From the IMG/VR virus record IMGVR_UViG_3300027894_000002, positions 1-52,775 of that record: a stretch of DNA of 52,775 nt. One strand, given 5' to 3'. The stretch is from a virus. Both the position numbers and the translations under genes were made by a program. The notes under the pieces were generated by a model that saw only the letters and a list, made by a program, of their open reading frames with translations, was not told the origin of the DNA and made no database searches. Within the stretch, counting starts at the first letter, position 1. Every line of letters begins with the position of its first letter. This document shows positions 1-52,775 of this stretch, piece by piece.

Positions 1-30
1 GCCTGAACTGCCAAATTTGGCAGTTCAGGC
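1..30. repeat. Perfect 30-bp palindrome at the left edge (probable fold-back artefact)
   Basis: Bases 1-15 are the exact reverse complement of 16-30. Bases 10-21 are a natural 12-bp palindrome that is also present in the right-hand copy at 52650-52661. The outer nine bases (1-9) are absent there: the right copy reads tgaagcagc instead and keeps an intact reading frame. The most economical explanation is a strand-switch or assembly fold-back at the natural palindrome. A hairpin telomere is the alternative and is unlikely. Confidence 0.75.
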
Positions 31-135
31 TGCGCTTATACGCATGGCAAAACGTGAAGATCATTAAGCAGCGGACAATAAAGATGAGCCCACAGCGCAT
101 TCAACGAAAGAGGACGAGGGGTTGGCGGATGCCGG
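10..135 (+). repeat. 126-bp terminal direct repeat, left copy
   Basis: Identical to 52650-52775. It carries the 3' end of the gene that is complete at 52474-52707 and the first 52 bp of the DUF4326 gene that is complete at 84-497. Both genes become whole when the ends are joined, so this is the overlap of a circular (or circularly permuted) genome. Confidence 0.93.
11..67 (+). CDS. 3' fragment of a small early protein (duplicate of the end of 52474-52707)
   Basis: The frame reads PNLAVQAALIRMAKREDH then TAA, exactly the C-terminus of the gene complete at 52474-52707. It is a fragment only because the circular genome was opened inside this gene. It should not be counted as a separate gene. 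Confidence 0.9.
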   Translation, partial: PNLAVQAALIRMAKREDH

Positions 136-497
136 AAGGAGCGGTCTATGTCGGTCGCGGCTCTATATGGGGCAATCCGTTCGTTGTCGGGCAGCCTTGC
201 GGAATTTTTGACGGCAAGGATGGTCGGCCACTCGGAATGCACGATCAGATTGAAATTCTGATTCCGGCGCTGACGCTCGATCAAGCCGTCGAACTATATG
301 GGGATATGGTGCGCGGATTCATCAGACCGGAAATGTACCCATATGGCCACAAGTGGTCCGATACCATGCACAAACGATTCCACGGCCATCCTTCGGAAAT
401 AGCCCGCAACTTTCTTAAAGGCAGAAACCTAGCCTGCTGGTGTAATCTGGACCAACGATGCCACGCGGACGTGCTGTTAGAAATTGCAAATTGTTAA
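84..497 (+). CDS. DUF4326 domain protein
   Basis: 137 residues. The N-terminal pattern R-x-R-x-x-G-W-R-M-P with VYVGRGS-WGNPF, and a C-terminal NLACWC-LDQRCHADVLLEIA segment, are the hallmarks of the DUF4326 family, which is frequent in phages and has no established biochemical role. The C-x-C and C-H residues near the end could bind a metal (inference). I chose ATG 84 because a GTG at 54 would lie inside the upstream gene, whose stop is at 65-67. It lies in the A+T-richer early region with other small genes. The family assignment is by eye but the signature is distinctive. Confidence 0.8.
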   Translation: MSPQRIQRKRTRGWRMPEGAVYVGRGSIWGNPFVVGQPCGIFDGKDGRPLGMHDQIEILIPALTLDQAVELYGDMVRGFIRPEMYPYGHKWSDTMHKRFHGHPSEIARNFLKGRNLACWCNLDQRCHADVLLEIANC

Positions 498-519
498 TCG
501 ACGATTAGGATAACCGACG

Positions 520-696
520 ATGCCGAAGTCAGAACTTTTTGATCTAGCAGCCGAAGTGAAGGGCGAGACTGACAAGGCATGGCGCTTGTTCGACGGCATA
601 AAAACTGAGTGGGTGCCGAAGTCACAGGTTGAGGACAACGGCAACGGTACATTCACAATGCCGGAATGGCTGGCAAAAGATAAAGGGTTCATCTGA
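520..696 (+). CDS. Small phage protein (58 aa)
   Basis: 58 residues. The second half has the pattern W-V-P-K-S-Q-V followed by N-G-T-F-T-M-P-E-W-L-A-K-D-K-G, which I recognise from short phage proteins of unknown function that sit in early regions. The charged, W-containing C-terminus suggests a compact single domain. The stop overlaps the next start as TGATG at 694-698, which supports both genes. No catalytic motif is visible. Confidence 0.7.
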   Translation: MPKSELFDLAAEVKGETDKAWRLFDGIKTEWVPKSQVEDNGNGTFTMPEWLAKDKGFI

Positions 697-989
697 TGGT
701 CGAGCGCGTCCACATTCCCTACAGCGACAAAATCGCGCCCGGCCATTGGTACGTTTCGACTGAGGGCGATCTTTGGCACCGCTGTCCTAAATGCAAGACC
801 GCAAGTGCAATGGTCAATCATTCCGTTACGGCGGGGGGTGAGGTCAACGCTTCAATCGCCTGCTTTCCGCCGTGCGACTATCACGTTTGGGGCATCCTCG
901 ATGGGTGGACGCGCGGTGAGAAGGAAGCCGGAAAACAAGTAAACTGTGAACATGGCCTAGTAAACTGCTCAACTTGTAGAGCCGACTGA
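696..989 (+). CDS. Zinc-ribbon-like hypothetical protein
   Basis: 97 residues with a CPKC pair near residue 30, a PPC-x-x-H segment near residue 60, and a C-terminal CEHG...CSTC pair. The layout is G-H-W-Y-V-S, then a hydrophilic strand, CxxC, a polar stretch and a Cys/His-rich return. It resembles small metal-binding phage proteins such as the DUF6527 type, but the match is not firm. Metal binding is inferred from cysteine spacing only. The gene is translationally coupled to the one upstream through TGATG. Confidence 0.65.
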   Translation: MVERVHIPYSDKIAPGHWYVSTEGDLWHRCPKCKTASAMVNHSVTAGGEVNASIACFPPCDYHVWGILDGWTRGEKEAGKQVNCEHGLVNCSTCRAD

Positions 990-1005
990 TACTAAGGAGA
1001 GGACA

Positions 1006-1200
1006 ATGGTAGCCGTCGAAGAAAAACCACGCTTTGAACTTCGCCATGGAAAGTTCGGTGCATATTTTCACGACACAAAGCGCGGCGGCAAAGACGGCTT
1101 CCAAATGCCGCTTGATCATGTGCTGGATAAACTGAATCGACTTGAAGAATATACGAAACGCCTAGCGCGGGCGAACAAGGGCCGAAAAAATACGTTCTGA
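1006..1200 (+). CDS. Hypothetical early protein (64 aa)
   Basis: 64 residues, strongly basic (about a quarter Lys/Arg), with a predicted helical second half (LDHVLDKLNRLEEYTKRLARANK). A good ribosome binding site, aaggagagg, sits six bases before the ATG. The small basic helical protein could bind nucleic acid or a host protein. I recognise no family. It is part of the rightward run of small early genes. Confidence 0.65.
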   Translation: MVAVEEKPRFELRHGKFGAYFHDTKRGGKDGFQMPLDHVLDKLNRLEEYTKRLARANKGRKNTF

Positions 1201-1226
1201 AAACCCTTATGGGGTGGAGAATATCG

Positions 1227-1406
1227 ATGACAGAAAGAGAAAAAGTAGTACGAGAATTGATGGATGCTTGGCATCAAAAAGTTCTCGACGATTTTTTAGA
1301 AAACATTGTGGGAATTATCGCCAATCTCCCACTTGAAAAAACCGCACCTGAAATGCGCTTAGCTGCCGTAAACGCCGTTCGCAACTTAGTAATTGGCATC
1401 GGCTAA
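1227..1406 (+). CDS. Hypothetical early protein (59 aa)
   Basis: 59 residues, mostly amphipathic helix. An in-frame ATG at 1209 would add MGWRIS, but ATG 1227 has a ggtggag sequence upstream at workable spacing. No recognised motif. It is followed by about 40 bp without coding potential before the next small gene. Confidence 0.55.
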   Translation: MTEREKVVRELMDAWHQKVLDDFLENIVGIIANLPLEKTAPEMRLAAVNAVRNLVIGIG

Positions 1407-1445
1407 CAGTGTTAATGACGCGACACCATCTTTAAAGGGATTGAA

Positions 1446-1733
1446 ATGACAGAACTTAAAACAATGCCAATCACCTACTATTGCAACTCAGATGGCGAGC
1501 CATGGGCACTATTTACCGAAGGTCATGTTAGCCTTGATTCCTTCAAATCTGCCGTCGCAAACCGAAACGGTGAATTTCCAGATGAGCGCGAGATTGGCAT
1601 GGCAGAGCTTGGCCATTTTTATATGTGTGACGTTGGAGACGAAAACGACGATGACCACGACCCGGATTATTCATGGCATTGGTGTGCCAAGGATGATCCG
1701 GGGGCCATCGCAGTAACGGGATACAAGTTCTGA
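1446..1733 (+). CDS. Acidic hypothetical protein (95 aa)
   Basis: 95 residues with a very acidic patch (DVGDENDDDHDPD near residues 62-74). Small, highly acidic early phage proteins sometimes act as DNA mimics or inhibitors of host enzymes. Nothing here proves that, and I name it only as a testable idea. The start follows aaagggattga. It is more A+T-rich than the structural genes. Confidence 0.6.
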   Translation: MTELKTMPITYYCNSDGEPWALFTEGHVSLDSFKSAVANRNGEFPDEREIGMAELGHFYMCDVGDENDDDHDPDYSWHWCAKDDPGAIAVTGYKF

Positions 1734-1770
1734 GATTTGTTGTTGCGCCCTAAGCATCAAGGAGAGTGAA

Positions 1771-1848
1771 ATGAGCAGCGGATTTTCATACGTCTTCACA
1801 GGGCTTGGTGGGGCACTGGCAACAGGAACCATGCTGCTGCTACGGTAA
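1771..1848 (+). CDS. Micropeptide with one hydrophobic segment (25 aa)
   Basis: A 25-codon frame, largely hydrophobic and Gly/Ala-rich (VFTGLGGALATGTMLLLR). It is preceded by an excellent ribosome binding site (aaggagagtga before the ATG), which is the main reason to list it. It is long enough for one short membrane helix. Too short for homology; function unknown. Confidence 0.5.
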   Translation: MSSGFSYVFTGLGGALATGTMLLLR

Positions 1849-1889
1849 ACGACACCAGAACATGCGCTGTTCTTTTTAGGAGGAGCCGT

Positions 1890-1961
1890 ATGTGCTCTCG
1901 CTATCCATTGGGCCGGGTCGCGTCCCGGGTCGCTTGGGCAAATGCGCAAACCGCCGCATAA
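1890..1961 (+). CDS. Micropeptide / possible leader peptide (23 aa)
   Basis: A 23-codon frame with a near-perfect Shine-Dalgarno (taggaggag, five to six bases before the ATG). It ends 11 bases before the ATG of the next gene. The encoded peptide has four arginines and ends in AQTAA. Its strong initiation signal and close coupling fit either a real micropeptide or a translational leader for the gene at 1973. Confidence 0.45.
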   Translation: MCSRYPLGRVASRVAWANAQTAA

Positions 1962-1972
1962 GGATTTACACG

Positions 1973-2197
1973 ATGTGGGTTTTAGCCTCTGACGATGAGC
2001 TGCCAAGCCGCTTTTCAAATCCACGCTGCGAGGACTTTCGCGTGATATGCAGCAACGGTTTTGATGGCAACATTTCGCTCGGTTCGGCTTTTCTACACAG
2101 GCCGAGTAGTTGGCCCCAGTGCTTTCCAAAAGGCACGGACGATGATGCGTGCTGCACAACTGTCATAATTCGGCGCGTGCCGGATGCTATTGGCTAG
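1973..2197 (+). CDS. Hypothetical protein, Cys/Trp-containing (74 aa)
   Basis: 74 residues beginning MWVLASDDELP. ATG 1973 has aaggatttacacg upstream and follows the micropeptide stop at 1959-1961. A longer in-frame extension upstream exists but runs through the micropeptide and lacks a site. Contains CF, DDDACC and several serines; no recognised family. Confidence 0.55.
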   Translation: MWVLASDDELPSRFSNPRCEDFRVICSNGFDGNISLGSAFLHRPSSWPQCFPKGTDDDACCTTVIIRRVPDAIG

Positions 2198-2206
2198 GAA
2201 ATGCGG

Positions 2207-2533
2207 ATGACCGAATACAAATTGAACGACGAGCAATGGTGCTTCCTCGATCTGCTTATGCGGGCGCGTCAGAAGGGCATCCAGAAGCTCAGCCGCCTTG
2301 AAATACTCAATTCACCACAACTACCGCATGGAGCCGCACTGAAGCTAACATGGGCGGCCCTGACCATGCCGAGTGATCTAGTGATCATGATCGGGCAGCA
2401 TGACTTTTCCATCACTGCGGCAGGTGTGAGCCTGTACAACCTTCGCTTTGGCACAGCAGTTAAAGCAGCAACCCCGACCGAGATCGCCGACGCGGTGAAC
2501 TATCTGCCGGGACCGGAGCACTACCAGAACTGA
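2207..2533 (+). CDS. Hypothetical early protein (108 aa)
   Basis: 108 residues. ATG 2207 is preferred over ATG 2201 because aggaa lies about seven bases before 2207 but directly abuts 2201. The sequence is a mixed alpha/beta pattern with a helical N-terminal half and a C-terminal AATPTEIADAVNYLPGPEHY. I do not recognise it. It is the last gene of the small-gene run before the replication genes. Confidence 0.6.
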   Translation: MTEYKLNDEQWCFLDLLMRARQKGIQKLSRLEILNSPQLPHGAALKLTWAALTMPSDLVIMIGQHDFSITAAGVSLYNLRFGTAVKAATPTEIADAVNYLPGPEHYQN

Positions 2534-2635
2534 ATTATACTTTCGTGTCGTAATGATCGCCCGCAAATTAAAAATTTAGTTCCCCTGTAGCGTTGCGTTG
2601 ATCTGAAAATTAGCCGCAACCGAGGACGCGCGCGC

Positions 2636-2965
2636 ATGAGCTCGCAGCCTGCCGCTACAGTATTGCCCTACGTCTCGCCGGATACCGACGAGCCGGATGA
2701 GGCCGACAATCCGTTCGCGCCGATCGTCATGGTGCCGATCGCCGGCGGCTTTCGGGCGATGCTTGGCTCCAATGAGCTCGGCCAGGTGCGGGAACACGAT
2801 GCTGGCAAATTTCTCGCCTTCTGGCGTTCGTTCCTGCCAAGCGATGATCGCACGCCACGGCCGGTTTCCTCGATCGAGTTCGGTCAGCAGCGGCTCGCTG
2901 AGGCGGTGCGCGACTGGTTTGCCCGCTGCGGTCATCCGCTGCCGAAGCCAGGAGATCGGCGGTGA
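2636..2965 (+). CDS. Hypothetical protein upstream of primase (109 aa)
   Basis: 109 residues with an acidic, proline-containing N-terminus and a helical C-terminal half. From here G+C rises to the level of the structural region. It starts a tightly coupled operon: 2636, 2962, 3135, 3374 and the primase all overlap by four bases. The roughly 100 bp before it (2534-2635) is A+T-rich and non-coding, and could hold the promoter for the replication operon. Confidence 0.65.
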   Translation: MSSQPAATVLPYVSPDTDEPDEADNPFAPIVMVPIAGGFRAMLGSNELGQVREHDAGKFLAFWRSFLPSDDRTPRPVSSIEFGQQRLAEAVRDWFARCGHPLPKPGDRR

Positions 2966-3138
2966 CCGACAAGCCAGCCACGCGCGCGCTGCAGGTCGAG
3001 ATCCCCGACGGCATGGATCCGGCGCTCGCCAAGTTTGTCGAGCGCTTTGCGCAGGCCATGGCGCGCGAGCTGCACGCTGCGGAGCAGGTTTTTAGTCACC
3101 ACGACGTCGTGATCGAGATTGAAGAGGTGCGGGCATGA
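2962..3138 (+). CDS. Hypothetical protein, GTG start (58 aa)
   Basis: 58 residues from a GTG that overlaps the upstream stop as GTGA; its own stop overlaps the next ATG as ATGA. The sequence is mostly helical and acidic at the end (HHDVVIEIEEVRA). The coupled overlaps on both sides are the main support. No recognised family; probably an accessory of the replication operon. Confidence 0.65.
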   Translation: MTDKPATRALQVEIPDGMDPALAKFVERFAQAMARELHAAEQVFSHHDVVIEIEEVRA

Positions 3139-3377
3139 CGGAAACAAATGTCGCCGCGCCGATGACCTTCGCGCGCATGCGCGATCGCTTGCTGCTCGAT
3201 ATAGCCGCCGCCGAGCAATCACTGGCGATCGTGGCGAGCCTCGAGGCGAAAGGCACGCCGGCGGATCCAGTGCCGGCGCGTGCCTGTTTGGTTGAGCGTG
3301 AGGCGCTGCTGCGGCTGTTCGATAAGGCAACCGGCGACAAAGCAATCCGCGATCTGCTCAACGGGAAAAAATCATGA
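3135..3377 (+). CDS. Hypothetical protein (80 aa)
   Basis: 80 residues, almost entirely helical with heptad-like leucines, ending in the basic NGKKS. Coupled by ATGA to both neighbours. It lies in the replication operon just upstream of the primase, so a DNA-replication accessory role is possible but unproven. Confidence 0.65.
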   Translation: MTETNVAAPMTFARMRDRLLLDIAAAEQSLAIVASLEAKGTPADPVPARACLVEREALLRLFDKATGDKAIRDLLNGKKS

Positions 3378-3583
3378 CCGCGCAGATCTACGTTAAGCCG
3401 CGAACGCGGATCTGGATGCGGTCATGCGATGGCGCGCTGCCTTCGGTGACGCCGTGCTGGAAAAACAAAGTGTACGCCTATGCGCTACAATGTTTTTGGG
3501 TCGCCGCTGGCCCCGATCGTCAGCGCTATTGGGACTATCTGCCCTATGCCGACAATGACGGCGATCCGATGGGGTGCATGTGA
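3374..3583 (+). CDS. Hypothetical protein (69 aa)
   Basis: 69 residues, rich in Trp/Tyr/Cys (W14, W29, W42, W53), with ATGA and GTGA overlaps to its neighbours. The composition resembles small beta-rich phage proteins. No family recognised. Position immediately before the primase suggests co-translation with it. Confidence 0.6.
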   Translation: MTAQIYVKPRTRIWMRSCDGALPSVTPCWKNKVYAYALQCFWVAAGPDRQRYWDYLPYADNDGDPMGCM

Positions 3584-6423
3584 CGTCAGCGCGTATCACC
3601 GAAGCCGAGCTCGAGGATCTAAAGCAGCGCAATCCGTGCGATGTGGTCGCTGGCGCTTGGGTCAGCTTGCGCCGGCACGGCCAGAAGATGATCGGGCCGT
3701 GCCCGCTGCATTCGCCGGATCCGCACGCGCGGGATTCAACGAGCTTTGAATGCGACGCCGATGGCTGGGTCTGTGCCACATGCGCCGATGGCGGCGACGT
3801 CATCAAGCTGGTGGCGCTGCGCGAGAACCTCGACCCGCAAAAGGACTTCCGCAAGGTCATCGAAATCCTCGGCGGTAAACGCGAGCTGGTGCCGGGCGAG
3901 GCGGCGCTGGCCGACGCGCACCGCGCCGAGCTGCGCGCCCAGCGTGATCGCGAAAACCAGAACTACCGCGAACGCGAGCGGCAACGGCTGTGGCGGGATA
4001 TTTGGGCGCTGGCGATCGGCATCGCTAATACGCCGGCCGAGGCCTACCTGACCTTGCGCCAGGTGGTGGCGCCGGCGACCTCGCCGATGCGGCTCAAATA
4101 TCTCGCCAACTGTCCCATGTACGCGACCGGGTCGCCGGGCGCCAAGCCGGTGCACACAGGGCCGGCCTTGCTGGCGGCGATCGTCGGCGCCGACGGACGC
4201 TTTTGCGGTCTGCACATCACTTGGCTCGATCTCGATCGTCCGAAAGGCAAGGCCGAGATTGTGGATCCCGCCGGCGCCGTGCTTTTGCCGGCCAAGAAGG
4301 TGCGCGGTTCGAAGGCGGGCGGGCGCATTGAGCTCTTGCCGCGGTCGGCACCGCGGCGCCTGGTGATCGGCGAAGGCATCGAGAAGGTGCTCGCCGTCTT
4401 GAACGCGCACGAGCGCGGCGGCCGCGATATCGCCGACACGGCGTTCTGGTCGTGCGTCGATCTCGGCAACATGGGCGGCAAGGCGGCCGAGACGGTGCCG
4501 CACCCGACGCTGAAAGACGCCGCCAACCGCACCCGGCGCATACCCGGGCCACTGCCGGATCTGACAAAGCCCGGGCTTACCATTCCTGAATCCGTCGACG
4601 ACATCGTGCTGCTCGGCGACTCGACTTCCGATCGCTTCCTGACCGAATGCACGATCGCTCGCGCCGCGGCGCGCTTTGCCAAGCAAGGCCGCAATGTGCG
4701 CGTCGCCTGGGCACTGGCGGGCCAGGATTTTGACGAAACGCTCGGCGAGGAAGCTGGCGCCGACAAGATCCTGGCGATCATCGATGCCGCGGCGCCACCC
4801 GTGCCGATCGTCATGTCGACCCCCGCACCCCTGCAATCGCGTACACTTCGAAAGAAAGCCAAACCCTCCCAAATGGGAGGCGGTGCTGTAGAGCAGCCTG
4901 ACAAGGGGAGCGGGGGCGACGACGATCTTGACGAGCGGCTGGCCTTTTATCCGCAGACTGACTTGGGCAACGCCGAACGCTTCCGCGAGCGCAACGTCGG
5001 CAAGATCCTGTGGTGTCCGGCGCTCGGCTGGCTCGCCTGGGACGGCAAGCGCTGGTCGCGCGAGGCCGCCGAAGAGGCGGTCAAGATCGCCGAGCACAAG
5101 ACGGTGCGCGCGATCCAGAACGAGTCGAAGGCGGTCAAGGGCACCAAGCTCGACAAGCTTATGGGCTACGAGCGCGACGGCAAGCCGATCTATCTGTCCG
5201 ACAAGCTGAAAAAATGGGGCCGGGCCTCGGAAGCCGCCAACAAGTTGAACGCGATCTCGCGCCGCGCCGGGCCCTACATGCACATCGCGCCGTCGAAACT
5301 CGATGCCGACCGCTTCATGATCAACTGCAACAACGGCACCCTGGTGGTGCGGCGCAATCTGGACGGCGATTGCATTTCGTTCGTGCCGCACAACCCAGCC
5401 GACCTGATCACCAAGCTGATCCCGGTCGACTACGACCCGGCCGCGACCTGCCCGCATTACGATAAATTCCTGGCCGAGGTGCAGCCGCGCGACAGCGCCC
5501 GCATCTTCCTGCACCAATGGTTCGGCCTATCTCTGACCGGCGACACCACTGAGCAAAAGCTCTTGTTCCTGCACGGCAAGGGCAAGAACGGTAAGACCAC
5601 GCTGCTGCAGGTCATCGGCCACGTCGCCGGCGACTATTCCAAGGCACTGCCGATCGAGACGTTTCTCGACCAGGGCCGCGGCCGCAACGCTGGCCAGGCG
5701 ACGCCCGATCTCGCGATCCTGCCCGGCGTGCGTTACCTGCAGACGTCGGAACCGGAACGCGGGGCGAAACTCGCCGAGGCGCTGATCAAGCTGGCGACCG
5801 GCGGCGATCCGATCCAGGCGCGTCATCTGCAGCGCGACTATTTCGAGTTCATGCCGCAGTTCAAGCTGACCATGTCGGGCAACTACAAGCCCAAGATCGA
5901 GGGCACCGACGAGGGCATCTGGCGCCGCGTGGTGCTAGTGCCGTGGGAAGTCACGATCGAGAAGCCCGATAAGGAACTGCTCGGCAAACTGCGGCTCGAG
6001 GCCTCGGGTATTCTTAACAGGCTGCTGGACGGCCTCAGAGATTGGCTGGATCGCGGCCTGGTGCTGCCGGCAGAGGTGGTGCAGGCCACGCAAGAATTCC
6101 GCGCCGACAGCGATCCGATTGGCCGCTTTCTCGCCGCCTGCACCCGGGCCACGCCCGGCAGCCGTACCCAAGGCAGTGAACTGCACAAGGTCTTTCTGGC
6201 CTGGGCCAAAGCCAGCGGCGAGCGGGAATCGACCGTCACCTATTTCGGCCGTGCCTTAAGCGAGCGCGGCATCGCCTGGAAACATTCAAACGTCAACTGG
6301 TGGCTCGGCATCGAGCTCGTGAAAAGCGTCAACGACTTTGTCGATCACGAAGGCAATCCGCTGCGGCTGACCGATAAGCCGTCAACCGAAACGACAGTCA
6401 GAGAGGACGAATTCATCGGCTGA
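3580..6423 (+). CDS. DNA primase/SF3 helicase (CHC2-Toprim-D5 type)
   Basis: A 947-residue replication initiator combining primase and helicase. A CHC2-like zinc finger lies near residues 41-68 (C-P-L-H ... C-A-T-C). A Toprim-like segment with LVIGEGIE lies near 261-268. A D5-type N-terminal region covers roughly 430-620. A superfamily 3 helicase follows with Walker A GKGKNGKTT near 664-672. Such proteins prime and unwind at the replication origin of phages and P4-like elements. GTG 3580 gives the GTGA overlap seen throughout this operon; GTG 3574 is an alternative. No DNA polymerase gene is present, so elongation must use the host replisome. An iteron-like array follows directly downstream. 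Confidence 0.92.
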   Translation: MTSARITEAELEDLKQRNPCDVVAGAWVSLRRHGQKMIGPCPLHSPDPHARDSTSFECDADGWVCATCADGGDVIKLVALRENLDPQKDFRKVIEILGGKRELVPGEAALADAHRAELRAQRDRENQNYRERERQRLWRDIWALAIGIANTPAEAYLTLRQVVAPATSPMRLKYLANCPMYATGSPGAKPVHTGPALLAAIVGADGRFCGLHITWLDLDRPKGKAEIVDPAGAVLLPAKKVRGSKAGGRIELLPRSAPRRLVIGEGIEKVLAVLNAHERGGRDIADTAFWSCVDLGNMGGKAAETVPHPTLKDAANRTRRIPGPLPDLTKPGLTIPESVDDIVLLGDSTSDRFLTECTIARAAARFAKQGRNVRVAWALAGQDFDETLGEEAGADKILAIIDAAAPPVPIVMSTPAPLQSRTLRKKAKPSQMGGGAVEQPDKGSGGDDDLDERLAFYPQTDLGNAERFRERNVGKILWCPALGWLAWDGKRWSREAAEEAVKIAEHKTVRAIQNESKAVKGTKLDKLMGYERDGKPIYLSDKLKKWGRASEAANKLNAISRRAGPYMHIAPSKLDADRFMINCNNGTLVVRRNLDGDCISFVPHNPADLITKLIPVDYDPAATCPHYDKFLAEVQPRDSARIFLHQWFGLSLTGDTTEQKLLFLHGKGKNGKTTLLQVIGHVAGDYSKALPIETFLDQGRGRNAGQATPDLAILPGVRYLQTSEPERGAKLAEALIKLATGGDPIQARHLQRDYFEFMPQFKLTMSGNYKPKIEGTDEGIWRRVVLVPWEVTIEKPDKELLGKLRLEASGILNRLLDGLRDWLDRGLVLPAEVVQATQEFRADSDPIGRFLAACTRATPGSRTQGSELHKVFLAWAKASGERESTVTYFGRALSERGIAWKHSNVNWWLGIELVKSVNDFVDHEGNPLRLTDKPSTETTVREDEFIG

Positions 6424-6683
6424 ACTATCCCAACTATCCCAATTTGGGACAGTTAGCGATTTTTCTAAGTGCCTGATCGGTCAGGCAACGGGACAGTTCG
6501 GGATAGTTGGGACAGTTTTGCAGCAATGGACTCACATGCGCGCGTGTGTGTGAAGAACATAAGCAAATAACTATCCCAACTATCCCAAACTCTCCCGTCA
6601 ATTCAAAAAGTCCTTGGTTTTATTGGGCTTTTTGCATGCGGGACAGTAGCCGTGCGTTTTAAGAGTGGGACACAAACTATCCC
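6423..6683. repeat. Array of twelve 9-bp iteron-like repeats (candidate replication origin)
   Basis: Copies of AACTATCCC or close variants occur in both orientations. Top-strand AACTATCCC starts at 6423, 6432, 6569, 6578 and 6675, with a variant AACTCTCCC at 6588. Inverted copies GGGATAGTT or GGGACAGTT start at 6446, 6490, 6500 and 6509, with weaker copies at 6640 and 6667. Three pairs abut with no gap (6423/6432, 6500/6509, 6569/6578). The array lies in non-coding DNA immediately after the primase/helicase gene, the classic position of an iteron origin. It could instead be an operator cluster for a DNA-binding regulator. Confidence 0.7.
6604..6634 (+). terminator. Possible weak intrinsic terminator after the primase gene
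   Basis: caaaaagtcc / gggctttttg can form a 10-bp stem with one G-U pair around an 11-base loop, ending in five T. The G+C part of the stem is short, so it may be a weak or bidirectional terminator. It sits inside the repeat array. Confidence 0.4.
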
Positions 6684-6685
6684 GT

Positions 6686-6718
6686 CGATCACTGGTGGCA
6701 AATTGCCACCAGTGATCG
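6686..6718. promoter_or_regulatory. 33-bp near-perfect palindrome upstream of the NusG-like gene (candidate operator)
   Basis: Two 16-base arms (6686-6701 and 6703-6718, core CACTGGTGGC) around a single central base. It lies 20 bases before the start of the NusG-like gene and is not followed by a T-run, so it does not look like a terminator. A dimeric regulator site or an mRNA hairpin controlling translation are both possible. Confidence 0.6.
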
Positions 6719-6738
6719 CCAGCAAAAAGAGGTTGAGG

Positions 6739-7395
6739 ATGATGGACAAGCAAGCGGTTGCGCGTACCGCGCTGGTGGCGGCGGCGGAAGAGGACGAGCG
6801 GCACCATGCCCAGCAACGCGCCGAGAACGACGCGCTGCGATCGTGGCATCTGGTGCAGATATCGGCCAAGCAGTCGACACTGGCCAAACATCACCTCGAG
6901 CGCAGCGGCTACGGGTTTTATTATCCGCAGTTGCGCACGTTGTTCGTGCCGCCAGCGCGCAAGCTCTCGCGCGCCCAGCGCAAGATGCGCCACCTGATGG
7001 TGCGCGAGAAGATCGAACCGTTCTTCCCCGGCTACAGTTTCGTACGCTTCGACGTGCAGCGCGACCCTTGGCACGACATTTTCAAGCTGGTCGGCGTCTA
7101 TGGCATCGCCTGCGAGCAGAACATGCCGCGCGTCATGTCGGACGAATTCATTAGCCAGCTCAAAAACCGGGAGGTTAACGGTGCCATTCCGGGCGAGACG
7201 CCGGTCGAGGAAATATTCTTGCGTGTCGGCGATGAGGCGCGGTTTCACTCGGGCCCGCTCAGCGGGTTCACAGGCCGGGTTGACCATATAGACAGCAACG
7301 GGAGAATCAGATTACTACTGCCCCTGTTCGGAAGCGTTGAAACATTCCTAGACGAAGTCGACAAGGCACCAGCCACACACCTAGCCACGGGGTAG
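6739..7395 (+). CDS. NusG/RfaH-family transcription elongation factor (phage-encoded)
   Basis: 218 residues with the two-domain NusG plan. A charged N-terminal extension is followed by an NGN-like domain from about residue 36 (WHLVQIS), including the diagnostic FFPGYSFVRF at about 95-104. A KOW-containing C-terminal domain covers about 162-200 (R-V-G-D, then GFTGRV and a beta return). NusG proteins bind the RNA polymerase clamp helices. Specialised paralogues such as RfaH act at particular operons and suppress pausing and termination. The gene lies after the replication genes and before three consecutive terminators that guard the late genes, so a role as late-gene antiterminator is a reasonable inference. 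ATG 6739 has aagagg seven bases upstream; ATG 6742 is an alternative. Confidence 0.87.
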   Translation: MMDKQAVARTALVAAAEEDERHHAQQRAENDALRSWHLVQISAKQSTLAKHHLERSGYGFYYPQLRTLFVPPARKLSRAQRKMRHLMVREKIEPFFPGYSFVRFDVQRDPWHDIFKLVGVYGIACEQNMPRVMSDEFISQLKNREVNGAIPGETPVEEIFLRVGDEARFHSGPLSGFTGRVDHIDSNGRIRLLLPLFGSVETFLDEVDKAPATHLATG

Positions 7396-7431
7396 CCACC
7401 AGTTGGCCACTCTAATGGCTGCGCACGAGAG

Positions 7432-7458
7432 AAAGCCCGCCCATTGTGGCGGGCTTTT
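7432..7458 (+). terminator. Intrinsic terminator 1 (after NusG-like gene)
   Basis: aaagcccgcc / ggcgggcttt forms a 10-bp stem around a 6-base loop and is followed by a short T-run. It is a strong canonical Rho-independent terminator 36 bases after the NusG-like stop codon. Confidence 0.88.
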
Positions 7459-7462
7459 CGCG

Positions 7463-7474
7463 TCATAGGGTAGG
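7463..7474 (+). repeat. TCATAGGGTAGG direct repeat, copy 1
   Basis: Twelve bases beginning five bases after the T-run of terminator 1. The identical 12-mer recurs in the same place relative to terminator 2 (7619-7630). Function unknown; possible recognition or loading element. Confidence 0.6.
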
Positions 7475-7586
7475 GGCGTTGTCGAGAGCGGCGCCTCGAT
7501 GCGACACCCGCCATGTTACATGGCTAGGAGGGCAGCAAAGGAGCGCACGAGTACAGCGCTTGTTTGCACAATGGCTAGGGACGAAA

Positions 7587-7615
7587 GCCGGGCGCAGCGA
7601 TGCGTCCGGCTTTTT
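7587..7615 (+). terminator. Intrinsic terminator 2
   Basis: gccgggcgca / tgcgtccggc forms a 10-bp stem with one G-U pair and a gcga tetraloop, followed by five T. No protein-coding frame separates it from terminator 1, so it either ends a small RNA starting in 7459-7580 or backs up terminator 1. Confidence 0.88.
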
Positions 7616-7618
7616 CGT

Positions 7619-7630
7619 TCATAGGGTAGG
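7619..7630 (+). repeat. TCATAGGGTAGG direct repeat, copy 2
   Basis: Exact copy of 7463-7474, again a few bases after a terminator T-run. A second shared 9-mer, ATGGCTAGG, lies upstream of terminator 2 at 7520-7528 and 7571-7579. Confidence 0.6.
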
Positions 7631-7682
7631 ACCTGGCTGGTGATTGCTGGCCTTGTCTGTTTTCACGTTCTCCCTAAGCCTT

Positions 7683-7714
7683 GGACCGCTTGCCAACGCG
7701 CGCGGTCCTTTTTT
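7683..7714 (+). terminator. Intrinsic terminator 3 (entry to the late region)
   Basis: ggaccgc / gcggtcc forms a 7-bp stem around a 12-base loop, followed by six T. It sits only 18 bases before the first late-region start codon at 7733, so transcripts entering from upstream must read through it. About 335 bp (7396-7732) therefore hold three terminators and no protein gene. Confidence 0.85.
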
Positions 7715-7732
7715 CCCCGCGGGGCAAAGCCG

Positions 7733-7897
7733 ATGGCCGACGATGCGCCGATGAAGACCTATGTGCCGAGCAAGCGCGCCAAAGGCATGGAAGCCGGCGG
7801 GCGCATGCCCGTGAAAATGCCGATGAAGGGCAAAATGCCGCGCAAGGCGATGCGCAAGCGCATGACGATCGGCCACGGCGGCAGGCGAGGTTACTGA
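7733..7897 (+). CDS. Small basic Met/Lys-rich protein (54 aa)
   Basis: 54 residues, very basic, with six MP/MK/KM-type pairs in its middle and ending in TIGHGGRRGY. ATG 7733 is the only reasonable start after terminator 3, and its stop overlaps the next ATG as TGATG. A similar TIGHG ending occurs in the small protein at 22524-22703. Probably a DNA- or virion-associated small protein; function unknown. Confidence 0.6.
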   Translation: MADDAPMKTYVPSKRAKGMEAGGRMPVKMPMKGKMPRKAMRKRMTIGHGGRRGY

Positions 7898-8091
7898 TGG
7901 CGATCAACATCAAGCCGTCGCACAAGGGCCTGCTGCACAAGGATCTGCACGTTGCGGCGGGCCACAAGATCCCTGCCGCCAAGCTGCAGGCTGCCAAACA
8001 TTCGCGCGATCCGGCGGTGCGTAAGCGCGCCACGTTCGCCATCAATGCCAAGGGCTTCAACCACAAGCGACGCCGCACCATCGCGGGCTGA
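7897..8091 (+). CDS. Small basic phage protein (64 aa)
   Basis: 64 residues beginning MAINIKPSHKGLLHKDL, a pattern I recognise from short conserved proteins located before terminase genes in alphaproteobacterial phages. Highly basic, with lysine- and histidine-rich segments and KHSRDPAVRKRATFA in the middle. It may be a minor virion or DNA-binding protein. Coupled to the gene upstream through TGATG. Confidence 0.65.
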   Translation: MAINIKPSHKGLLHKDLHVAAGHKIPAAKLQAAKHSRDPAVRKRATFAINAKGFNHKRRRTIAG

Positions 8092-8150
8092 TTTGAGTCC
8101 GCAATGTGGCAAACAGGACTCCTTTTGACTCCCAGGACGCGGTTTATGTG

Positions 8151-8795
8151 ATGGCAAAAGAATTAACGCCGCGGCAAAAAATCTACTATCGCGAGCGTGC
8201 CGTCGGCGTCGGCCGGCTCGAGGCGCAGACCATTGCCGGTTACAAACCGGACAAGGGCAACGCCAAGCGGCTGGACCATCGGCCCGAGGGGCGCGCCTAC
8301 ATGCAGGAGATTGCGACCGAGGCCGCCGAGCTCGCCGGCGTGCACCTCGGTCGCGTGCTGCTCGAGCTGGCGCATATCGGCTACGCCAACATGGCGGACT
8401 ACACCAAGGCCGTCGACGGCATTGGTGGCAGAGGCGGCCGATTGGTCCATGATCTGTCGAATCTAACGCGCGAGCAGGCTGCGGCGATCAAGGAATATGC
8501 TTTCGACAGCAAGGGCAGGCCGAAGCTGACCTTGCACGACAAGCGCGCAGCGCTGGCCGATCTATTGAAATTCCTGGCGCCCGGTAAGGTTGGCGATGGC
8601 AATCAGCCGGCGCCGGATGTGATGAATTTCAATCTGATGCAGATCATCGCCAAGTTCGACGGCATGTCCGAGCTCGAGATTGCGCGCCGCATTGCCTTCG
8701 CCATGCAGGCCGGCAGCCGTCAGATCGACGGTCAAGCCAATCCGCCAACCCCGCCGCCGGCTGATCAGCCGGCCTCGCAAGGAGCGAGCCAATGA
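8151..8795 (+). CDS. terS: Terminase small subunit
   Basis: 214 residues. The N-terminal region (LTPRQKIYYRERAVGVGR, then QTIAGYKPDKGNAKRLDHRPEGRAY) is the helix-turn-helix DNA-recognition pattern of terminase small subunits. It is followed by a helical oligomerisation region and a Pro/Gln-rich tail. TerS recognises the packaging site and loads TerL. ATG 8151 is preferred; GTG 8106 is in frame but has no ribosome binding site. The large subunit follows two genes later. Confidence 0.82.
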   Translation: MAKELTPRQKIYYRERAVGVGRLEAQTIAGYKPDKGNAKRLDHRPEGRAYMQEIATEAAELAGVHLGRVLLELAHIGYANMADYTKAVDGIGGRGGRLVHDLSNLTREQAAAIKEYAFDSKGRPKLTLHDKRAALADLLKFLAPGKVGDGNQPAPDVMNFNLMQIIAKFDGMSELEIARRIAFAMQAGSRQIDGQANPPTPPPADQPASQGASQ

Positions 8796-9145
8796 CCATA
8801 AGCCCCGGACCGCTTAGCGTCGTTCCGCTTAACGAGCCCGACGAAAATCCAACGAATCCGCCGGCCTATGTGTCGGCGCGCGCGCTGGGTGCTAACTCGG
8901 CGGAAACGATTACGGTGCCGGCCGGCGCGCGCTTTGTCAGGCTTGCCGGCAACGCCGATTTTTACGTCGCCTATGGCGCCGGCGTGACAGCCGTGGTGCC
9001 GGTCGACACCGATGATGGCAGCTCAAACGAGCTGATCAAAAACAATGGCGGCGGCGCCGTTTGGCGCAGCGTGCAGGGCCTCACTGCGCTCAGCGTGATT
9101 TCGGCCGCCAGCGCCAGCATCGTTACGGCAAGTTTTTATACCTAG
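8792..9145 (+). CDS. Hypothetical packaging/head-region protein (117 aa)
   Basis: 117 residues with Gly/Ala/Val-rich beta-type sequence (ETITVPAGARFVRLAGNADFYVAYG, abbreviated here as its first half). Coupled by ATGA to TerS. The composition is like small decoration or beta-sandwich head proteins, but placement between the terminase genes is the only context. No family recognised. Confidence 0.6.
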   Translation: MTISPGPLSVVPLNEPDENPTNPPAYVSARALGANSAETITVPAGARFVRLAGNADFYVAYGAGVTAVVPVDTDDGSSNELIKNNGGGAVWRSVQGLTALSVISAASASIVTASFYT

Positions 9146-9223
9146 TCGCCAGGCGTCCGCCGCCGCGCGGTCACGCGGCACCTCCACCAGCAAATGCAAC
9201 AAGCAAGCACAAGGAGATAAGCC

Positions 9224-9667
9224 ATGACTGTTATGCGCACCTCGATCCACGGTCGACGCTTCGGCCTCGGCCCCGACGATGAACTGGTATCGAACGAGAT
9301 CCGGCTGTCCTCGCCCGCGGTCGACTGTTCGATTAGCGTGGCCGCCTCGCAGACCTCGCCGCGCGCGGTGACCCTGCAGCTGAAAAATGCCCGCGGTGAA
9401 AACGTCAACGAGGCAACGCCGCTCAGGCTGTTTCTGTTTCTCGATGCCGGCATGGTGGCGTTTGCCGCGACTGGCGGCTCGACCGGCATTGCCGCATCGG
9501 TTGGTATCGTCGAGGCGATTATTGCCAAGCTGTTGTTCCAGGCGGTCACCAATACCAGCGGCGCAATGACGCTGTCGTGGACCGACACCGCGCATGAGGT
9601 TGCTTTCCTCGGCGTGCAGCTGCCGAACGGCCGCATCGTTATGTCGCCGGCGCTGACCACGGCGTAA
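9224..9667 (+). CDS. Hypothetical structural-type protein (147 aa)
   Basis: 147 residues, beta-rich, with AVTLQLKNARGENVNEAT and TSGAMTLSWTDTAHEVAF. These resemble Ig-like or jelly-roll beta proteins of phage heads. A strong ribosome binding site (aaggagataag) precedes ATG 9224. It may be a head decoration or fibre-like protein; the assignment rests on composition and location. Confidence 0.6.
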   Translation: MTVMRTSIHGRRFGLGPDDELVSNEIRLSSPAVDCSISVAASQTSPRAVTLQLKNARGENVNEATPLRLFLFLDAGMVAFAATGGSTGIAASVGIVEAIIAKLLFQAVTNTSGAMTLSWTDTAHEVAFLGVQLPNGRIVMSPALTTA

Positions 9668-9686
9668 CATCAATGGTGAGAATGGC

Positions 9687-11282
9687 GTGACGTTACTCGA
9701 CGACGTTCTCACTAGGCTGAACGAAAAGCCGCCGGCGGTTCGCGAACAAGCGATCGCCGGCGCGCTCAAGGCAACCGCGCATCTGCCCTGGGTGCCTAAT
9801 CCCGGGCCGCAAACGGAAGCGTTCTACTGCGAGGCCGACGAGTTGTTGTTCGGCGGCCAAGCCGGCGGCGGCAAGTCCGATCTGCTGCTAGGGCTGGGGC
9901 TGGCATCGCACCAGCAGTCGCTGATCCTGCGGCGCGTCAACGTCGACGTCGAGAAGGTTGGCGGGCTCGGGCCCCGTTTGGTGTCGATCCTCGGCAGTGC
10001 CGAGGGCTACAACGCGCAGAAGCACGTCTATAGCGCCGGCAGGCGGGAGATCGAGCTCGGCGGTTGCGAGCAAGAGAAAGACAAAGAACGCTACAAGGGC
10101 CGCCCACATGATCTGATCGGCTTTGACGAGCTGGCCGACTTCCTCGAGAGTCAATACCGTTTCATTATCGGCTGGAACCGATCGACCGATCCAAAGCAGC
10201 GCTGCCGCATCGTGGCGGCGTCCAATCCGCCGACCACGCCAGAAGGTCAATGGATCGTGCGGCGCTGGGCGCCCTGGCTCGACAAGAGCTATCCCAACCC
10301 GGCCAAGGACGGCGAGCTGCGCTGGTTTTTGACCATCAACGACAACGACATTCCGGTCGACGGGCCCGGCCCGCACCAGGTCGAAGGCCGCAAGAAGCCG
10401 GTGCGCGCTACTTCGCGCACCTTCATCCGCTCGACGCTCGAGGATAACCCGGATCTGACGCACGGCGATGGATCCTACGAGGCGCGGCTCGAGGGCCATA
10501 CCGAGGCGCTGCGGCGGGCCTATCGCGACGGCGACTTTTCGGTCGCGCTGCAGGACGACGAATGGCAGGTGTTTCCGGTCGGCTGGATCGAAGCGGCGAT
10601 GCAGCGCTGGCAGAACAAGCAGCCGAAAGGCGTGGCGCAGACCGCCATGGCGATCGATATCGCGCAAGGCGGCGACGACCAGACCGTGATTTCTTACCGT
10701 TATGGCGGCTGGTACGCGCCGCTTGACGTGACGCCAGGCTCCGAGACGCGTGAAGGTTATCAGGTGACGGCGCGCGTGGTGCGCTTTCGCCGTGATCGCT
10801 GTCCGGTCATTCCCGACATTGGCGGCGGCTTTGGCGCCGACGCGCTGGTGTCGATGAAAGAGAACGGCATTGCGGTCTACCCGCACAACGGCGTGCTGGC
10901 TTCGACCGCGCGATCGCAAGACGGTCAATACAAATTCAAGAACAAGCGCGCCGAGGTGCACTGGCGCTTTCGCGAGGCACTTAATCCCGAGCAGGAAGGC
11001 GGCAGCATCGTCGAGTTGCCGAACGATCCGCTGCTCAAGGCCGATCTGGCGTCGGTACATTACCAGCTGACGCGCGAGGGCATCCTGATTGAAGAAAAAA
11101 AGGCGATCAAGAAGCGCATCGGCCGCTCGCCCGATCGCGGCGATTCCGTGGTGATGTGCTGGGGCGAGGGCGAGAAAGCGGTTGCGCGTACCATTAGGAT
11201 CGCCCGCAACTCGGCGCGCAGTCAGCAAAACAACATCGGCTACGCCAAATTAAAACAAGGACCGGGCTATGGCGGGCGCTGA
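9687..11282 (+). CDS. terL: Terminase large subunit (packaging ATPase/nuclease)
   Basis: 531 residues. The ATPase domain has Walker A GGQAGGGKS at 56-64, Walker B LIGFDE at 143-148 and a coupling motif VAASNPP at about 176-182. The RNase H-like nuclease domain has acidic residues at D324 (AIDIA), D377 (PDIGGG) and D486 (SPDRGD). The enzyme drives DNA into the prohead and cuts the concatemer. Start is GTG 9687. The C-terminal segment NNIGYAKLK is matched by NIGYAHLK in the small protein at 11480-11782, and the 15-bp DNA behind it is identical. Confidence 0.95.
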   Translation: MTLLDDVLTRLNEKPPAVREQAIAGALKATAHLPWVPNPGPQTEAFYCEADELLFGGQAGGGKSDLLLGLGLASHQQSLILRRVNVDVEKVGGLGPRLVSILGSAEGYNAQKHVYSAGRREIELGGCEQEKDKERYKGRPHDLIGFDELADFLESQYRFIIGWNRSTDPKQRCRIVAASNPPTTPEGQWIVRRWAPWLDKSYPNPAKDGELRWFLTINDNDIPVDGPGPHQVEGRKKPVRATSRTFIRSTLEDNPDLTHGDGSYEARLEGHTEALRRAYRDGDFSVALQDDEWQVFPVGWIEAAMQRWQNKQPKGVAQTAMAIDIAQGGDDQTVISYRYGGWYAPLDVTPGSETREGYQVTARVVRFRRDRCPVIPDIGGGFGADALVSMKENGIAVYPHNGVLASTARSQDGQYKFKNKRAEVHWRFREALNPEQEGGSIVELPNDPLLKADLASVHYQLTREGILIEEKKAIKKRIGRSPDRGDSVVMCWGEGEKAVARTIRIARNSARSQQNNIGYAKLKQGPGYGGR

Positions 11283-11478
11283 CATCGGGAAAACGGTGGC
11301 CGATCTACTCGCTCGCGCGCAACAGCGCGCGGCAATCGTTGAAAGCGCGGTCGACAAGATGCTGCGCGCGGTCGAGACGGAAGCCGATGGCGAGACGATT
11401 AAGCCCGGCCAGAGTGTGACCATTACCTGGACGGTGTCGGAACTGTGCGCGGTCTGCGAAACGCTGTCGGGGCGATGA
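11269..11478 (+). CDS. Hypothetical protein overlapping terL (69 aa)
   Basis: 69 residues, helical N-terminal half and a TITWTVSELCAVCETL C-terminal half. It overlaps the end of terL by 14 bp in another frame, an arrangement common in this genome. No family recognised. Confidence 0.6.
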   Translation: MAGADIGKTVADLLARAQQRAAIVESAVDKMLRAVETEADGETIKPGQSVTITWTVSELCAVCETLSGR

Positions 11479-11479
11479 A

Positions 11480-11782
11480 ATGAGCCGCTTCGACGACGCT
11501 GGCGGACCGGCCATTCCCTATTCCGACAAGCACCCCGAGCGCTGCCAGCCGGCGCCCGGTCCGGCGTTTGTACTGCCAGGCGACGACGAGGCGCGTGTTG
11601 CTTATGAGGCGCAGCTCGCTGACTTACCGGAAGAGCAGCGAGAGGCGTATTGTGCAAGTAACTTTCCGGACGGTGCCGCCCGGCAATGTGGTGATGATCC
11701 GGCGATGCCGCCGGCGGGCGGCCAGCCGCATTGGCGGCGCGACGTCAACATCGGCTACGCGCATCTGAAAGGACGATCCTGA
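11480..11782 (+). CDS. Hypothetical protein with TerL-like C-terminal tag (100 aa)
   Basis: 100 residues, proline- and acidic-residue-rich, probably largely unstructured, with C93-free helical middle and ending in NIGYAHLKGRS. The last segment mirrors the end of TerL (NIGYAKLK), and the DNA caacatcggctacgc is identical at 11231-11245 and 11746-11760. The stop overlaps the next ATG. It could be a packaging accessory carrying a shared docking tag. Confidence 0.55.
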   Translation: MSRFDDAGGPAIPYSDKHPERCQPAPGPAFVLPGDDEARVAYEAQLADLPEEQREAYCASNFPDGAARQCGDDPAMPPAGGQPHWRRDVNIGYAHLKGRS

Positions 11783-12024
11783 TGACGCAAATGTTTACCA
11801 AGGCCATGCCGGCGCCGCCGACTCCATTGCCGCCGCCGACCATGCCCGATCCGATGGGCCCGGGTGCGCAGGAAGCCGCGCGCAAGGCGGCGCAGGATGC
11901 TGCGACGCGCGGCGGGCGATCGTCGACCATCCTCACTACGGTAGCAAATCGTAGTCGGCAAACCGTCGCCGGCGGTGCCCAGCCGGGCGCGCCCTACAGT
12001 TCCCCTAATTTGGCAGCGAGTTGA
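11782..12024 (+). CDS. Small proline-rich virion-region protein (80 aa)
   Basis: 80 residues with a proline-rich N-terminus (PAPPTPLPPPTMPDPMGPG), an alanine/lysine helix and RGGRSSTILTT. The R-G-G-R-x-S-T-I-L-T signature is common in small proteins encoded beside portal genes of podoviruses. Function unknown. It is coupled to the gene upstream by TGATG. Confidence 0.65.
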   Translation: MTQMFTKAMPAPPTPLPPPTMPDPMGPGAQEAARKAAQDAATRGGRSSTILTTVANRSRQTVAGGAQPGAPYSSPNLAAS

Positions 12025-12026
12025 TC

Positions 12027-12521
12027 ATGGCAAAAGACAAGACGGCAAAGAGCGATCCGATGCTGGCGGCGCTGATCAACAAACTGCCGGCGACCGGCGA
12101 ACCGTGGCCGCTGGCCCAGCGTGTCGAGTGGCTCAACATGATCGCCATGAGCTTCAACATGGTGTTCGGCCAGGCCGAACCGATCCACATCGGCACCACG
12201 CGCGTGAACTATACCCGCGATGCGGTGATGATGGCGCGGGAAGCCTCCGATCTGGTGAGCAAGATTGTCCTTGATACGGCGCGACCTGTCGTCGCCAAGC
12301 CCAACCCGCCGCGCTTCTTCATCGACAAGCAAGGCTATGCCCGCAAGGATCCGGGCGGCATCCGCATCATGCCCGGCAATATCGATGCCGGCGAGGTGCT
12401 GTTCGACGATCGCGGTGAACACGGCGACCTAGCCACCATCACTTGGTCGGATGACAGCCAAGGCGTGCTCGGCCTGCAGCTCGATATTTCCGCAACGCCT
12501 GACCAAGCGAAAGCCGTCTGA
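12027..12521 (+). CDS. Hypothetical head-region protein (164 aa)
   Basis: 164 residues; a helical first half (WPLAQRVEWLNMIAMSFNMVFG) and a beta-type second half. ATG 12027 is chosen over TTG 12021. It lies immediately upstream of the portal gene with a two-base gap, so it is probably a virion or assembly factor. No family recognised. Confidence 0.6.
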   Translation: MAKDKTAKSDPMLAALINKLPATGEPWPLAQRVEWLNMIAMSFNMVFGQAEPIHIGTTRVNYTRDAVMMAREASDLVSKIVLDTARPVVAKPNPPRFFIDKQGYARKDPGGIRIMPGNIDAGEVLFDDRGEHGDLATITWSDDSQGVLGLQLDISATPDQAKAV

Positions 12522-12523
12522 TC

Positions 12524-14221
12524 ATGGCCGCTGCGGTCGCGCCCGTCATGCGCCAGCGCGTGCGCGACCTGATCAAGCAGGGCGACGGCATGTTTACGAC
12601 CGGCGCCCCGCGCCTGTCGCTGTGGCAGACGCTGGCCGAAAACTTCCATGTCATGCGCGCCGACTTCACGCGCGTGCGCTATATCTCCGAAGAATTCGGC
12701 AGCTACCTGATGACCGGCCGGCCGGCGATGGCCTGCCGCGATCTGACCAATTCGATCCCTGCCATGCTGCGGCCGCGCGGGCAACAATGGTTCAAGCAGC
12801 GCACGCATGCCAAGCGGGTCAACGATAACGTCGCCTGCCGGCAGTGGCTCGATTGGGCGTCCGAGACGCAATACAACGGCATGTATGCGCGCCGCGCCAA
12901 GCTGATGCGCGCCACCAAGGAATGCGATGGTGATTACGCCGCCTTCGGCAATGGCGTGATTACCTGCGAGCCCAACCGCACGCGCGACACGCTGTTGTAT
13001 CGCAACTGGCATCTGCGCGACGTGGTGTGGGCGGAAAACGCCGAGCTCGAGATCGACCGGGTCAATTTCAAGTGGAGTCCCGAGTGCCAGGTGCTCGCCG
13101 AAATGTTCCCCAAGTTTATCGACCCCAAGGTCGAGCTGGCGCGCAAGGACAATCCGTTCAAGACAATCCAATGCCGGCGCATCATCATCGATGCCGACGA
13201 CTACGACATGCCGCGGGCGCAGCGCAAAGACCGCAAGTGGATCTCGATTTACGTTGATTGCGAGAACGAGACGCTGCTCGAGGAAGTGCCGGTCAGGGTC
13301 AATCCTGCCATCATCCCGCGCTGGGCGACCGTGTCGGGCTCGCCTTACGCCTATTCGCCGGCGGCAATCTACGGGCTGCCCGACGGCCGCATGCTGCAGC
13401 AGATCACGCTGACCATCCTCGAGGCCGGGCAAAAGGTGGTGGATCCGCCGATGATCGCCGTCGGCGAGGCCATCAACGGCGGCGTCAATAGCGGCGCTGG
13501 CATGGTGACCTGGGCGGACGCCGATTACGACGAGCGCATGGGCGAGGTGCTGCGGCCGATCACGCTCAAGCCGGAAGGCCTGGCGTTCGGCGCGCAGCGC
13601 GAAGAGCGCATCGAGAAGATGCTCGACAACGCATTCTTCCTCAATCAGCTGCGCATGCCGCAGGTCACCAAGGAAATGACCGCCGACGAAACCGAGCGGG
13701 TCTACGAGGAATTCATGCGGCAATCGCTGCCGCTGCTCGAGCCGATCGAAGAAGAATATTCCGGCCAGCTGTGCGAGACAAGTTTCGAGCAGATGCGCGA
13801 CATGGGGTCGTTCGGCTCGGTGTACGACATGCCGCAGCAGCTGCGCGGCGCCGATCTCAAGTGGGAATTCACCTCACCGCTGCAGGCCGCCAAGGACAAG
13901 ATCAAGATCGGCAAGTTCCAGCAGGCGATCCAGATTGTTGTCGGTGCGATGCAGATCAACAAAAATGCTGCTGACAATTTGGATCTCGATAAAGGCGTGC
14001 GCGACGGTCTTTTGGCGGCCGATGGCGCCGACTGGATTGTCGACGAGAAGCAGCGCGATCAGCGGCGGCAAAATGATGCCGCACAGCAGCAGGCTCTGGA
14101 AGCAGCACAAGCAGTGGCACATGGCGCCGATGCGGCAACGCGGGTTGCCGGTGCGGTCAGCAGTGGCCAGGACGCCATGCAGAAGCTGCAGCAGGCCGGT
14201 TTTAGCGCGCCGGGCGCCTGA
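12524..14221 (+). CDS. Portal (head-tail connector) protein, T7 gp8-like
   Basis: 565 residues, close to the usual 500-560 of podovirus connectors. Typical features are the N-terminal LWQTLAENF and YISEEFGSYLMTGRP region, the basic DNA-channel part, a late DERMGEVLRPITLKPEG strand, and a Gln/Ala-rich helical C-terminal barrel. Twelve copies would form the vertex through which DNA enters and leaves and to which the tail tube binds. Location between TerL and scaffold agrees. The stop overlaps the next ATG. Confidence 0.88.
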   Translation: MAAAVAPVMRQRVRDLIKQGDGMFTTGAPRLSLWQTLAENFHVMRADFTRVRYISEEFGSYLMTGRPAMACRDLTNSIPAMLRPRGQQWFKQRTHAKRVNDNVACRQWLDWASETQYNGMYARRAKLMRATKECDGDYAAFGNGVITCEPNRTRDTLLYRNWHLRDVVWAENAELEIDRVNFKWSPECQVLAEMFPKFIDPKVELARKDNPFKTIQCRRIIIDADDYDMPRAQRKDRKWISIYVDCENETLLEEVPVRVNPAIIPRWATVSGSPYAYSPAAIYGLPDGRMLQQITLTILEAGQKVVDPPMIAVGEAINGGVNSGAGMVTWADADYDERMGEVLRPITLKPEGLAFGAQREERIEKMLDNAFFLNQLRMPQVTKEMTADETERVYEEFMRQSLPLLEPIEEEYSGQLCETSFEQMRDMGSFGSVYDMPQQLRGADLKWEFTSPLQAAKDKIKIGKFQQAIQIVVGAMQINKNAADNLDLDKGVRDGLLAADGADWIVDEKQRDQRRQNDAAQQQALEAAQAVAHGADAATRVAGAVSSGQDAMQKLQQAGFSAPGA

Positions 14222-14562
14222 TGGCCGACAAGCCCGCGGCGACTAAAAAAGCAAAAGCATCGTGGCCGTGGTTTCCGGTCGAGTTTGAAGACGCCGATGT
14301 GTTCGCGTTGCAGGCGCTCGAGGCCGGTGTGGCCAATGAAGGCCAGCAAAAGCGCGCCATGACGTTCGTCCGCGAAAAGTTGTGTGAGGAAAACCGTCTG
14401 GAATTCTGGCCTGGTGGTGAAGACGGCCGCCGCGCCAGTGACTTCGCCGGCGGCAAGCGGTTTGTCGCGCTGCAGATCCGCCGGCTGCTGCGGCTAAAGC
14501 CTGTCGTAACGACGGCCCGCGGTGCGCCGCCGCCGATGCCAGGCGAGAAGGCAGCGTCTTAA
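14221..14562 (+). CDS. Hypothetical head-region protein (113 aa)
   Basis: 113 residues with a Lys/Ala-rich start (MADKPAATKKAKASWPWFP) and a basic helical region (FVREKLCEENRLEFW). The 220 bp that follow (14563-14782) contain no convincing gene, only one short hairpin (cccgc/gcggg at about 14729-14745), and may carry the promoter or leader of the scaffold gene. Function unknown. Confidence 0.6.
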   Translation: MADKPAATKKAKASWPWFPVEFEDADVFALQALEAGVANEGQQKRAMTFVREKLCEENRLEFWPGGEDGRRASDFAGGKRFVALQIRRLLRLKPVVTTARGAPPPMPGEKAAS

Positions 14563-14782
14563 GTCAAGTTTCATCGGCACCCGTTCCATGCTGCGCGGAT
14601 CGGGCCGCACTCAGCACAACCACGCTTTCGATCCGTGGGTGCCGCCGCGCCGACTGGTAGGCCAGCGCGGGATGTAGAGACGGAAATCGAAAGAAGAAAA
14701 CGCCGTAGCGCCTCGAGCCCGCAATCCGGCGGGAGTTGGAAACTTGGCGTCGGTCCATTTAATTCAACGAAGGAAAATTGTC

Positions 14783-15769
14783 ATGTCCGATCCAGTTGTA
14801 CCTGCTCCTGCCCCGACACCCGCACCAGCGCCGGCTCCTGCACCGGCACCGGCACCGGCTCCTGCACCGGCGCCTGGCGCTCCGACCATTGCCGGCGGCG
14901 GCGAACCAAAGCCGGCTCCCGGCACGGTTCCCGGCAAATGGCCGGAAACGTGGCGGCAGGATCTGGCTGGCGACGACAAGGCCTATCTGAAAACGCTCGA
15001 GCGCTATGATTCGCCGGTCGCGGTCGCCGCGGCGTTGAAGGAATTGCGCGGCAAGGTATCCGCGGGCGAGCTCAAGGCGGTCAGCGAGCCGCCGGAAAAC
15101 GCCACGCCCGAGCAACTGGTCGAATGGAAAAAGGAGCAGGGCCTGCCGGTCAAGCCGGAAGGCTACATCGTCGATCTCAAATTGCCTGAGGGCGTCGTGC
15201 CGGGCGAGGCCGACAAGCCGCTGCTCGATGGCGTCGCCAAGATGGCGTTCGAGAACAATATCCCGCAGGACACCGTCAACAAGTTCGCCAGCTGGTTTTA
15301 CCAGACGCAGGATATGGTCGCCGCGCAACGTGACGAGGACGACGGGAAATTCCACGATGAAGCGCTCGGCGTGCTGGCGCAGGAATGGGGCAAGGAACTC
15401 AAGACAAACCAGAACTATATCGGCAGTCTCGGCGCGGTATTCCCGCAAGGCAACGAGAACGAGGCCGGCGCCTGGGATCGGTTGTTGAGCGCGCGCACCA
15501 TGGACGGCAAGATCGTCGGCGACGATCCGGCGATCCTGCGCGGACTGGTGGCGCTGGCGCGCGAAGCCTTCCCGGCCGCGAGCGTCGTGCCGGCCGGCCA
15601 GCAGAATCCGCCGGTTGCCATTGCCGAGCGCAAGGCCACGCTCGAGGGCATGATGGGCGATCCGCGCAGCGACTATAACCGCGGGCCGAAAGCGGCGGCC
15701 TTGCAAAAGGAATATGCCGAGCTGGTCGACGCCGAGCTCAAGATGCAGAACAAGAGCCGCGCGGCCTAA
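14783..15769 (+). CDS. Capsid scaffolding protein
   Basis: 328 residues. A Pro/Ala repeat near residues 8-31 (alternating A-P) is followed by an acidic, helical body and a Lys/Gln-rich C-terminus (KAAALQKEYAELVDAELKMQNKS), the usual composition of podovirus scaffolds. Scaffold copolymerises with the capsid protein and leaves before packaging. ATG 14783 follows aaggaaaattgtc. The A-P tract comes from a short DNA repeat (ccggcaccggctcctgca-type), which could vary in length by slippage. It lies between portal and capsid genes as expected. Confidence 0.8.
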   Translation: MSDPVVPAPAPTPAPAPAPAPAPAPAPAPAPGAPTIAGGGEPKPAPGTVPGKWPETWRQDLAGDDKAYLKTLERYDSPVAVAAALKELRGKVSAGELKAVSEPPENATPEQLVEWKKEQGLPVKPEGYIVDLKLPEGVVPGEADKPLLDGVAKMAFENNIPQDTVNKFASWFYQTQDMVAAQRDEDDGKFHDEALGVLAQEWGKELKTNQNYIGSLGAVFPQGNENEAGAWDRLLSARTMDGKIVGDDPAILRGLVALAREAFPAASVVPAGQQNPPVAIAERKATLEGMMGDPRSDYNRGPKAAALQKEYAELVDAELKMQNKSRAA

Positions 15770-15770
15770 C

Positions 15771-16199
15771 GTGCGTGTGGTCTATTCCGCGCCGCCGATG
15801 ATCGACGAGATCGACGCGGTGTTCGGTGTCAAAGGCAAGCCGATCATCTTTGCGTGGGGTGACCGGATCTACAATCCGATGGCGGTCGATGTGCGACCGG
15901 AATTACTCGCGCACGAGCGCGTGCATGGTGATCGGCAGAAGCTGTTGCATGTTGATCTGGCGACCGCCGTCGAGATCTGGTGGCGCCGCTATCTGTTTGA
16001 TCGGGACTGGCGCTTGGCCGAAGAGATACCTGCGCACCGCGCGGAATATGACCGGCTGGTGGAGATCCACGGCAACAATCGCAACGTGCGCCGGCAATGC
16101 CTAGCACATGTTGCGCTGAAACTCGCGGCGCCGCTGTACGGCAAGCTGATCACGGTCACCGCCGCCAAGAAAGCAATTCTGGCATCTGAGCCAGTTTAA
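15771..16199 (+). CDS. HExxH-motif protein between scaffold and capsid (candidate metallopeptidase)
   Basis: 142 residues from GTG 15771, one base after the scaffold stop codon. Residues around 46-52 read ELLAHERVHGDRQ, a zincin-type H-E-x-x-H, preceded by a strand-like region and followed by helices with WWRRY and EEIPAHRAEYDRLVE. The glutamate after the motif region could be a third zinc ligand. Location between scaffold and major capsid is where prohead proteases often map, though those are usually serine enzymes. Metallopeptidase activity is inferred from the motif only. Confidence 0.65.
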   Translation: MRVVYSAPPMIDEIDAVFGVKGKPIIFAWGDRIYNPMAVDVRPELLAHERVHGDRQKLLHVDLATAVEIWWRRYLFDRDWRLAEEIPAHRAEYDRLVEIHGNNRNVRRQCLAHVALKLAAPLYGKLITVTAAKKAILASEPV

Positions 16200-16240
16200 G
16201 TTTCGTCCGCGCCTAACCGCGCGGCGATTATCGCAGCGAG

Positions 16241-16345
16241 CGACCGGACACCCCGCCAAAAGCGGCCCCGGTCGTCGGTGCACCTCACCCGCCCATGTGA
16301 CGCCCCGTCGGGCAGCGATTGCGGCCCCGCCGACTTGATCGGCGG
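16241..16345 (+). promoter_or_regulatory. Structured 5' leader before the major capsid gene
   Basis: Two hairpins lie in the 224-bp non-coding gap before the capsid gene. One has an outer stem cgaccgg/ccggtcg (16241-16247 with 16268-16274) and an inner ccgc/gcgg. The other has stem ccgccga/tcggcgg (16327-16333 with 16339-16345). Neither is followed by a T-run, so they are more likely mRNA stability, processing or translation elements than terminators. Significance in such G+C-rich DNA is uncertain. Confidence 0.4.
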
Positions 16346-16423
16346 TCACCCCGCGCCGTCGCTGCGCTGCCGGATACCCGGAACGAAAGGCACAGCAATG
16401 ATGATCCAAAAGGTGATTGCCGA

Positions 16424-17278
16424 ATGGCAACCGACCAAGCCTTACAAATTCAATACCGTAAGGAAGCGATCATGGGGTTCGAGTTCGGCATGTCCGATCT
16501 GCGATCCTCCGTTACGACCGAAGCGGTCATCAAGGGAAACCAAGCGGTCTTCCTTGTAGCTGACTCCGGCGGCGCTTCCGCAACGACCCGCGGTGCCAAT
16601 GGTCTGATCCCGGCGCGTGCCGACGATCTCAACCAGTACACCGCGACCCTCGCCGAATGGCACGACCTGGTGCGTCGCACCAGTTTCAACCTCTTCACCT
16701 CGCAGGGTGATGGCAAGAGGATCATGCAGGCCACCACCCGCAAGGTGATGAACCGCAAGATCGATCTCGACATTATCTCCGCGCTGGTGAACGGCACCAA
16801 CCACACCAACACGACCGGCGCCGGCGTTACCGCCAGTCTCAACCTGGTGACCAAGGCGCTGACGATCCTTGGCAATAACCAGGTGCCGGCGGAAGAGGAA
16901 GATAATATGTTCTTCCTCGCCACGTATGCGTTCCGCGCCTACCTGATGCAGATCCCCGAATTCACCAAAGGCGGGGAATACGTCGATGTGAAGCCGCTGG
17001 TCGGCCCGCAACGGCGTTTCTATCGTTGGGCGGGTTTCAACTGGATCTTCTCGCCGCTGGTGACCGGCGTGGCGACCAACAACGAAACTTGCGTGGCCTT
17101 CCATCGCGATGCGATCGGCCATGCCGTGAACACTGGCGAAATGCAGGCCCTCGCCGGCTATCACGAAGAGCAAGACTATTCTTGGGCACGCACCACCTGC
17201 TTCATGGGTTCGCAGCTGCTGCAGAACAAGGGCGTTGTCCTTGTCCCGCACGACGGCTCGGCCTTTGCAGCGGTTTAA
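16424..17278 (+). CDS. Major capsid protein
   Basis: 284 residues. The N-terminal region FRSSVTTEAVIKG-type sequence (here LRSSVTTEAVIKGNQAVF) with VADSGGASATTRGANGLIP and a later ASLNLVTKALTILG matches HK97-fold capsid proteins seen in podoviruses of alphaproteobacteria. The C-terminus ends RTTCFMGSQLLQNKGVVLV. ATG 16424 has aaaggtgatt upstream at good spacing and gives the MATDQALQIQYRKEA start expected for the family; a longer frame upstream is discarded. It follows the scaffold and is followed by the head-fibre-like gene and a terminator. Confidence 0.85.
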   Translation: MATDQALQIQYRKEAIMGFEFGMSDLRSSVTTEAVIKGNQAVFLVADSGGASATTRGANGLIPARADDLNQYTATLAEWHDLVRRTSFNLFTSQGDGKRIMQATTRKVMNRKIDLDIISALVNGTNHTNTTGAGVTASLNLVTKALTILGNNQVPAEEEDNMFFLATYAFRAYLMQIPEFTKGGEYVDVKPLVGPQRRFYRWAGFNWIFSPLVTGVATNNETCVAFHRDAIGHAVNTGEMQALAGYHEEQDYSWARTTCFMGSQLLQNKGVVLVPHDGSAFAAV

Positions 17279-17293
17279 GGGAGGGATCTGATC

Positions 17294-18631
17294 ATGTCTT
17301 ATACGACCTCAACCCTCTCCATCATCGACCAGGATATCGAGGGCGGCCAGAAGGAATTTTGGTACCGCACCGCAGACACCATCCAGCAGGTGCTGGCGAC
17401 GGGCTACTTTACCGACGCCTTGCAAAAACGGATGGGGATCGGCGACCTGGTCTTTGTGCTGTCGGGTACGCCTGCTACCGCCACCCTCACGGAAGGCGCA
17501 GCGGTGTTCCCGAATACGGTCGGCCTCGGCGGCGACTTCGCCTCGGCGCCGACCTTGCAACCCTGCATCGTGAGTTCGATCAGTGCCGGCGCGGCGATGG
17601 TTGTCCCGTGTCTGAGCATTCCGACCGATCTTGCGGACTTCCCGCGCAACCTGATCGATGGCGGCGACTTCACCGTCAATCCCTGGCAGCGCGGTACTGC
17701 GATCAACGCGATCGCCAACACCCTGACCTATACCGCAGATCGTTTCTTCGCGATCTCCGGCGCGTCGGCCTCGGTGCAGGTGTCGAAACAGGCTAACACT
17801 GACGTTGCAGGCTTTAGCCAAGCCCTGCAGCTGCAGCGGTCCTCGACCGACACCCATACCAGCGGCATCACGCTCGGCCAGGTGTTCGAGACGATCGATT
17901 CCGTGCGGGCCCAAGGTCTGCCGGTGACGCTGTCGTTCTGGGCCAAGGCAGGTGCGAACTTTGCCGCCGGCTCGAACGGTCAGATCACCGCGATGGTGTC
18001 CGGCGGTACCGGCACGGATGACTCGGCTGCCAACCTGGTGGCCGGATCATGGACGACGCAGGCGAGCGTGATCTCGTCGGCACAAGCGATCACCGCGACG
18101 ATGACGCGCTACTCGTTCACGGGCACCGTGCCCGCGACGATGACGCAGCTCGGCGTGATGCTCGCCTACACGCCGGCGGCTGGTACCACGGCCGGTGCGA
18201 ATGAGTGGGTGCAATTTATGGGTGTCCAGCTCGAAGTGGGGGCGCGAGCCACCAATTACGAGCACCAGGATGCTCAGATCGCACTCGAGATCGCGCAGCG
18301 GTACTACTACCAGCTGAACGAAGGGACGACTGGCCAGATCGGCGGCGTCGGCTCGGCGTTCACGGCCTCGACCGGCCAGATCATGATTCCGTTGCCAGTG
18401 CAAATGCGCATTGCGCCGACGGTCACGGTCTCGATCGGCGGTTTCCGTCTGTCGGACGGTGCCGGCACCGGACACTTGATCTCGTCGGCAGGCTCGGCAG
18501 CGACGACGCACAGCGTCAACGCGGTCGGCTTGAACTTGACGGCGGCGGCGACGCTGACCGCCGGCCAGACGGCGTTGCTCGTGGGTCAGACCACGAACAA
18601 CGGCAAGATCCAGGTGAGTGCCGAATACTAA
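17294..18631 (+). CDS. Head-fibre-like protein with a fibre-tip C-terminal domain
   Basis: 445 residues. The first ~100 residues (DIEGGQKEFWYRTADTIQQV, then a hydrophobic, Gly-rich region) resemble a small capsid-associated protein often encoded directly after the capsid gene. From about residue 118 a second module starts with NLIDGGDFTVNPWQRG and ADRFF, continues as a beta-rich carbohydrate-binding-like domain, and includes GVQLEVG...T-N-Y-E-H. A related module (NLLINPYGRLNQRA, DRW) is found in the tail fibre at 35356-38637. A head fibre used for adsorption is inferred. A strong terminator follows. Confidence 0.7.
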   Translation: MSYTTSTLSIIDQDIEGGQKEFWYRTADTIQQVLATGYFTDALQKRMGIGDLVFVLSGTPATATLTEGAAVFPNTVGLGGDFASAPTLQPCIVSSISAGAAMVVPCLSIPTDLADFPRNLIDGGDFTVNPWQRGTAINAIANTLTYTADRFFAISGASASVQVSKQANTDVAGFSQALQLQRSSTDTHTSGITLGQVFETIDSVRAQGLPVTLSFWAKAGANFAAGSNGQITAMVSGGTGTDDSAANLVAGSWTTQASVISSAQAITATMTRYSFTGTVPATMTQLGVMLAYTPAAGTTAGANEWVQFMGVQLEVGARATNYEHQDAQIALEIAQRYYYQLNEGTTGQIGGVGSAFTASTGQIMIPLPVQMRIAPTVTVSIGGFRLSDGAGTGHLISSAGSAATTHSVNAVGLNLTAAATLTAGQTALLVGQTTNNGKIQVSAEY

Positions 18632-18653
18632 CGGCCCAGGCTTGTGGCGTGTT

Positions 18654-18686
18654 GCCCCGCCGTCTATCCCGGGCGGCGGGGCTTTT
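18654..18686 (+). terminator. Intrinsic terminator after the capsid genes
   Basis: gccccgccg / cggcggggc forms a 9-bp G+C-rich stem around an 11-base loop, followed by TTTT. It is placed just after the capsid/head-fibre genes, comparable to T-phi after gene 10 in T7, and would make capsid transcripts more abundant than downstream tail transcripts. Confidence 0.88.
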
Positions 18687-18704
18687 CCCTTTACGAGGAA
18701 TTCA

Positions 18705-20012
18705 ATGGACGTTGCACACGAGTCCGCGCAGCTTGCGAATTTTCTCAATAACATCGGCGTCAGTCTCTGCCAGGAAGGCAAGCTCGCCGCTGGCATCGCG
18801 GCGATGCGCCGTTCGGTCAATGTCAATCCGCACAATCCGGTCTGGCGGTTGAATCTCGCCGCCTATCTGGCGATGGATTGCGACGTGCATGCGGCCGCGG
18901 CGATCGCGGAAAAGGCAATCGAAGAGGATCCGACGCTCAAGCTCGGCTGGGACGTGCTCGGGCTGCATGCGACGATCCTTGGCGATCACGACAAGGCGAT
19001 CAAGTGTTATGAGCGCGCGGCAGCCCTCGGCGCCGTCGGCGCGCCACAAAGCGCGTTCGATGCGACCTGCGCCCGCCTGCGCGCCGGCATGTTCGCCGAA
19101 GGCTGGCGCGGCTTTGAAGGCCGCGGCGCGTTGCGCCCGTCGTTTACGCCGTCCCCCTTGCCGCGCTGGAATGGCGCGGCCAAAGGTCATGTTTATGTGT
19201 GGGCCGAGGAAGGCGTCGGCGACAAGATCCAGTTTGCGCGGTTCCTGCCGTGGGTAAAGGAAACTGCCGGACAGGTGACCTTTGCCACGGATCCGTCGAC
19301 GTTAAGCCTGTTTTGGGGCTACACGCGCGGCCAGATCAATGTCATCGAGGGGGCCGCGGCAGCGCCCGAGGGCTGCGATTACCAGATCGGCATCGCCAGT
19401 CTGCCCGGCCTCTACGGTGTCGATCTCGATCGTCTGCCGCCGGACCCGGGCCTGCTAACTTATTCGGACGTCAATGGCCGGATTGAGGCCAGCGGCTTGC
19501 GCGTCGGCATCGTATGGGCCGGCAACGCCAAGCACCCGAACGACAGGTGGCGCTCGCTGCCGTTCGAGCTGCTGCTTGAGCTCGCCAGTGACCCGCGCAC
19601 GGATCTATTCAGCCTGCAATGCGGGCCGCGCGCTGGCGACATTGCCGCCGCGCGGGCGCAGCGGCTGGTGACGGACCTGTCGGGCTTGATCGAGTTCGAC
19701 TGGTCGCAATGCGCCAGCCTGATCAAGTCGCAGATCGACCTGCTGGTGACGGCTGACACGGGCGTCGCGCACGTCGCAGCCGCGCTCAACGTGCCGACGT
19801 TTGTGCTGCTGTCGCGGCATTCCGACTGGCGCTGGCTTTGGGATCGCGACGATAGTCCTTGGTATCCGTCGATCCGGCTGTTCCGCCAGGACAAGTTCGG
19901 CGACTGGAAACCCGTGGTGGCGCGCGTGCGTGCGCTGATCGCCGAGATCCATCGCAATCGAGTGTTGTTGCAAGCGGCCTCGCGTAATGCGGTCCAGGCA
20001 GAAATCCTATGA
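18705..20012 (+). CDS. TPR-containing glycosyltransferase (GT9/GT41-like)
   Basis: 435 residues. TPR-like helical repeats occupy about 1-130 (NNIGVSLCQEGKLAAGIAAM and LNLAAYLAMDCDVHAAAAI). A GT-B-type transferase domain follows, with VWAEEGVGDKIQFARFLP near 165-180 and the donor-site region LLVTADTGVAHVAAALNVP near 345-365, including the T-x-H/A-G core of heptosyltransferase-like enzymes. ATG 18705 follows gaggaattc. It opens a coupled three-gene cassette. Substrate unknown; because it lies inside the virion operon, the acceptor may be a capsid or fibre protein. Confidence 0.85.
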   Translation: MDVAHESAQLANFLNNIGVSLCQEGKLAAGIAAMRRSVNVNPHNPVWRLNLAAYLAMDCDVHAAAAIAEKAIEEDPTLKLGWDVLGLHATILGDHDKAIKCYERAAALGAVGAPQSAFDATCARLRAGMFAEGWRGFEGRGALRPSFTPSPLPRWNGAAKGHVYVWAEEGVGDKIQFARFLPWVKETAGQVTFATDPSTLSLFWGYTRGQINVIEGAAAAPEGCDYQIGIASLPGLYGVDLDRLPPDPGLLTYSDVNGRIEASGLRVGIVWAGNAKHPNDRWRSLPFELLLELASDPRTDLFSLQCGPRAGDIAAARAQRLVTDLSGLIEFDWSQCASLIKSQIDLLVTADTGVAHVAAALNVPTFVLLSRHSDWRWLWDRDDSPWYPSIRLFRQDKFGDWKPVVARVRALIAEIHRNRVLLQAASRNAVQAEIL

Positions 20013-20929
20013 ACCCGACCAAAATCCGCCTCAATGGCGCGACCGCACCGCTGACCTTCCAGATGCTGCTGGAAGGCGGCGTCGTTACCGACGACCAGAT
20101 TGGCGCTTATCTCAGGGCCGGTTCACCCTACGAGCCGGAAGTGACGGCCTTGTTTTGCCGGTTGCTGCGGCCTGGCGATACCGTGATCGACGTCGGCGCT
20201 AATGTCGGGTGGTTCACGATGCTGGCCGCGGCGCTGGTCGGGCCGCAAGGCCGCGTCGTGGCGTTCGAGCCCGGCCCGGATAACGTCGTCAAGCTCAAGC
20301 GCAACATCATCGTCAACGGCTTTGAGAATGTTGCCGTGGTGGCGCAGCCGGCCGGCGATCAGCTTGGTCCGGTGACCTTCCACCTTAATGCCGATGGCAA
20401 TGGTGGTCATTCGCTGTGGGATCCGGCTGAGTTTCCGGGCAATGAAAAGTCGCGCGCTAATCCGCGCTCTATCGAGATCGAAGCGACCACGCTCGATCAA
20501 TGCGTGGCGACGGCTGCGCTGCAGCCGCGTTTGATCAAGCTTGACACTGAGGGCAACGAGCAGCGCGTGCTTGAGGGTGCCCGTGAACTGCTGGCGCAAA
20601 GTTTTCCGCCGTTCGTGATCGCCGAGATGCACGAGTTCGGCCTCGCCAAGATGGGCGACAGTCAGGCGACGCTGCGTGGCACCATGGATGCACTCGGCTA
20701 TTCAACCTTTCTGGTCTTCGCTGACGGCTCCTTGCCCGTGCTGATCCCGCCGGCGACCGTGATCAGGTCTGAGTTGATCCTCAATCTGTTGTTTTCGACG
20801 CCCAAGGACGTCGGCCAGGCCTGGCCGCAATTCGATTTGTCGCCGCAAGCAGCGGCGACCGGCCGACCGCTGCATGGCTATCTCGCCGGCGAAGCGATGC
20901 GGCGCGCACGGCAGGGCGCTGCCAAATGA
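20009..20929 (+). CDS. FkbM-family SAM-dependent methyltransferase
   Basis: 306 residues. SAM-binding motif I VIDVGANVGWFT lies at about 58-69, followed by VVAFEPGPDNVVKLKRN, IKLDTEGNEQRVLEGA and VIAEMHEF, the FkbM family signature. These enzymes O-methylate sugars or small glycan-like substrates. Overlaps of ATGA on both sides couple it to the two glycosyltransferases, suggesting that it methylates a sugar added by them. The N-terminal 40 residues are unassigned. Confidence 0.9.
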   Translation: MNPTKIRLNGATAPLTFQMLLEGGVVTDDQIGAYLRAGSPYEPEVTALFCRLLRPGDTVIDVGANVGWFTMLAAALVGPQGRVVAFEPGPDNVVKLKRNIIVNGFENVAVVAQPAGDQLGPVTFHLNADGNGGHSLWDPAEFPGNEKSRANPRSIEIEATTLDQCVATAALQPRLIKLDTEGNEQRVLEGARELLAQSFPPFVIAEMHEFGLAKMGDSQATLRGTMDALGYSTFLVFADGSLPVLIPPATVIRSELILNLLFSTPKDVGQAWPQFDLSPQAAATGRPLHGYLAGEAMRRARQGAAK

Positions 20930-21966
20930 AACTGGCGTTTGATTGGGGCGTTTCGTCCTATTACGGCTGGGGAGTCTACGGGCTCAACCTGGCGCTCGAA
21001 CTCGCCGACTCGCCGGTCGAAGCGCTGACCACGCAAGTCGTCGATCGCAAACGGCTGGGCATTGACGCGCTGCGGCTCAAGGCGATCGAGCCTTTTCTCA
21101 AACGCTCGGCGTTGGCGCCGATCGCGGATCTATCCGACGTGCTCATGTTGCATGCCCTTGGTAACGATGTGTTGCCGGAAAGCACGGCGAAGGTTGGCGT
21201 AATTTTCTTCGAGGAAATGCTGACGTCACAAGCCGTCGAACGCGCCAAGCGCTATGATCTGATCGTTACCGGCTCGTCGTGGAATGAGGATGTGCTGCGC
21301 CGTCACGGCATCGACCAGGTCAAGACGGTGTTGCAGGGCGTCGATCCGACGTTGTTTCATCCGGCGCCGCGTTGCGACCTGTTCGATGATCGCTTTGTGA
21401 TTTTCTCGGGCGGCAAGGCCGAGCCGCGCAAAGGCCAGGATCTGGTCGTCAAGGCGTTCCGGCGCTTTGCCGCGCGCCATTCCGATGCGCTGCTGGTGAC
21501 CGCTTGGCACTCGCCCTGGCCGGCGCTCGCGGCCGGCATGGATCTGGATCTGTCCGAATGCACCGATCAGGTGATCGACGTTGGCGCGGTCCCGAATACG
21601 CAAATGGCGCAGGTCTATCGCGAATGCAATGTCGCGCTGTTCCCCAATCGTGCTGAGGGCGGCACCAATTTGGTTGCGATGGAATGCCTGGCGTGCGGCG
21701 TGCCGAGCATCCTGTCGGCTAATACCGGCCATCGCGATTTGCTCGCGTTGCCCGGCGTCCATGCGATTGGTGAGCGCGAAAGCGATTATTGGTGCGGATG
21801 GGGAGAATGTGACGTCGACGAGATCGTCGCCGCGCTCGAACTTGCCTATCAAAAAAACTGGCAGCCAACGTCTTCGGCGGTGTTTCCGTTGACCTGGCGA
21901 CGCACGGTTGCCGAACTTCTTGAAGCCGTCGCGCCGTATCAACCGGCAAAGTCCATCGCGGCCTGA
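20926..21966 (+). CDS. GT-B glycosyltransferase (GT4-like)
   Basis: 346 residues. Rossmann-type N-terminal half with YYGWGVYGLNLALEL; central LQGVDPTLFHPAP; C-terminal half with FVIFSGGKAEPRKGQDLVVKAF (family strand and K) and NRAEGGTNLVAMECLACGVP at about 241-260, the nucleotide-sugar binding E-rich motif. Third member of the coupled cassette. It ends with AKSIAA at 21966, and a new ribosome binding site (aaaggtgat) begins the next gene, so the cassette is a discrete insertion between head and tail genes. Confidence 0.88.
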   Translation: MKLAFDWGVSSYYGWGVYGLNLALELADSPVEALTTQVVDRKRLGIDALRLKAIEPFLKRSALAPIADLSDVLMLHALGNDVLPESTAKVGVIFFEEMLTSQAVERAKRYDLIVTGSSWNEDVLRRHGIDQVKTVLQGVDPTLFHPAPRCDLFDDRFVIFSGGKAEPRKGQDLVVKAFRRFAARHSDALLVTAWHSPWPALAAGMDLDLSECTDQVIDVGAVPNTQMAQVYRECNVALFPNRAEGGTNLVAMECLACGVPSILSANTGHRDLLALPGVHAIGERESDYWCGWGECDVDEIVAALELAYQKNWQPTSSAVFPLTWRRTVAELLEAVAPYQPAKSIAA

Positions 21967-21994
21967 ACTGCCGCACAACCTTGAAAGGTGATCT

Positions 21995-22516
21995 ATGAGT
22001 GAAGCGAAAACTGAGGCACGGCCTGCCGATCCGAAAACCGACAAGCAGCCCGGAATGACTGGCGTTGGCGCAGCGGCGCCGGTCAAGGTTGCGCCACTGG
22101 CCGCTGATCGCTGGCAGCTCGGCGAATTCCTCAACGCGCGCCATGCCGTCTGCCTGCCGGCCGCCACGCCGTTCGACAACGTCCTGCGCCCGGAATTTTG
22201 GGCCAACATCGTGCGGCTCAAACCCGACGATATCATCGAGGTGCGCACCGAAGACCGCAAGTTCTATGCCGAGCTGATCGTGTTGGCGCGCGGCCGCAAT
22301 TGGGCGACCGTCGCCGTGATCCGCGAGCCGATCGAGTTGAAGGCCGCCGCGCTGCCGCCATCGCAGACCTCGGCCTATAAGGTCGAATATGCCGGCAGCC
22401 ACGCGCAATGGCGGGTGGTGCGCAATTCCGACAATGCCGTGGTGCGCGACAAGATCCCGACCGAGGATGCCGCGGTGCTGTGGGTCAAGAACACCGAACG
22501 CGCGCAGGCGGCGTAA
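21995..22516 (+). CDS. Hypothetical tail-region protein (173 aa)
   Basis: 173 residues. An unstructured, Pro/Lys/Ala-rich N-terminus (residues 1-35) leads to a beta-rich body with WANIVRLKPDDIIEVRTED, an RNA-binding-like or small barrel pattern, and a C-terminal W-x-V-V-R segment. A structural or assembly role is likely from context immediately before the tail tube gene. No family recognised. Confidence 0.6.
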   Translation: MSEAKTEARPADPKTDKQPGMTGVGAAAPVKVAPLAADRWQLGEFLNARHAVCLPAATPFDNVLRPEFWANIVRLKPDDIIEVRTEDRKFYAELIVLARGRNWATVAVIREPIELKAAALPPSQTSAYKVEYAGSHAQWRVVRNSDNAVVRDKIPTEDAAVLWVKNTERAQAA

Positions 22517-22523
22517 GGCCGCC

Positions 22524-22703
22524 ATGCCACTCAAGGCCGGCAAGAGCAAGCAGACTTTCGTCGGCGATATTCGCGAGTTGATGCACGCCTATGCGGCGAC
22601 CGGCCGCATTGGCAATTCACGGCCAGCGAACAAGGCGAAGGCGGACAAGCAGGCCGTTGCCATCGCTTACCGCAAACGCAGAACGATCGGACACGGGCGA
22701 TGA
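22524..22703 (+). CDS. Small basic conserved phage protein (59 aa)
   Basis: 59 residues beginning MPLKAGKSKQTF with IRELMHAY and a Lys/Ala-rich tail ending RRTIGHGR. MPLKxGKS-type proteins (DUF6496-like) are common before tail genes in alphaproteobacterial podoviruses, function unknown. The TIGHG ending is shared with the small protein at 7733-7897. ATGA overlap with the tail tube gene downstream. Confidence 0.7.
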   Translation: MPLKAGKSKQTFVGDIRELMHAYAATGRIGNSRPANKAKADKQAVAIAYRKRRTIGHGR

Positions 22704-23356
22704 CCGACAGGCTGACCCTCTACAATCTGGCGCTCGGTCATCTGCGCGAAGGCAAGATTGCCTCGCTCAGTGAAAACCGCGAGCCGCGTCGCGTGCTCGA
22801 CGACTATTGGGACAACAATCTGGCCTATTGTCTCGAGCGCAAGCTATGGAATTTTGCCAAACGCGCGGTCGCGATCGATGCCTCGACCACGGTCACGCCG
22901 GGCTTTGGTTACAAATACGCTTTCAAGATCCCGGCCGACTGGATCCGCACCGTCGTCGTGTCCGGCGAACAGACCTGCCAGCAGCCATTGCTGCGGTATA
23001 TCGAAGAGACTGGCTATTGGTACGCCGACATGACGCCGCTTTATGTCATCTACACCTCGAGAGATCCGCTCTACGGGCTCAATCTCGGTGAGTGGCCGGC
23101 CTCGATGGAAGCCTATGTCGCGTTGCGGCTGGCTTGCGAGAGTTGCGGCCGCATTACCAATTCGACCGAGCTGCTCAAGGGCGAGGAAGGCCTCTTAAAG
23201 CGCTCGGACAAGGCCTACAAGGTCGCGATCGCCAATTGCACCATGAACGATCCCCCGGCCTATCTGCCGCTCGGCACCTGGGCCAAATCGCGCCGCGGCA
23301 ACATGACCCGCATCGGTGGCGGCGGTGACAATCCGGGTGGGAGTCTGCTCGGGTGA
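22700..23356 (+). CDS. Tail tubular protein A, T7 gp11-like
   Basis: 218 residues against 196 in T7. Typical features are LTLYNLALGHLREGKIASL at residue 5-23, the R-R-V-L-D-D-Y-W-D-N helix, the E-R-K-L-W-N-F-A-K-R hydrophobic patch and the FKIPADWIR segment. gp11 forms the dodecameric ring that joins the connector to the nozzle gp12. The gp12-like gene follows after one small gene, in the T7 order. Coupled to both neighbours. Confidence 0.9.
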   Translation: MTDRLTLYNLALGHLREGKIASLSENREPRRVLDDYWDNNLAYCLERKLWNFAKRAVAIDASTTVTPGFGYKYAFKIPADWIRTVVVSGEQTCQQPLLRYIEETGYWYADMTPLYVIYTSRDPLYGLNLGEWPASMEAYVALRLACESCGRITNSTELLKGEEGLLKRSDKAYKVAIANCTMNDPPAYLPLGTWAKSRRGNMTRIGGGGDNPGGSLLG

Positions 23357-23676
23357 GTTTCGGCCGCGCGGTATGTTTCCCGGCCTGTTTCCAACAAGAA
23401 GAAACCGACGCACAACGCACGCGCCGTGAAATGGCGGCGTTTGATGAGCTGTCGCCGGAAGCGCGCGCGGCCTTTCGCGACGCGCGCCAGCAGTTCGGTG
23501 TGCGCGACGTCGTCTCGCTGGTGCAATCGCGCGGCTGCCCGCCGGCAGTCAAGCAAGCGCTCGAGCAGCGCGGCTTGCTGCCCTACCAAGTCGAGGGTGA
23601 CTGGATTGTTGCCGAAACGGTGCGGCAGCTCGACGCCAAACATACCAACGACGCGAACGGAGCAAAGGGCCTTTAA
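23353..23676 (+). CDS. Hypothetical protein between tail tube genes (107 aa)
   Basis: 107 residues from a GTG overlapping the upstream stop. Charged and helical, with a cysteine pair near the N-terminus (CFPAC) and another near residue 55 (RGCPP). It lies between the gp11- and gp12-like genes, so an assembly factor is possible. No family recognised. Its last base is the first base of the next ATG. Confidence 0.6.
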   Translation: MSFGRAVCFPACFQQEETDAQRTRREMAAFDELSPEARAAFRDARQQFGVRDVVSLVQSRGCPPAVKQALEQRGLLPYQVEGDWIVAETVRQLDAKHTNDANGAKGL

Positions 23677-26612
23677 TGGCGAAAATCAACGCGCCGTTTT
23701 ATTCGTTCAATCAGGGCGAAGTCTCCAAGCTGGCGCTCGGCCGCGTCGACGTGGTCAAGCTGCGGCTCGCCGCCGAATGCCAGCTCAACTGGCTGCCCTG
23801 GGTGCTCGGCCCGATGATGCTGCGGCCGGGCTGGATCAAGGTCGGCGAGATCTACAACGATCTGGCCTGCAAGATGCTGCGCTTTGTGTTTGCCAAGACC
23901 GATACGGCCAGCATTGAGTTGACGCCGAACCTGATGCGGATCCGCGTCAACGACGCGCTGGTCAGCCGTGTTGCGGTGTCGACCGTGGTGTCCGATGCCA
24001 ATTTTGCCGGTGGTGGCACCTGGGCGACAACCGGTACGACGTCGGGGGCTTCGGCAACCGTCGGGTCTGGATTGTGTACGTTGAGTTGCCCGCCGGTCGG
24101 CGGCCTGGCGCAGATCCAGCAGGCGATCGCGGTCGGCGCCGGCGATTACGGCAAGGAACACGGCCTGCGCATTGTCGTGAGCAACGGCCCGGTGACCGTG
24201 CGTGGCGGCTCGTCGATGGGTCTGTCCGATTTGATTCCGCAGAGCGTGCTCGATACCGGCACGCATTCGCTGGCCTGCACGCCGTCGTCGAATATCAATC
24301 TGCAGATTTCCTCGATTGACGCCCGCAACAAAACGCTCACCTCGGTGTCGATCGATAATCCCTCGTCGGGCGCTGCCGTGCCGCTGACAATTCCGACGCC
24401 CTGGGGTGCCGGCGATCTCGCCAATATCCGCTACGATCAATCGGGCGATATCATCTTTGCTGCCAGCTATGGGCTGCAGCAATACAAGATCGAGCGGCGT
24501 TCGGTGAATGGTTGGTCGGTCGTGTTGTATCGGTCGAACGACGGGCCGTTCCAGCAAAGCCCGGCGCTGCTCGCCAACTTCACGCCGAGCGTTTATTACG
24601 GCAACGGCACGCTCACCAGCGATCAGCCGTATTTCCAGGCCGGCCATGTCGGCGTGCTGTTTCGGCTGTTCTCCAACGGCCAGGCCAACCAAGCCGTGCT
24701 CGGCGCGCAAAACGCATTCTGCAATGCCGTGCGCGTGGTCGGTGTCGGCACGGCCAACCGCAATTACAACTGGACGACGACCGGGACCTGGGCCGGCAAG
24801 CTGACGTTGCAGCGCTCATTCGACGGCCCGACATCTGGCTTTACCGATATAACGACCGCGACCGCCAACGGCTCGCCAACCTTCGTCTCGGCGACCGGCG
24901 GCACGAGTGGTACGCCGCCACTCGACAACGCCATCTGCTGGGAGCGCGTCGGCTTCAAGGCTGGCGACTACACTAGCGGCAACGTGACCGTGGTGTCGAA
25001 CTACAGCGGCGGCGGCGGCTACGGCATCTGCCGGGTGACCGGCTACAATTCGCCGACCTCGGTCAATATTGAAGTGCTGCAGCCATTTTCGTCGCTGACC
25101 GCGACCACGGACTGGCTCGAGGCTGACTGGTCGAGCCTGATCGGCTGGCCGACGGCGGTGTCGTTCGTCGAGGGTCGGCTTGGCTGGTACGGCCGCGACA
25201 AGGCATGGCTGTCGTCGTCCGACAATTTCAGCGGCTTTGCTGAAATTGATAGCCAGGGCCGGCCTGCCGGCGACGCCGGCCCGATCGTGATCGCCATGGG
25301 CTATGGCCCGGTCGACACGATCTCCTGGGGTCTGCCGCTGACCCGGCTGCTGCTTGGACGCGAACAATCGATCGCCTCGGTGCGCTCGTCGTCGTTCGAC
25401 GAGCCGCTGACCTCGGTCAATATCTCGATCAAGGACTGTGCCACGCAAGGCGCCATGCGGCTGCCGGCGATCAAGGTCGACAAGCACGGCATCTTTGTGC
25501 AGCAGTCGAACCGGCGCGTCTATGTGCTGAAATTCGCTGCGCAAGAAATGGACTATGCGGCGTCCGATCTGACGCGGCTCAATCTCAACATCGGCAAGCC
25601 CGGCTTTGTCGATCTCGACATCGCGCGCCAGCCCGACACCATGATCGGCTTTGTGCGGGCCGACGGCGTGCTGGCCAATCTGTTGTACGACCCGGAAGAC
25701 GACATCGTCTGCTGGACGCGCTCGCAGACGCTGGGCGTGCATGAAGATTACATCGTGCTGCCGCAGGCTGGTATTGAAGACGCGGTTTATAGCGTGGTGC
25801 GTCGCACGATCAATGGCGTGACGCGACGGTTCCTCGAGAAGAGCGCGACCCGTGATCAGTGTGTCGGCGGCGCGCTTAACTATCAGGCCGATTGCGCCGT
25901 GGTCTATTCAGGCGCGCCGGTTGCCTCGGTCGCACTGCCGCATCTGCCGAATACCGAGGTCATCGTGTGGGCGGATGGCGCCGCGATCGGCAGCGGCACG
26001 ACCGACGGCTCGGGCAATCTGGCGATGCCTGACAGCCAGACGCACAGCAATTATGTCGCTGGCCTGGGCGGCAAGAAGGTGAGCGCGACCAGTACCACGC
26101 CGACTAACACGCTGGCGACGCCGGCGGCCTACAACGGCTATCCGGCCGAAGTGTTTGCCGATATCGGCGCGACCGGCAAGCTGGTCAGCCTCGGCACCCT
26201 GGTGTCGGCGGCGGGCGCGATCGCGCTGCCGAACGGCCAACTGGCGACCACCATCATCGCGTTCTTCGGCTACATGGCGCCGTTCATGTCGGCCAAGCTC
26301 GCTTATGCCGCAGTCGGCGGCTCGGCACTCAACCAAAAAAAGAAAATCGATCACGTCGGCCTGGTGCTGTACGACACTTATTACCAGGGTCTGCAATACG
26401 GCCAGCGCTTCGACAAGCTCGACGACATGCCGCTGGTCAATGCCGGACAGACGACACCGTCTGGAACGGTCTGGTCGGAATTCGAGGAACCCTCGATCTC
26501 GCTGCCGGGCAGCTGGGATACCGACGCCAGGCTCTGCCTGCTGGCGCAGGCACCGAATCCATGCACCGTCGGCACCGCAGTGATCGGCATCGACACGAAA
26601 GAGAAAATTTGA
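23676..26612 (+). CDS. Tail tubular protein B (nozzle), T7 gp12-like
   Basis: 978 residues, longer than T7 gp12 (794). The N-terminal FNQGEVSKLALGRVDVVKL, ECQLNWLPW and GPMMLRPGW segments are characteristic of podovirus nozzle proteins; the rest is a beta-propeller-type body with Gly/Ser/Thr-rich insertions around 110-320. The extra length lies mostly in a Gly/Thr-rich insertion at about 320-460, which could be a decorated or glycan-exposed domain. It forms the tail nozzle through which DNA is ejected. Confidence 0.9.
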   Translation: MAKINAPFYSFNQGEVSKLALGRVDVVKLRLAAECQLNWLPWVLGPMMLRPGWIKVGEIYNDLACKMLRFVFAKTDTASIELTPNLMRIRVNDALVSRVAVSTVVSDANFAGGGTWATTGTTSGASATVGSGLCTLSCPPVGGLAQIQQAIAVGAGDYGKEHGLRIVVSNGPVTVRGGSSMGLSDLIPQSVLDTGTHSLACTPSSNINLQISSIDARNKTLTSVSIDNPSSGAAVPLTIPTPWGAGDLANIRYDQSGDIIFAASYGLQQYKIERRSVNGWSVVLYRSNDGPFQQSPALLANFTPSVYYGNGTLTSDQPYFQAGHVGVLFRLFSNGQANQAVLGAQNAFCNAVRVVGVGTANRNYNWTTTGTWAGKLTLQRSFDGPTSGFTDITTATANGSPTFVSATGGTSGTPPLDNAICWERVGFKAGDYTSGNVTVVSNYSGGGGYGICRVTGYNSPTSVNIEVLQPFSSLTATTDWLEADWSSLIGWPTAVSFVEGRLGWYGRDKAWLSSSDNFSGFAEIDSQGRPAGDAGPIVIAMGYGPVDTISWGLPLTRLLLGREQSIASVRSSSFDEPLTSVNISIKDCATQGAMRLPAIKVDKHGIFVQQSNRRVYVLKFAAQEMDYAASDLTRLNLNIGKPGFVDLDIARQPDTMIGFVRADGVLANLLYDPEDDIVCWTRSQTLGVHEDYIVLPQAGIEDAVYSVVRRTINGVTRRFLEKSATRDQCVGGALNYQADCAVVYSGAPVASVALPHLPNTEVIVWADGAAIGSGTTDGSGNLAMPDSQTHSNYVAGLGGKKVSATSTTPTNTLATPAAYNGYPAEVFADIGATGKLVSLGTLVSAAGAIALPNGQLATTIIAFFGYMAPFMSAKLAYAAVGGSALNQKKKIDHVGLVLYDTYYQGLQYGQRFDKLDDMPLVNAGQTTPSGTVWSEFEEPSISLPGSWDTDARLCLLAQAPNPCTVGTAVIGIDTKEKI

Positions 26613-26614
26613 GC

Positions 26615-26983
26615 GTGACGTTGCGGCCTAGCCGGCGCGAGGACTTCATCGCGCTGCTGGGAGAGCCGCCAGCCTATCGCTGCAAATGCCAGACGATCGA
26701 GTGCGACGGCCGCGTGATCGGGGTTGGCGGCTTGGTGTATCGGCCCGATGGCGTGTTTGCCTCGGTGCTGCTGACCGACGAAATTCGCCGCCATCCGATG
26801 GCGCTGCATCGGGCTGTCAAGCGCGGCCTTGAAGCGGCGGGGCGCAGCGGCGTGCGCGAGATCTTTGCCGGCGCGCAACAGGGCAATGCAATGGCGGAAC
26901 CGTGGCTGCGGCGGCTTGGCTTTAAGCCGCTCGACGTGCGTGGTGAGGTCGCTTGGGTGTGGCGGCACAAGGACAATGAATAG
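26615..26983 (+). CDS. GNAT-like protein, T7 gp13-like position
   Basis: 122 residues with a GNAT acetyltransferase pattern: LRPSRREDFIALLG, VIGVGGLVY (strands of the acetyl-CoA fold) and a C-terminal PWLRRLGFKPL. In T7 the corresponding gene 13 encodes a GNAT-like protein needed for virion assembly. Starts at GTG 26615 or TTG 26609; GTG is preferred. Whether it keeps enzyme activity cannot be told. Lies between nozzle and internal protein genes, as in T7. Confidence 0.75.
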   Translation: MTLRPSRREDFIALLGEPPAYRCKCQTIECDGRVIGVGGLVYRPDGVFASVLLTDEIRRHPMALHRAVKRGLEAAGRSGVREIFAGAQQGNAMAEPWLRRLGFKPLDVRGEVAWVWRHKDNE

Positions 26984-26985
26984 CG

Positions 26986-27591
26986 ATGCAATTGCTTTGG
27001 GACAAATACAGCTGCATTCCCGGCCGCGGCGTTTGCGCCTTCGATCCCTTGACGCTGACCGGGCTGTCGCTCGCCACGACCGCTGTTGCCGGGGCGACGT
27101 CGGCCGCCGGCACGATCGCCGGCGGCAACGCGGCGGCACAAGCCGGTCAGATGAAACAGCAGGCCGACCAATATGCCGCCGACCAGCTGCGCGAAAACGC
27201 CGGCAGCGAGATCGGTGCCGCGCAGCGCAAGATGCTCGACACGCAATTGCGCACCAAGCTGACCAATTCTTCAGTGGAAGCGCGCGCCGCCGGCGGTGGG
27301 GTCAATGCCGCCGAGGGCAGCCCGCTGGCGACCGAGAAAGCCAATGCCGGAACGGGTGCCTACCATTCGCTGATGGATCTGTTCGAGGGCCAGAATCGCG
27401 CGACCGGATCGATCAACCAGGCTCAAGGGTTGGAATACAGCGGCAAGATGGAACGGATCGGCGGCGAAATGGCGCGCAACGCATCCTATCTGACCGCCGC
27501 CGGCACCGTCGCCGGCGCCGGCTCGTCGATGCTCAAGACCTACGGTGCCTATAGATATCCAAATCTATACGGCCGCACGGGTGTCGGCTGA
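26986..27591 (+). CDS. Internal virion protein, T7 gp14-like
   Basis: 201 residues. A small N-terminal part (to about residue 20) precedes a Gly/Ala-rich hydrophobic helix (LSLATTAVAGATSAAGTIAGG), then a long helical region with Q-x-K-Q-Q-A-D-Q-Y and a C-terminal Y-rich tail. This is the pattern of gp14-type ejection proteins that form the outer-membrane channel during DNA entry. Order and coupling to the next internal protein agree. Confidence 0.82.
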   Translation: MQLLWDKYSCIPGRGVCAFDPLTLTGLSLATTAVAGATSAAGTIAGGNAAAQAGQMKQQADQYAADQLRENAGSEIGAAQRKMLDTQLRTKLTNSSVEARAAGGGVNAAEGSPLATEKANAGTGAYHSLMDLFEGQNRATGSINQAQGLEYSGKMERIGGEMARNASYLTAAGTVAGAGSSMLKTYGAYRYPNLYGRTGVG

Positions 27592-30569
27592 TGGCGAAGC
27601 TGCCAAGCGTTTCCGATCTCGGTCCTGCGCCATCGGTGTCCGGCGACCGGCCGGTTGGCACCTATGACGTTGGCGGCTTTGTCCGCGGCGGCCAGGCGAT
27701 CGCGCAAGGCACGGAAAATCTCGGCAAGGGGCTCGGCGCGCTGGGCGAGGGCGAGGCCGAGCTCGGCATCGACAGGCAGCGCTACGAATACGCCGTCGCG
27801 CATTCCGGCTTTCTGACCGATCATATCGATCTGGAATCCAAGCTGGCGCACGACCAGGACTACGCCACGTTGCAGCCGCGCTACGAGCAGCAGGCCAAGG
27901 ATCTGCAAGAGAAGTGGGCCGGGCAGATTGGCAATCCGGCTCTGCGCGAGCGTTTCATTGCGGCGACCGGGCAGCAGGTCGCGCAGGGTAACGCCAAGAC
28001 CAAAGAGCAGGCCTTCAAGCTCGAGGGCAATACCAACGTCGCCTATGTGCAGAGCCAGGGCGAAAACCTGATCAACAAGACGGTCGCGGACCCGACCAAC
28101 GATCCGCTGATCGACCAGTCGCTGCAAAGCTACGGCGCCATGGTCGACGGTCTGCAGGGCCGCGGCTTTATCACGCCCGAGCAGGCGCTGGCGATGAAAC
28201 AAAACCACGCGCATCAATTCGCGATCGCACATGGCATTGCCCGCAGCGAAGTCGACCCGCAAGGCACGCTCAACGAATTGCGCGCCGCACCCGGCTCGCC
28301 GGAACAGATCGACAACCGCATCATTCAGGTGGAGTCGAACGGCAACCCGCTGGCCAAGTCGAAAACCTCGAGCGCCTTCGGCCTCGGGCAGTTTACCGAC
28401 AAGACGTGGCTCGATCTGATCAAGCAGGTGCACCCGGAACTGGCGCAAGGTCATTCCGATGCCGAGCTGTTGTCGTTGCGCGCCGACAAGAACCTGTCGC
28501 GCGAAATGGTCGCCGCCAACCGCGAACAGAACACGGCCTATCTGAAAGGCCAGGGCCTGCCGGCGACCGCCGGCAATATCTATCTGGCGCATTTCTTAGG
28601 CGCCGCTGACGCCGCCAAGGTGCTGCGCGTCGATCCCAATACGCCGGTTGCCGACATACTCGATCCCAAAGTGATTGCGGCCAATGCCTCGATCCTCGGC
28701 GGCAAGACCGCCGGCACGGTGGCGCAATGGGCCGAAGCCAAGATGGGCGGCGTCGGGCCCGGCGGCGGTCATCTGTATGACATTCTGCGGCCGGATCAGC
28801 GTGCGGTGCTCGAGCAGCATGCCATGGGCGCGCTGCACCAGCAGACCGCCGACACGATTTCGACGTTTCACAATTCCGTGCAGGACGACGTCGCGCAAGC
28901 CAACCGCACGGGCGCTGTCGCCAATCCGAAAGGACCCGAGCAATTCATCGCCGCCTATGGCGCACAAGCCGGTCCGCTCGCTTATAAGAACTATCAGGCC
29001 GATCTGGCCGCCGGCGCTGACCGCACGCGCTTTGCCGGCATGTCGGTCGACGATATCGGCAAGGTGATCAAGGACTATACGCCGGAACCGGGCGCAGGTT
29101 ATGCCGCAGCGTCGAAGCGCCAGGACGACTTGGTGGCCTCGGCGCAGGCCATCCTCAAAGAACGCCATGACGATCCGGCGAGTTTCGCCATCGGTCGGCT
29201 GCCGGTCGTGCAATCGGCCTATCAGAACCTGACGAAGTTGTTGGCTGATCCGACGGCGGCGGCGGAAGCCAAGCAGGCCGCGGCGCGCGACTTCGCCACT
29301 AAGACCGTCATGGAGCAGCAACGTATCGGCATTCCGGCCGACGATCAGCGGCTGCTGCCAAAACCCTATATAGATCAGCTGGCGACCAGCATTGGCAATG
29401 CGGCGGCATCCGAGGATCCGCAGGCGCGCGTCGGTTTGATCGCGCGCATCCAGAGCGAGGCCGCCTTGTGGGGCGACAACTGGCCGGCGGTCATGCGCCA
29501 GCTGGCGCCAAACGTCGCGCCGATCGTGCGGGCGATTGCCGCCGGCGCCGATGTGCCGGCTACGACGCGGCTGTTGTCGCTCGGCAAGGACGAAAACCCG
29601 GGCAAGATTCTCAAGGAGCAGAACGAAACTAAGTTTAAGGATCTAACCACCAGCCTCAACGATACAATGGCACCGTTCCAGCATTCTTTGGTGGGGCGGC
29701 AGTTGGATCGCGATTATCCGGGCTATTACGGCCTAGCCGAGAAACTTGGCGCGCTTTATGTGCGCGATGGTGACAAGCCCGACGTTGCTGCGCAGAAGGC
29801 GTTCAATGCGCTGATTGGAAACCGCTACGACTTCCGCGATACCTTCCGCATTCCGAAAAGTGCCGGCGTTTCGGCTGATGAAGTGCAGCGTGGCACGCTG
29901 GCGGTGCGCGCGATGTTTTCCGGCAGCAAGCAGATCAGCTCGAATTTTGAAGCGGCGACCGCAGACTTAAAGCTGACGCCGCAAGAGCAGGCGCTTTATC
30001 AACGCCACGTTACCAATCTGACCGGCCCGGGCGGCGTGGATAACGCCGATGGCAGCCGGTCGACTCTGTCTCAGATGTCAATCGAACGCGATGGTAAAAC
30101 CTACAATGTGCCGACTGTCTGGGATGGCAAGATATTGCCGCCGGCAGACGCGATGAAGCGCGCCGACCAGGAAGGCCTCGACAAGTTTCCCTCTTACGGC
30201 AGCCAGTCGGAAGCTGAGGCTCGCTACGCGCAAATGCATAGCTACATGGAAAAGGACACCGCTCAATATCTACAGCAGCGCAAGGCCAATCCGTTTGGCG
30301 CCAAGCCGCCGATCGACGACATGCCCGGACGAAGCAATGCGGCGGAAGTCGACATGCGTCTGGTCGGCCGCGATGCGACGTTGGTCACGGCACCCGACAG
30401 CAGCGGACTCAACATGGTCTACAACGACAAATTTGTGCGAGGGGCTGACGGCAACGCGCTGATCCTACCCTGGCAGCAGCTCGCCGGCATCGGCCGCACG
30501 TTTACATCCATGCATCGGGAAGCTCTCGCGCGCCGCGGGATCTCCACGGCTGGAAAGTTCGCGGACTAG
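27591..30569 (+). CDS. Internal virion protein with lytic transglycosylase domain
   Basis: 992 residues. A helical N-terminal region (1-240) precedes a lysozyme-like SLT domain with catalytic glutamate E248 in IIQVESNGN and the FGLGQFTDKTW motif a few residues later. The remainder is helical with a C-terminal AEARYAQMHSYMEKD segment. In T7 the transglycosylase sits at the N-terminus of gp16; here it is in the protein directly after gp14, so the gp15/gp16 tasks are distributed differently. It would digest peptidoglycan locally while DNA crosses the cell envelope. ATG overlaps the previous stop. Confidence 0.9.
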   Translation: MAKLPSVSDLGPAPSVSGDRPVGTYDVGGFVRGGQAIAQGTENLGKGLGALGEGEAELGIDRQRYEYAVAHSGFLTDHIDLESKLAHDQDYATLQPRYEQQAKDLQEKWAGQIGNPALRERFIAATGQQVAQGNAKTKEQAFKLEGNTNVAYVQSQGENLINKTVADPTNDPLIDQSLQSYGAMVDGLQGRGFITPEQALAMKQNHAHQFAIAHGIARSEVDPQGTLNELRAAPGSPEQIDNRIIQVESNGNPLAKSKTSSAFGLGQFTDKTWLDLIKQVHPELAQGHSDAELLSLRADKNLSREMVAANREQNTAYLKGQGLPATAGNIYLAHFLGAADAAKVLRVDPNTPVADILDPKVIAANASILGGKTAGTVAQWAEAKMGGVGPGGGHLYDILRPDQRAVLEQHAMGALHQQTADTISTFHNSVQDDVAQANRTGAVANPKGPEQFIAAYGAQAGPLAYKNYQADLAAGADRTRFAGMSVDDIGKVIKDYTPEPGAGYAAASKRQDDLVASAQAILKERHDDPASFAIGRLPVVQSAYQNLTKLLADPTAAAEAKQAAARDFATKTVMEQQRIGIPADDQRLLPKPYIDQLATSIGNAAASEDPQARVGLIARIQSEAALWGDNWPAVMRQLAPNVAPIVRAIAAGADVPATTRLLSLGKDENPGKILKEQNETKFKDLTTSLNDTMAPFQHSLVGRQLDRDYPGYYGLAEKLGALYVRDGDKPDVAAQKAFNALIGNRYDFRDTFRIPKSAGVSADEVQRGTLAVRAMFSGSKQISSNFEAATADLKLTPQEQALYQRHVTNLTGPGGVDNADGSRSTLSQMSIERDGKTYNVPTVWDGKILPPADAMKRADQEGLDKFPSYGSQSEAEARYAQMHSYMEKDTAQYLQQRKANPFGAKPPIDDMPGRSNAAEVDMRLVGRDATLVTAPDSSGLNMVYNDKFVRGADGNALILPWQQLAGIGRTFTSMHREALARRGISTAGKFAD

Positions 30570-30571
30570 CG

Positions 30572-32590
30572 ATGGCCGAAGTTTTTTCCCAGCCCGACGA
30601 TCTCGGCGAGATCCGCGCCTCCGAACTGCATTCTTCGCTTGGCGAAAGCCTGAGTGCACAATTCGGCGAAAGCTTTATGTCCGGCGCGCGTACGTTGTTC
30701 CGGGGCGGGCAATATGCTGCCTCGGAAGGCAACGTCACCACGGCGCCCGATGAGTTCGGCGGCATGCGGGTGATCGGCGACAAGCAGGTCGAAGAAATGC
30801 CGATCGACGATGCCGTCGCTCGCGTCAAGCAGGAAGGCCTCGACAAGCACATCAAGCTGCCCGAGCAACCGAGCATTAAAAGGCCGGTGCTCGATTTGAT
30901 GATCGCTCATGGCCATGAGCGCGCCGACTACGAGGCGGCGGTGAGCCGCGGACCTCGTGGTTTCATCCCTGATGCGCTCGGCTTTGCCACCTCGATCGGT
31001 GCCGGCATCATCGATCCGGTCAATATCGCGGCGTTTTCTATTCCGATTATGGGCGAGGCCCGCTTCGGCATGCTGATGGTCAATGCCGGCGAGAGCCTGG
31101 CAGCGCGCGCTGGCATCCGCGCGGCGGTCGGCGCCGGCCAAGGCGCGGTCGGCGGCGCGGCGCTTGTGCCGGGTGACTGGTGGCTGCACACCAAGGACGG
31201 CCAGGATTACACCATGGCCGAAGCGCTGCGTTCCGTGCTGCTGAGCGCTGGGATGGGTGCGGCGTTTCATGCCGGGTTTGGTGGCCTTGGTGACATTCGC
31301 GCGCGCATGACGGGGCGGCCCTTGGAAGGGTCGTCGGAAGACCAACTTACGCAGGCGCTTCTGGCAAATCCGCGTGCGGCCGCTGAAATCAAGGCAGGGG
31401 AAGCGCGGCCTGGTGAAGAGGTGCCGGGAGTTTCGGCGGCGCCGGAAAACGTACCAGTGGTCGCGGCTGAGTCATTGCCGCCTAATCATCCGGCCCACGT
31501 TCTTGCCGACCTGCCGCCGCGTGCGCAGGAAGATGTCGTGCGCTCGGCGATTGCTGACATGACTCAGGACCGCCCGGTGCGGGTTGGGGAAATGTTGCAG
31601 GAAGCCGCCAAGGAGGATCTGCGGATTGCGGAATCGCTCAATGGTGCCGGGCGCCGTGAAAAGGCGCCACAGTCGCTGCTGGAATTTATCGCGGCCAATG
31701 GCGGTATCAGTGAAAAGGACCCGTTGGTCGCCGATTTTCTTCAATCGTTTGGCGGGAAAAACCCGGCGTTGCGTGGGATCGGCAAGCTCGTGCGATCAGA
31801 TGGCAAGAGCCTGGACGCGATGCGTGAAGCTGCGGTCGAGGCCGGCTATCTCCGCGACCCCGCAGCCGAGCGCGGCGATGTGACCGAAAGCACAATCAAC
31901 GACCTGCTTTCAGCGGTCGATAGCGAAGCGCGCGGCCAGCGACAGTATCCGGCTGGACACGAGGGTTTCTTGACGCCTGCCGCGCGGGCGGGGCTCGAAG
32001 AGCACAGCCAACATGCGCGTGCACAATTTCGCCGCGACGCTAACGAGACGATGGATACACTACTCGACGATCGCGAGATCACCGATATGCGCAAGCAACT
32101 CAAGGCGCGCGCGTTCTCGATCATGGAAGCTACCGGCAGTAACGATCCAGAGTCCGCGATCCGCCGCTCGCTCGATGAATTTGGAATGGGGCGGCCTGAG
32201 GATGCCGAACTCTCGGCGGACGCTGCCGTTGCTCGCTCGGAAACTTCCGTGACCATTAATGGCGCGACGCGCCGTGATACACGCCAGCGCGCCAACTGGC
32301 AGCAATTTGAGGACCCGCTTGCGAGTTATGACGATCCCGTGGCGGTAGCGGAATCGAAAGAAGCGGCCGCAACGCCTGAGCCGGCATCAATTGACATTGA
32401 AAAAGCGCCGAGTGCTGCCGAGGCGGCCGCCAAAGATGCCGACAAGCTGCTGGCGGACATCAAAGAAAAACTCTCGGATGAGGAATGGCGCTCGCTCGAA
32501 GACGCGCTGAATTCTGTCGAACAGGATAAGACGGCGCGCGAGCAGATCGCGCGTGACGGCGCGGCATGTTTGGCCGCGGCAATCGCTTAG
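30572..32590 (+). CDS. Large internal/ejection protein (672 aa)
   Basis: 672 residues. Helical N-terminal third with a hydrophobic stretch around residues 130-220 (GFATSIGAGIIDPVNIAAF and GAGQGAVGGAALVPG), suitable for inserting into membrane. The C-terminal half is charged, Ala/Glu-rich and helical. By position it is an ejection protein of the T7 gp15/gp16 type. I see no enzyme motif. Starts at ATG 30572, two bases after the transglycosylase gene. Confidence 0.7.
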   Translation: MAEVFSQPDDLGEIRASELHSSLGESLSAQFGESFMSGARTLFRGGQYAASEGNVTTAPDEFGGMRVIGDKQVEEMPIDDAVARVKQEGLDKHIKLPEQPSIKRPVLDLMIAHGHERADYEAAVSRGPRGFIPDALGFATSIGAGIIDPVNIAAFSIPIMGEARFGMLMVNAGESLAARAGIRAAVGAGQGAVGGAALVPGDWWLHTKDGQDYTMAEALRSVLLSAGMGAAFHAGFGGLGDIRARMTGRPLEGSSEDQLTQALLANPRAAAEIKAGEARPGEEVPGVSAAPENVPVVAAESLPPNHPAHVLADLPPRAQEDVVRSAIADMTQDRPVRVGEMLQEAAKEDLRIAESLNGAGRREKAPQSLLEFIAANGGISEKDPLVADFLQSFGGKNPALRGIGKLVRSDGKSLDAMREAAVEAGYLRDPAAERGDVTESTINDLLSAVDSEARGQRQYPAGHEGFLTPAARAGLEEHSQHARAQFRRDANETMDTLLDDREITDMRKQLKARAFSIMEATGSNDPESAIRRSLDEFGMGRPEDAELSADAAVARSETSVTINGATRRDTRQRANWQQFEDPLASYDDPVAVAESKEAAATPEPASIDIEKAPSAAEAAAKDADKLLADIKEKLSDEEWRSLEDALNSVEQDKTAREQIARDGAACLAAAIA

Positions 32591-32602
32591 GAACAAATCC
32601 AG

Positions 32603-35338
32603 ATGGCCAGCCGCAAAGACTGCATTGACGACATCGCGAAGAAAACCGGGCGCTCGCGCAAGGATGTCAACGATATCCTCGAGGACATTCTCGACAGCGC
32701 GGACGAGTATCAGCGCGAGGGCCTATCGCCGGACGATGCCTATACCAGGGCGCGCGACGAGAAGTTGAAGCAGATCTACGAGGCCGCCGCAAAAGATCAT
32801 CGCGCGGCGATCATGGATGGCCGTAAGGAAATAATGCGCCATCGTTATTACGATAGCGTGGCCAAGGCGATCGCCAATCTTCCGATAAGCGACAAGCTCA
32901 AGGCCAAGTTTGCTACGCAAGCGGCGCGGTTGGCGCTCGAGGCGAAGCTGGTCGGTGTCAATCTGCCGTTCTTCAAGGGGCGCAATTCGGTCGATGCACA
33001 ATTCATAGCACTGCGCCGGCTTTGGGTCGGCGGCTTTTCGCGTGATCTGGAAGCCGATGGGCTGCTGAAAATCTTTGCCTCGCGCGAGATCGAGGATAAA
33101 TGGGCCGACGAGTTGTTTGAAGTTAATCGCGGCAAAGACGGCAATCCTGGTGTCACCAAGGACGCGCAGGCGCTGGCAATCGCCAAGACCATCCAGAAGT
33201 GGCAGAAATCGTCAATGGCCTCGCTTAACCGCGAGGGCGCCTGGGTGCGCTCCTATTTTGGTTACATAACCCGCAGCTCGCACGATGCCGACGCCATCCG
33301 TGCCGCCGGCCCGGAAAAGTGGGTCGCTGACACCATCGGTAGGATTGATCTCAAGCGTACCTTCGGCAGCATGGATCGCCAGCAAGCGCTCGATGCGCTG
33401 CGCGAAATGTGGACGCCGATGAAGAACGGCGACCATTTCGACTATGGCCGGCCGATCGACGAGCCACTTTATCCGGATATCGCCCGCCGATCGTCGGCGA
33501 CCCGCGAATTGCACTTCAAATCTGGCAAGGATTGGCGCGCCTACAACGAACAATACGGCGTCGGCAATGCCACGCATACTGTGGTGCAGGCGCTGGTGAT
33601 TGGCGCGCGCCGTACGGCGCTGATGAAGGAATTCGGCACGCGGCCGGCTGAGGCGTTTGAGAAAGATATTGCGCACCTCAAGGCCAGTTTGCAGCAGGAA
33701 TCGAAGGCACAAACCTCGCGGTTGTCCGCACTCGAGCAGACGTTGGAATCACCTAATGCCGATGCCGCCGCCAAGGCCAAGATCGAAACCGAGATGGCCG
33801 CGCTGCGTGAGCAGATCAAAGTAAGTTCCGGCAAGTTTGAGGACTTCCAGAGCTGGGAGCAACCGCTGCGCAACCGCTTTGCGCAGATCGACGGGTCCTC
33901 GCAGCGCCCGGTCAACCGCACGCTTTCCAACCTCACGGCCAACTGGATGGCGATCCAGCGCATGTCGAAGCTTGGCCGCGTCGCGCTGACGCACTTTGCC
34001 TCGCTGCCGACCAAGATGATGGAGGCGCGTTATTGGGGCATCCCTTTTGAGGAACGCTTCGGCTCGCTGTTTCGTGGGCTGACGCAAGGGCTGGAAGGTT
34101 CAGCCAAGCGCCAGGCGCTCGATGCCACGCTGGTGGCGTTCGAGAACCGGCTCGGCCACATGATGGCGATGTACGACGTCGCCGATGCGCCGGCCGGCTT
34201 CTTGGCCAAATGGGAAACCACGTTCTTCAAGCTGACCGGCGTCTCGAGCGTGATCGACAACCAGCGCGGCGACGCCGAGGCGATGTTTGCGTCGCACTTA
34301 GGGGCCAAGCGCGATCAGGCCTGGGCCGATATCGGCCGCAAGGAGCAGCGCGTGCTGCAGGGCTTCGGCCTCGGCGAAGCGGAATGGAAAGCGCTGCACG
34401 GCGTCGAGTGGTCGAAATTCGGCGAGCGGACTTATTTAACGCCGTCCGACGCGCTGAAATTATCCGACGACCAGGTCAAGGCCTACCTCAAGGAATCAAA
34501 GACCGAGCTGGTACGCCATGAGCCCAACGCCGACGATATCGCCAAGGCGCGCGAGGATCTGGCGACGCAACTGGCGACCACCTATTCGGACCGTGCCGGC
34601 TTTGCCATTCCGATGCCTTCGGCCCGTATCAGGGCGATGATGTTCGGCAAGAATTTCGAGCCGGGTACCGGCATCAACGCTGCGCTGCGGCTGGTGTATC
34701 AATTCAAGCTGTGGCCGGCCGACATGGTGGTGCGCGCCTGGGGCCGTGAAATGTACGGTACCATCGGCGACGGAAGGCTCGACAAGATGGCGGGCCTGGC
34801 GGAAGCAGCCGTCGGCGCCATCGTGTTCGGCGTCGCATCCGAGCTGGTGCGCGACGCTATCCAGGGCAAGAACTCGCTCGAAGAACTCAAGCACAATCCG
34901 CTCGGCCAGATCATCAAGGGCGGCCAGCGCTCGGGCTTTGGCTCATTGGTTGGCGACTATCTGCTGGGACAGTTTGATCGCCACGGGTTCTCCGCGGTCG
35001 GCTCGCTCGCCGGTCCGACATTCTCGCAAATCGACACGCTGATGGATCTGCTGCACGCCGGCGGCCAGACCAAGGAGGGCGTACTCAGTAAGCCGGCGAT
35101 GCGCCAGCGCGGTGCCGATCTGATCCGGCTGATGCGTGACAACACGCCGTTTATGAATCTGTGGGCGACCTCGCTCGGCATGAACACGCTGGTCTGGCAT
35201 CGCCTGCAGGAGTGGATCAATCCCGGCTATCTGGCGCGTTCCGAGCGTCGCCAGCGCGACCAGCAGGGCACGCAATACTGGCTGTCGCCGTCCAAGACCG
35301 ACGCCTACATCACCGGGCGCCGAGCAAGCCCGTTCTGA
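32603..35338 (+). CDS. Large internal/ejection protein (911 aa)
   Basis: 911 residues, mostly helical, with a coiled-coil-like segment near 370-420 and a hydrophobic stretch near 731-752 (AEAAVGAIVFGVASELV). The N-terminus (GRSRKDVNDILEDILDSADEY) and size fit a podovirus internal core protein. It follows the other ejection genes and precedes the fibre genes. No catalytic motif identified. Confidence 0.7.
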   Translation: MASRKDCIDDIAKKTGRSRKDVNDILEDILDSADEYQREGLSPDDAYTRARDEKLKQIYEAAAKDHRAAIMDGRKEIMRHRYYDSVAKAIANLPISDKLKAKFATQAARLALEAKLVGVNLPFFKGRNSVDAQFIALRRLWVGGFSRDLEADGLLKIFASREIEDKWADELFEVNRGKDGNPGVTKDAQALAIAKTIQKWQKSSMASLNREGAWVRSYFGYITRSSHDADAIRAAGPEKWVADTIGRIDLKRTFGSMDRQQALDALREMWTPMKNGDHFDYGRPIDEPLYPDIARRSSATRELHFKSGKDWRAYNEQYGVGNATHTVVQALVIGARRTALMKEFGTRPAEAFEKDIAHLKASLQQESKAQTSRLSALEQTLESPNADAAAKAKIETEMAALREQIKVSSGKFEDFQSWEQPLRNRFAQIDGSSQRPVNRTLSNLTANWMAIQRMSKLGRVALTHFASLPTKMMEARYWGIPFEERFGSLFRGLTQGLEGSAKRQALDATLVAFENRLGHMMAMYDVADAPAGFLAKWETTFFKLTGVSSVIDNQRGDAEAMFASHLGAKRDQAWADIGRKEQRVLQGFGLGEAEWKALHGVEWSKFGERTYLTPSDALKLSDDQVKAYLKESKTELVRHEPNADDIAKAREDLATQLATTYSDRAGFAIPMPSARIRAMMFGKNFEPGTGINAALRLVYQFKLWPADMVVRAWGREMYGTIGDGRLDKMAGLAEAAVGAIVFGVASELVRDAIQGKNSLEELKHNPLGQIIKGGQRSGFGSLVGDYLLGQFDRHGFSAVGSLAGPTFSQIDTLMDLLHAGGQTKEGVLSKPAMRQRGADLIRLMRDNTPFMNLWATSLGMNTLVWHRLQEWINPGYLARSERRQRDQQGTQYWLSPSKTDAYITGRRASPF

Positions 35339-35355
35339 AATGAAAGAGACAAACA

Positions 35356-38300
35356 ATGGCTACCACTGACCGCCGTGGCGTCTCGGTCGATGCCACGGAC
35401 AGCCCTATTGCCGGTGATCCGAATCCGGGTTTGGCAATCAAGGTGCCGGTGCGCGTGACGACGACGGCCAACATCGCGCTGTCCGGCCTGCAGACGGTCG
35501 ATAGCGTGGCGCTGGCTGAAGGCGATCGTGTGTTGGTCATCAACCAGACCGACCCAACCACTAACGGTATCTACAATGCGAGCGCGGGCAACTGGACGCG
35601 CACGCTCGACGCCAACAGCAACGACCAATGGACGAACGGGACGCTGGTGTTGGTGCTCGCCGGCTTCAATAATGGAGGGAGAGGCTTCCGGCTGACGTCG
35701 GCCAATCCAATTATCCTCGGTACGAGCAACCTGACATTCACGGATGCTGGGTTTCCAAATCCAGATCGTGCCATCAAGGCGCCGGTGCGCGTGACGACGA
35801 CGGCCAACATCGCGCTGTCCGGCCTGCAGACGGTCGATAGCGTGGCGCTGGCTGAAGGCGATCGTGTGTTGGTCATCAACCAGACCGACCCAACCACTAA
35901 CGGTATCTACAATGCGAGCGCGGGCAACTGGACGCGCACGCTCGACGCCAACAGCAACGACCAATGGACGAACGGGACGCTGGTGTTGGTGCTCGCCGGC
36001 TTCAATAATGGAGGGAGAGGCTTCCGGCTGACGTCGGCCAATCCAATTATCCTCGGTACGAGCAACCTGACATTCACGGATGCTGGGATTGGCGTGATTG
36101 CTTATTTCGACGCTGTTGTGCAGCTTTCCGGCCGCTTCATCGCGCCGATCATTAACATGCTGCGCTTTGGTGGCTACTACGCGGCCGGCGATGGCGGCGC
36201 GCATGACCGGATCCGGGGCCTTGTCTCCGACCCTGACGCGAAGCAAAGTGCGGACGGCTCCTATTGGAAGGTTGCCGATCCAATCGTCGCCATCCGGGCG
36301 ACCGGCGCCAAATGCGACAGCAGCGACGGCAGCGACGGAACGGACAACACGGCGGCGATCAATGCCGCTCTGGCATACGGACGACCTTGTTACGCGCAAG
36401 GCGATGCGCCGCACGGCTATCGCTTCGACAGCACGCTGATCTTGAGCACGCCCGATCAATTGTTCTATGGCGATGGTCGCACTAGGACGCGACTGCTGAC
36501 GTCGACCCTAATGGCAGTCGGCTGTATCAATTTTACCAGCGGTGAAGCCGGACCGCACCTGCGGGATATCGATATCAGGCTCAAGCAACCAGACACCGCC
36601 GTCCGGGCAAATCTGACCGCTTACAATCCGGTGATTTACGCGCGCAGCACGCCGCGTTTCGTGATCGAGCGCGTGCGCGTCTCTGGCGGCATTGACCTGC
36701 TCGATATGAAAGGCAACAGCGGCGGCGCCATCATCGTCGATCTTGAGGATGGTTGCCTCGGTATAGGCGTTGATATCGATGGCAGCCTGGACACGATCTA
36801 TGGCGAGCGCATTCGTTCCTGGACCTACGACCTGACCCTTAATCAGTCGCAGATTTACTATGCGACCGGCAAGGTTGGCATTCGCGCCGGGCGGGTGGAT
36901 GGTCTGTCGCTGGTCAATTGCTTCAATATCGGCAATCTCGGCCTGCATATGTTTACCAGCGCGCCGAGCAGCTACAGCGTCGGCGGCCCGCCAGAGGTGG
37001 AAAATACGCTTGGGGCCTACGACAGCTTCGGCGCTGTCTTGCAGGAGGGTGGCAGCTATCAGCAGGTCGGCGGTTATATTACAGGTGCCGCAGGGACGCT
37101 TTTCGGTCACATCATCGCGGGAGACAATGCCGCCGCCGTTTATACGAATACGCTGATTAACTATGGTGCCTCGTCCGATTCCCCGTTCCTACTCGAGAAT
37201 TGCGCTGGCCCTTCGCTTAGCCTGGACGGCCTCACCATTCAGAACATGGGCGTCGGGTCGTTGATATCGATCAATCCAAACGTGTCGGCTGCCAAAATTG
37301 ACCTGCTGAACAGCTCCATCAATCTGCAAAGTACCGACACGGCGGTTATCACGGCTAGCACGCCAGCGTCCGGCAAAAATACCTTTAATATATCAAATAA
37401 CTTTATCAACAACACGACCAATGCAAGCTTTACCAACCCGATCTTCGGCTTCGCGGCCGGCAATTTAGTGACGGCGATCGGCAACCGCGCCAATCCGATC
37501 GGATCAGGTGCCGGGACGTTTATCAGCATTTCGGCCGATGACTATCATCGGATTGATCCTAGTAATATCGCCCCAGGCTGGTCGAATTCATTCCCGGTCA
37601 ATCCAACCTTGGGGCTTTATCCGACCGTCGCCGTTTTGACGATGGTCAACGGCGGGCAAATTGCCGGCTTCCGCAATCTGCTGATCAATCCGTATGGACG
37701 TTTGAACCAGCGTGCGGCGGCGTCGAATGCCAATAATACTTACGGTCACGATCGCTGGTTGGCGCTGACGCAGACCGGCACGATTGCCGTTTCGACCGTG
37801 AGCGATGCCGAAAATGGCACGCCGCGCATGTGGCGGCTGACGCAAAGCCAGGCGTCTGCGCAGCGCATGGGCTATGCGCAATGGATCGAGGGTTTGAACT
37901 GTAAGCATCTGCGCGGCAAGCAGGTTACGCTGGCCGGTCGCATCAATTTCTCTGTTAATGCCGCAGTGCGCTATGCAATCTGCGAATGGACCGGCACCGA
38001 GGATACGCCAGGCGCGGCGCGCGACATCGTTAATAGCTGGACTAACGCGACTTTCACCGCCGGGCAATTTTTCAAAAGCACGACGTTTAACGTGCTGGCG
38101 GTCGGTTCGATCACGCCAGCGGCTGCGACGCTAACCGATCTTCCCGCAATCACGGCGACGGTCGGCAACAGCGCCAACAATCTTGTGGTATTTATCTGGA
38201 CCGAGGGCGTTGCCGCGCAAAATGCGACGCTCGATGGGGCAACGCAATTGGAAGTCGGGGCTAATGCGAGTCAGCGCGAACATCGACACTTGAGTCTTGA

Positions 38301-38637
38301 AGAGCAATTGTGCAAACGCTATTGCCGCAGCTACGGAAATGGCACGGCGTTTGAGCACTTCTGGAGCGGCTATGCATCTGCTGCAACGACCGCCTATGGT
38401 GTGATCCGTTGGAATCCAAGTATGAGGATTGTCCCAACCGCTGCTTATAGCAATCAAACGGATTTTGGCTTTGGCGGCAACGGCTTCTTTGCCTCGACCG
38501 CAATCGCGACAGCAACCGCAAGCGTCGATCATCTACAGGCGGTCGTCACCTCGGCCGGCATGACGGCGGGAAGCGGCGGCGACATCATGGCGAACAACGT
38601 CACCACGGCGAAGATCATTATCGACGCGGAGATATGA
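35356..38637 (+). CDS. Tail fibre/tailspike 1 with tandemly duplicated N-terminal module
   Basis: 1093 residues. An N-terminal module of about 102 residues (from V-R-V-T-T-T-A-N-I-A-L-S-G-L-Q-T-V) occurs twice in a row at about 30-132 and 142-244, identical at DNA level. The central part (about 310-760) is Asn/Gly/Ser-rich with repeated short strands, as in right-handed beta-helix spikes that bind or cleave surface polysaccharide. The C-terminal module (RNLLINPYGRLNQRA, DRW, then a beta sandwich) also occurs in the head-fibre-like protein at 17294. Host receptor binding is the likely task; enzymatic activity cannot be judged. Confidence 0.82.
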   Translation: MATTDRRGVSVDATDSPIAGDPNPGLAIKVPVRVTTTANIALSGLQTVDSVALAEGDRVLVINQTDPTTNGIYNASAGNWTRTLDANSNDQWTNGTLVLVLAGFNNGGRGFRLTSANPIILGTSNLTFTDAGFPNPDRAIKAPVRVTTTANIALSGLQTVDSVALAEGDRVLVINQTDPTTNGIYNASAGNWTRTLDANSNDQWTNGTLVLVLAGFNNGGRGFRLTSANPIILGTSNLTFTDAGIGVIAYFDAVVQLSGRFIAPIINMLRFGGYYAAGDGGAHDRIRGLVSDPDAKQSADGSYWKVADPIVAIRATGAKCDSSDGSDGTDNTAAINAALAYGRPCYAQGDAPHGYRFDSTLILSTPDQLFYGDGRTRTRLLTSTLMAVGCINFTSGEAGPHLRDIDIRLKQPDTAVRANLTAYNPVIYARSTPRFVIERVRVSGGIDLLDMKGNSGGAIIVDLEDGCLGIGVDIDGSLDTIYGERIRSWTYDLTLNQSQIYYATGKVGIRAGRVDGLSLVNCFNIGNLGLHMFTSAPSSYSVGGPPEVENTLGAYDSFGAVLQEGGSYQQVGGYITGAAGTLFGHIIAGDNAAAVYTNTLINYGASSDSPFLLENCAGPSLSLDGLTIQNMGVGSLISINPNVSAAKIDLLNSSINLQSTDTAVITASTPASGKNTFNISNNFINNTTNASFTNPIFGFAAGNLVTAIGNRANPIGSGAGTFISISADDYHRIDPSNIAPGWSNSFPVNPTLGLYPTVAVLTMVNGGQIAGFRNLLINPYGRLNQRAAASNANNTYGHDRWLALTQTGTIAVSTVSDAENGTPRMWRLTQSQASAQRMGYAQWIEGLNCKHLRGKQVTLAGRINFSVNAAVRYAICEWTGTEDTPGAARDIVNSWTNATFTAGQFFKSTTFNVLAVGSITPAAATLTDLPAITATVGNSANNLVVFIWTEGVAAQNATLDGATQLEVGANASQREHRHLSLEEQLCKRYCRSYGNGTAFEHFWSGYASAATTAYGVIRWNPSMRIVPTAAYSNQTDFGFGGNGFFASTAIATATASVDHLQAVVTSAGMTAGSGGDIMANNVTTAKIIIDAEI
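35445..35751 (+). repeat. 307-bp perfect direct repeat in fibre gene, copy 1
   Basis: Identical, base for base as far as I could read, to 35781-36087 (offset 336 bp). The repeat preserves the reading frame (336 = 3 x 112). The absence of even synonymous differences indicates a very recent duplication, ongoing gene conversion, or an assembly artefact. Confidence 0.88.
35781..36087 (+). repeat. 307-bp perfect direct repeat in fibre gene, copy 2
   Basis: Second copy of the module at 35445-35751. A third, diverged version forms the N-terminus of the second fibre (39400-41214). Confidence 0.88.
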
Positions 38638-39289
38638 TGACAATATTCGAACTGAATGGACCGAATGGTAACCCCGCGGTCAACAAATCCATCTTTTCAG
38701 TCAGTGGCCATTCGGATCGCAAAAGACCTACGTCGAGAAAATCCAAATGCGAGGGATGGGTCCAGTAGTCAAACTTTGAGCCGCGCAGCGCAGAACGAAA
38801 TATTTGAGGCGCGTAATGCAACAGCGGAATAGCGGTGTGGTGTTCGATCGGAAACCATCGGTTTGGTACTGTGAAAAAAATGGAATGTGCCACGCGCGCG
38901 GCGTCTCGAATAAATGCAATGCGCTGTTCGCGGCCGCCAACGTGTTCCAGCACCGCGCTTGAATAAGCAATGTCGAAAGTCTGATCATCGAAAGGAAGTG
39001 GTTTACCCGCTTCGATCTTGACGTGCCTGATCTGCGGATAGGTAGCTTTGATCTCCCGTCCGTCATCGAGCGAACAGCAAGTGATGCGTGCAGGATAAGG
39101 GTATTTCTTTTCGAGGAAGTTTGTTTCTTCGCTTTCGTCACCCGATGCACCGATATCAACAATTGTCGTGTTTGTGTTGGGGTGCATGGTACTGACAAAT
39201 AAATCATAGATGCGCTGCCGCGCGTAGATCGACATGCGTTTGGAGATAGGCAGCCGGCGTCCGACCTCGTGATATAGCCGATCGTCCAT
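38618..39289 (-). CDS. SAM-dependent methyltransferase, antisense moron
   Basis: 223 residues on the bottom strand between two top-strand fibre genes. SAM-binding motif I reads IVDIGASGDESEETNF and a later motif DIAYSSAVLEHVGG is typical of class I (type 11) methyltransferases. ATG at 39289 is preceded by aaggatctaaaa, a good ribosome binding site. Its DNA is visibly more A+T-rich than its neighbours, and its stop overlaps the end of fibre 1 by 20 bp. This points to recent acquisition and separate expression, perhaps from the prophage, to modify surface glycans of the host (inference). Confidence 0.85.
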   Translation of the reverse strand: MDDRLYHEVGRRLPISKRMSIYARQRIYDLFVSTMHPNTNTTIVDIGASGDESEETNFLEKKYPYPARITCCSLDDGREIKATYPQIRHVKIEAGKPLPFDDQTFDIAYSSAVLEHVGGREQRIAFIRDAARVAHSIFFTVPNRWFPIEHHTAIPLLHYAPQIFRSALRGSKFDYWTHPSHLDFLDVGLLRSEWPLTEKMDLLTAGLPFGPFSSNIVIISPRR

Positions 39290-39399
39290 TTTTAGATCCT
39301 TGTGCGACTTTGGCAGCCTGAAAATCCTAATGCAACCGCCGCAGGTTGAATAGAGCAAATGCACAATTAATCCCGGCCGATTGTGCCGGTGGGGGCTCC

Positions 39400-41214
39400 A
39401 TGGCTATTAACTCCCGCAACGGCAACACCTTGCTTGAAAGCGGATTTTTCGCGCCCGTGCGCGCAGCCACTACGGCTGCAATCACGCTTGCTGGGCTACA
39501 GACCGTCGACGGCGTTGCGCTCGCCGAGGGCGATCGTGTATTGGTAAAAGACCAGGCCGATCAGACCACCAACGGCATTTATGCCGCCACCAGTGGCAAT
39601 TGGCTGCGTACATCAGATGCTGCCGGCAATACGGATTTTTTCAGCGGTATGGCAGTGCTGGTTGCGCTCGGCAGTGTCAATGCCGGGCAGATCTATCTAT
39701 GCACTTGCGCCGATGATCCGGTGCTGATCGGCACCTCGCTGTTGACTTTTGCCTCGCAAGGTGCGGTGCAGCAGGCGCTGCAGCAGGCGACGTCCGCGAG
39801 CTCGGCCGCGCTGACTACCGGTGCCAAGACCTTCGCCACGCAAAGCGGCAAGAGTTTTTCCGCGAAACAATGGCTGCTGATCTATCAGACCAGCAATCCT
39901 GACAATCGCTTGCTCGCCGAGATTTCGAGCTATGCCGCAGGCTCGCTGGTGGTGAATGTTGTCGCGGTCGATGGTTCCGGTGGGCCCTACGCCGACTGGA
40001 CGATCGTGCTCACCAATACGCCGGCGGTGGCCGGGCGCCAGCCGCCGGCTGGCACCGGCAATGTCACCGGACCAGGATCGGCGGTCGACGGTCATCTAGT
40101 CGTCTTTGACGGACCGACCGGCAAGCTTACCAAGGACATTGGCCTGGTCGCCGGCGTGCTGGCCAGCCGCAACAGCTTGCAATATGGCGACGCCGGCAGC
40201 GCGTCGATCGGCACCGCGGCATTGGCGGATGACGCGGCGGCGCTGCCGCCGGTCAACAGCAATCTGGCGGTGTCAAACAATGGCTTGAATCCGACGCGCG
40301 ATTTCGATGTGTCGGCTGGCCGCGTGCGCGACGATAGCGACGCAGCGAATATGCGGCTGGTCGCAGCACTGACTAAGCGGCTCGACCTGGCGTTTGCGCC
40401 TGGCACCAATGCCGGCGCGCTGGCGAGCGGTTCCAGCAAGCTCGCCAGCAAGACCTACCATGAATATCTGATCGGGCGGCTCGGGCTTGCGGTGACCAAC
40501 CGCTTGCGCGTCACCAATGTCGCCACGTTGGCAATCGCCGCTCACGGCCTCGGCGTCGGTGGCAGCATCCGTGTGGTCGGCATCGGCAGCGGTTACGATG
40601 GCCATGCCATTGTGTCCGCGGTGCCGGACAGTGGGCATGTCAGCTACGCCAATACGGGCGCCGATGAAGGCTCGACCGCGGCGACGGGAACGCTCGATGC
40701 CTTCGACGTTTGCGCCGAACGTTCGGATCTGTCACTGACCTTGCCAGTCGGCTGGACGGTCAAGCAGGCGCTGTGGTCGCTGCTGACCGACGGCTCGGCC
40801 AACATTATCGCCTTCAAGGGGCTCGGCGATGTGTGTGAACTTGTTTCCAGCGTCCTTGATGTAAATGTCGTCAATCCCGGCACTGCCGCTGTGACGCGCA
40901 CGTTATCGGTGCCGCTCGGCGTTTCGGTCATTGCCAAAATGCAAGTTGCGCCGTGGCAGAATAGCCCGGCGATTGCCGTCGTAGTGCGCATTTCGCCGCT
41001 CGATACGACCGACGAGACGGCAGTGCTTGCGGCGGTTGGTGCTTACAATGCCGATGCTGGCGGCGGCTCATCAAGCCTTGCAACAGGCGGTGTGTTCTAT
41101 TGCCGCACCAATAGCAGCGGCCAGCTGCGCAGCCGCCTCAATTTGAGCGACGGCAATACCAACCTGTTTATCCGCACGCTCGGCTGGATCGATCCGCGCC
41201 GGCGTCTGTTCTAG
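39400..41214 (+). CDS. Tail fibre 2 with the shared N-terminal module
   Basis: 604 residues. The first ~130 residues (VRAATTAAITLAGLQTVDGV, ALAEGDRVLVKDQAD, TNGIYAA) are a diverged copy of the module duplicated in fibre 1 and most likely attach the fibre to the tail. The remainder is Ala/Gly/Ser-rich beta-type sequence with a C-terminal sandwich-like region ending FIRTLGWIDPRRRLF. ATG 39400 is chosen since the upstream extension lacks a ribosome binding site. It may be an alternative or partner receptor-binding protein. Confidence 0.78.
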   Translation: MAINSRNGNTLLESGFFAPVRAATTAAITLAGLQTVDGVALAEGDRVLVKDQADQTTNGIYAATSGNWLRTSDAAGNTDFFSGMAVLVALGSVNAGQIYLCTCADDPVLIGTSLLTFASQGAVQQALQQATSASSAALTTGAKTFATQSGKSFSAKQWLLIYQTSNPDNRLLAEISSYAAGSLVVNVVAVDGSGGPYADWTIVLTNTPAVAGRQPPAGTGNVTGPGSAVDGHLVVFDGPTGKLTKDIGLVAGVLASRNSLQYGDAGSASIGTAALADDAAALPPVNSNLAVSNNGLNPTRDFDVSAGRVRDDSDAANMRLVAALTKRLDLAFAPGTNAGALASGSSKLASKTYHEYLIGRLGLAVTNRLRVTNVATLAIAAHGLGVGGSIRVVGIGSGYDGHAIVSAVPDSGHVSYANTGADEGSTAATGTLDAFDVCAERSDLSLTLPVGWTVKQALWSLLTDGSANIIAFKGLGDVCELVSSVLDVNVVNPGTAAVTRTLSVPLGVSVIAKMQVAPWQNSPAIAVVVRISPLDTTDETAVLAAVGAYNADAGGGSSSLATGGVFYCRTNSSGQLRSRLNLSDGNTNLFIRTLGWIDPRRRLF

Positions 41215-41258
41215 CGCGTAGCAAGTTTTCCCACAACTCGAAACCATGGAGAGGGCCT

Positions 41259-41540
41259 ATGTTCGGCAAACTATTCGGTATTGATTTGATGCTGCTGCTG
41301 GCAGCTGGCGTCGGCAGCGTTGCCACGCTCACGCTCGAGCATGGCTGGGGCTGGGTACAGGCGCAATATCACGCGCGCGCCGCCAAGGCCAAGACGCAAG
41401 CCGAGAGCATCTACGCCGAGGTCACGTCGCAGGTGAAGGCTGTGACGGACACTATCGAAACACGGATCGCCGCGATCGAGGCCGATCTGCCGGCGCTCAA
41501 GAACGACGTTGCCGCCATCAAGACTAAACTTGGAGCGTAG
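41259..41540 (+). CDS. Membrane-anchored coiled-coil protein in lysis region (93 aa)
   Basis: 93 residues: one hydrophobic helix at about 8-27 (IDLMLLLAAGVGSVATLTL) and a helical charged tail with heptad pattern (AEVTSQVKAVTDTIETRIAAIE). A strong site (ggagaggg) precedes ATG 41259. It directly precedes the endolysin, where holins are often encoded, but has one rather than two or three helices. Holin, or a tail or spanin-like accessory, is possible. Confidence 0.65.
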   Translation: MFGKLFGIDLMLLLAAGVGSVATLTLEHGWGWVQAQYHARAAKAKTQAESIYAEVTSQVKAVTDTIETRIAAIEADLPALKNDVAAIKTKLGA

Positions 41541-41545
41541 GCGCC

Positions 41546-42769
41546 ATGGAGTATTTCAGCCGCGACACGCTGCGCAGTCTGTGGCCGCATTGCGCGCCGG
41601 CCATCATCGATGGCGTGATCGCCTCGCAAGAGCGCGTGTTCCAGAAATATGGCCTGACGTCGCCGTTGGTTGTTGCGCATGCGATGGCGCAATTTAGCCA
41701 CGAATTCGGCGCCGGCACGGAAATGGAGGAAAACCTCAACTATCGCGCCGAGGCACTGCTGTCGCAATGGCCCAAGCATTTCACGTCGGCGCAAGCCCTG
41801 GCGATGGCACATCATCCGCAAGCGATCGCCAATCAGGCCTATAACGGCCGCATGGGCAACCGGCCCGGCAGCGATGACGGCTGGAACTTCCGCGGCCGCG
41901 GCGGCTCCCAGCTTACTGGCCGCGAGAATTACGAGAAACTCAGCCATATCGTCGGGCTCGATTTGCTCACGCATCCCGAATATCTGGCGTCGCCCGAGTA
42001 TTTTCTCGAATGCTCGGTTGCCGATTTTGTCATGTGCGGCTGTCTGCCCTATGCCCAGCGCGACGATATCACGATGGTCACGCAGCGGTTGAACGGCGGC
42101 CAGATCGGCGCCAGCGAGCGCAAGGCGTGGCTGGCAAAATGGAAAGCGGCGCTGGCCGCGGTGCATGGCTCTGAGGCTGTAACGGCGCCGGCCGCGCCGC
42201 GCGACGGATCATTGCGCTACGGCGACCATGGCTGGGAGGTGACCGGGCTGCAGACGCGCCTGGCCGAGCTCGGCTACCAGGTCGGCAATCCGGACGAAAA
42301 ATTTGGCGCCACGACGCGCGCCGCGGTGTTGGCCTTTCAGGCCGACAACGATCTTGCGACCAGCGGCATCGTCGATCAGGCCACCAAAACAGCGCTGGCA
42401 AAAGCGATGCCGCGCCCGGTTGCCGAGGATCGTGCCGCGGCCGACGCCAACGTGCTGCGCGACCAGGGGTCGCAAACGGTCGCCTCGGCCGACAACATGG
42501 TCACGCTGGCCAAGGGCGCCGCGACAGTCGGCGGCGTTGTCGCTACCGAAAAGACCGGCGCCATCGACGCTGTTAAGGACGCGACCGATCAGTTCGGCGT
42601 TATGCGCTCAATCGTCGATACGGCGCAGGAAACGATACAGTGGGCGGAAGCGCATCTATGGATCGCCGTTCTCGTGGGTGCTGCAATCGCTTGGTATTTC
42701 GGCCGCGACATCATCAAGAACCGCATTGCCAGCTATCGCGCTGGCAATAACGTGGTGACGCGAACATGA
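41546..42769 (+). CDS. Endolysin: GH19-like domain, peptidoglycan-binding domain and C-terminal membrane helix
   Basis: 407 residues. A GH19 (chitinase-like) lysin domain spans about 1-210, with QFSHEFG (probable catalytic E53) and GWNFRGRGGSQLTGRENY. A PG_binding_1-like repeat lies at about 220-290 (VTGLQTRLAELGYQVG ... VLAFQADNDL). Near 369-387 there is a hydrophobic helix (LWIAVLVGAAIAWYF) followed by basic residues. A C-terminal anchor is unusual for an endolysin and suggests membrane tethering or a self-holin arrangement. It overlaps the next gene by four bases. Confidence 0.88.
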   Translation: MEYFSRDTLRSLWPHCAPAIIDGVIASQERVFQKYGLTSPLVVAHAMAQFSHEFGAGTEMEENLNYRAEALLSQWPKHFTSAQALAMAHHPQAIANQAYNGRMGNRPGSDDGWNFRGRGGSQLTGRENYEKLSHIVGLDLLTHPEYLASPEYFLECSVADFVMCGCLPYAQRDDITMVTQRLNGGQIGASERKAWLAKWKAALAAVHGSEAVTAPAAPRDGSLRYGDHGWEVTGLQTRLAELGYQVGNPDEKFGATTRAAVLAFQADNDLATSGIVDQATKTALAKAMPRPVAEDRAAADANVLRDQGSQTVASADNMVTLAKGAATVGGVVATEKTGAIDAVKDATDQFGVMRSIVDTAQETIQWAEAHLWIAVLVGAAIAWYFGRDIIKNRIASYRAGNNVVTRT

Positions 42770-43152
42770 TCGCGCTCTTAGGATTGATCCCCGGCGCCGG
42801 GCTGATTGCGCCGGTCATCGGTTATATTCTGCGGTGTACCGTCTGCATGATCGTGATGGCGATCGGCATTGCCTGGGTGGTCGGCGATATCCACGGCCAT
42901 CGCAACGCTGATGCTAAATGTCGGGCGGCCGATATTGCCATGCAGCTCAAGGCGGCGCAGCGCGACACTGCGATTGCTGCCGATACGGCGGCGCTTGCCC
43001 AGCAGCAAGCAGCCGATCTCGCCAAGGTAAATGACGATCTCAACCGCAAGGTGGCTGACTATGAAACTGTTATCGCGAAGCGCGGCGGCCCTGGCTGCCA
43101 TCTCACTGGCGACGATGTGCGCCGGCTGCGAAACATCGACGGGCAACCCTAA
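42766..43152 (+). CDS. Rz-like inner-membrane spanin subunit
   Basis: 128 residues. N-terminal hydrophobic region at about 3-42 followed by a long helical region rich in Ala/Asp/Gln (AAQRDTAIAADTAALAQQQ) and a C-terminal GGPGC-x-L-T-G-D-D-V-R-R-L-R-N, which is the ending seen in i-spanins. The o-spanin-like gene starts inside it in another frame (43061), the standard overlapping Rz/Rz1 layout. Together they bridge inner and outer membrane in the last lysis step. Confidence 0.82.
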   Translation: MIALLGLIPGAGLIAPVIGYILRCTVCMIVMAIGIAWVVGDIHGHRNADAKCRAADIAMQLKAAQRDTAIAADTAALAQQQAADLAKVNDDLNRKVADYETVIAKRGGPGCHLTGDDVRRLRNIDGQP

Positions 43153-43345
43153 GCTCAATGTTGCCATTCCCGACAGCTGCCAGCGCAATGCACAGATAGT
43201 CTCGGCGCCGGCGATGAAGGAAGGCGACGACGCGCTGGCGCTGCTGGCACGCACGCGCGCGGCGCTTGGGCTCGCCAACCGGCGCATTGCGGCGGTGCGG
43301 GATTGCGATGCCGATATCCGCAAGCGTTTCGCGGCCGGTCGCTGA
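43061..43345 (+). CDS. Rz1-like outer-membrane lipoprotein spanin subunit
   Basis: 94 residues from ATG 43061, overlapping the Rz-like gene by 92 bp in a different frame. The start MKLLSRSAAALAAISLATMCAGC is a lipoprotein signal with a probable lipidated cysteine at C23, followed by a short periplasmic part that is longer than in lambda Rz1 but of similar type. An in-frame earlier ATG at 43031 would spoil the signal peptide. Confidence 0.8.
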   Translation: MKLLSRSAAALAAISLATMCAGCETSTGNPKLNVAIPDSCQRNAQIVSAPAMKEGDDALALLARTRAALGLANRRIAAVRDCDADIRKRFAAGR

Positions 43346-43371
43346 AACTTTAGTCGATTGGATTACACCAA

Positions 43372-43791
43372 ATGACAGAGCCTTGGGTCATCGGTCTGGT
43401 CGCCAACATTTTGTTTATGCTGTCGTCGTTTTTCGTTGTCAGCATTCGCATGACATGGAAGGCGGCAACGACCAAGGCTGAAATTATTGCGGCCATTACC
43501 GACCACGCCAAGGATGACGAAGAGGAATTCACCCGGGTGCGCGCCGAGATCTTCAATTCGGTGCACGACTTCGGCGAGACGGTCGCCAGCCTCAAGGAGC
43601 ACATCAACGGTATCCAGCTCGAGGCGACGCGGCTTTATGTGCGCCGCGACGGCTTCTATGAGGCGATGAAGCGGATCGACGAGAGCGTGTCGAATATGCG
43701 CGGCGAGCTCGCCGGTAGCATCACGGCCTTGCGCGCCGAGTTGCGCATCGATCTGCAAAATCTGTCGCTTAAGATCGATACCAAGACTTGA
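43372..43791 (+). CDS. Membrane-anchored coiled-coil protein, lysis region (139 aa)
   Basis: 139 residues. Residues about 6-27 form one transmembrane helix (WVIGLVANILFMLSSFFVV), followed by a charged coiled-coil (EEEFTRVRAEIFNSVHDF and LRAELRIDLQNLSLKID). Located right after the spanins. It resembles holin-adjacent or antiholin-type proteins of phages, but the precise role is unknown. A small palindrome (gaggcttTaagcctc) spans its stop codon at 43790-43804. Confidence 0.6.
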   Translation: MTEPWVIGLVANILFMLSSFFVVSIRMTWKAATTKAEIIAAITDHAKDDEEEFTRVRAEIFNSVHDFGETVASLKEHINGIQLEATRLYVRRDGFYEAMKRIDESVSNMRGELAGSITALRAELRIDLQNLSLKIDTKT

Positions 43792-43852
43792 GGCTTTAAG
43801 CCTCGTGCGATTTGTAACCGCGTAGCCCTTCAACAACTCAAGGACTGATCCG

Positions 43853-44482
43853 ATGACACGACGACTCGCAGTCGTCGCGATGATGCTTGCCTGCATGATC
43901 GCGACCCCGGCTCTCGCACGGCATCAAGACCGATCCGGTATGTTCAACGAGGTTACGCAGTATTGTGGCGATCGGGTGTGTGGGCATGTTGCGGCAGCGC
44001 CGAAGGCCACTGTTGACAAACCGCGATCGCGGGGCCGACGCATCGTCGATCCGAACGCCAACCGAGCAACGCGACACTCGAGTATGAGCGGCGATCTCGT
44101 CACCGTGCCGACGGCCGCCGGGATCTCGATCACGGTTGCGCGCGAGTTCGAGCCGAAGATAACCGGCTTCATCGCCGAACTGGTGGCGCGCGGCTATCGG
44201 CCGCAGCAGATCCATTGCTTTGCGAACCGCGGGCATGTGCGCGGCTCGCTGCACTATGACGGCAAGGCCTGCGATTTCGATCAGCGTGGCTGGGGCGTCA
44301 CGGCAAAGCCGATGTATCACGTCGCCTCGCTGGCGACGAAATGGGGCTTGCGCGACGGCGGCGAGTTTCGCGATTGGGGTCACATCGATATGGGCGAGCA
44401 TCTGCGGCGGCGATCGCGCGTCGCCAACCTCTATGAGGCGGTCGATCGCTACCATCGCAAACGCGGACGGATCTATCGATGA
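43853..44482 (+). CDS. Secreted M15-type peptidase (second cell-wall hydrolase)
   Basis: 209 residues. A classical Sec signal peptide (MTRRLAVVAMMLACMIATPALA, cleavage near residue 22-23) leads to a C-terminal domain with H-Y-D-G-K-A-C-D-F-D near 140 and F-R-D-W-G-H-I-D-M near 180, the zinc-binding pattern of M15 peptidases (VanY/L-Ala-D-Glu type). It would cut peptide stems in the periplasm. Being exported by itself, it could act independently of the holin and endolysin, or help virion release or superinfection control. Confidence 0.8.
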   Translation: MTRRLAVVAMMLACMIATPALARHQDRSGMFNEVTQYCGDRVCGHVAAAPKATVDKPRSRGRRIVDPNANRATRHSSMSGDLVTVPTAAGISITVAREFEPKITGFIAELVARGYRPQQIHCFANRGHVRGSLHYDGKACDFDQRGWGVTAKPMYHVASLATKWGLRDGGEFRDWGHIDMGEHLRRRSRVANLYEAVDRYHRKRGRIYR

Positions 44483-44610
44483 TCGCCTCGCGGTCCGAGA
44501 TCCTGGCCTACGACATCATCGCCAGCGCCTACATTATAGTAGGCGTCGCGCTGGTGCTTTGGCTCTTGACGGTGTGGTGCAGGAAGCGGCGCGACAGAAA
44601 CGGAAGGTGA
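44479..44610 (+). CDS. Small single-pass membrane protein (43 aa)
   Basis: 43 residues: a central hydrophobic helix (AYIIVGVALVLWLLTVWC) and a strongly basic C-terminus (RKRRDRNGR). ATGA overlap with the M15-like gene supports it. Small membrane proteins at the end of a lysis operon may be holins or antiholins; no family is recognised. It is the last gene before attP. Confidence 0.6.
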   Translation: MIASRSEILAYDIIASAYIIVGVALVLWLLTVWCRKRRDRNGR

Positions 44611-44725
44611 ACGTACTGTGCCACTTTCTGTGCCGCATTGAACCGCTTTCGTTCGCGCGATCTGCGCGATCTGCGCGGCGCTGATTTGACGTGAAAGCCC
44701 ATATTCTCTAAGGCTTTCAGGCGCG

Positions 44726-44768
44726 GGAGCTGTGGCCGAGTGGCTGAAGGCGGCGGTTTGCTAAACCG
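44726..44768 (+). other. attP core: 5' half of tRNA-Ser(GCU)
   Basis: 43 bases reproduce the 5' part of a serine tRNA: acceptor strand GGAGCTG (44726-44732), D-arm GCCGAGTGGCTGAAGGC, and anticodon arm with loop TTGCTAA (anticodon GCT at 44760-44762). The identity stops after ACCG, before the base that would close the anticodon stem. The variable arm and the TTCGAATCC region are missing, so this is not a working tRNA. It lies about 0.7 kb from the integrase gene. A -35-like ttgacg is at 44686-44691. Integration here would give the host tRNA a new, phage-borne 5' half. Confidence 0.78.
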
Positions 44769-44889
44769 ATGGCTCGTTACGCCGAGCAATGTCTTTGGCT
44801 CTTTGTAATAGGGCCTTATCCATCACTGCCGCTGTGCCAGACCGCTGCTGCTGTGCCACGTTTTGTGCCACCTTATGAGGGCCATCGCC

Positions 44890-44982
44890 ATGGGTCGGCT
44901 TGTCGACGGGTTGATCAAGGCCGGTTGGGCCGTGCTGCTGGTCGTGGCCTTCCTGGCGCTCGTTGGGATGATGGGGCATTAG
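44890..44982 (+). CDS. Possible small membrane peptide (30 aa)
   Basis: 30 residues with one hydrophobic helix (AGWAVLLVVAFLALVGMM). ATG 44890 has tgaggg eight bases upstream; ATG 44875 is an alternative. It lies in attP and converges on the gene at 44979, overlapping by four bases. Support is only the ribosome binding site and the strong hydrophobicity. Confidence 0.35.
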   Translation: MGRLVDGLIKAGWAVLLVVAFLALVGMMGH

Positions 44983-45242
44983 CCGCCTTGGCCCGGGATG
45001 ACATCGTAGCGTTTCATCGGCGCGGCCATGGCCTCGGCCTGTGCGCCTGGTGCTGGGTTTAGTTGTGCCGTCTTTTGTGCCACCCCGCGTGACACAAGCT
45101 CGATCGACGGTAACCCGTCGTAGGCAATCCACACCCGATAGACGTCGCCGTGGCGCGTTGTGATCTCGGCAAACGGTCCGCTCTGTTTTGACGCGAGCTC
45201 GCGATCGACGCGCAGCTCGACCTTTGCAATCTCGTCCATCAT
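44979..45242 (-). CDS. Hypothetical protein, end of the integration operon (87 aa)
   Basis: 87 residues on the bottom strand. A strong site (aaggagcagg) precedes the ATG at 45242. The first half is beta-type (VELRVDRELA, DVYRVWIAYDGLPSIELV); the tail is Pro/Ala/Gln-rich. It lies downstream of the integrase, next to attP. No family recognised. Confidence 0.6.
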   Translation of the reverse strand: MMDEIAKVELRVDRELASKQSGPFAEITTRHGDVYRVWIAYDGLPSIELVSRGVAQKTAQLNPAPGAQAEAMAAPMKRYDVIPGQGG

Positions 45243-45267
45243 CCTGCTCCTTGCTGTGCCGCAATCC

Positions 45268-45432
45268 TCAGCGGCGTTTTTTTCGTTTTCGAATCTCGGC
45301 GCTGAGCGTGGTAACCTTGTACTTCCGCGGCTTTTTGCGGCGGTCGCGAGGAAAAATCAGGACCTCGTCGCCGACCTCTAAGCCAAGCTTGGTGGGTGTC
45401 CAATTTGGTATCTTTTGACGTGTTTTTGTCAT
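45268..45432 (-). CDS. Small basic protein coupled to integrase (54 aa)
   Basis: 54 residues, very basic (KKPRKYKV ... RKRKKRR), with GLEVGDEVLIFPRD suggesting a small beta-barrel. Its ATG overlaps the integrase stop as ATGA, so it is translated with the integrase. It might be a DNA-binding accessory of recombination; this is inference from charge and position. Confidence 0.6.
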   Translation of the reverse strand: MTKTRQKIPNWTPTKLGLEVGDEVLIFPRDRRKKPRKYKVTTLSAEIRKRKKRR

Positions 45433-46493
45433 GCTCGCTCCTGTGCCACCCCGAACTTGGCAATGCGGGCCTCTTCGGGGGTAAGAAAATCGAGATAGAG
45501 CTCGGTCGTCTTGATTGATCGGTGACCGAGGCGAATCTGCAAGTCGTAAATGTTGCGGCCGGATTTGAGCCATTCGACGGCGTGCAGGTGGCGCAGCTGG
45601 TGCACGGTAAACGGCCTAAAATCCGGCGTACCGCCCGGGCCTGCCGCCTTGGTCGCCGCCTGGTGCTCGGCTGCGATAATGGCCGAAAACCGGCTCGACA
45701 GGTTGCGGTACGGCTCGCCCGCGCCATGCCAGAACAGCCACGGCTCGCCGAGGTAGGATGGCAGCGCCGCCAACAGCTCATAGCCGCCGAACGGATCGAG
45801 CTCGATCGCGCGCACCTTGTTGCCCTTGCCGCGCAGGGTCAGCTGGCGCCGGCCGTGGTCGAGCTGGGGCCGCTTGGCGTAGGCTAATTCGGTGAGCCGG
45901 CACCCGGTAGCCCGATAACCGCGCAGCAACGCGCCCAAGAGCCCCGGGGCGCGCGCAATAACCCTCCCGACATGGGAGGGTTCGGGAAGCACGATCGGAT
46001 CGCGGCGCTCGCGCAGCCGGCGCAGCCAAGACAGGGCCGGGTTACCCTCAGACCATTCCATGGCCTCGGCGTAGCCCAGCACGCTGGACAGGGCCGTGAG
46101 ATCCCGCCGGATGGTGGCGATGCTGACGCCGCTGGCCTGGCGGACCTTGACCAGGCTCGACACGGTCGTGGCGTTGATCTCGTCGAGGTAGAGCGGCCGC
46201 AGGACGCCCGCCAGCTGCTGCAGACTGACCGCGTAGCGTTTGGAGGTTTCCCCGCCCACTTGGCCAGCAATCCAGACCGCCCAGGCGGTGACCGCGGCTT
46301 CATAGGTCTGGCGCTTCTCCCCGAAATGCGTGGCCGCTAGTTCCTGCTCGCGGCGCTCTTTGCGCCGGCGTGCAGCAATCCGGCCATCGCTCGTTCGTAG
46401 GCTCCATCGGATCTCAGTGTCCTTGACCTTGAGGCGGCCATATAATGTCTCGCCGCGCCAGTAGCAGCCGAAAGGGGCTTTGCGTTTTGCCAT
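45429..46493 (-). CDS. int: Tyrosine-family site-specific integrase
   Basis: 354 residues. The N-terminal part (WRGETLYGRLKVKDTEIRWS) resembles the arm-binding region of Rhizobiales phage integrases, followed by a core-binding SAM-like domain at about 55-165. The catalytic residues are an arginine near 200 (GCRLTEL), a lysine in GKGNKVR, H298-x-x-R301 (HQLRH), H324 (LGHRS) and nucleophile Y333 (TTELYLDF). It catalyses integration between attP and a host tRNA-Ser gene. Starts at 46493; the xis-like gene overlaps its 5' end by 157 bp in another frame. Confidence 0.94.
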   Translation of the reverse strand: MAKRKAPFGCYWRGETLYGRLKVKDTEIRWSLRTSDGRIAARRRKERREQELAATHFGEKRQTYEAAVTAWAVWIAGQVGGETSKRYAVSLQQLAGVLRPLYLDEINATTVSSLVKVRQASGVSIATIRRDLTALSSVLGYAEAMEWSEGNPALSWLRRLRERRDPIVLPEPSHVGRVIARAPGLLGALLRGYRATGCRLTELAYAKRPQLDHGRRQLTLRGKGNKVRAIELDPFGGYELLAALPSYLGEPWLFWHGAGEPYRNLSSRFSAIIAAEHQAATKAAGPGGTPDFRPFTVHQLRHLHAVEWLKSGRNIYDLQIRLGHRSIKTTELYLDFLTPEEARIAKFGVAQERA

Positions 46494-46696
46494 GTTGCCT
46501 GCTCCCGCTCACGCACATAGGCGCGCAGCGCAGCGATGTTGAAGGTCCAGCGCCCGGTCGCCGACTTGGCCGCCCCGGGCAGCACGCCACGCGCCGCCAA
46601 GGCCTGAACTGTACGCTTAGGCTCCCCCAGGATGGCAACAGCCTGCGCCACGCGGCAGCGCTCGCTGGGGATAGATTGAGCGGCGCCGCGCGTCAT
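46337..46696 (-). CDS. Excisionase-like HTH protein
   Basis: 119 residues from ATG 46696. The N-terminal ~65 residues (CRVAQAVAILGEPKRTVQAL, ARGVLPGAAKSATGRWTFN and ALRAYVREREQ) are the winged-helix pattern of excisionases and MerR-like HTH_17 proteins. The rest runs through the integrase 5' end in another frame and has little visible order. It would bend attP/attR DNA and direct excision. ATGA overlap with the gene upstream. Confidence 0.72.
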   Translation of the reverse strand: MTRGAAQSIPSERCRVAQAVAILGEPKRTVQALAARGVLPGAAKSATGRWTFNIAALRAYVREREQATWQNAKPLSAATGAARHYMAASRSRTLRSDGAYERAMAGLLHAGAKSAASRN

Positions 46697-46908
46697 CCGA
46701 CCGCCTCGCCGGCGAGCCATCGCGCTGCGGCTTGGCGGCCGTGTTCGGTAATGATGCTCAACGGCGGCGTCTTGAAGCCGTCGTAACAGAGCAGGCCGCC
46801 GCCGACCAAGGCTGCAACTGCCTGCCGGTCCATCGACTTGACCGGCTGCGGTCCTGCCATATGGGCGACGAGAACGGCTGCCCGCGTCGGTGTGAGATCC
46901 TCGGTCAT
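46693..46908 (-). CDS. Small winged-helix-like protein A (71 aa)
   Basis: 71 residues. The C-terminal pattern A-L-V-G-G-G-L-L-x-x-x-x-x-x-x-x-P-x-x-x-I-T-E-H-G-R-Q-A-A-x-x-W-L resembles the wing and recognition region of small winged-helix proteins. Coupled by ATGA to genes on both sides. The gene upstream shows a similar pattern, so the two may be diverged paralogues. DNA binding is an inference. Confidence 0.6.
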   Translation of the reverse strand: MTEDLTPTRAAVLVAHMAGPQPVKSMDRQAVAALVGGGLLCYDGFKTPPLSIITEHGRQAAARWLAGEAVG

Positions 46909-47150
46909 GGGCGCAGCTCTTCGTTCGACGGCAGCACAATCGTGCCGGCGGCGAGCCTGGTGACCAGCATTTCGTAGCCAAGCCGCCGGCGGCCGCGTTT
47001 GGTGATCCGCGTCATGGTCTTGCGCGGGTTGAAACTTAGTAAGCCGTGACTGAGCAAAAGGCGGGTCTTGCGGCTGCAACGCGCGATATGGGGCTGTGGG
47101 CCTTCTAGGTGCTGTTGCAGCAACTGGCGATGCGCTGGCGTGATGATCAT
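46905..47150 (-). CDS. Small winged-helix-like protein B (81 aa)
   Basis: 81 residues, basic. TRLLLSHGLLSF followed by MTRITKRGRRRLGYEML has the helix-wing pattern (x-x-G-L-L ... I-T-x-x-G-R-x-x-L) also seen in its neighbour. ATGA overlaps on both sides keep it in the operon with the XRE regulator and xis. No family assigned. Confidence 0.6.
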   Translation of the reverse strand: MIITPAHRQLLQQHLEGPQPHIARCSRKTRLLLSHGLLSFNPRKTMTRITKRGRRRLGYEMLVTRLAAGTIVLPSNEELRP

Positions 47151-47548
47151 GGCTGCGCCATGGCCTCGATCAGATCGGTGATCTGGCGCCGCGCTGCGGC
47201 GCCAGGGATCTTGGGGAAATTCTTGGCGATCGTGAGCCCATCGCGCGAGGCCAGGAATGTCGCGGTGAAATCCGGTACCAGCGGCGCGCTAATCTTGTCA
47301 CCGTTCTTGATGACGGGTGCGCCCTCGAAAAAGAATTCGACCGGCACTTGCAGGATATTGGCGATCTGCTGCAAGCGGCTGGCGCCGATGCGGTTGGTGC
47401 CCTTCTCGTATTTCTGCACCTGTTGGAAGGTGAGATCGAGCTCGTCGCCGAGTTTCTCCTGGCTCATTGACAGCATCATGCGGCGCATGCGCACGCGCGC
47501 GCCGACGTGGACGTCGACCGGGTTGCATATCTTTTTTGCTTTGGCCAT
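47147..47548 (-). CDS. XRE-family transcriptional regulator
   Basis: 133 residues. A canonical HTH_3 domain lies at about 15-72: VGARVRMRRMMLSMSQEKLG, then LTFQQVQKYEKGTNRIGASR and ANILQVPVEFFF. It belongs to the XRE group widespread in Rhizobiales (KYEKGTNRI signature). The C-terminal 60 residues are variable. It is a second repressor-type regulator beside the cI-like protein and probably controls the integration operon or a host promoter. ATGA overlap with the gene downstream. Confidence 0.9.
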   Translation of the reverse strand: MAKAKKICNPVDVHVGARVRMRRMMLSMSQEKLGDELDLTFQQVQKYEKGTNRIGASRLQQIANILQVPVEFFFEGAPVIKNGDKISAPLVPDFTATFLASRDGLTIAKNFPKIPGAAARRQITDLIEAMAQP

Positions 47549-47554
47549 GACGAT

Positions 47555-47995
47555 TTACTCCGTTGCTGTGAGAATCTGTCGCTTGCGCAGGGTCTGCGCG
47601 AGTTTCTGACTGAGGCTGAGCCGCGGCTGCAGGCCGTGGTTCATGGTCTTGGTGATGTCGGATCGCCGGCCGGCGCGCATCGGATGCGGGCCGAGGCCCG
47701 GGCCCGTGACGCCGATGTGCTTGCGATGCACGCGCTTGGCCTTGGCGGCGGCCGGCACCACGATCTGGACGCCGTGTTGATGGTTGCAGCGATGATGCGC
47801 GATGCCGGTCGACTTGCCGCCGAAGGTCTTGGGCGCGCCGTCGTGGCTCTCGTCCCAAGCCTGGCCGGGTGTTACCGGCAGATCGCACAGATTGCAGATT
47901 GGCAATTGACCGCGGCCGGCGACATGCGCCGCCAGACATTCGCGCGACCACAAGTCGTCGCGTTTTTTCGAGCTAAAGCGCGGTTTGTAGGCCAT
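47555..47995 (-). CDS. HNH-endonuclease-like protein
   Basis: 146 residues. A zinc-binding core ICNLCDLPVTPGQAW with paired cysteines near 34-37 is followed by DESHDGAP and IAHHRCNHQHGV, a beta-beta-alpha-metal HNH pattern with H-H-x-x-C-N. Similar proteins are common in rhizobial phages. HNH proteins in phages are often packaging nucleases beside terminase; here it sits in the lysogeny operon, which is unusual. ATG 47995 is used; upstream in-frame GTG at 48028 would pass through a long inverted repeat. Confidence 0.75.
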   Translation of the reverse strand: MAYKPRFSSKKRDDLWSRECLAAHVAGRGQLPICNLCDLPVTPGQAWDESHDGAPKTFGGKSTGIAHHRCNHQHGVQIVVPAAAKAKRVHRKHIGVTGPGLGPHPMRAGRRSDITKTMNHGLQPRLSLSQKLAQTLRKRQILTATE

Positions 47996-48036
47996 GTGAA
48001 ACGATGCCCTGCTTCGGATAAGCAGCACCGTTTCAC
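47996..48036. promoter_or_regulatory. Inverted repeat at the HNH gene start (operator or mRNA hairpin)
   Basis: Arms gtgaaacgatgc (47996-48007) and gcaccgtttcac (48025-48036) match over 12 bp with one G-T pair. They abut the bottom-strand ATG at 47995, so the structure would enclose the translation initiation region of the HNH gene. It may be a binding site for one of the repressors or a translation control hairpin. Confidence 0.55.
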
Positions 48037-48081
48037 AACCTATTGTTTAATGCAACAACTTTGTTTGATTAATGCTCTGAT

Positions 48082-48726
48082 TTAGTCGCCGGTATCCGGC
48101 CGCGTCCGGCGCCGCGAAATCCGGTCGGTCACAACCCCTCGTATCATAACCGATTTATCGTCAACCAATAGGGGCAATGACGGGCTGCGATCGAGCCCGG
48201 CGGTAAGTAGGTAAGGCTTTTGGTAAACGCGGAACACGGGATGCCGGGTGCCCGTAGTGGCATCGGCGACCTCGGCGCAGACCACGTCGCCGTCGGCGGG
48301 CGGCTCGTGCGGATCGACCAGCACCAGATCGCCGCGCAGGAAGCCAGCAGCCTCAAGGGCGGTGCCGGCAAGCTCCCAGGTCTGGATAGCCCGGCGATTG
48401 CCGATTAACGCAGCCAGCGCCGCCGCTACGGCAGGCACGATGACCTCGGGGTCGACCAGCAATCCCTCGAGCATTACAGATCCCTGACCTTTGGTTCCGA
48501 AGGCCCGCGTTCGCGGTGCCTGCTGCCCAAAGTAGCGTTCTAACTTTGCGATCGTAGGGGTTGAAGGCGTAAACTTATATTTATCGTCGTTGAGAAAATT
48601 GGTCAGCGTTGTTGTCGCAATTTTGGTTTCGCGCGCCGCGCGCGTGGGGCTGAGCCCTCGATTTGCTAGGTTTTGCCGTAGCCAAGCCTTCAAGGCCTCG
48701 CGATCGGCCGCTGTTTCGTCCGCCAT
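48082..48726 (-). CDS. cI-like repressor with S24-like C-terminal domain
   Basis: 214 residues. An N-terminal helix-turn-helix (about 18-60: LSPTRAARETKIATTTLTNF) and a C-terminal beta-rich domain with FLRGDLVLVDPHEPPADGDV, the LexA/UmuD-like S24 fold. The position where the catalytic serine should precede the D-L-V-L-V-D strand reads EAAGF, with no serine, and no clear catalytic lysine follows. It may therefore be non-cleavable. Start ATG 48726 is preferred; a longer frame reaches 48840 across the control region. It faces the Cro-like gene, as in a lambda-type switch. Confidence 0.82.
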   Translation of the reverse strand: MADETAADREALKAWLRQNLANRGLSPTRAARETKIATTTLTNFLNDDKYKFTPSTPTIAKLERYFGQQAPRTRAFGTKGQGSVMLEGLLVDPEVIVPAVAAALAALIGNRRAIQTWELAGTALEAAGFLRGDLVLVDPHEPPADGDVVCAEVADATTGTRHPVFRVYQKPYLLTAGLDRSPSLPLLVDDKSVMIRGVVTDRISRRRTRPDTGD

Positions 48727-48842
48727 GCACAGCCTCGCTGTCGCTTGTACGCGACAGCTAGTTTGCGCTTGTGGATTGCTGACTACATCTAGCATTAAAG
48801 CACTTGACGCAACTGCACGACTCTGATTCTGCTGTAGCATTA
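48727..48842. promoter_or_regulatory. Divergent lysis/lysogeny control region
   Basis: 116 bp between the cI-like and Cro-like genes. It contains the inverted repeat at 48737-48758, a -35-like ttgacg at 48804-48809 reading toward the Cro-like gene with a weak -10 (gattct) at 48825-48830, and a 9-bp direct repeat TAGCATTAA at 48790-48798 and 48835-48843. The second copy overlaps the Cro-like ATG. Confidence 0.75.
48737..48758. promoter_or_regulatory. Operator-like inverted repeat
   Basis: GCTGTCGC (48737-48744) and GCGACAGC (48751-48758) are perfect 8-bp arms separated by ttgtac. It lies 11 bases upstream of the cI-like start, in the position expected for an auto-regulatory repressor site. 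Confidence 0.72.
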
Positions 48843-49106
48843 ATGAAACAGGTTGTCGATCCTAAGGAACTTGTCAAACGCGCCAAACGCATCGGCGCGT
48901 CTGTCGGCGCCATTGCCGCCGACGCCGGCGTGCATCGCTCGACAATCTATCGGGCGGTCGATGACTACCGCAACACCACGATCGGTCACCTGGAAAACTT
49001 TAGTGCGGCGCTGGTCACGCGCGAGCTCGCACTGCGCGATTATCTGCTGCAGCTGCATCCTCTCGTTGTGCCGGCGCTCCAACACGAGGGGAGGGCTGGC
49101 AAATGA
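48843..49106 (+). CDS. Cro-like HTH protein
   Basis: 87 residues. An HTH lies at about 8-45 (VKRAKRIGASVGAIAADAGV, HRSTIYRAVDDYRN). Transcribed away from the cI-like gene, it should be the first gene of the rightward early operon. No Shine-Dalgarno precedes ATG 48843, and a promoter placed from ttgacg 48804 would start close to the ATG, so the message could be leaderless. An upstream TTG at 48804 is less likely because it coincides with the -35. Confidence 0.75.
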   Translation: MKQVVDPKELVKRAKRIGASVGAIAADAGVHRSTIYRAVDDYRNTTIGHLENFSAALVTRELALRDYLLQLHPLVVPALQHEGRAGK

Positions 49107-49387
49107 CCCGCACGCGCGCGCTCTACGAGCGCAATGGTGAACTTGCTCGTTTCGTTCCAAAATCCGAATTCGATCCGGGTGGCGTCACTTGGGTGCCGCA
49201 ACCCAGCGCCAGCCGGGTGCCGCCGCTGCTGATCGTGCTGGTGCTGCTGCTCGCGATCCTCGCCTCGGCCATCGGTATCGTGCGGCATCACTCCGAGCAG
49301 CCGGCTGCCCAGTCGCTGCAGCTCAACAGCCCCGGTCCGCGCGCGCCTGCGCTGGCCGGGGTTGTTGTTTCCGGCGAGGCCCGATGA
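49103..49387 (+). CDS. Single-pass membrane protein (94 aa)
   Basis: 94 residues. Hydrophilic N-terminal 38 residues, a transmembrane helix at about 40-59 (PPLLIVLVLLLAILASAIGI) and a short outside-type tail. Coupled by ATGA to the Cro-like gene. Expressed early in infection or on induction; superinfection exclusion or host-envelope modification are possible. No family recognised. Confidence 0.6.
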   Translation: MTRTRALYERNGELARFVPKSEFDPGGVTWVPQPSASRVPPLLIVLVLLLAILASAIGIVRHHSEQPAAQSLQLNSPGPRAPALAGVVVSGEAR

Positions 49388-49743
49388 GCAACCGAGAAAG
49401 GATCGTGGCGATCCTGTCCGACACGATCGGCGTTGCCGAGACGGTTACCAAGCGGCCGCCGTCGCACGACCGCCTGCCGCGGCTGGCGATGCTGGCCGTT
49501 GAGATCGACGAGGCCTCGACCTGGCTCGTCGAGGGTGGAAATCCGATCGGGCCCGAAGCGGCGATGTTGATCGAGGTGCTAATGCACATCGAGAAGGAAC
49601 GTGCGGCTGGCGACGGCGATCGCGTCACGAAATGGCTGGCGATCGCCGGCGCGCTGCTGCCGATGGTGCGCAACAATGGGGCCGATGCGATGGGTCTAGC
49701 CGATGCGCGACCAGCGACTAGCAGCGTCGGGAGGAACGGGTGA
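49384..49743 (+). CDS. Hypothetical early protein (119 aa)
   Basis: 119 residues, helical, with LPRLAMLAVEIDEASTWLV and HIEKERAAGDGDRVTKWL. The composition and position match short early proteins of rhizobial phages without known function. ATGA and GTGA overlaps to both neighbours. Confidence 0.65.
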   Translation: MSNRERIVAILSDTIGVAETVTKRPPSHDRLPRLAMLAVEIDEASTWLVEGGNPIGPEAAMLIEVLMHIEKERAAGDGDRVTKWLAIAGALLPMVRNNGADAMGLADARPATSSVGRNG

Positions 49744-51464
49744 GTAAAGCGCCGAAGAGCAAGACCAAGCCGTGCCTCGAGCGCAAGCAAAAGGGCACGT
49801 TGTCGCTCCGACGCTACAGCAAAAAGCGCGGCGGTTACGGCGTGCAGACCAAGACCGGCACCTATCGCGGCATCGGCGGTCCGATGACAATCCATCCGGG
49901 CGAGGATCTGCGCGCCGCCGCGATCCGCACGCTCGGGCAAGCTACGCGCAAGCTATCCGACATCAAGGTCGGCAAGCGCCATCGCAAGGACTACGGCGAT
50001 CTCAAAGCATTGGCGCGCTCGATCGATGCGCGTGGGCTGCTGCAGCCGATCGTTATCACGCCGCAGAATAAATTGATCGCCGGCGATCGGCGCATGCGCG
50101 CCTGGCCGCTGACCAAATTTGCCAAGACGCCAATCCCGGTGACCGTCGTCGATATCGACAGCATCGTCGCCGGCGAATGGGACGAGAACGCCATCCGCAA
50201 GGACTTCACGCCGTCGGAAGCGGTCGCCATCAAACGCGAGCTCGAGCCGGCGCTCAAGGCCGAGGCCAAGCGCCGCCAGCAACAGCATGGCGGCACGACG
50301 CGCGGCCGTAAGGCTGCGGCAACCGAAGGCGCCGGCAAGTCGCGCGACAAGGTCGCGGCTTACGTCGGCAAGCGCGCCCGCTCGCTGGCCAAGGCCGAAG
50401 ACATTGTCGAGGCGGCCGAAGCCGACCCCAAGAAATTCGGCAAACTGAAAGCCGACATGGATCGCACGGGCCGCGTCAACGGCCCGCACAAGCGCCTGCA
50501 GATTATGAAACAGGCCGAGCAAATCAGGAAAGCCCCGCCGGGCGTGCCGATGAAGGGGCCTTACGGCGTGGTGGTGATCGATTTTCCATGGCCGAACGAG
50601 CCCGGCATGTCGCAGGAAGAGCTCGACGCACGCGGCCGCAGCTTGCGGCCTTATCCGGCCATGTCGATCAAGTCCGGTTGCGCCTTCATGCGCGACAAGG
50701 TACGCAAGATCCTGGCGAAAGACTGTTTCGTTTATTTCTGGGCGACGAATTTTCACGCGCCCTATGCCTGGCACCTGTTGGCTGCGCTTGGCTTCAAGAA
50801 GCATTCAACGATCGGCTGCTGGCGCAAGCACAAGATGGGGCGCGGCCAGGTGCTGCGCGACAAGACCGAGCTCTGCATCATCGCGATCAAGGGCAAGCCG
50901 GTCATCAACCTGACCAACCAGACGACCGACTGGTCGGGCCCTGGCTGGGAGCGGCGCGACAATTCGCAAAAGCCGGTCGCGTTCTACGAGCTGGTCGAAG
51001 AGCTGACGCCGGCGCCGCGCTATGCGGAAATTTTTTCGCGCGGCGGCCGCAATTCAAAATGGGACTGCCACGGCGACGAGATCGGCAAATATCCGCCGGG
51101 CTATGAGGTGCCACTGCTGCCGATGCCGATCGCCGAGTCGCCGGCGCGGCCCGCGGACGATTTTCCGTGGCCGGTCGACAAGCGCGGCAACAGCTGGCCA
51201 AGCGAGAATGGTCACACTGTCTCGATGACGAGCGAGCCGGGGACCGGCAATGATATCAGCAAGCATGTCGGCACTTGCGAATGCGGCCAGAAATGGAGCG
51301 TGCCGCACGGCAAGATGCGCGATCTCGATCTGATCATCGGTGAGCATTGGCTGGCGGAATATTACAAAGCGAAAGGCGCGCCCGCGCCTGCCGCGATCAA
51401 AGGCGTCGATGGCGCGCAGCTCGATCTCGTCGACGCCAGTCACAACCAGCAGGCCGCCGAATGA
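49740..51464 (+). CDS. ParB-like nuclease/MT-A70 adenine methyltransferase fusion
   Basis: 574 residues from GTG 49740. The N-terminal part has a basic region (1-70) and a ParB/Srx-like domain at about 73-140 with LARSIDARGLLQPIVI and the GDRRMRAWPL box. A basic helical linker follows (about 165-225). The C-terminal half is an MT-A70-type methyltransferase with catalytic motif D281-F-P-W284 (usual form DPPW), CFVYFWATNFHAPYAWHLL and ELCIIAIKGKPV. Such phage enzymes N6-methylate adenine, often to evade restriction. A Cys-containing tail (ECGQKWSVPHG) ends the protein. Confidence 0.86.
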   Translation: MSKAPKSKTKPCLERKQKGTLSLRRYSKKRGGYGVQTKTGTYRGIGGPMTIHPGEDLRAAAIRTLGQATRKLSDIKVGKRHRKDYGDLKALARSIDARGLLQPIVITPQNKLIAGDRRMRAWPLTKFAKTPIPVTVVDIDSIVAGEWDENAIRKDFTPSEAVAIKRELEPALKAEAKRRQQQHGGTTRGRKAAATEGAGKSRDKVAAYVGKRARSLAKAEDIVEAAEADPKKFGKLKADMDRTGRVNGPHKRLQIMKQAEQIRKAPPGVPMKGPYGVVVIDFPWPNEPGMSQEELDARGRSLRPYPAMSIKSGCAFMRDKVRKILAKDCFVYFWATNFHAPYAWHLLAALGFKKHSTIGCWRKHKMGRGQVLRDKTELCIIAIKGKPVINLTNQTTDWSGPGWERRDNSQKPVAFYELVEELTPAPRYAEIFSRGGRNSKWDCHGDEIGKYPPGYEVPLLPMPIAESPARPADDFPWPVDKRGNSWPSENGHTVSMTSEPGTGNDISKHVGTCECGQKWSVPHGKMRDLDLIIGEHWLAEYYKAKGAPAPAAIKGVDGAQLDLVDASHNQQAAE

Positions 51465-51994
51465 AACAACCGCGCTTCATGTCGCTGCTCGAGAGCCTGA
51501 TCAATATCGCGGTCGGCTTTGGCATTTCGCTCGGCGCCCAGGTTTATTTTCTGCCGCTGCTCGGCGTCGAGATCTCGTTTAAGCAAAACCTGATCTTTGC
51601 GGTCATCATGACCGTGATCTCGATCGCGCGGTCCTATGTGCTGCGTCGGCTGTTCGAGGCGCTGCATATCCGCAATCCAATTTCGCCGTTTGCGGCCGCT
51701 GTGCTGGCTGAGCGCCGCCGGCAGATCGAGGCTGAGGGCTGGTCGCACGAGCATGATGACGCGCACGAGCTAGGGGAACTCGCGCGTGCTGGCGCTTGCT
51801 ATGCGATGCAGATGTCGCGCACTAGCACGCAACCGCCTGGTATCTGGCCATGGTCGCGCCAATGGTGGAAGCCGCGGCCACACGATTCTCGGCGCAATCT
51901 AGGAATCGGCGCATCGCTCATGCTCGCCGAGGGCGAAAAGTTCGATCGACAAAGAAAAACAAAAAGGCGCGCGATGCCGAGGGTTGCCGCATGA
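51461..51994 (+). CDS. DUF7220-like membrane domain fused to a phage early domain
   Basis: 177 residues. Residues 1-70 match DUF7220 phage proteins with two hydrophobic helices (LLESLINIAVGFGISLGAQV and NLIFAVIMTVISIARSYVL). Residues about 83-165 (AERRRQIEAEGWSHEHDD, ELARAGACYA, PPGIWPWSRQWWKP, ILAEGEKFDR-type ending) are a separate domain usually encoded as its own small phage gene. The fusion is in frame with no sign of a stop. Function unknown for both. Confidence 0.72.
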   Translation: MKQPRFMSLLESLINIAVGFGISLGAQVYFLPLLGVEISFKQNLIFAVIMTVISIARSYVLRRLFEALHIRNPISPFAAAVLAERRRQIEAEGWSHEHDDAHELGELARAGACYAMQMSRTSTQPPGIWPWSRQWWKPRPHDSRRNLGIGASLMLAEGEKFDRQRKTKRRAMPRVAA

Positions 51995-52206
51995 TCGACC
52001 GCAATGCGTTGCAGGTAGAATTCGATCGCCTGACGAAATGGCTGGCTGATCGGTTCGATCAGCAAGATCTGCGTTATGTCGCTGTGCGTGTCGTTCGTGA
52101 TCATGTGCAGGATATTTTGAGCGGCAGGCGTTTCGACAAAACGCTCACGTTGAAGGCAGTCGATCATGCGATCGCTGCATTTTCGCAATCGGTTGCTGCG
52201 GATTAA
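51991..52206 (+). CDS. Hypothetical early protein (71 aa)
   Basis: 71 residues, helical, beginning MIDRNALQVEFDRLTKWLADRF. ATGA overlap with the gene upstream supports it. No recognised family. Confidence 0.6.
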   Translation: MIDRNALQVEFDRLTKWLADRFDQQDLRYVAVRVVRDHVQDILSGRRFDKTLTLKAVDHAIAAFSQSVAAD

Positions 52207-52225
52207 CATAATTGAGGAACGGAAG

Positions 52226-52462
52226 ATGGCCGAAGAACAGACGCCAATTCGAGTGTCTCTAGGACTTGAAGCCGCCGCCGATGGCGATCCGAGGGGCATC
52301 AGCATATTTATGGGCTGGCTTGGCTCAGAGTTGGGAATTTTGGCTTACGTCACGCCGGATTTACCAAAGCCGGTCTCAGAACGCCTTGGCCAACTCGCTA
52401 AGGACGTAGACCGACTACGGCAGTTTGTTGATGGCTTCGTCGAGGGCCGCACAACGGATTAA
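52226..52462 (+). CDS. Hypothetical early protein (78 aa)
   Basis: 78 residues, with GISIFMGWLGSELGILAYV in the middle and an acidic helical C-terminus. A good site (gaggaacggaag) precedes ATG 52226. DNA becomes more A+T-rich from here through the circle junction. No family recognised. Confidence 0.6.
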   Translation: MAEEQTPIRVSLGLEAAADGDPRGISIFMGWLGSELGILAYVTPDLPKPVSERLGQLAKDVDRLRQFVDGFVEGRTTD

Positions 52463-52473
52463 GGAAAAATATC

Positions 52474-52707
52474 ATGGAAAATCTTAACGATGATGTGGGG
52501 CTTGAGGATGCGCTCGCCGCTATCCCTGTCGGGATGATTTGGCGGCTTGGAACCTATAGCAAAGGCAGATTTTGGTTTTTGCTTGGATGGCCCACAGCAA
52601 AAGGTAATTTCTCAGCGGTCCTTGGAAAATATACAGCCATTGAAGCAGCGCCAAATTTGGCAGTTCAGGCTGCGCTTATACGCATGGCAAAACGTGAAGA
52701 TCATTAA
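52474..52707 (+). CDS. Hypothetical early protein spanning the circle junction (77 aa)
   Basis: 77 residues (MENLNDDVGLEDALAAIPVG ... LIRMAKREDH) with an aromatic centre (WRLGTYSKGRFWFLLGWP). It is complete here and its last 57 bases are repeated at the left edge. aaggaaaaat upstream provides the ribosome binding site. No family recognised. Confidence 0.65.
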   Translation: MENLNDDVGLEDALAAIPVGMIWRLGTYSKGRFWFLLGWPTAKGNFSAVLGKYTAIEAAPNLAVQAALIRMAKREDH

Positions 52708-52775
52708 GCAGCGGACAATAAAGATGAGCCCACAGCGCATTCAACGAAAGAGGACGAGGGGTTGGCGGATGCCGG
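52650..52775 (+). repeat. 126-bp terminal direct repeat, right copy
   Basis: Identical to 10-135. Unlike the left copy it is preceded by normal coding sequence of the gene at 52474-52707, so this copy shows the true genome order. Confidence 0.93.
52724..52775 (+). CDS. 5' fragment of the DUF4326 gene (duplicate of 84-135)
   Basis: First 17 codons of the gene complete at 84-497, cut by the window edge. It is the same gene seen again after circularisation. Confidence 0.88.
   Translation, partial: MSPQRIQRKRTRGWRMP

Follow-up and report, generated by a model that had tools for sequence, protein, structure and literature searches.

LoaP, a NusG paralogue of Bacillus velezensis, needs a leader hairpin ahead of an intrinsic terminator (PMC12691694), and RfaH-like genes of prophages have been mentioned in passing (PMC7593976). 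In lambdoid systems the StxS sRNA, located between pR' and tR', provides a precedent for a short terminated transcript from a late promoter (PMC7873438). For phiLM21-like prophages, a "transcription antiterminator" together with an HNH gene has been reported where the early region ends (PMC12429752). Finally, the alphaR8 RNAs of Sinorhizobium and Caulobacter are Hfq-bound regulators that act in trans (PMC12559287, PMC7143759).

The stretch of DNA analysed here (the window) comprises 52,775 bases of a virus record and is read as a temperate phage from soil. To our knowledge, the control of late genes is unknown in most non-lambdoid temperate phages, and the arrangement found in the window points to a little-studied switch in which late genes would be turned on by ignoring stop signals. 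The integrase (45429-46493) and a UmuD/repressor-like ORF (48082-48840) are located on the minus strand. A primase-helicase (3574-6423) precedes the region of interest, which is followed on the plus strand by the small (8151-8795; phrog_51, 9.5e-6) and large (9687-11282; phrog_979, 9.3e-37) terminase subunits; capsid, connector and tail genes are also present. No RNA polymerase gene was found among the 30 ORFs scanned in the window, with small ORFs covered in part, in agreement with an initial interpretation made from the letters alone (the sequence-only reading), which had stated that the phage carries none. A DNA-level search of named phages with the window region gave no match. An ORF of 574 aa at 49740-51464 resembles a fusion, with matches to a ParB-like nuclease and a DNA methyltransferase. 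In the gap between the primase and nusG (6423-6720) the motifs AACTATCCCAACTATCCCAA and TTGGGACAGTT are repeated in direct and inverted copies with 30-nt arms at 90%, and a perfect inverted repeat of 16 nt is found at 6686-6718; these repeats may represent a replication origin or an operator.

The gene P0001 (6739-7395, plus strand; ATG at 6739, stop at 7393-7395) encodes a protein of 218 aa. It matched the Pfam NusG profile (5.1e-11) and PHROG 6386, annotated as "transcription antiterminator" (8.9e-11), while the Pfam KOW match (0.15) remained below the cut-off. The best family score was obtained for NCBIfam RfaH (TIGR01955; 1.5e-16), although its 60.8 bits are far from the equivalog cut-off of 144.5, and LoaP (NF033641) was likewise below its cut-off (27.4 against 125 bits). 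An AF2 model built on 28 homologues (pLDDT 89.1) predicted an NGN domain, a KOW domain folded as a five-stranded beta-barrel, and a long N-terminal helix. In superpositions of the NGN domain RfaH was nearest (Z 13.5 and 13.2), followed by NusG (about 10), and residues 160-212 of the model superposed on KOW domains with an rmsd of 1.1-1.5. The KOW domain is thus modelled in its beta form, with which an RfaH-type fold switch would remain compatible. Given the NGN and KOW domains recognised in this model, P0001 is a bacterial NusG paralogue of the NusG/Spt5 superfamily, and the complete NGN-KOW protein that had been described from the sequence was recovered, its nearest folds being RfaH and NusG. 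The ops element, with up to two mismatches, occurred 11 times in the window compared to 9.0 expected, and none of these matches was within the leader. One ops-like recruitment candidate, GCGGTAGCG after TAGGGT in two relatives (L003 and L014), was rejected, as it forms the 5' arm of the hairpin of alphaR8 and occurs in host copies as well. A NusG paralogue of Bradyrhizobium phage ppBeUSDA76-1 (L137; OP596613.1, 15032-15709) has been misannotated as "ABC transporter substrate-binding protein".

Three intrinsic terminators follow P0001 on the plus strand, at 7431-7459 (-19.9 kcal/mol, z -4.0), 7583-7615 (-25.2 kcal/mol, z -5.9) and 7683-7714 (-17.5 kcal/mol, z -4.0), the z-scores being calculated from the fold energy against shuffled sequence. 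A generic terminator scanner, whose rule is a simple consensus of tail and loop, listed none of the three; the z-scores against shuffles and the conservation among relatives carry more weight as evidence. The first late ORF (7733-7897, plus strand), a basic protein of 54 aa for which no family match or homologue was found, starts 18 nt past the last T-run, as had been noted before, and its frame is open as far back as a GTG at 7640. With folds 4.0 to 5.9 SD below the shuffles, and with the fold and family of P0001, the observation of a NusG paralogue separated from the terminase operon by three terminators was therefore correct. A further claim, that polymerase arriving from the early side must pass all three terminators, is not supported, because terminators 1 and 2 are both followed by TAGGGT, the -10 candidate of alphaR8 RNA in host chromosomes. 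The first motif lies within a copy of CATAGGGTAGG directly after terminator 1 (7464-7474, plus strand), and the second (TAGGGT at 7622-7627) within another copy at 7620-7630 (plus strand), as the putative -10 of an alphaR8-like RNA. No -35 box was found before this second copy in the window; a role of TAGGGT as -10 element is plausible, with TTGACA-16-TAGGGT present in L069. The sequence-only reading thus described the protein and the terminators well, and it overlooked the two TAGGGT motifs, this alphaR8-like RNA and an array of AGCCAC boxes treated below.

The stretch separating terminators 1 and 2 (7475-7582, plus strand) has no significant fold (z -0.9). It contains AGGAGGGCAGC (7524-7536), which over 11 nt is exactly complementary to the usual host alphaR8 sequence GCTGCCCTCCT. 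A sponge RNA against alphaR8 at this position was considered and set aside, as the complementarity extends to 10 nt in L137 and 11 nt in the window and is at chance level in nearly all other loci; for AGGAGGGCAGC itself, a sponge or a coincidence are both possible. Start-stop mini-ORFs, consisting of a Shine-Dalgarno sequence and an ATG followed by a stop at once or one codon later (e.g. GGAGTTCGGCCATGTAA), were observed in nine of 20 mid-size intervals between terminators 1 and 2 (L035, L059, L061, L028, L092, L052, L016, L032 and L137), compared to a chance of about 0.03 each, and are indistinct in the window itself.

The alphaR8/MmgR (suhB)-like RNA of the leader (7622-7724, plus strand) consists of a 5' hairpin (7629-7658), a core (7667-7675) and a terminator. 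A covariance model (R1), trained on 32 relatives with the window excluded, gave a match at 7622-7724 (27.9 bits, E 8.5e-5), while its second-best match scored 10.6 bits. Rfam at gathering thresholds gave no match in the window, where suhB (RF00519) scored 19.7 bits, below its gathering value of 41; the top-ranked Rfam entry for the leader was a plant microRNA (E 0.08), taken as chance. On test loci the same suhB/MmgR model of the alphaR8 family scored 42-63 bits, and its gathering value was passed by phage loci including L014, L001, L020, L058, L082, L092 and L137. The order of 5' hairpin, unpaired core and terminator was found in the window both in the fold of 7628-7716 and in the R1 match, the core being degenerate (GUUCUCCCU in place of UUUCCUCCCU). 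The host-like 5' hairpin and the UUUCCUCCCU core are kept in most phages, while in the window, L104, L113 and L131 the core has decayed and the layout of hairpin and terminator persists. As the matching model was derived from relatives only, terminator 3 is, by this sequence evidence, where a divergent alphaR8-like small RNA or leader has its 3' end, and not the bare terminator for which it had been taken. In L014, one of the phages carrying both nusG and this RNA, positions 2163-2315 matched the Rfam Phage_DGR family (diversity-generating retroelement RNA) with 75 bits.

The first IMG/VR relatives identified (L001-L003 and L014), 33-35% identical, show the same layout as the window: nusG is followed by one or two terminators, each with the -10-like CATAGGGT, intact or degraded, behind it, and further 3' by a GGGCGTTTCCTCCC stretch, the last terminator and late ORFs of small size. 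Dozens of phages share the succession of nusG, terminator, TAGGGT, alphaR8-like RNA, its terminator and a start codon. A DNA pattern of the element that required TAGGGT and CGTTTCCTCCC identified 46 loci in viruses and 32 in genomes, the majority from Bradyrhizobium and other Hyphomicrobiales; the conservation of the two motifs among these loci is built in, because the pattern demanded both. A scan of genome contigs with patterns from alignment A1, which were too specific, gave no match. According to iterated HMM searches, 38 of the 46 viral loci have a NusG homologue upstream of the element, and six of the remaining eight are cut within 420 nt; counted over loci with sufficient upstream sequence, the share is 38 of 40. 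The converse search, which started from the NusG protein alone and was free of the motif requirement, yielded 40 loci, and in 35 of them (30 at E<1e-8) the element lies on the same strand, downstream of nusG. Some exceptions (L100, L111, L126, L128) have unrelated or degraded sequence after nusG, and no element accompanies the NusG paralogues of three plasmid loci, most of which lie beside polysaccharide genes; a tblastn search of phages with the NusG of L074 gave no match. The first long ORF downstream is often a terminase, belonging to several PHROG families. Between pairs of NusG proteins linked to alphaR8 the median identity is 21%, and this gene order is retained in about a hundred related phages despite diverged NusG proteins and leader RNAs.

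Phage and chromosomal copies of the element differ in their surroundings. In 44 of 45 NusG-linked elements a terminator ends 6-19 nt ahead of TAGGGT, and chromosomal copies have neither NusG nor a hairpin before this motif. An ORF of at least 50 aa starting with ATG within 30 nt past the last terminator was found for 29 of the 46 phage copies, at a median distance of 13 nt, and for none of 16 chromosomal ones (Fisher 4.5e-6), compared to 22% of random positions; the pattern is missing in the other 17 phage copies. The U-tract is weaker in phages (4.8 against 6.3 T of 8, p 4e-5). Host copies can have TTGACA-16-TAGGGT, as in L069, whereas no -35 box was found in the phage copies (2.09 matches, below the 2.64 of random sequence), because the arm of the terminator occupies its place. 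The distance from the last hairpin to the late start codon, often 7-26 nt, is too short to hold a promoter, and the first late gene would therefore need read-through of that terminator. This spacing is the strongest argument for a read-through, regulated or leaky, and it does not depend on the NusG protein.

Different clades appear to carry different elements in the leader. In the window, four (A/G)GCCAC boxes 11-12 nt apart (7371-7410) overlap the end of nusG and are followed by a TGC-GC-GCA motif (whole array 7371-7426, plus strand). This is the only chain of four in the window on both strands, and 30 shuffles of the whole window reached at most three. The boxes and TGC-GC-GCA are common to L001, L003, L014, L052 and L058, with shorter forms in L002 and L092, and no UNCG was found at 7371-7430 of the window. 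In several Bradyrhizobium loci (9/45) a GACGCGCGAAGCGTC-type hairpin is found instead. Sinorhizobium phage phi3LM21 and Agrobacterium phage Rivra, both with annotated NusG genes, have an unrelated RNA at the leader position, of the form CCCUGACAG-YCUC...GAGR-CACCGAUUCAGGG-CCAGUGC-N-A-AGCUAUG with UCAGGG inside, which gave no Rfam match at E 0.1. A pattern drawn from these two NusG-linked phages, in which NusG was not required, identified 53 IMG/VR loci (the RNA being located in L142-L194, at L139:4124-4195 and at L140:4061-4132), and NusG was present 64-128 nt upstream in all 50 loci with upstream sequence, both phages included. A terminator and an ATG follow in most loci. In the inner stem one pair covaries (17:17, C-G versus U-A), the remainder being nearly invariant, and the NusG proteins of these loci have a median identity of 32% (minimum 19%). 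Different leader RNAs occupy a single position between NusG and terminator, which speaks for an action in cis guided by the leader, as for LoaP.

Based on these observations, we consider it probable, though far from certain, that this phage relies for its late operon on antitermination by a NusG paralogue guided by the leader. The intrinsic terminators of the leader would hold off the late operon for packaging and head, and the NusG paralogue encoded just upstream would be its dedicated antiterminator, recruited while polymerase transcribes the leader beside nusG. The recruitment site would probably be the AGCCAC array with TGC-GC-GCA in the clade of the window and other conserved hairpins in other clades. 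Remaining on the polymerase, the paralogue would carry it past the terminators, chiefly the one directly ahead of the first late start codon. Transcription could begin at TAGGGT, in which case the alphaR8-like RNA would be the short terminated product of a pR'-like late promoter and its read-through the late mRNA; it could also enter by read-through from the early operon, as originally proposed. The binding of the protein to polymerase, its recruitment by leader elements, the suppression of terminators and the early-to-late role are all inferred. For the proposal that a specialised NusG serves the late operon, the order conserved in both search directions, the ATG abutting the terminator in relatives and the clade-specific leader RNAs are strong comparative support, yet an early/late module boundary alone could preserve such an order, transcription could start at TAGGGT downstream of terminators 1 and 2, the late ORF1 of the window lacks a homologue in a frame open from 7640, and 17 of the 46 phage copies do not have the abutting ATG. 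A broader interpretation, which we offer only tentatively, is that temperate Hyphomicrobiales phages share a family of such late-gene switches, with an own cis element per NusG clade (AGCCAC boxes, a CCUGA-UCAGG hairpin RNA outside the Rfam families, or GACGCGCGAAGCGUC hairpins), and that many have recruited host alphaR8 as leader, its premature end being the off state and its read-through the late mRNA.

Other explanations were also considered. The alphaR8-like element could be a free-standing sRNA acting in trans, mimicking MmgR/SisA and adjusting host mRNAs, with its terminator an ordinary sRNA end, late expression due to leakage or to other promoters, and the NusG acting elsewhere. That suhB scores above gathering in several phage loci, that most phages keep the host-like hairpin and UUUCCUCCCU core and that alphaR8 RNAs are Hfq-bound trans regulators (PMC12559287) would fit this explanation, which we regard as unlikely nonetheless: the layout persists where the core is degenerate (the window, L104, L113, L131), start codons abut the terminator in phages and not in host copies, and an unrelated RNA occupies the same place in other NusG phages. 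It is rather improbable that the terminators merely insulate early from late genes, with a TAGGGT promoter after terminator 2 driving the latter through a leaky terminator 3 and no antiterminator involved. The TAGGGT motifs behind terminators 1 and 2, the TTGACA-16-TAGGGT arrangement of the host copy L069 and the weak phage U-tracts are in line with such a promoter, but phage copies lack the -35 box, and the close association with NusG, seen from either search direction, would be left unexplained. The paralogue might also act in the opposite direction, strengthening pausing or termination in the leader after its own gene as a feedback attenuator. Its gene is placed in cis immediately ahead of the terminators, and in some bacteria the housekeeping NusG is able to promote pausing or termination by Rho. 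As the fold and family scores lean to RfaH, a known antiterminator, and the first late ORF needs read-through, we consider repression highly improbable.

Should the preferred reading of a leader-guided late antiterminator prove true, a late switch of phages would have arisen from NusG, a universal elongation factor; each clade of the protein would have its own matching cis element next to it, and a regulatory small RNA of the host would have become part of a phage leader. This can be tested in existing isolates, namely Agrobacterium phage Rivra on EHA105, Sinorhizobium phi3LM21, and the prophages of Bradyrhizobium USDA 76 and USDA 122. No description of the nusG/alphaR8 leader arrangement was found in the open-access literature, although a 2016 phylogeny of alphaR8 may mention prophage copies. 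Antitermination by NusG paralogues is known; the use as a phage late switch, the leader RNAs and the co-opted host small RNA would be new.

Among the described systems, LoaP shares with this locus a NusG paralogue, a conserved leader RNA hairpin, an intrinsic terminator and a long operon. It differs in acting on antibiotic operons of Firmicutes, compared to the proposed phage late operon of P0001 (27.4 bits against 125), and in its UNCG leader hairpin, in place of which the window has the AGCCAC array. RfaH and the RfaH-like proteins of plasmids and prophages are nearest to P0001 in family score and NGN fold, but P0001 is far below the RfaH cut-off, shows no ops enrichment and has a KOW domain predicted as beta-barrel. 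As in the lambdoid Q/pR'/tR' system with StxS, an antiterminator gene lies upstream of a leader, the short terminated transcript of which can be an sRNA, and late genes follow; Q, however, is unrelated to NusG and binds a DNA element of the promoter (PMC7171158), while a transcription start within the phage leader is here putative. The alphaR8/suhB sRNAs MmgR and SisA-D (RF00519; PMC12559287, PMC7143759) share the 5' hairpin, the CUCC-rich single strand, the terminator and the preceding TAGGGT, whereas the copy in the window has 19.7 bits (gathering 41) and a degenerate core, and the phage copies are located between nusG and the late operon. GafZ of the Caulobacter gene transfer agent (PMC11150451) likewise is a dedicated antiterminator for an alphaproteobacterial phage-like structural cluster behind terminators; it is not a NusG paralogue, and it loads at the promoter together with GafY and IHF.
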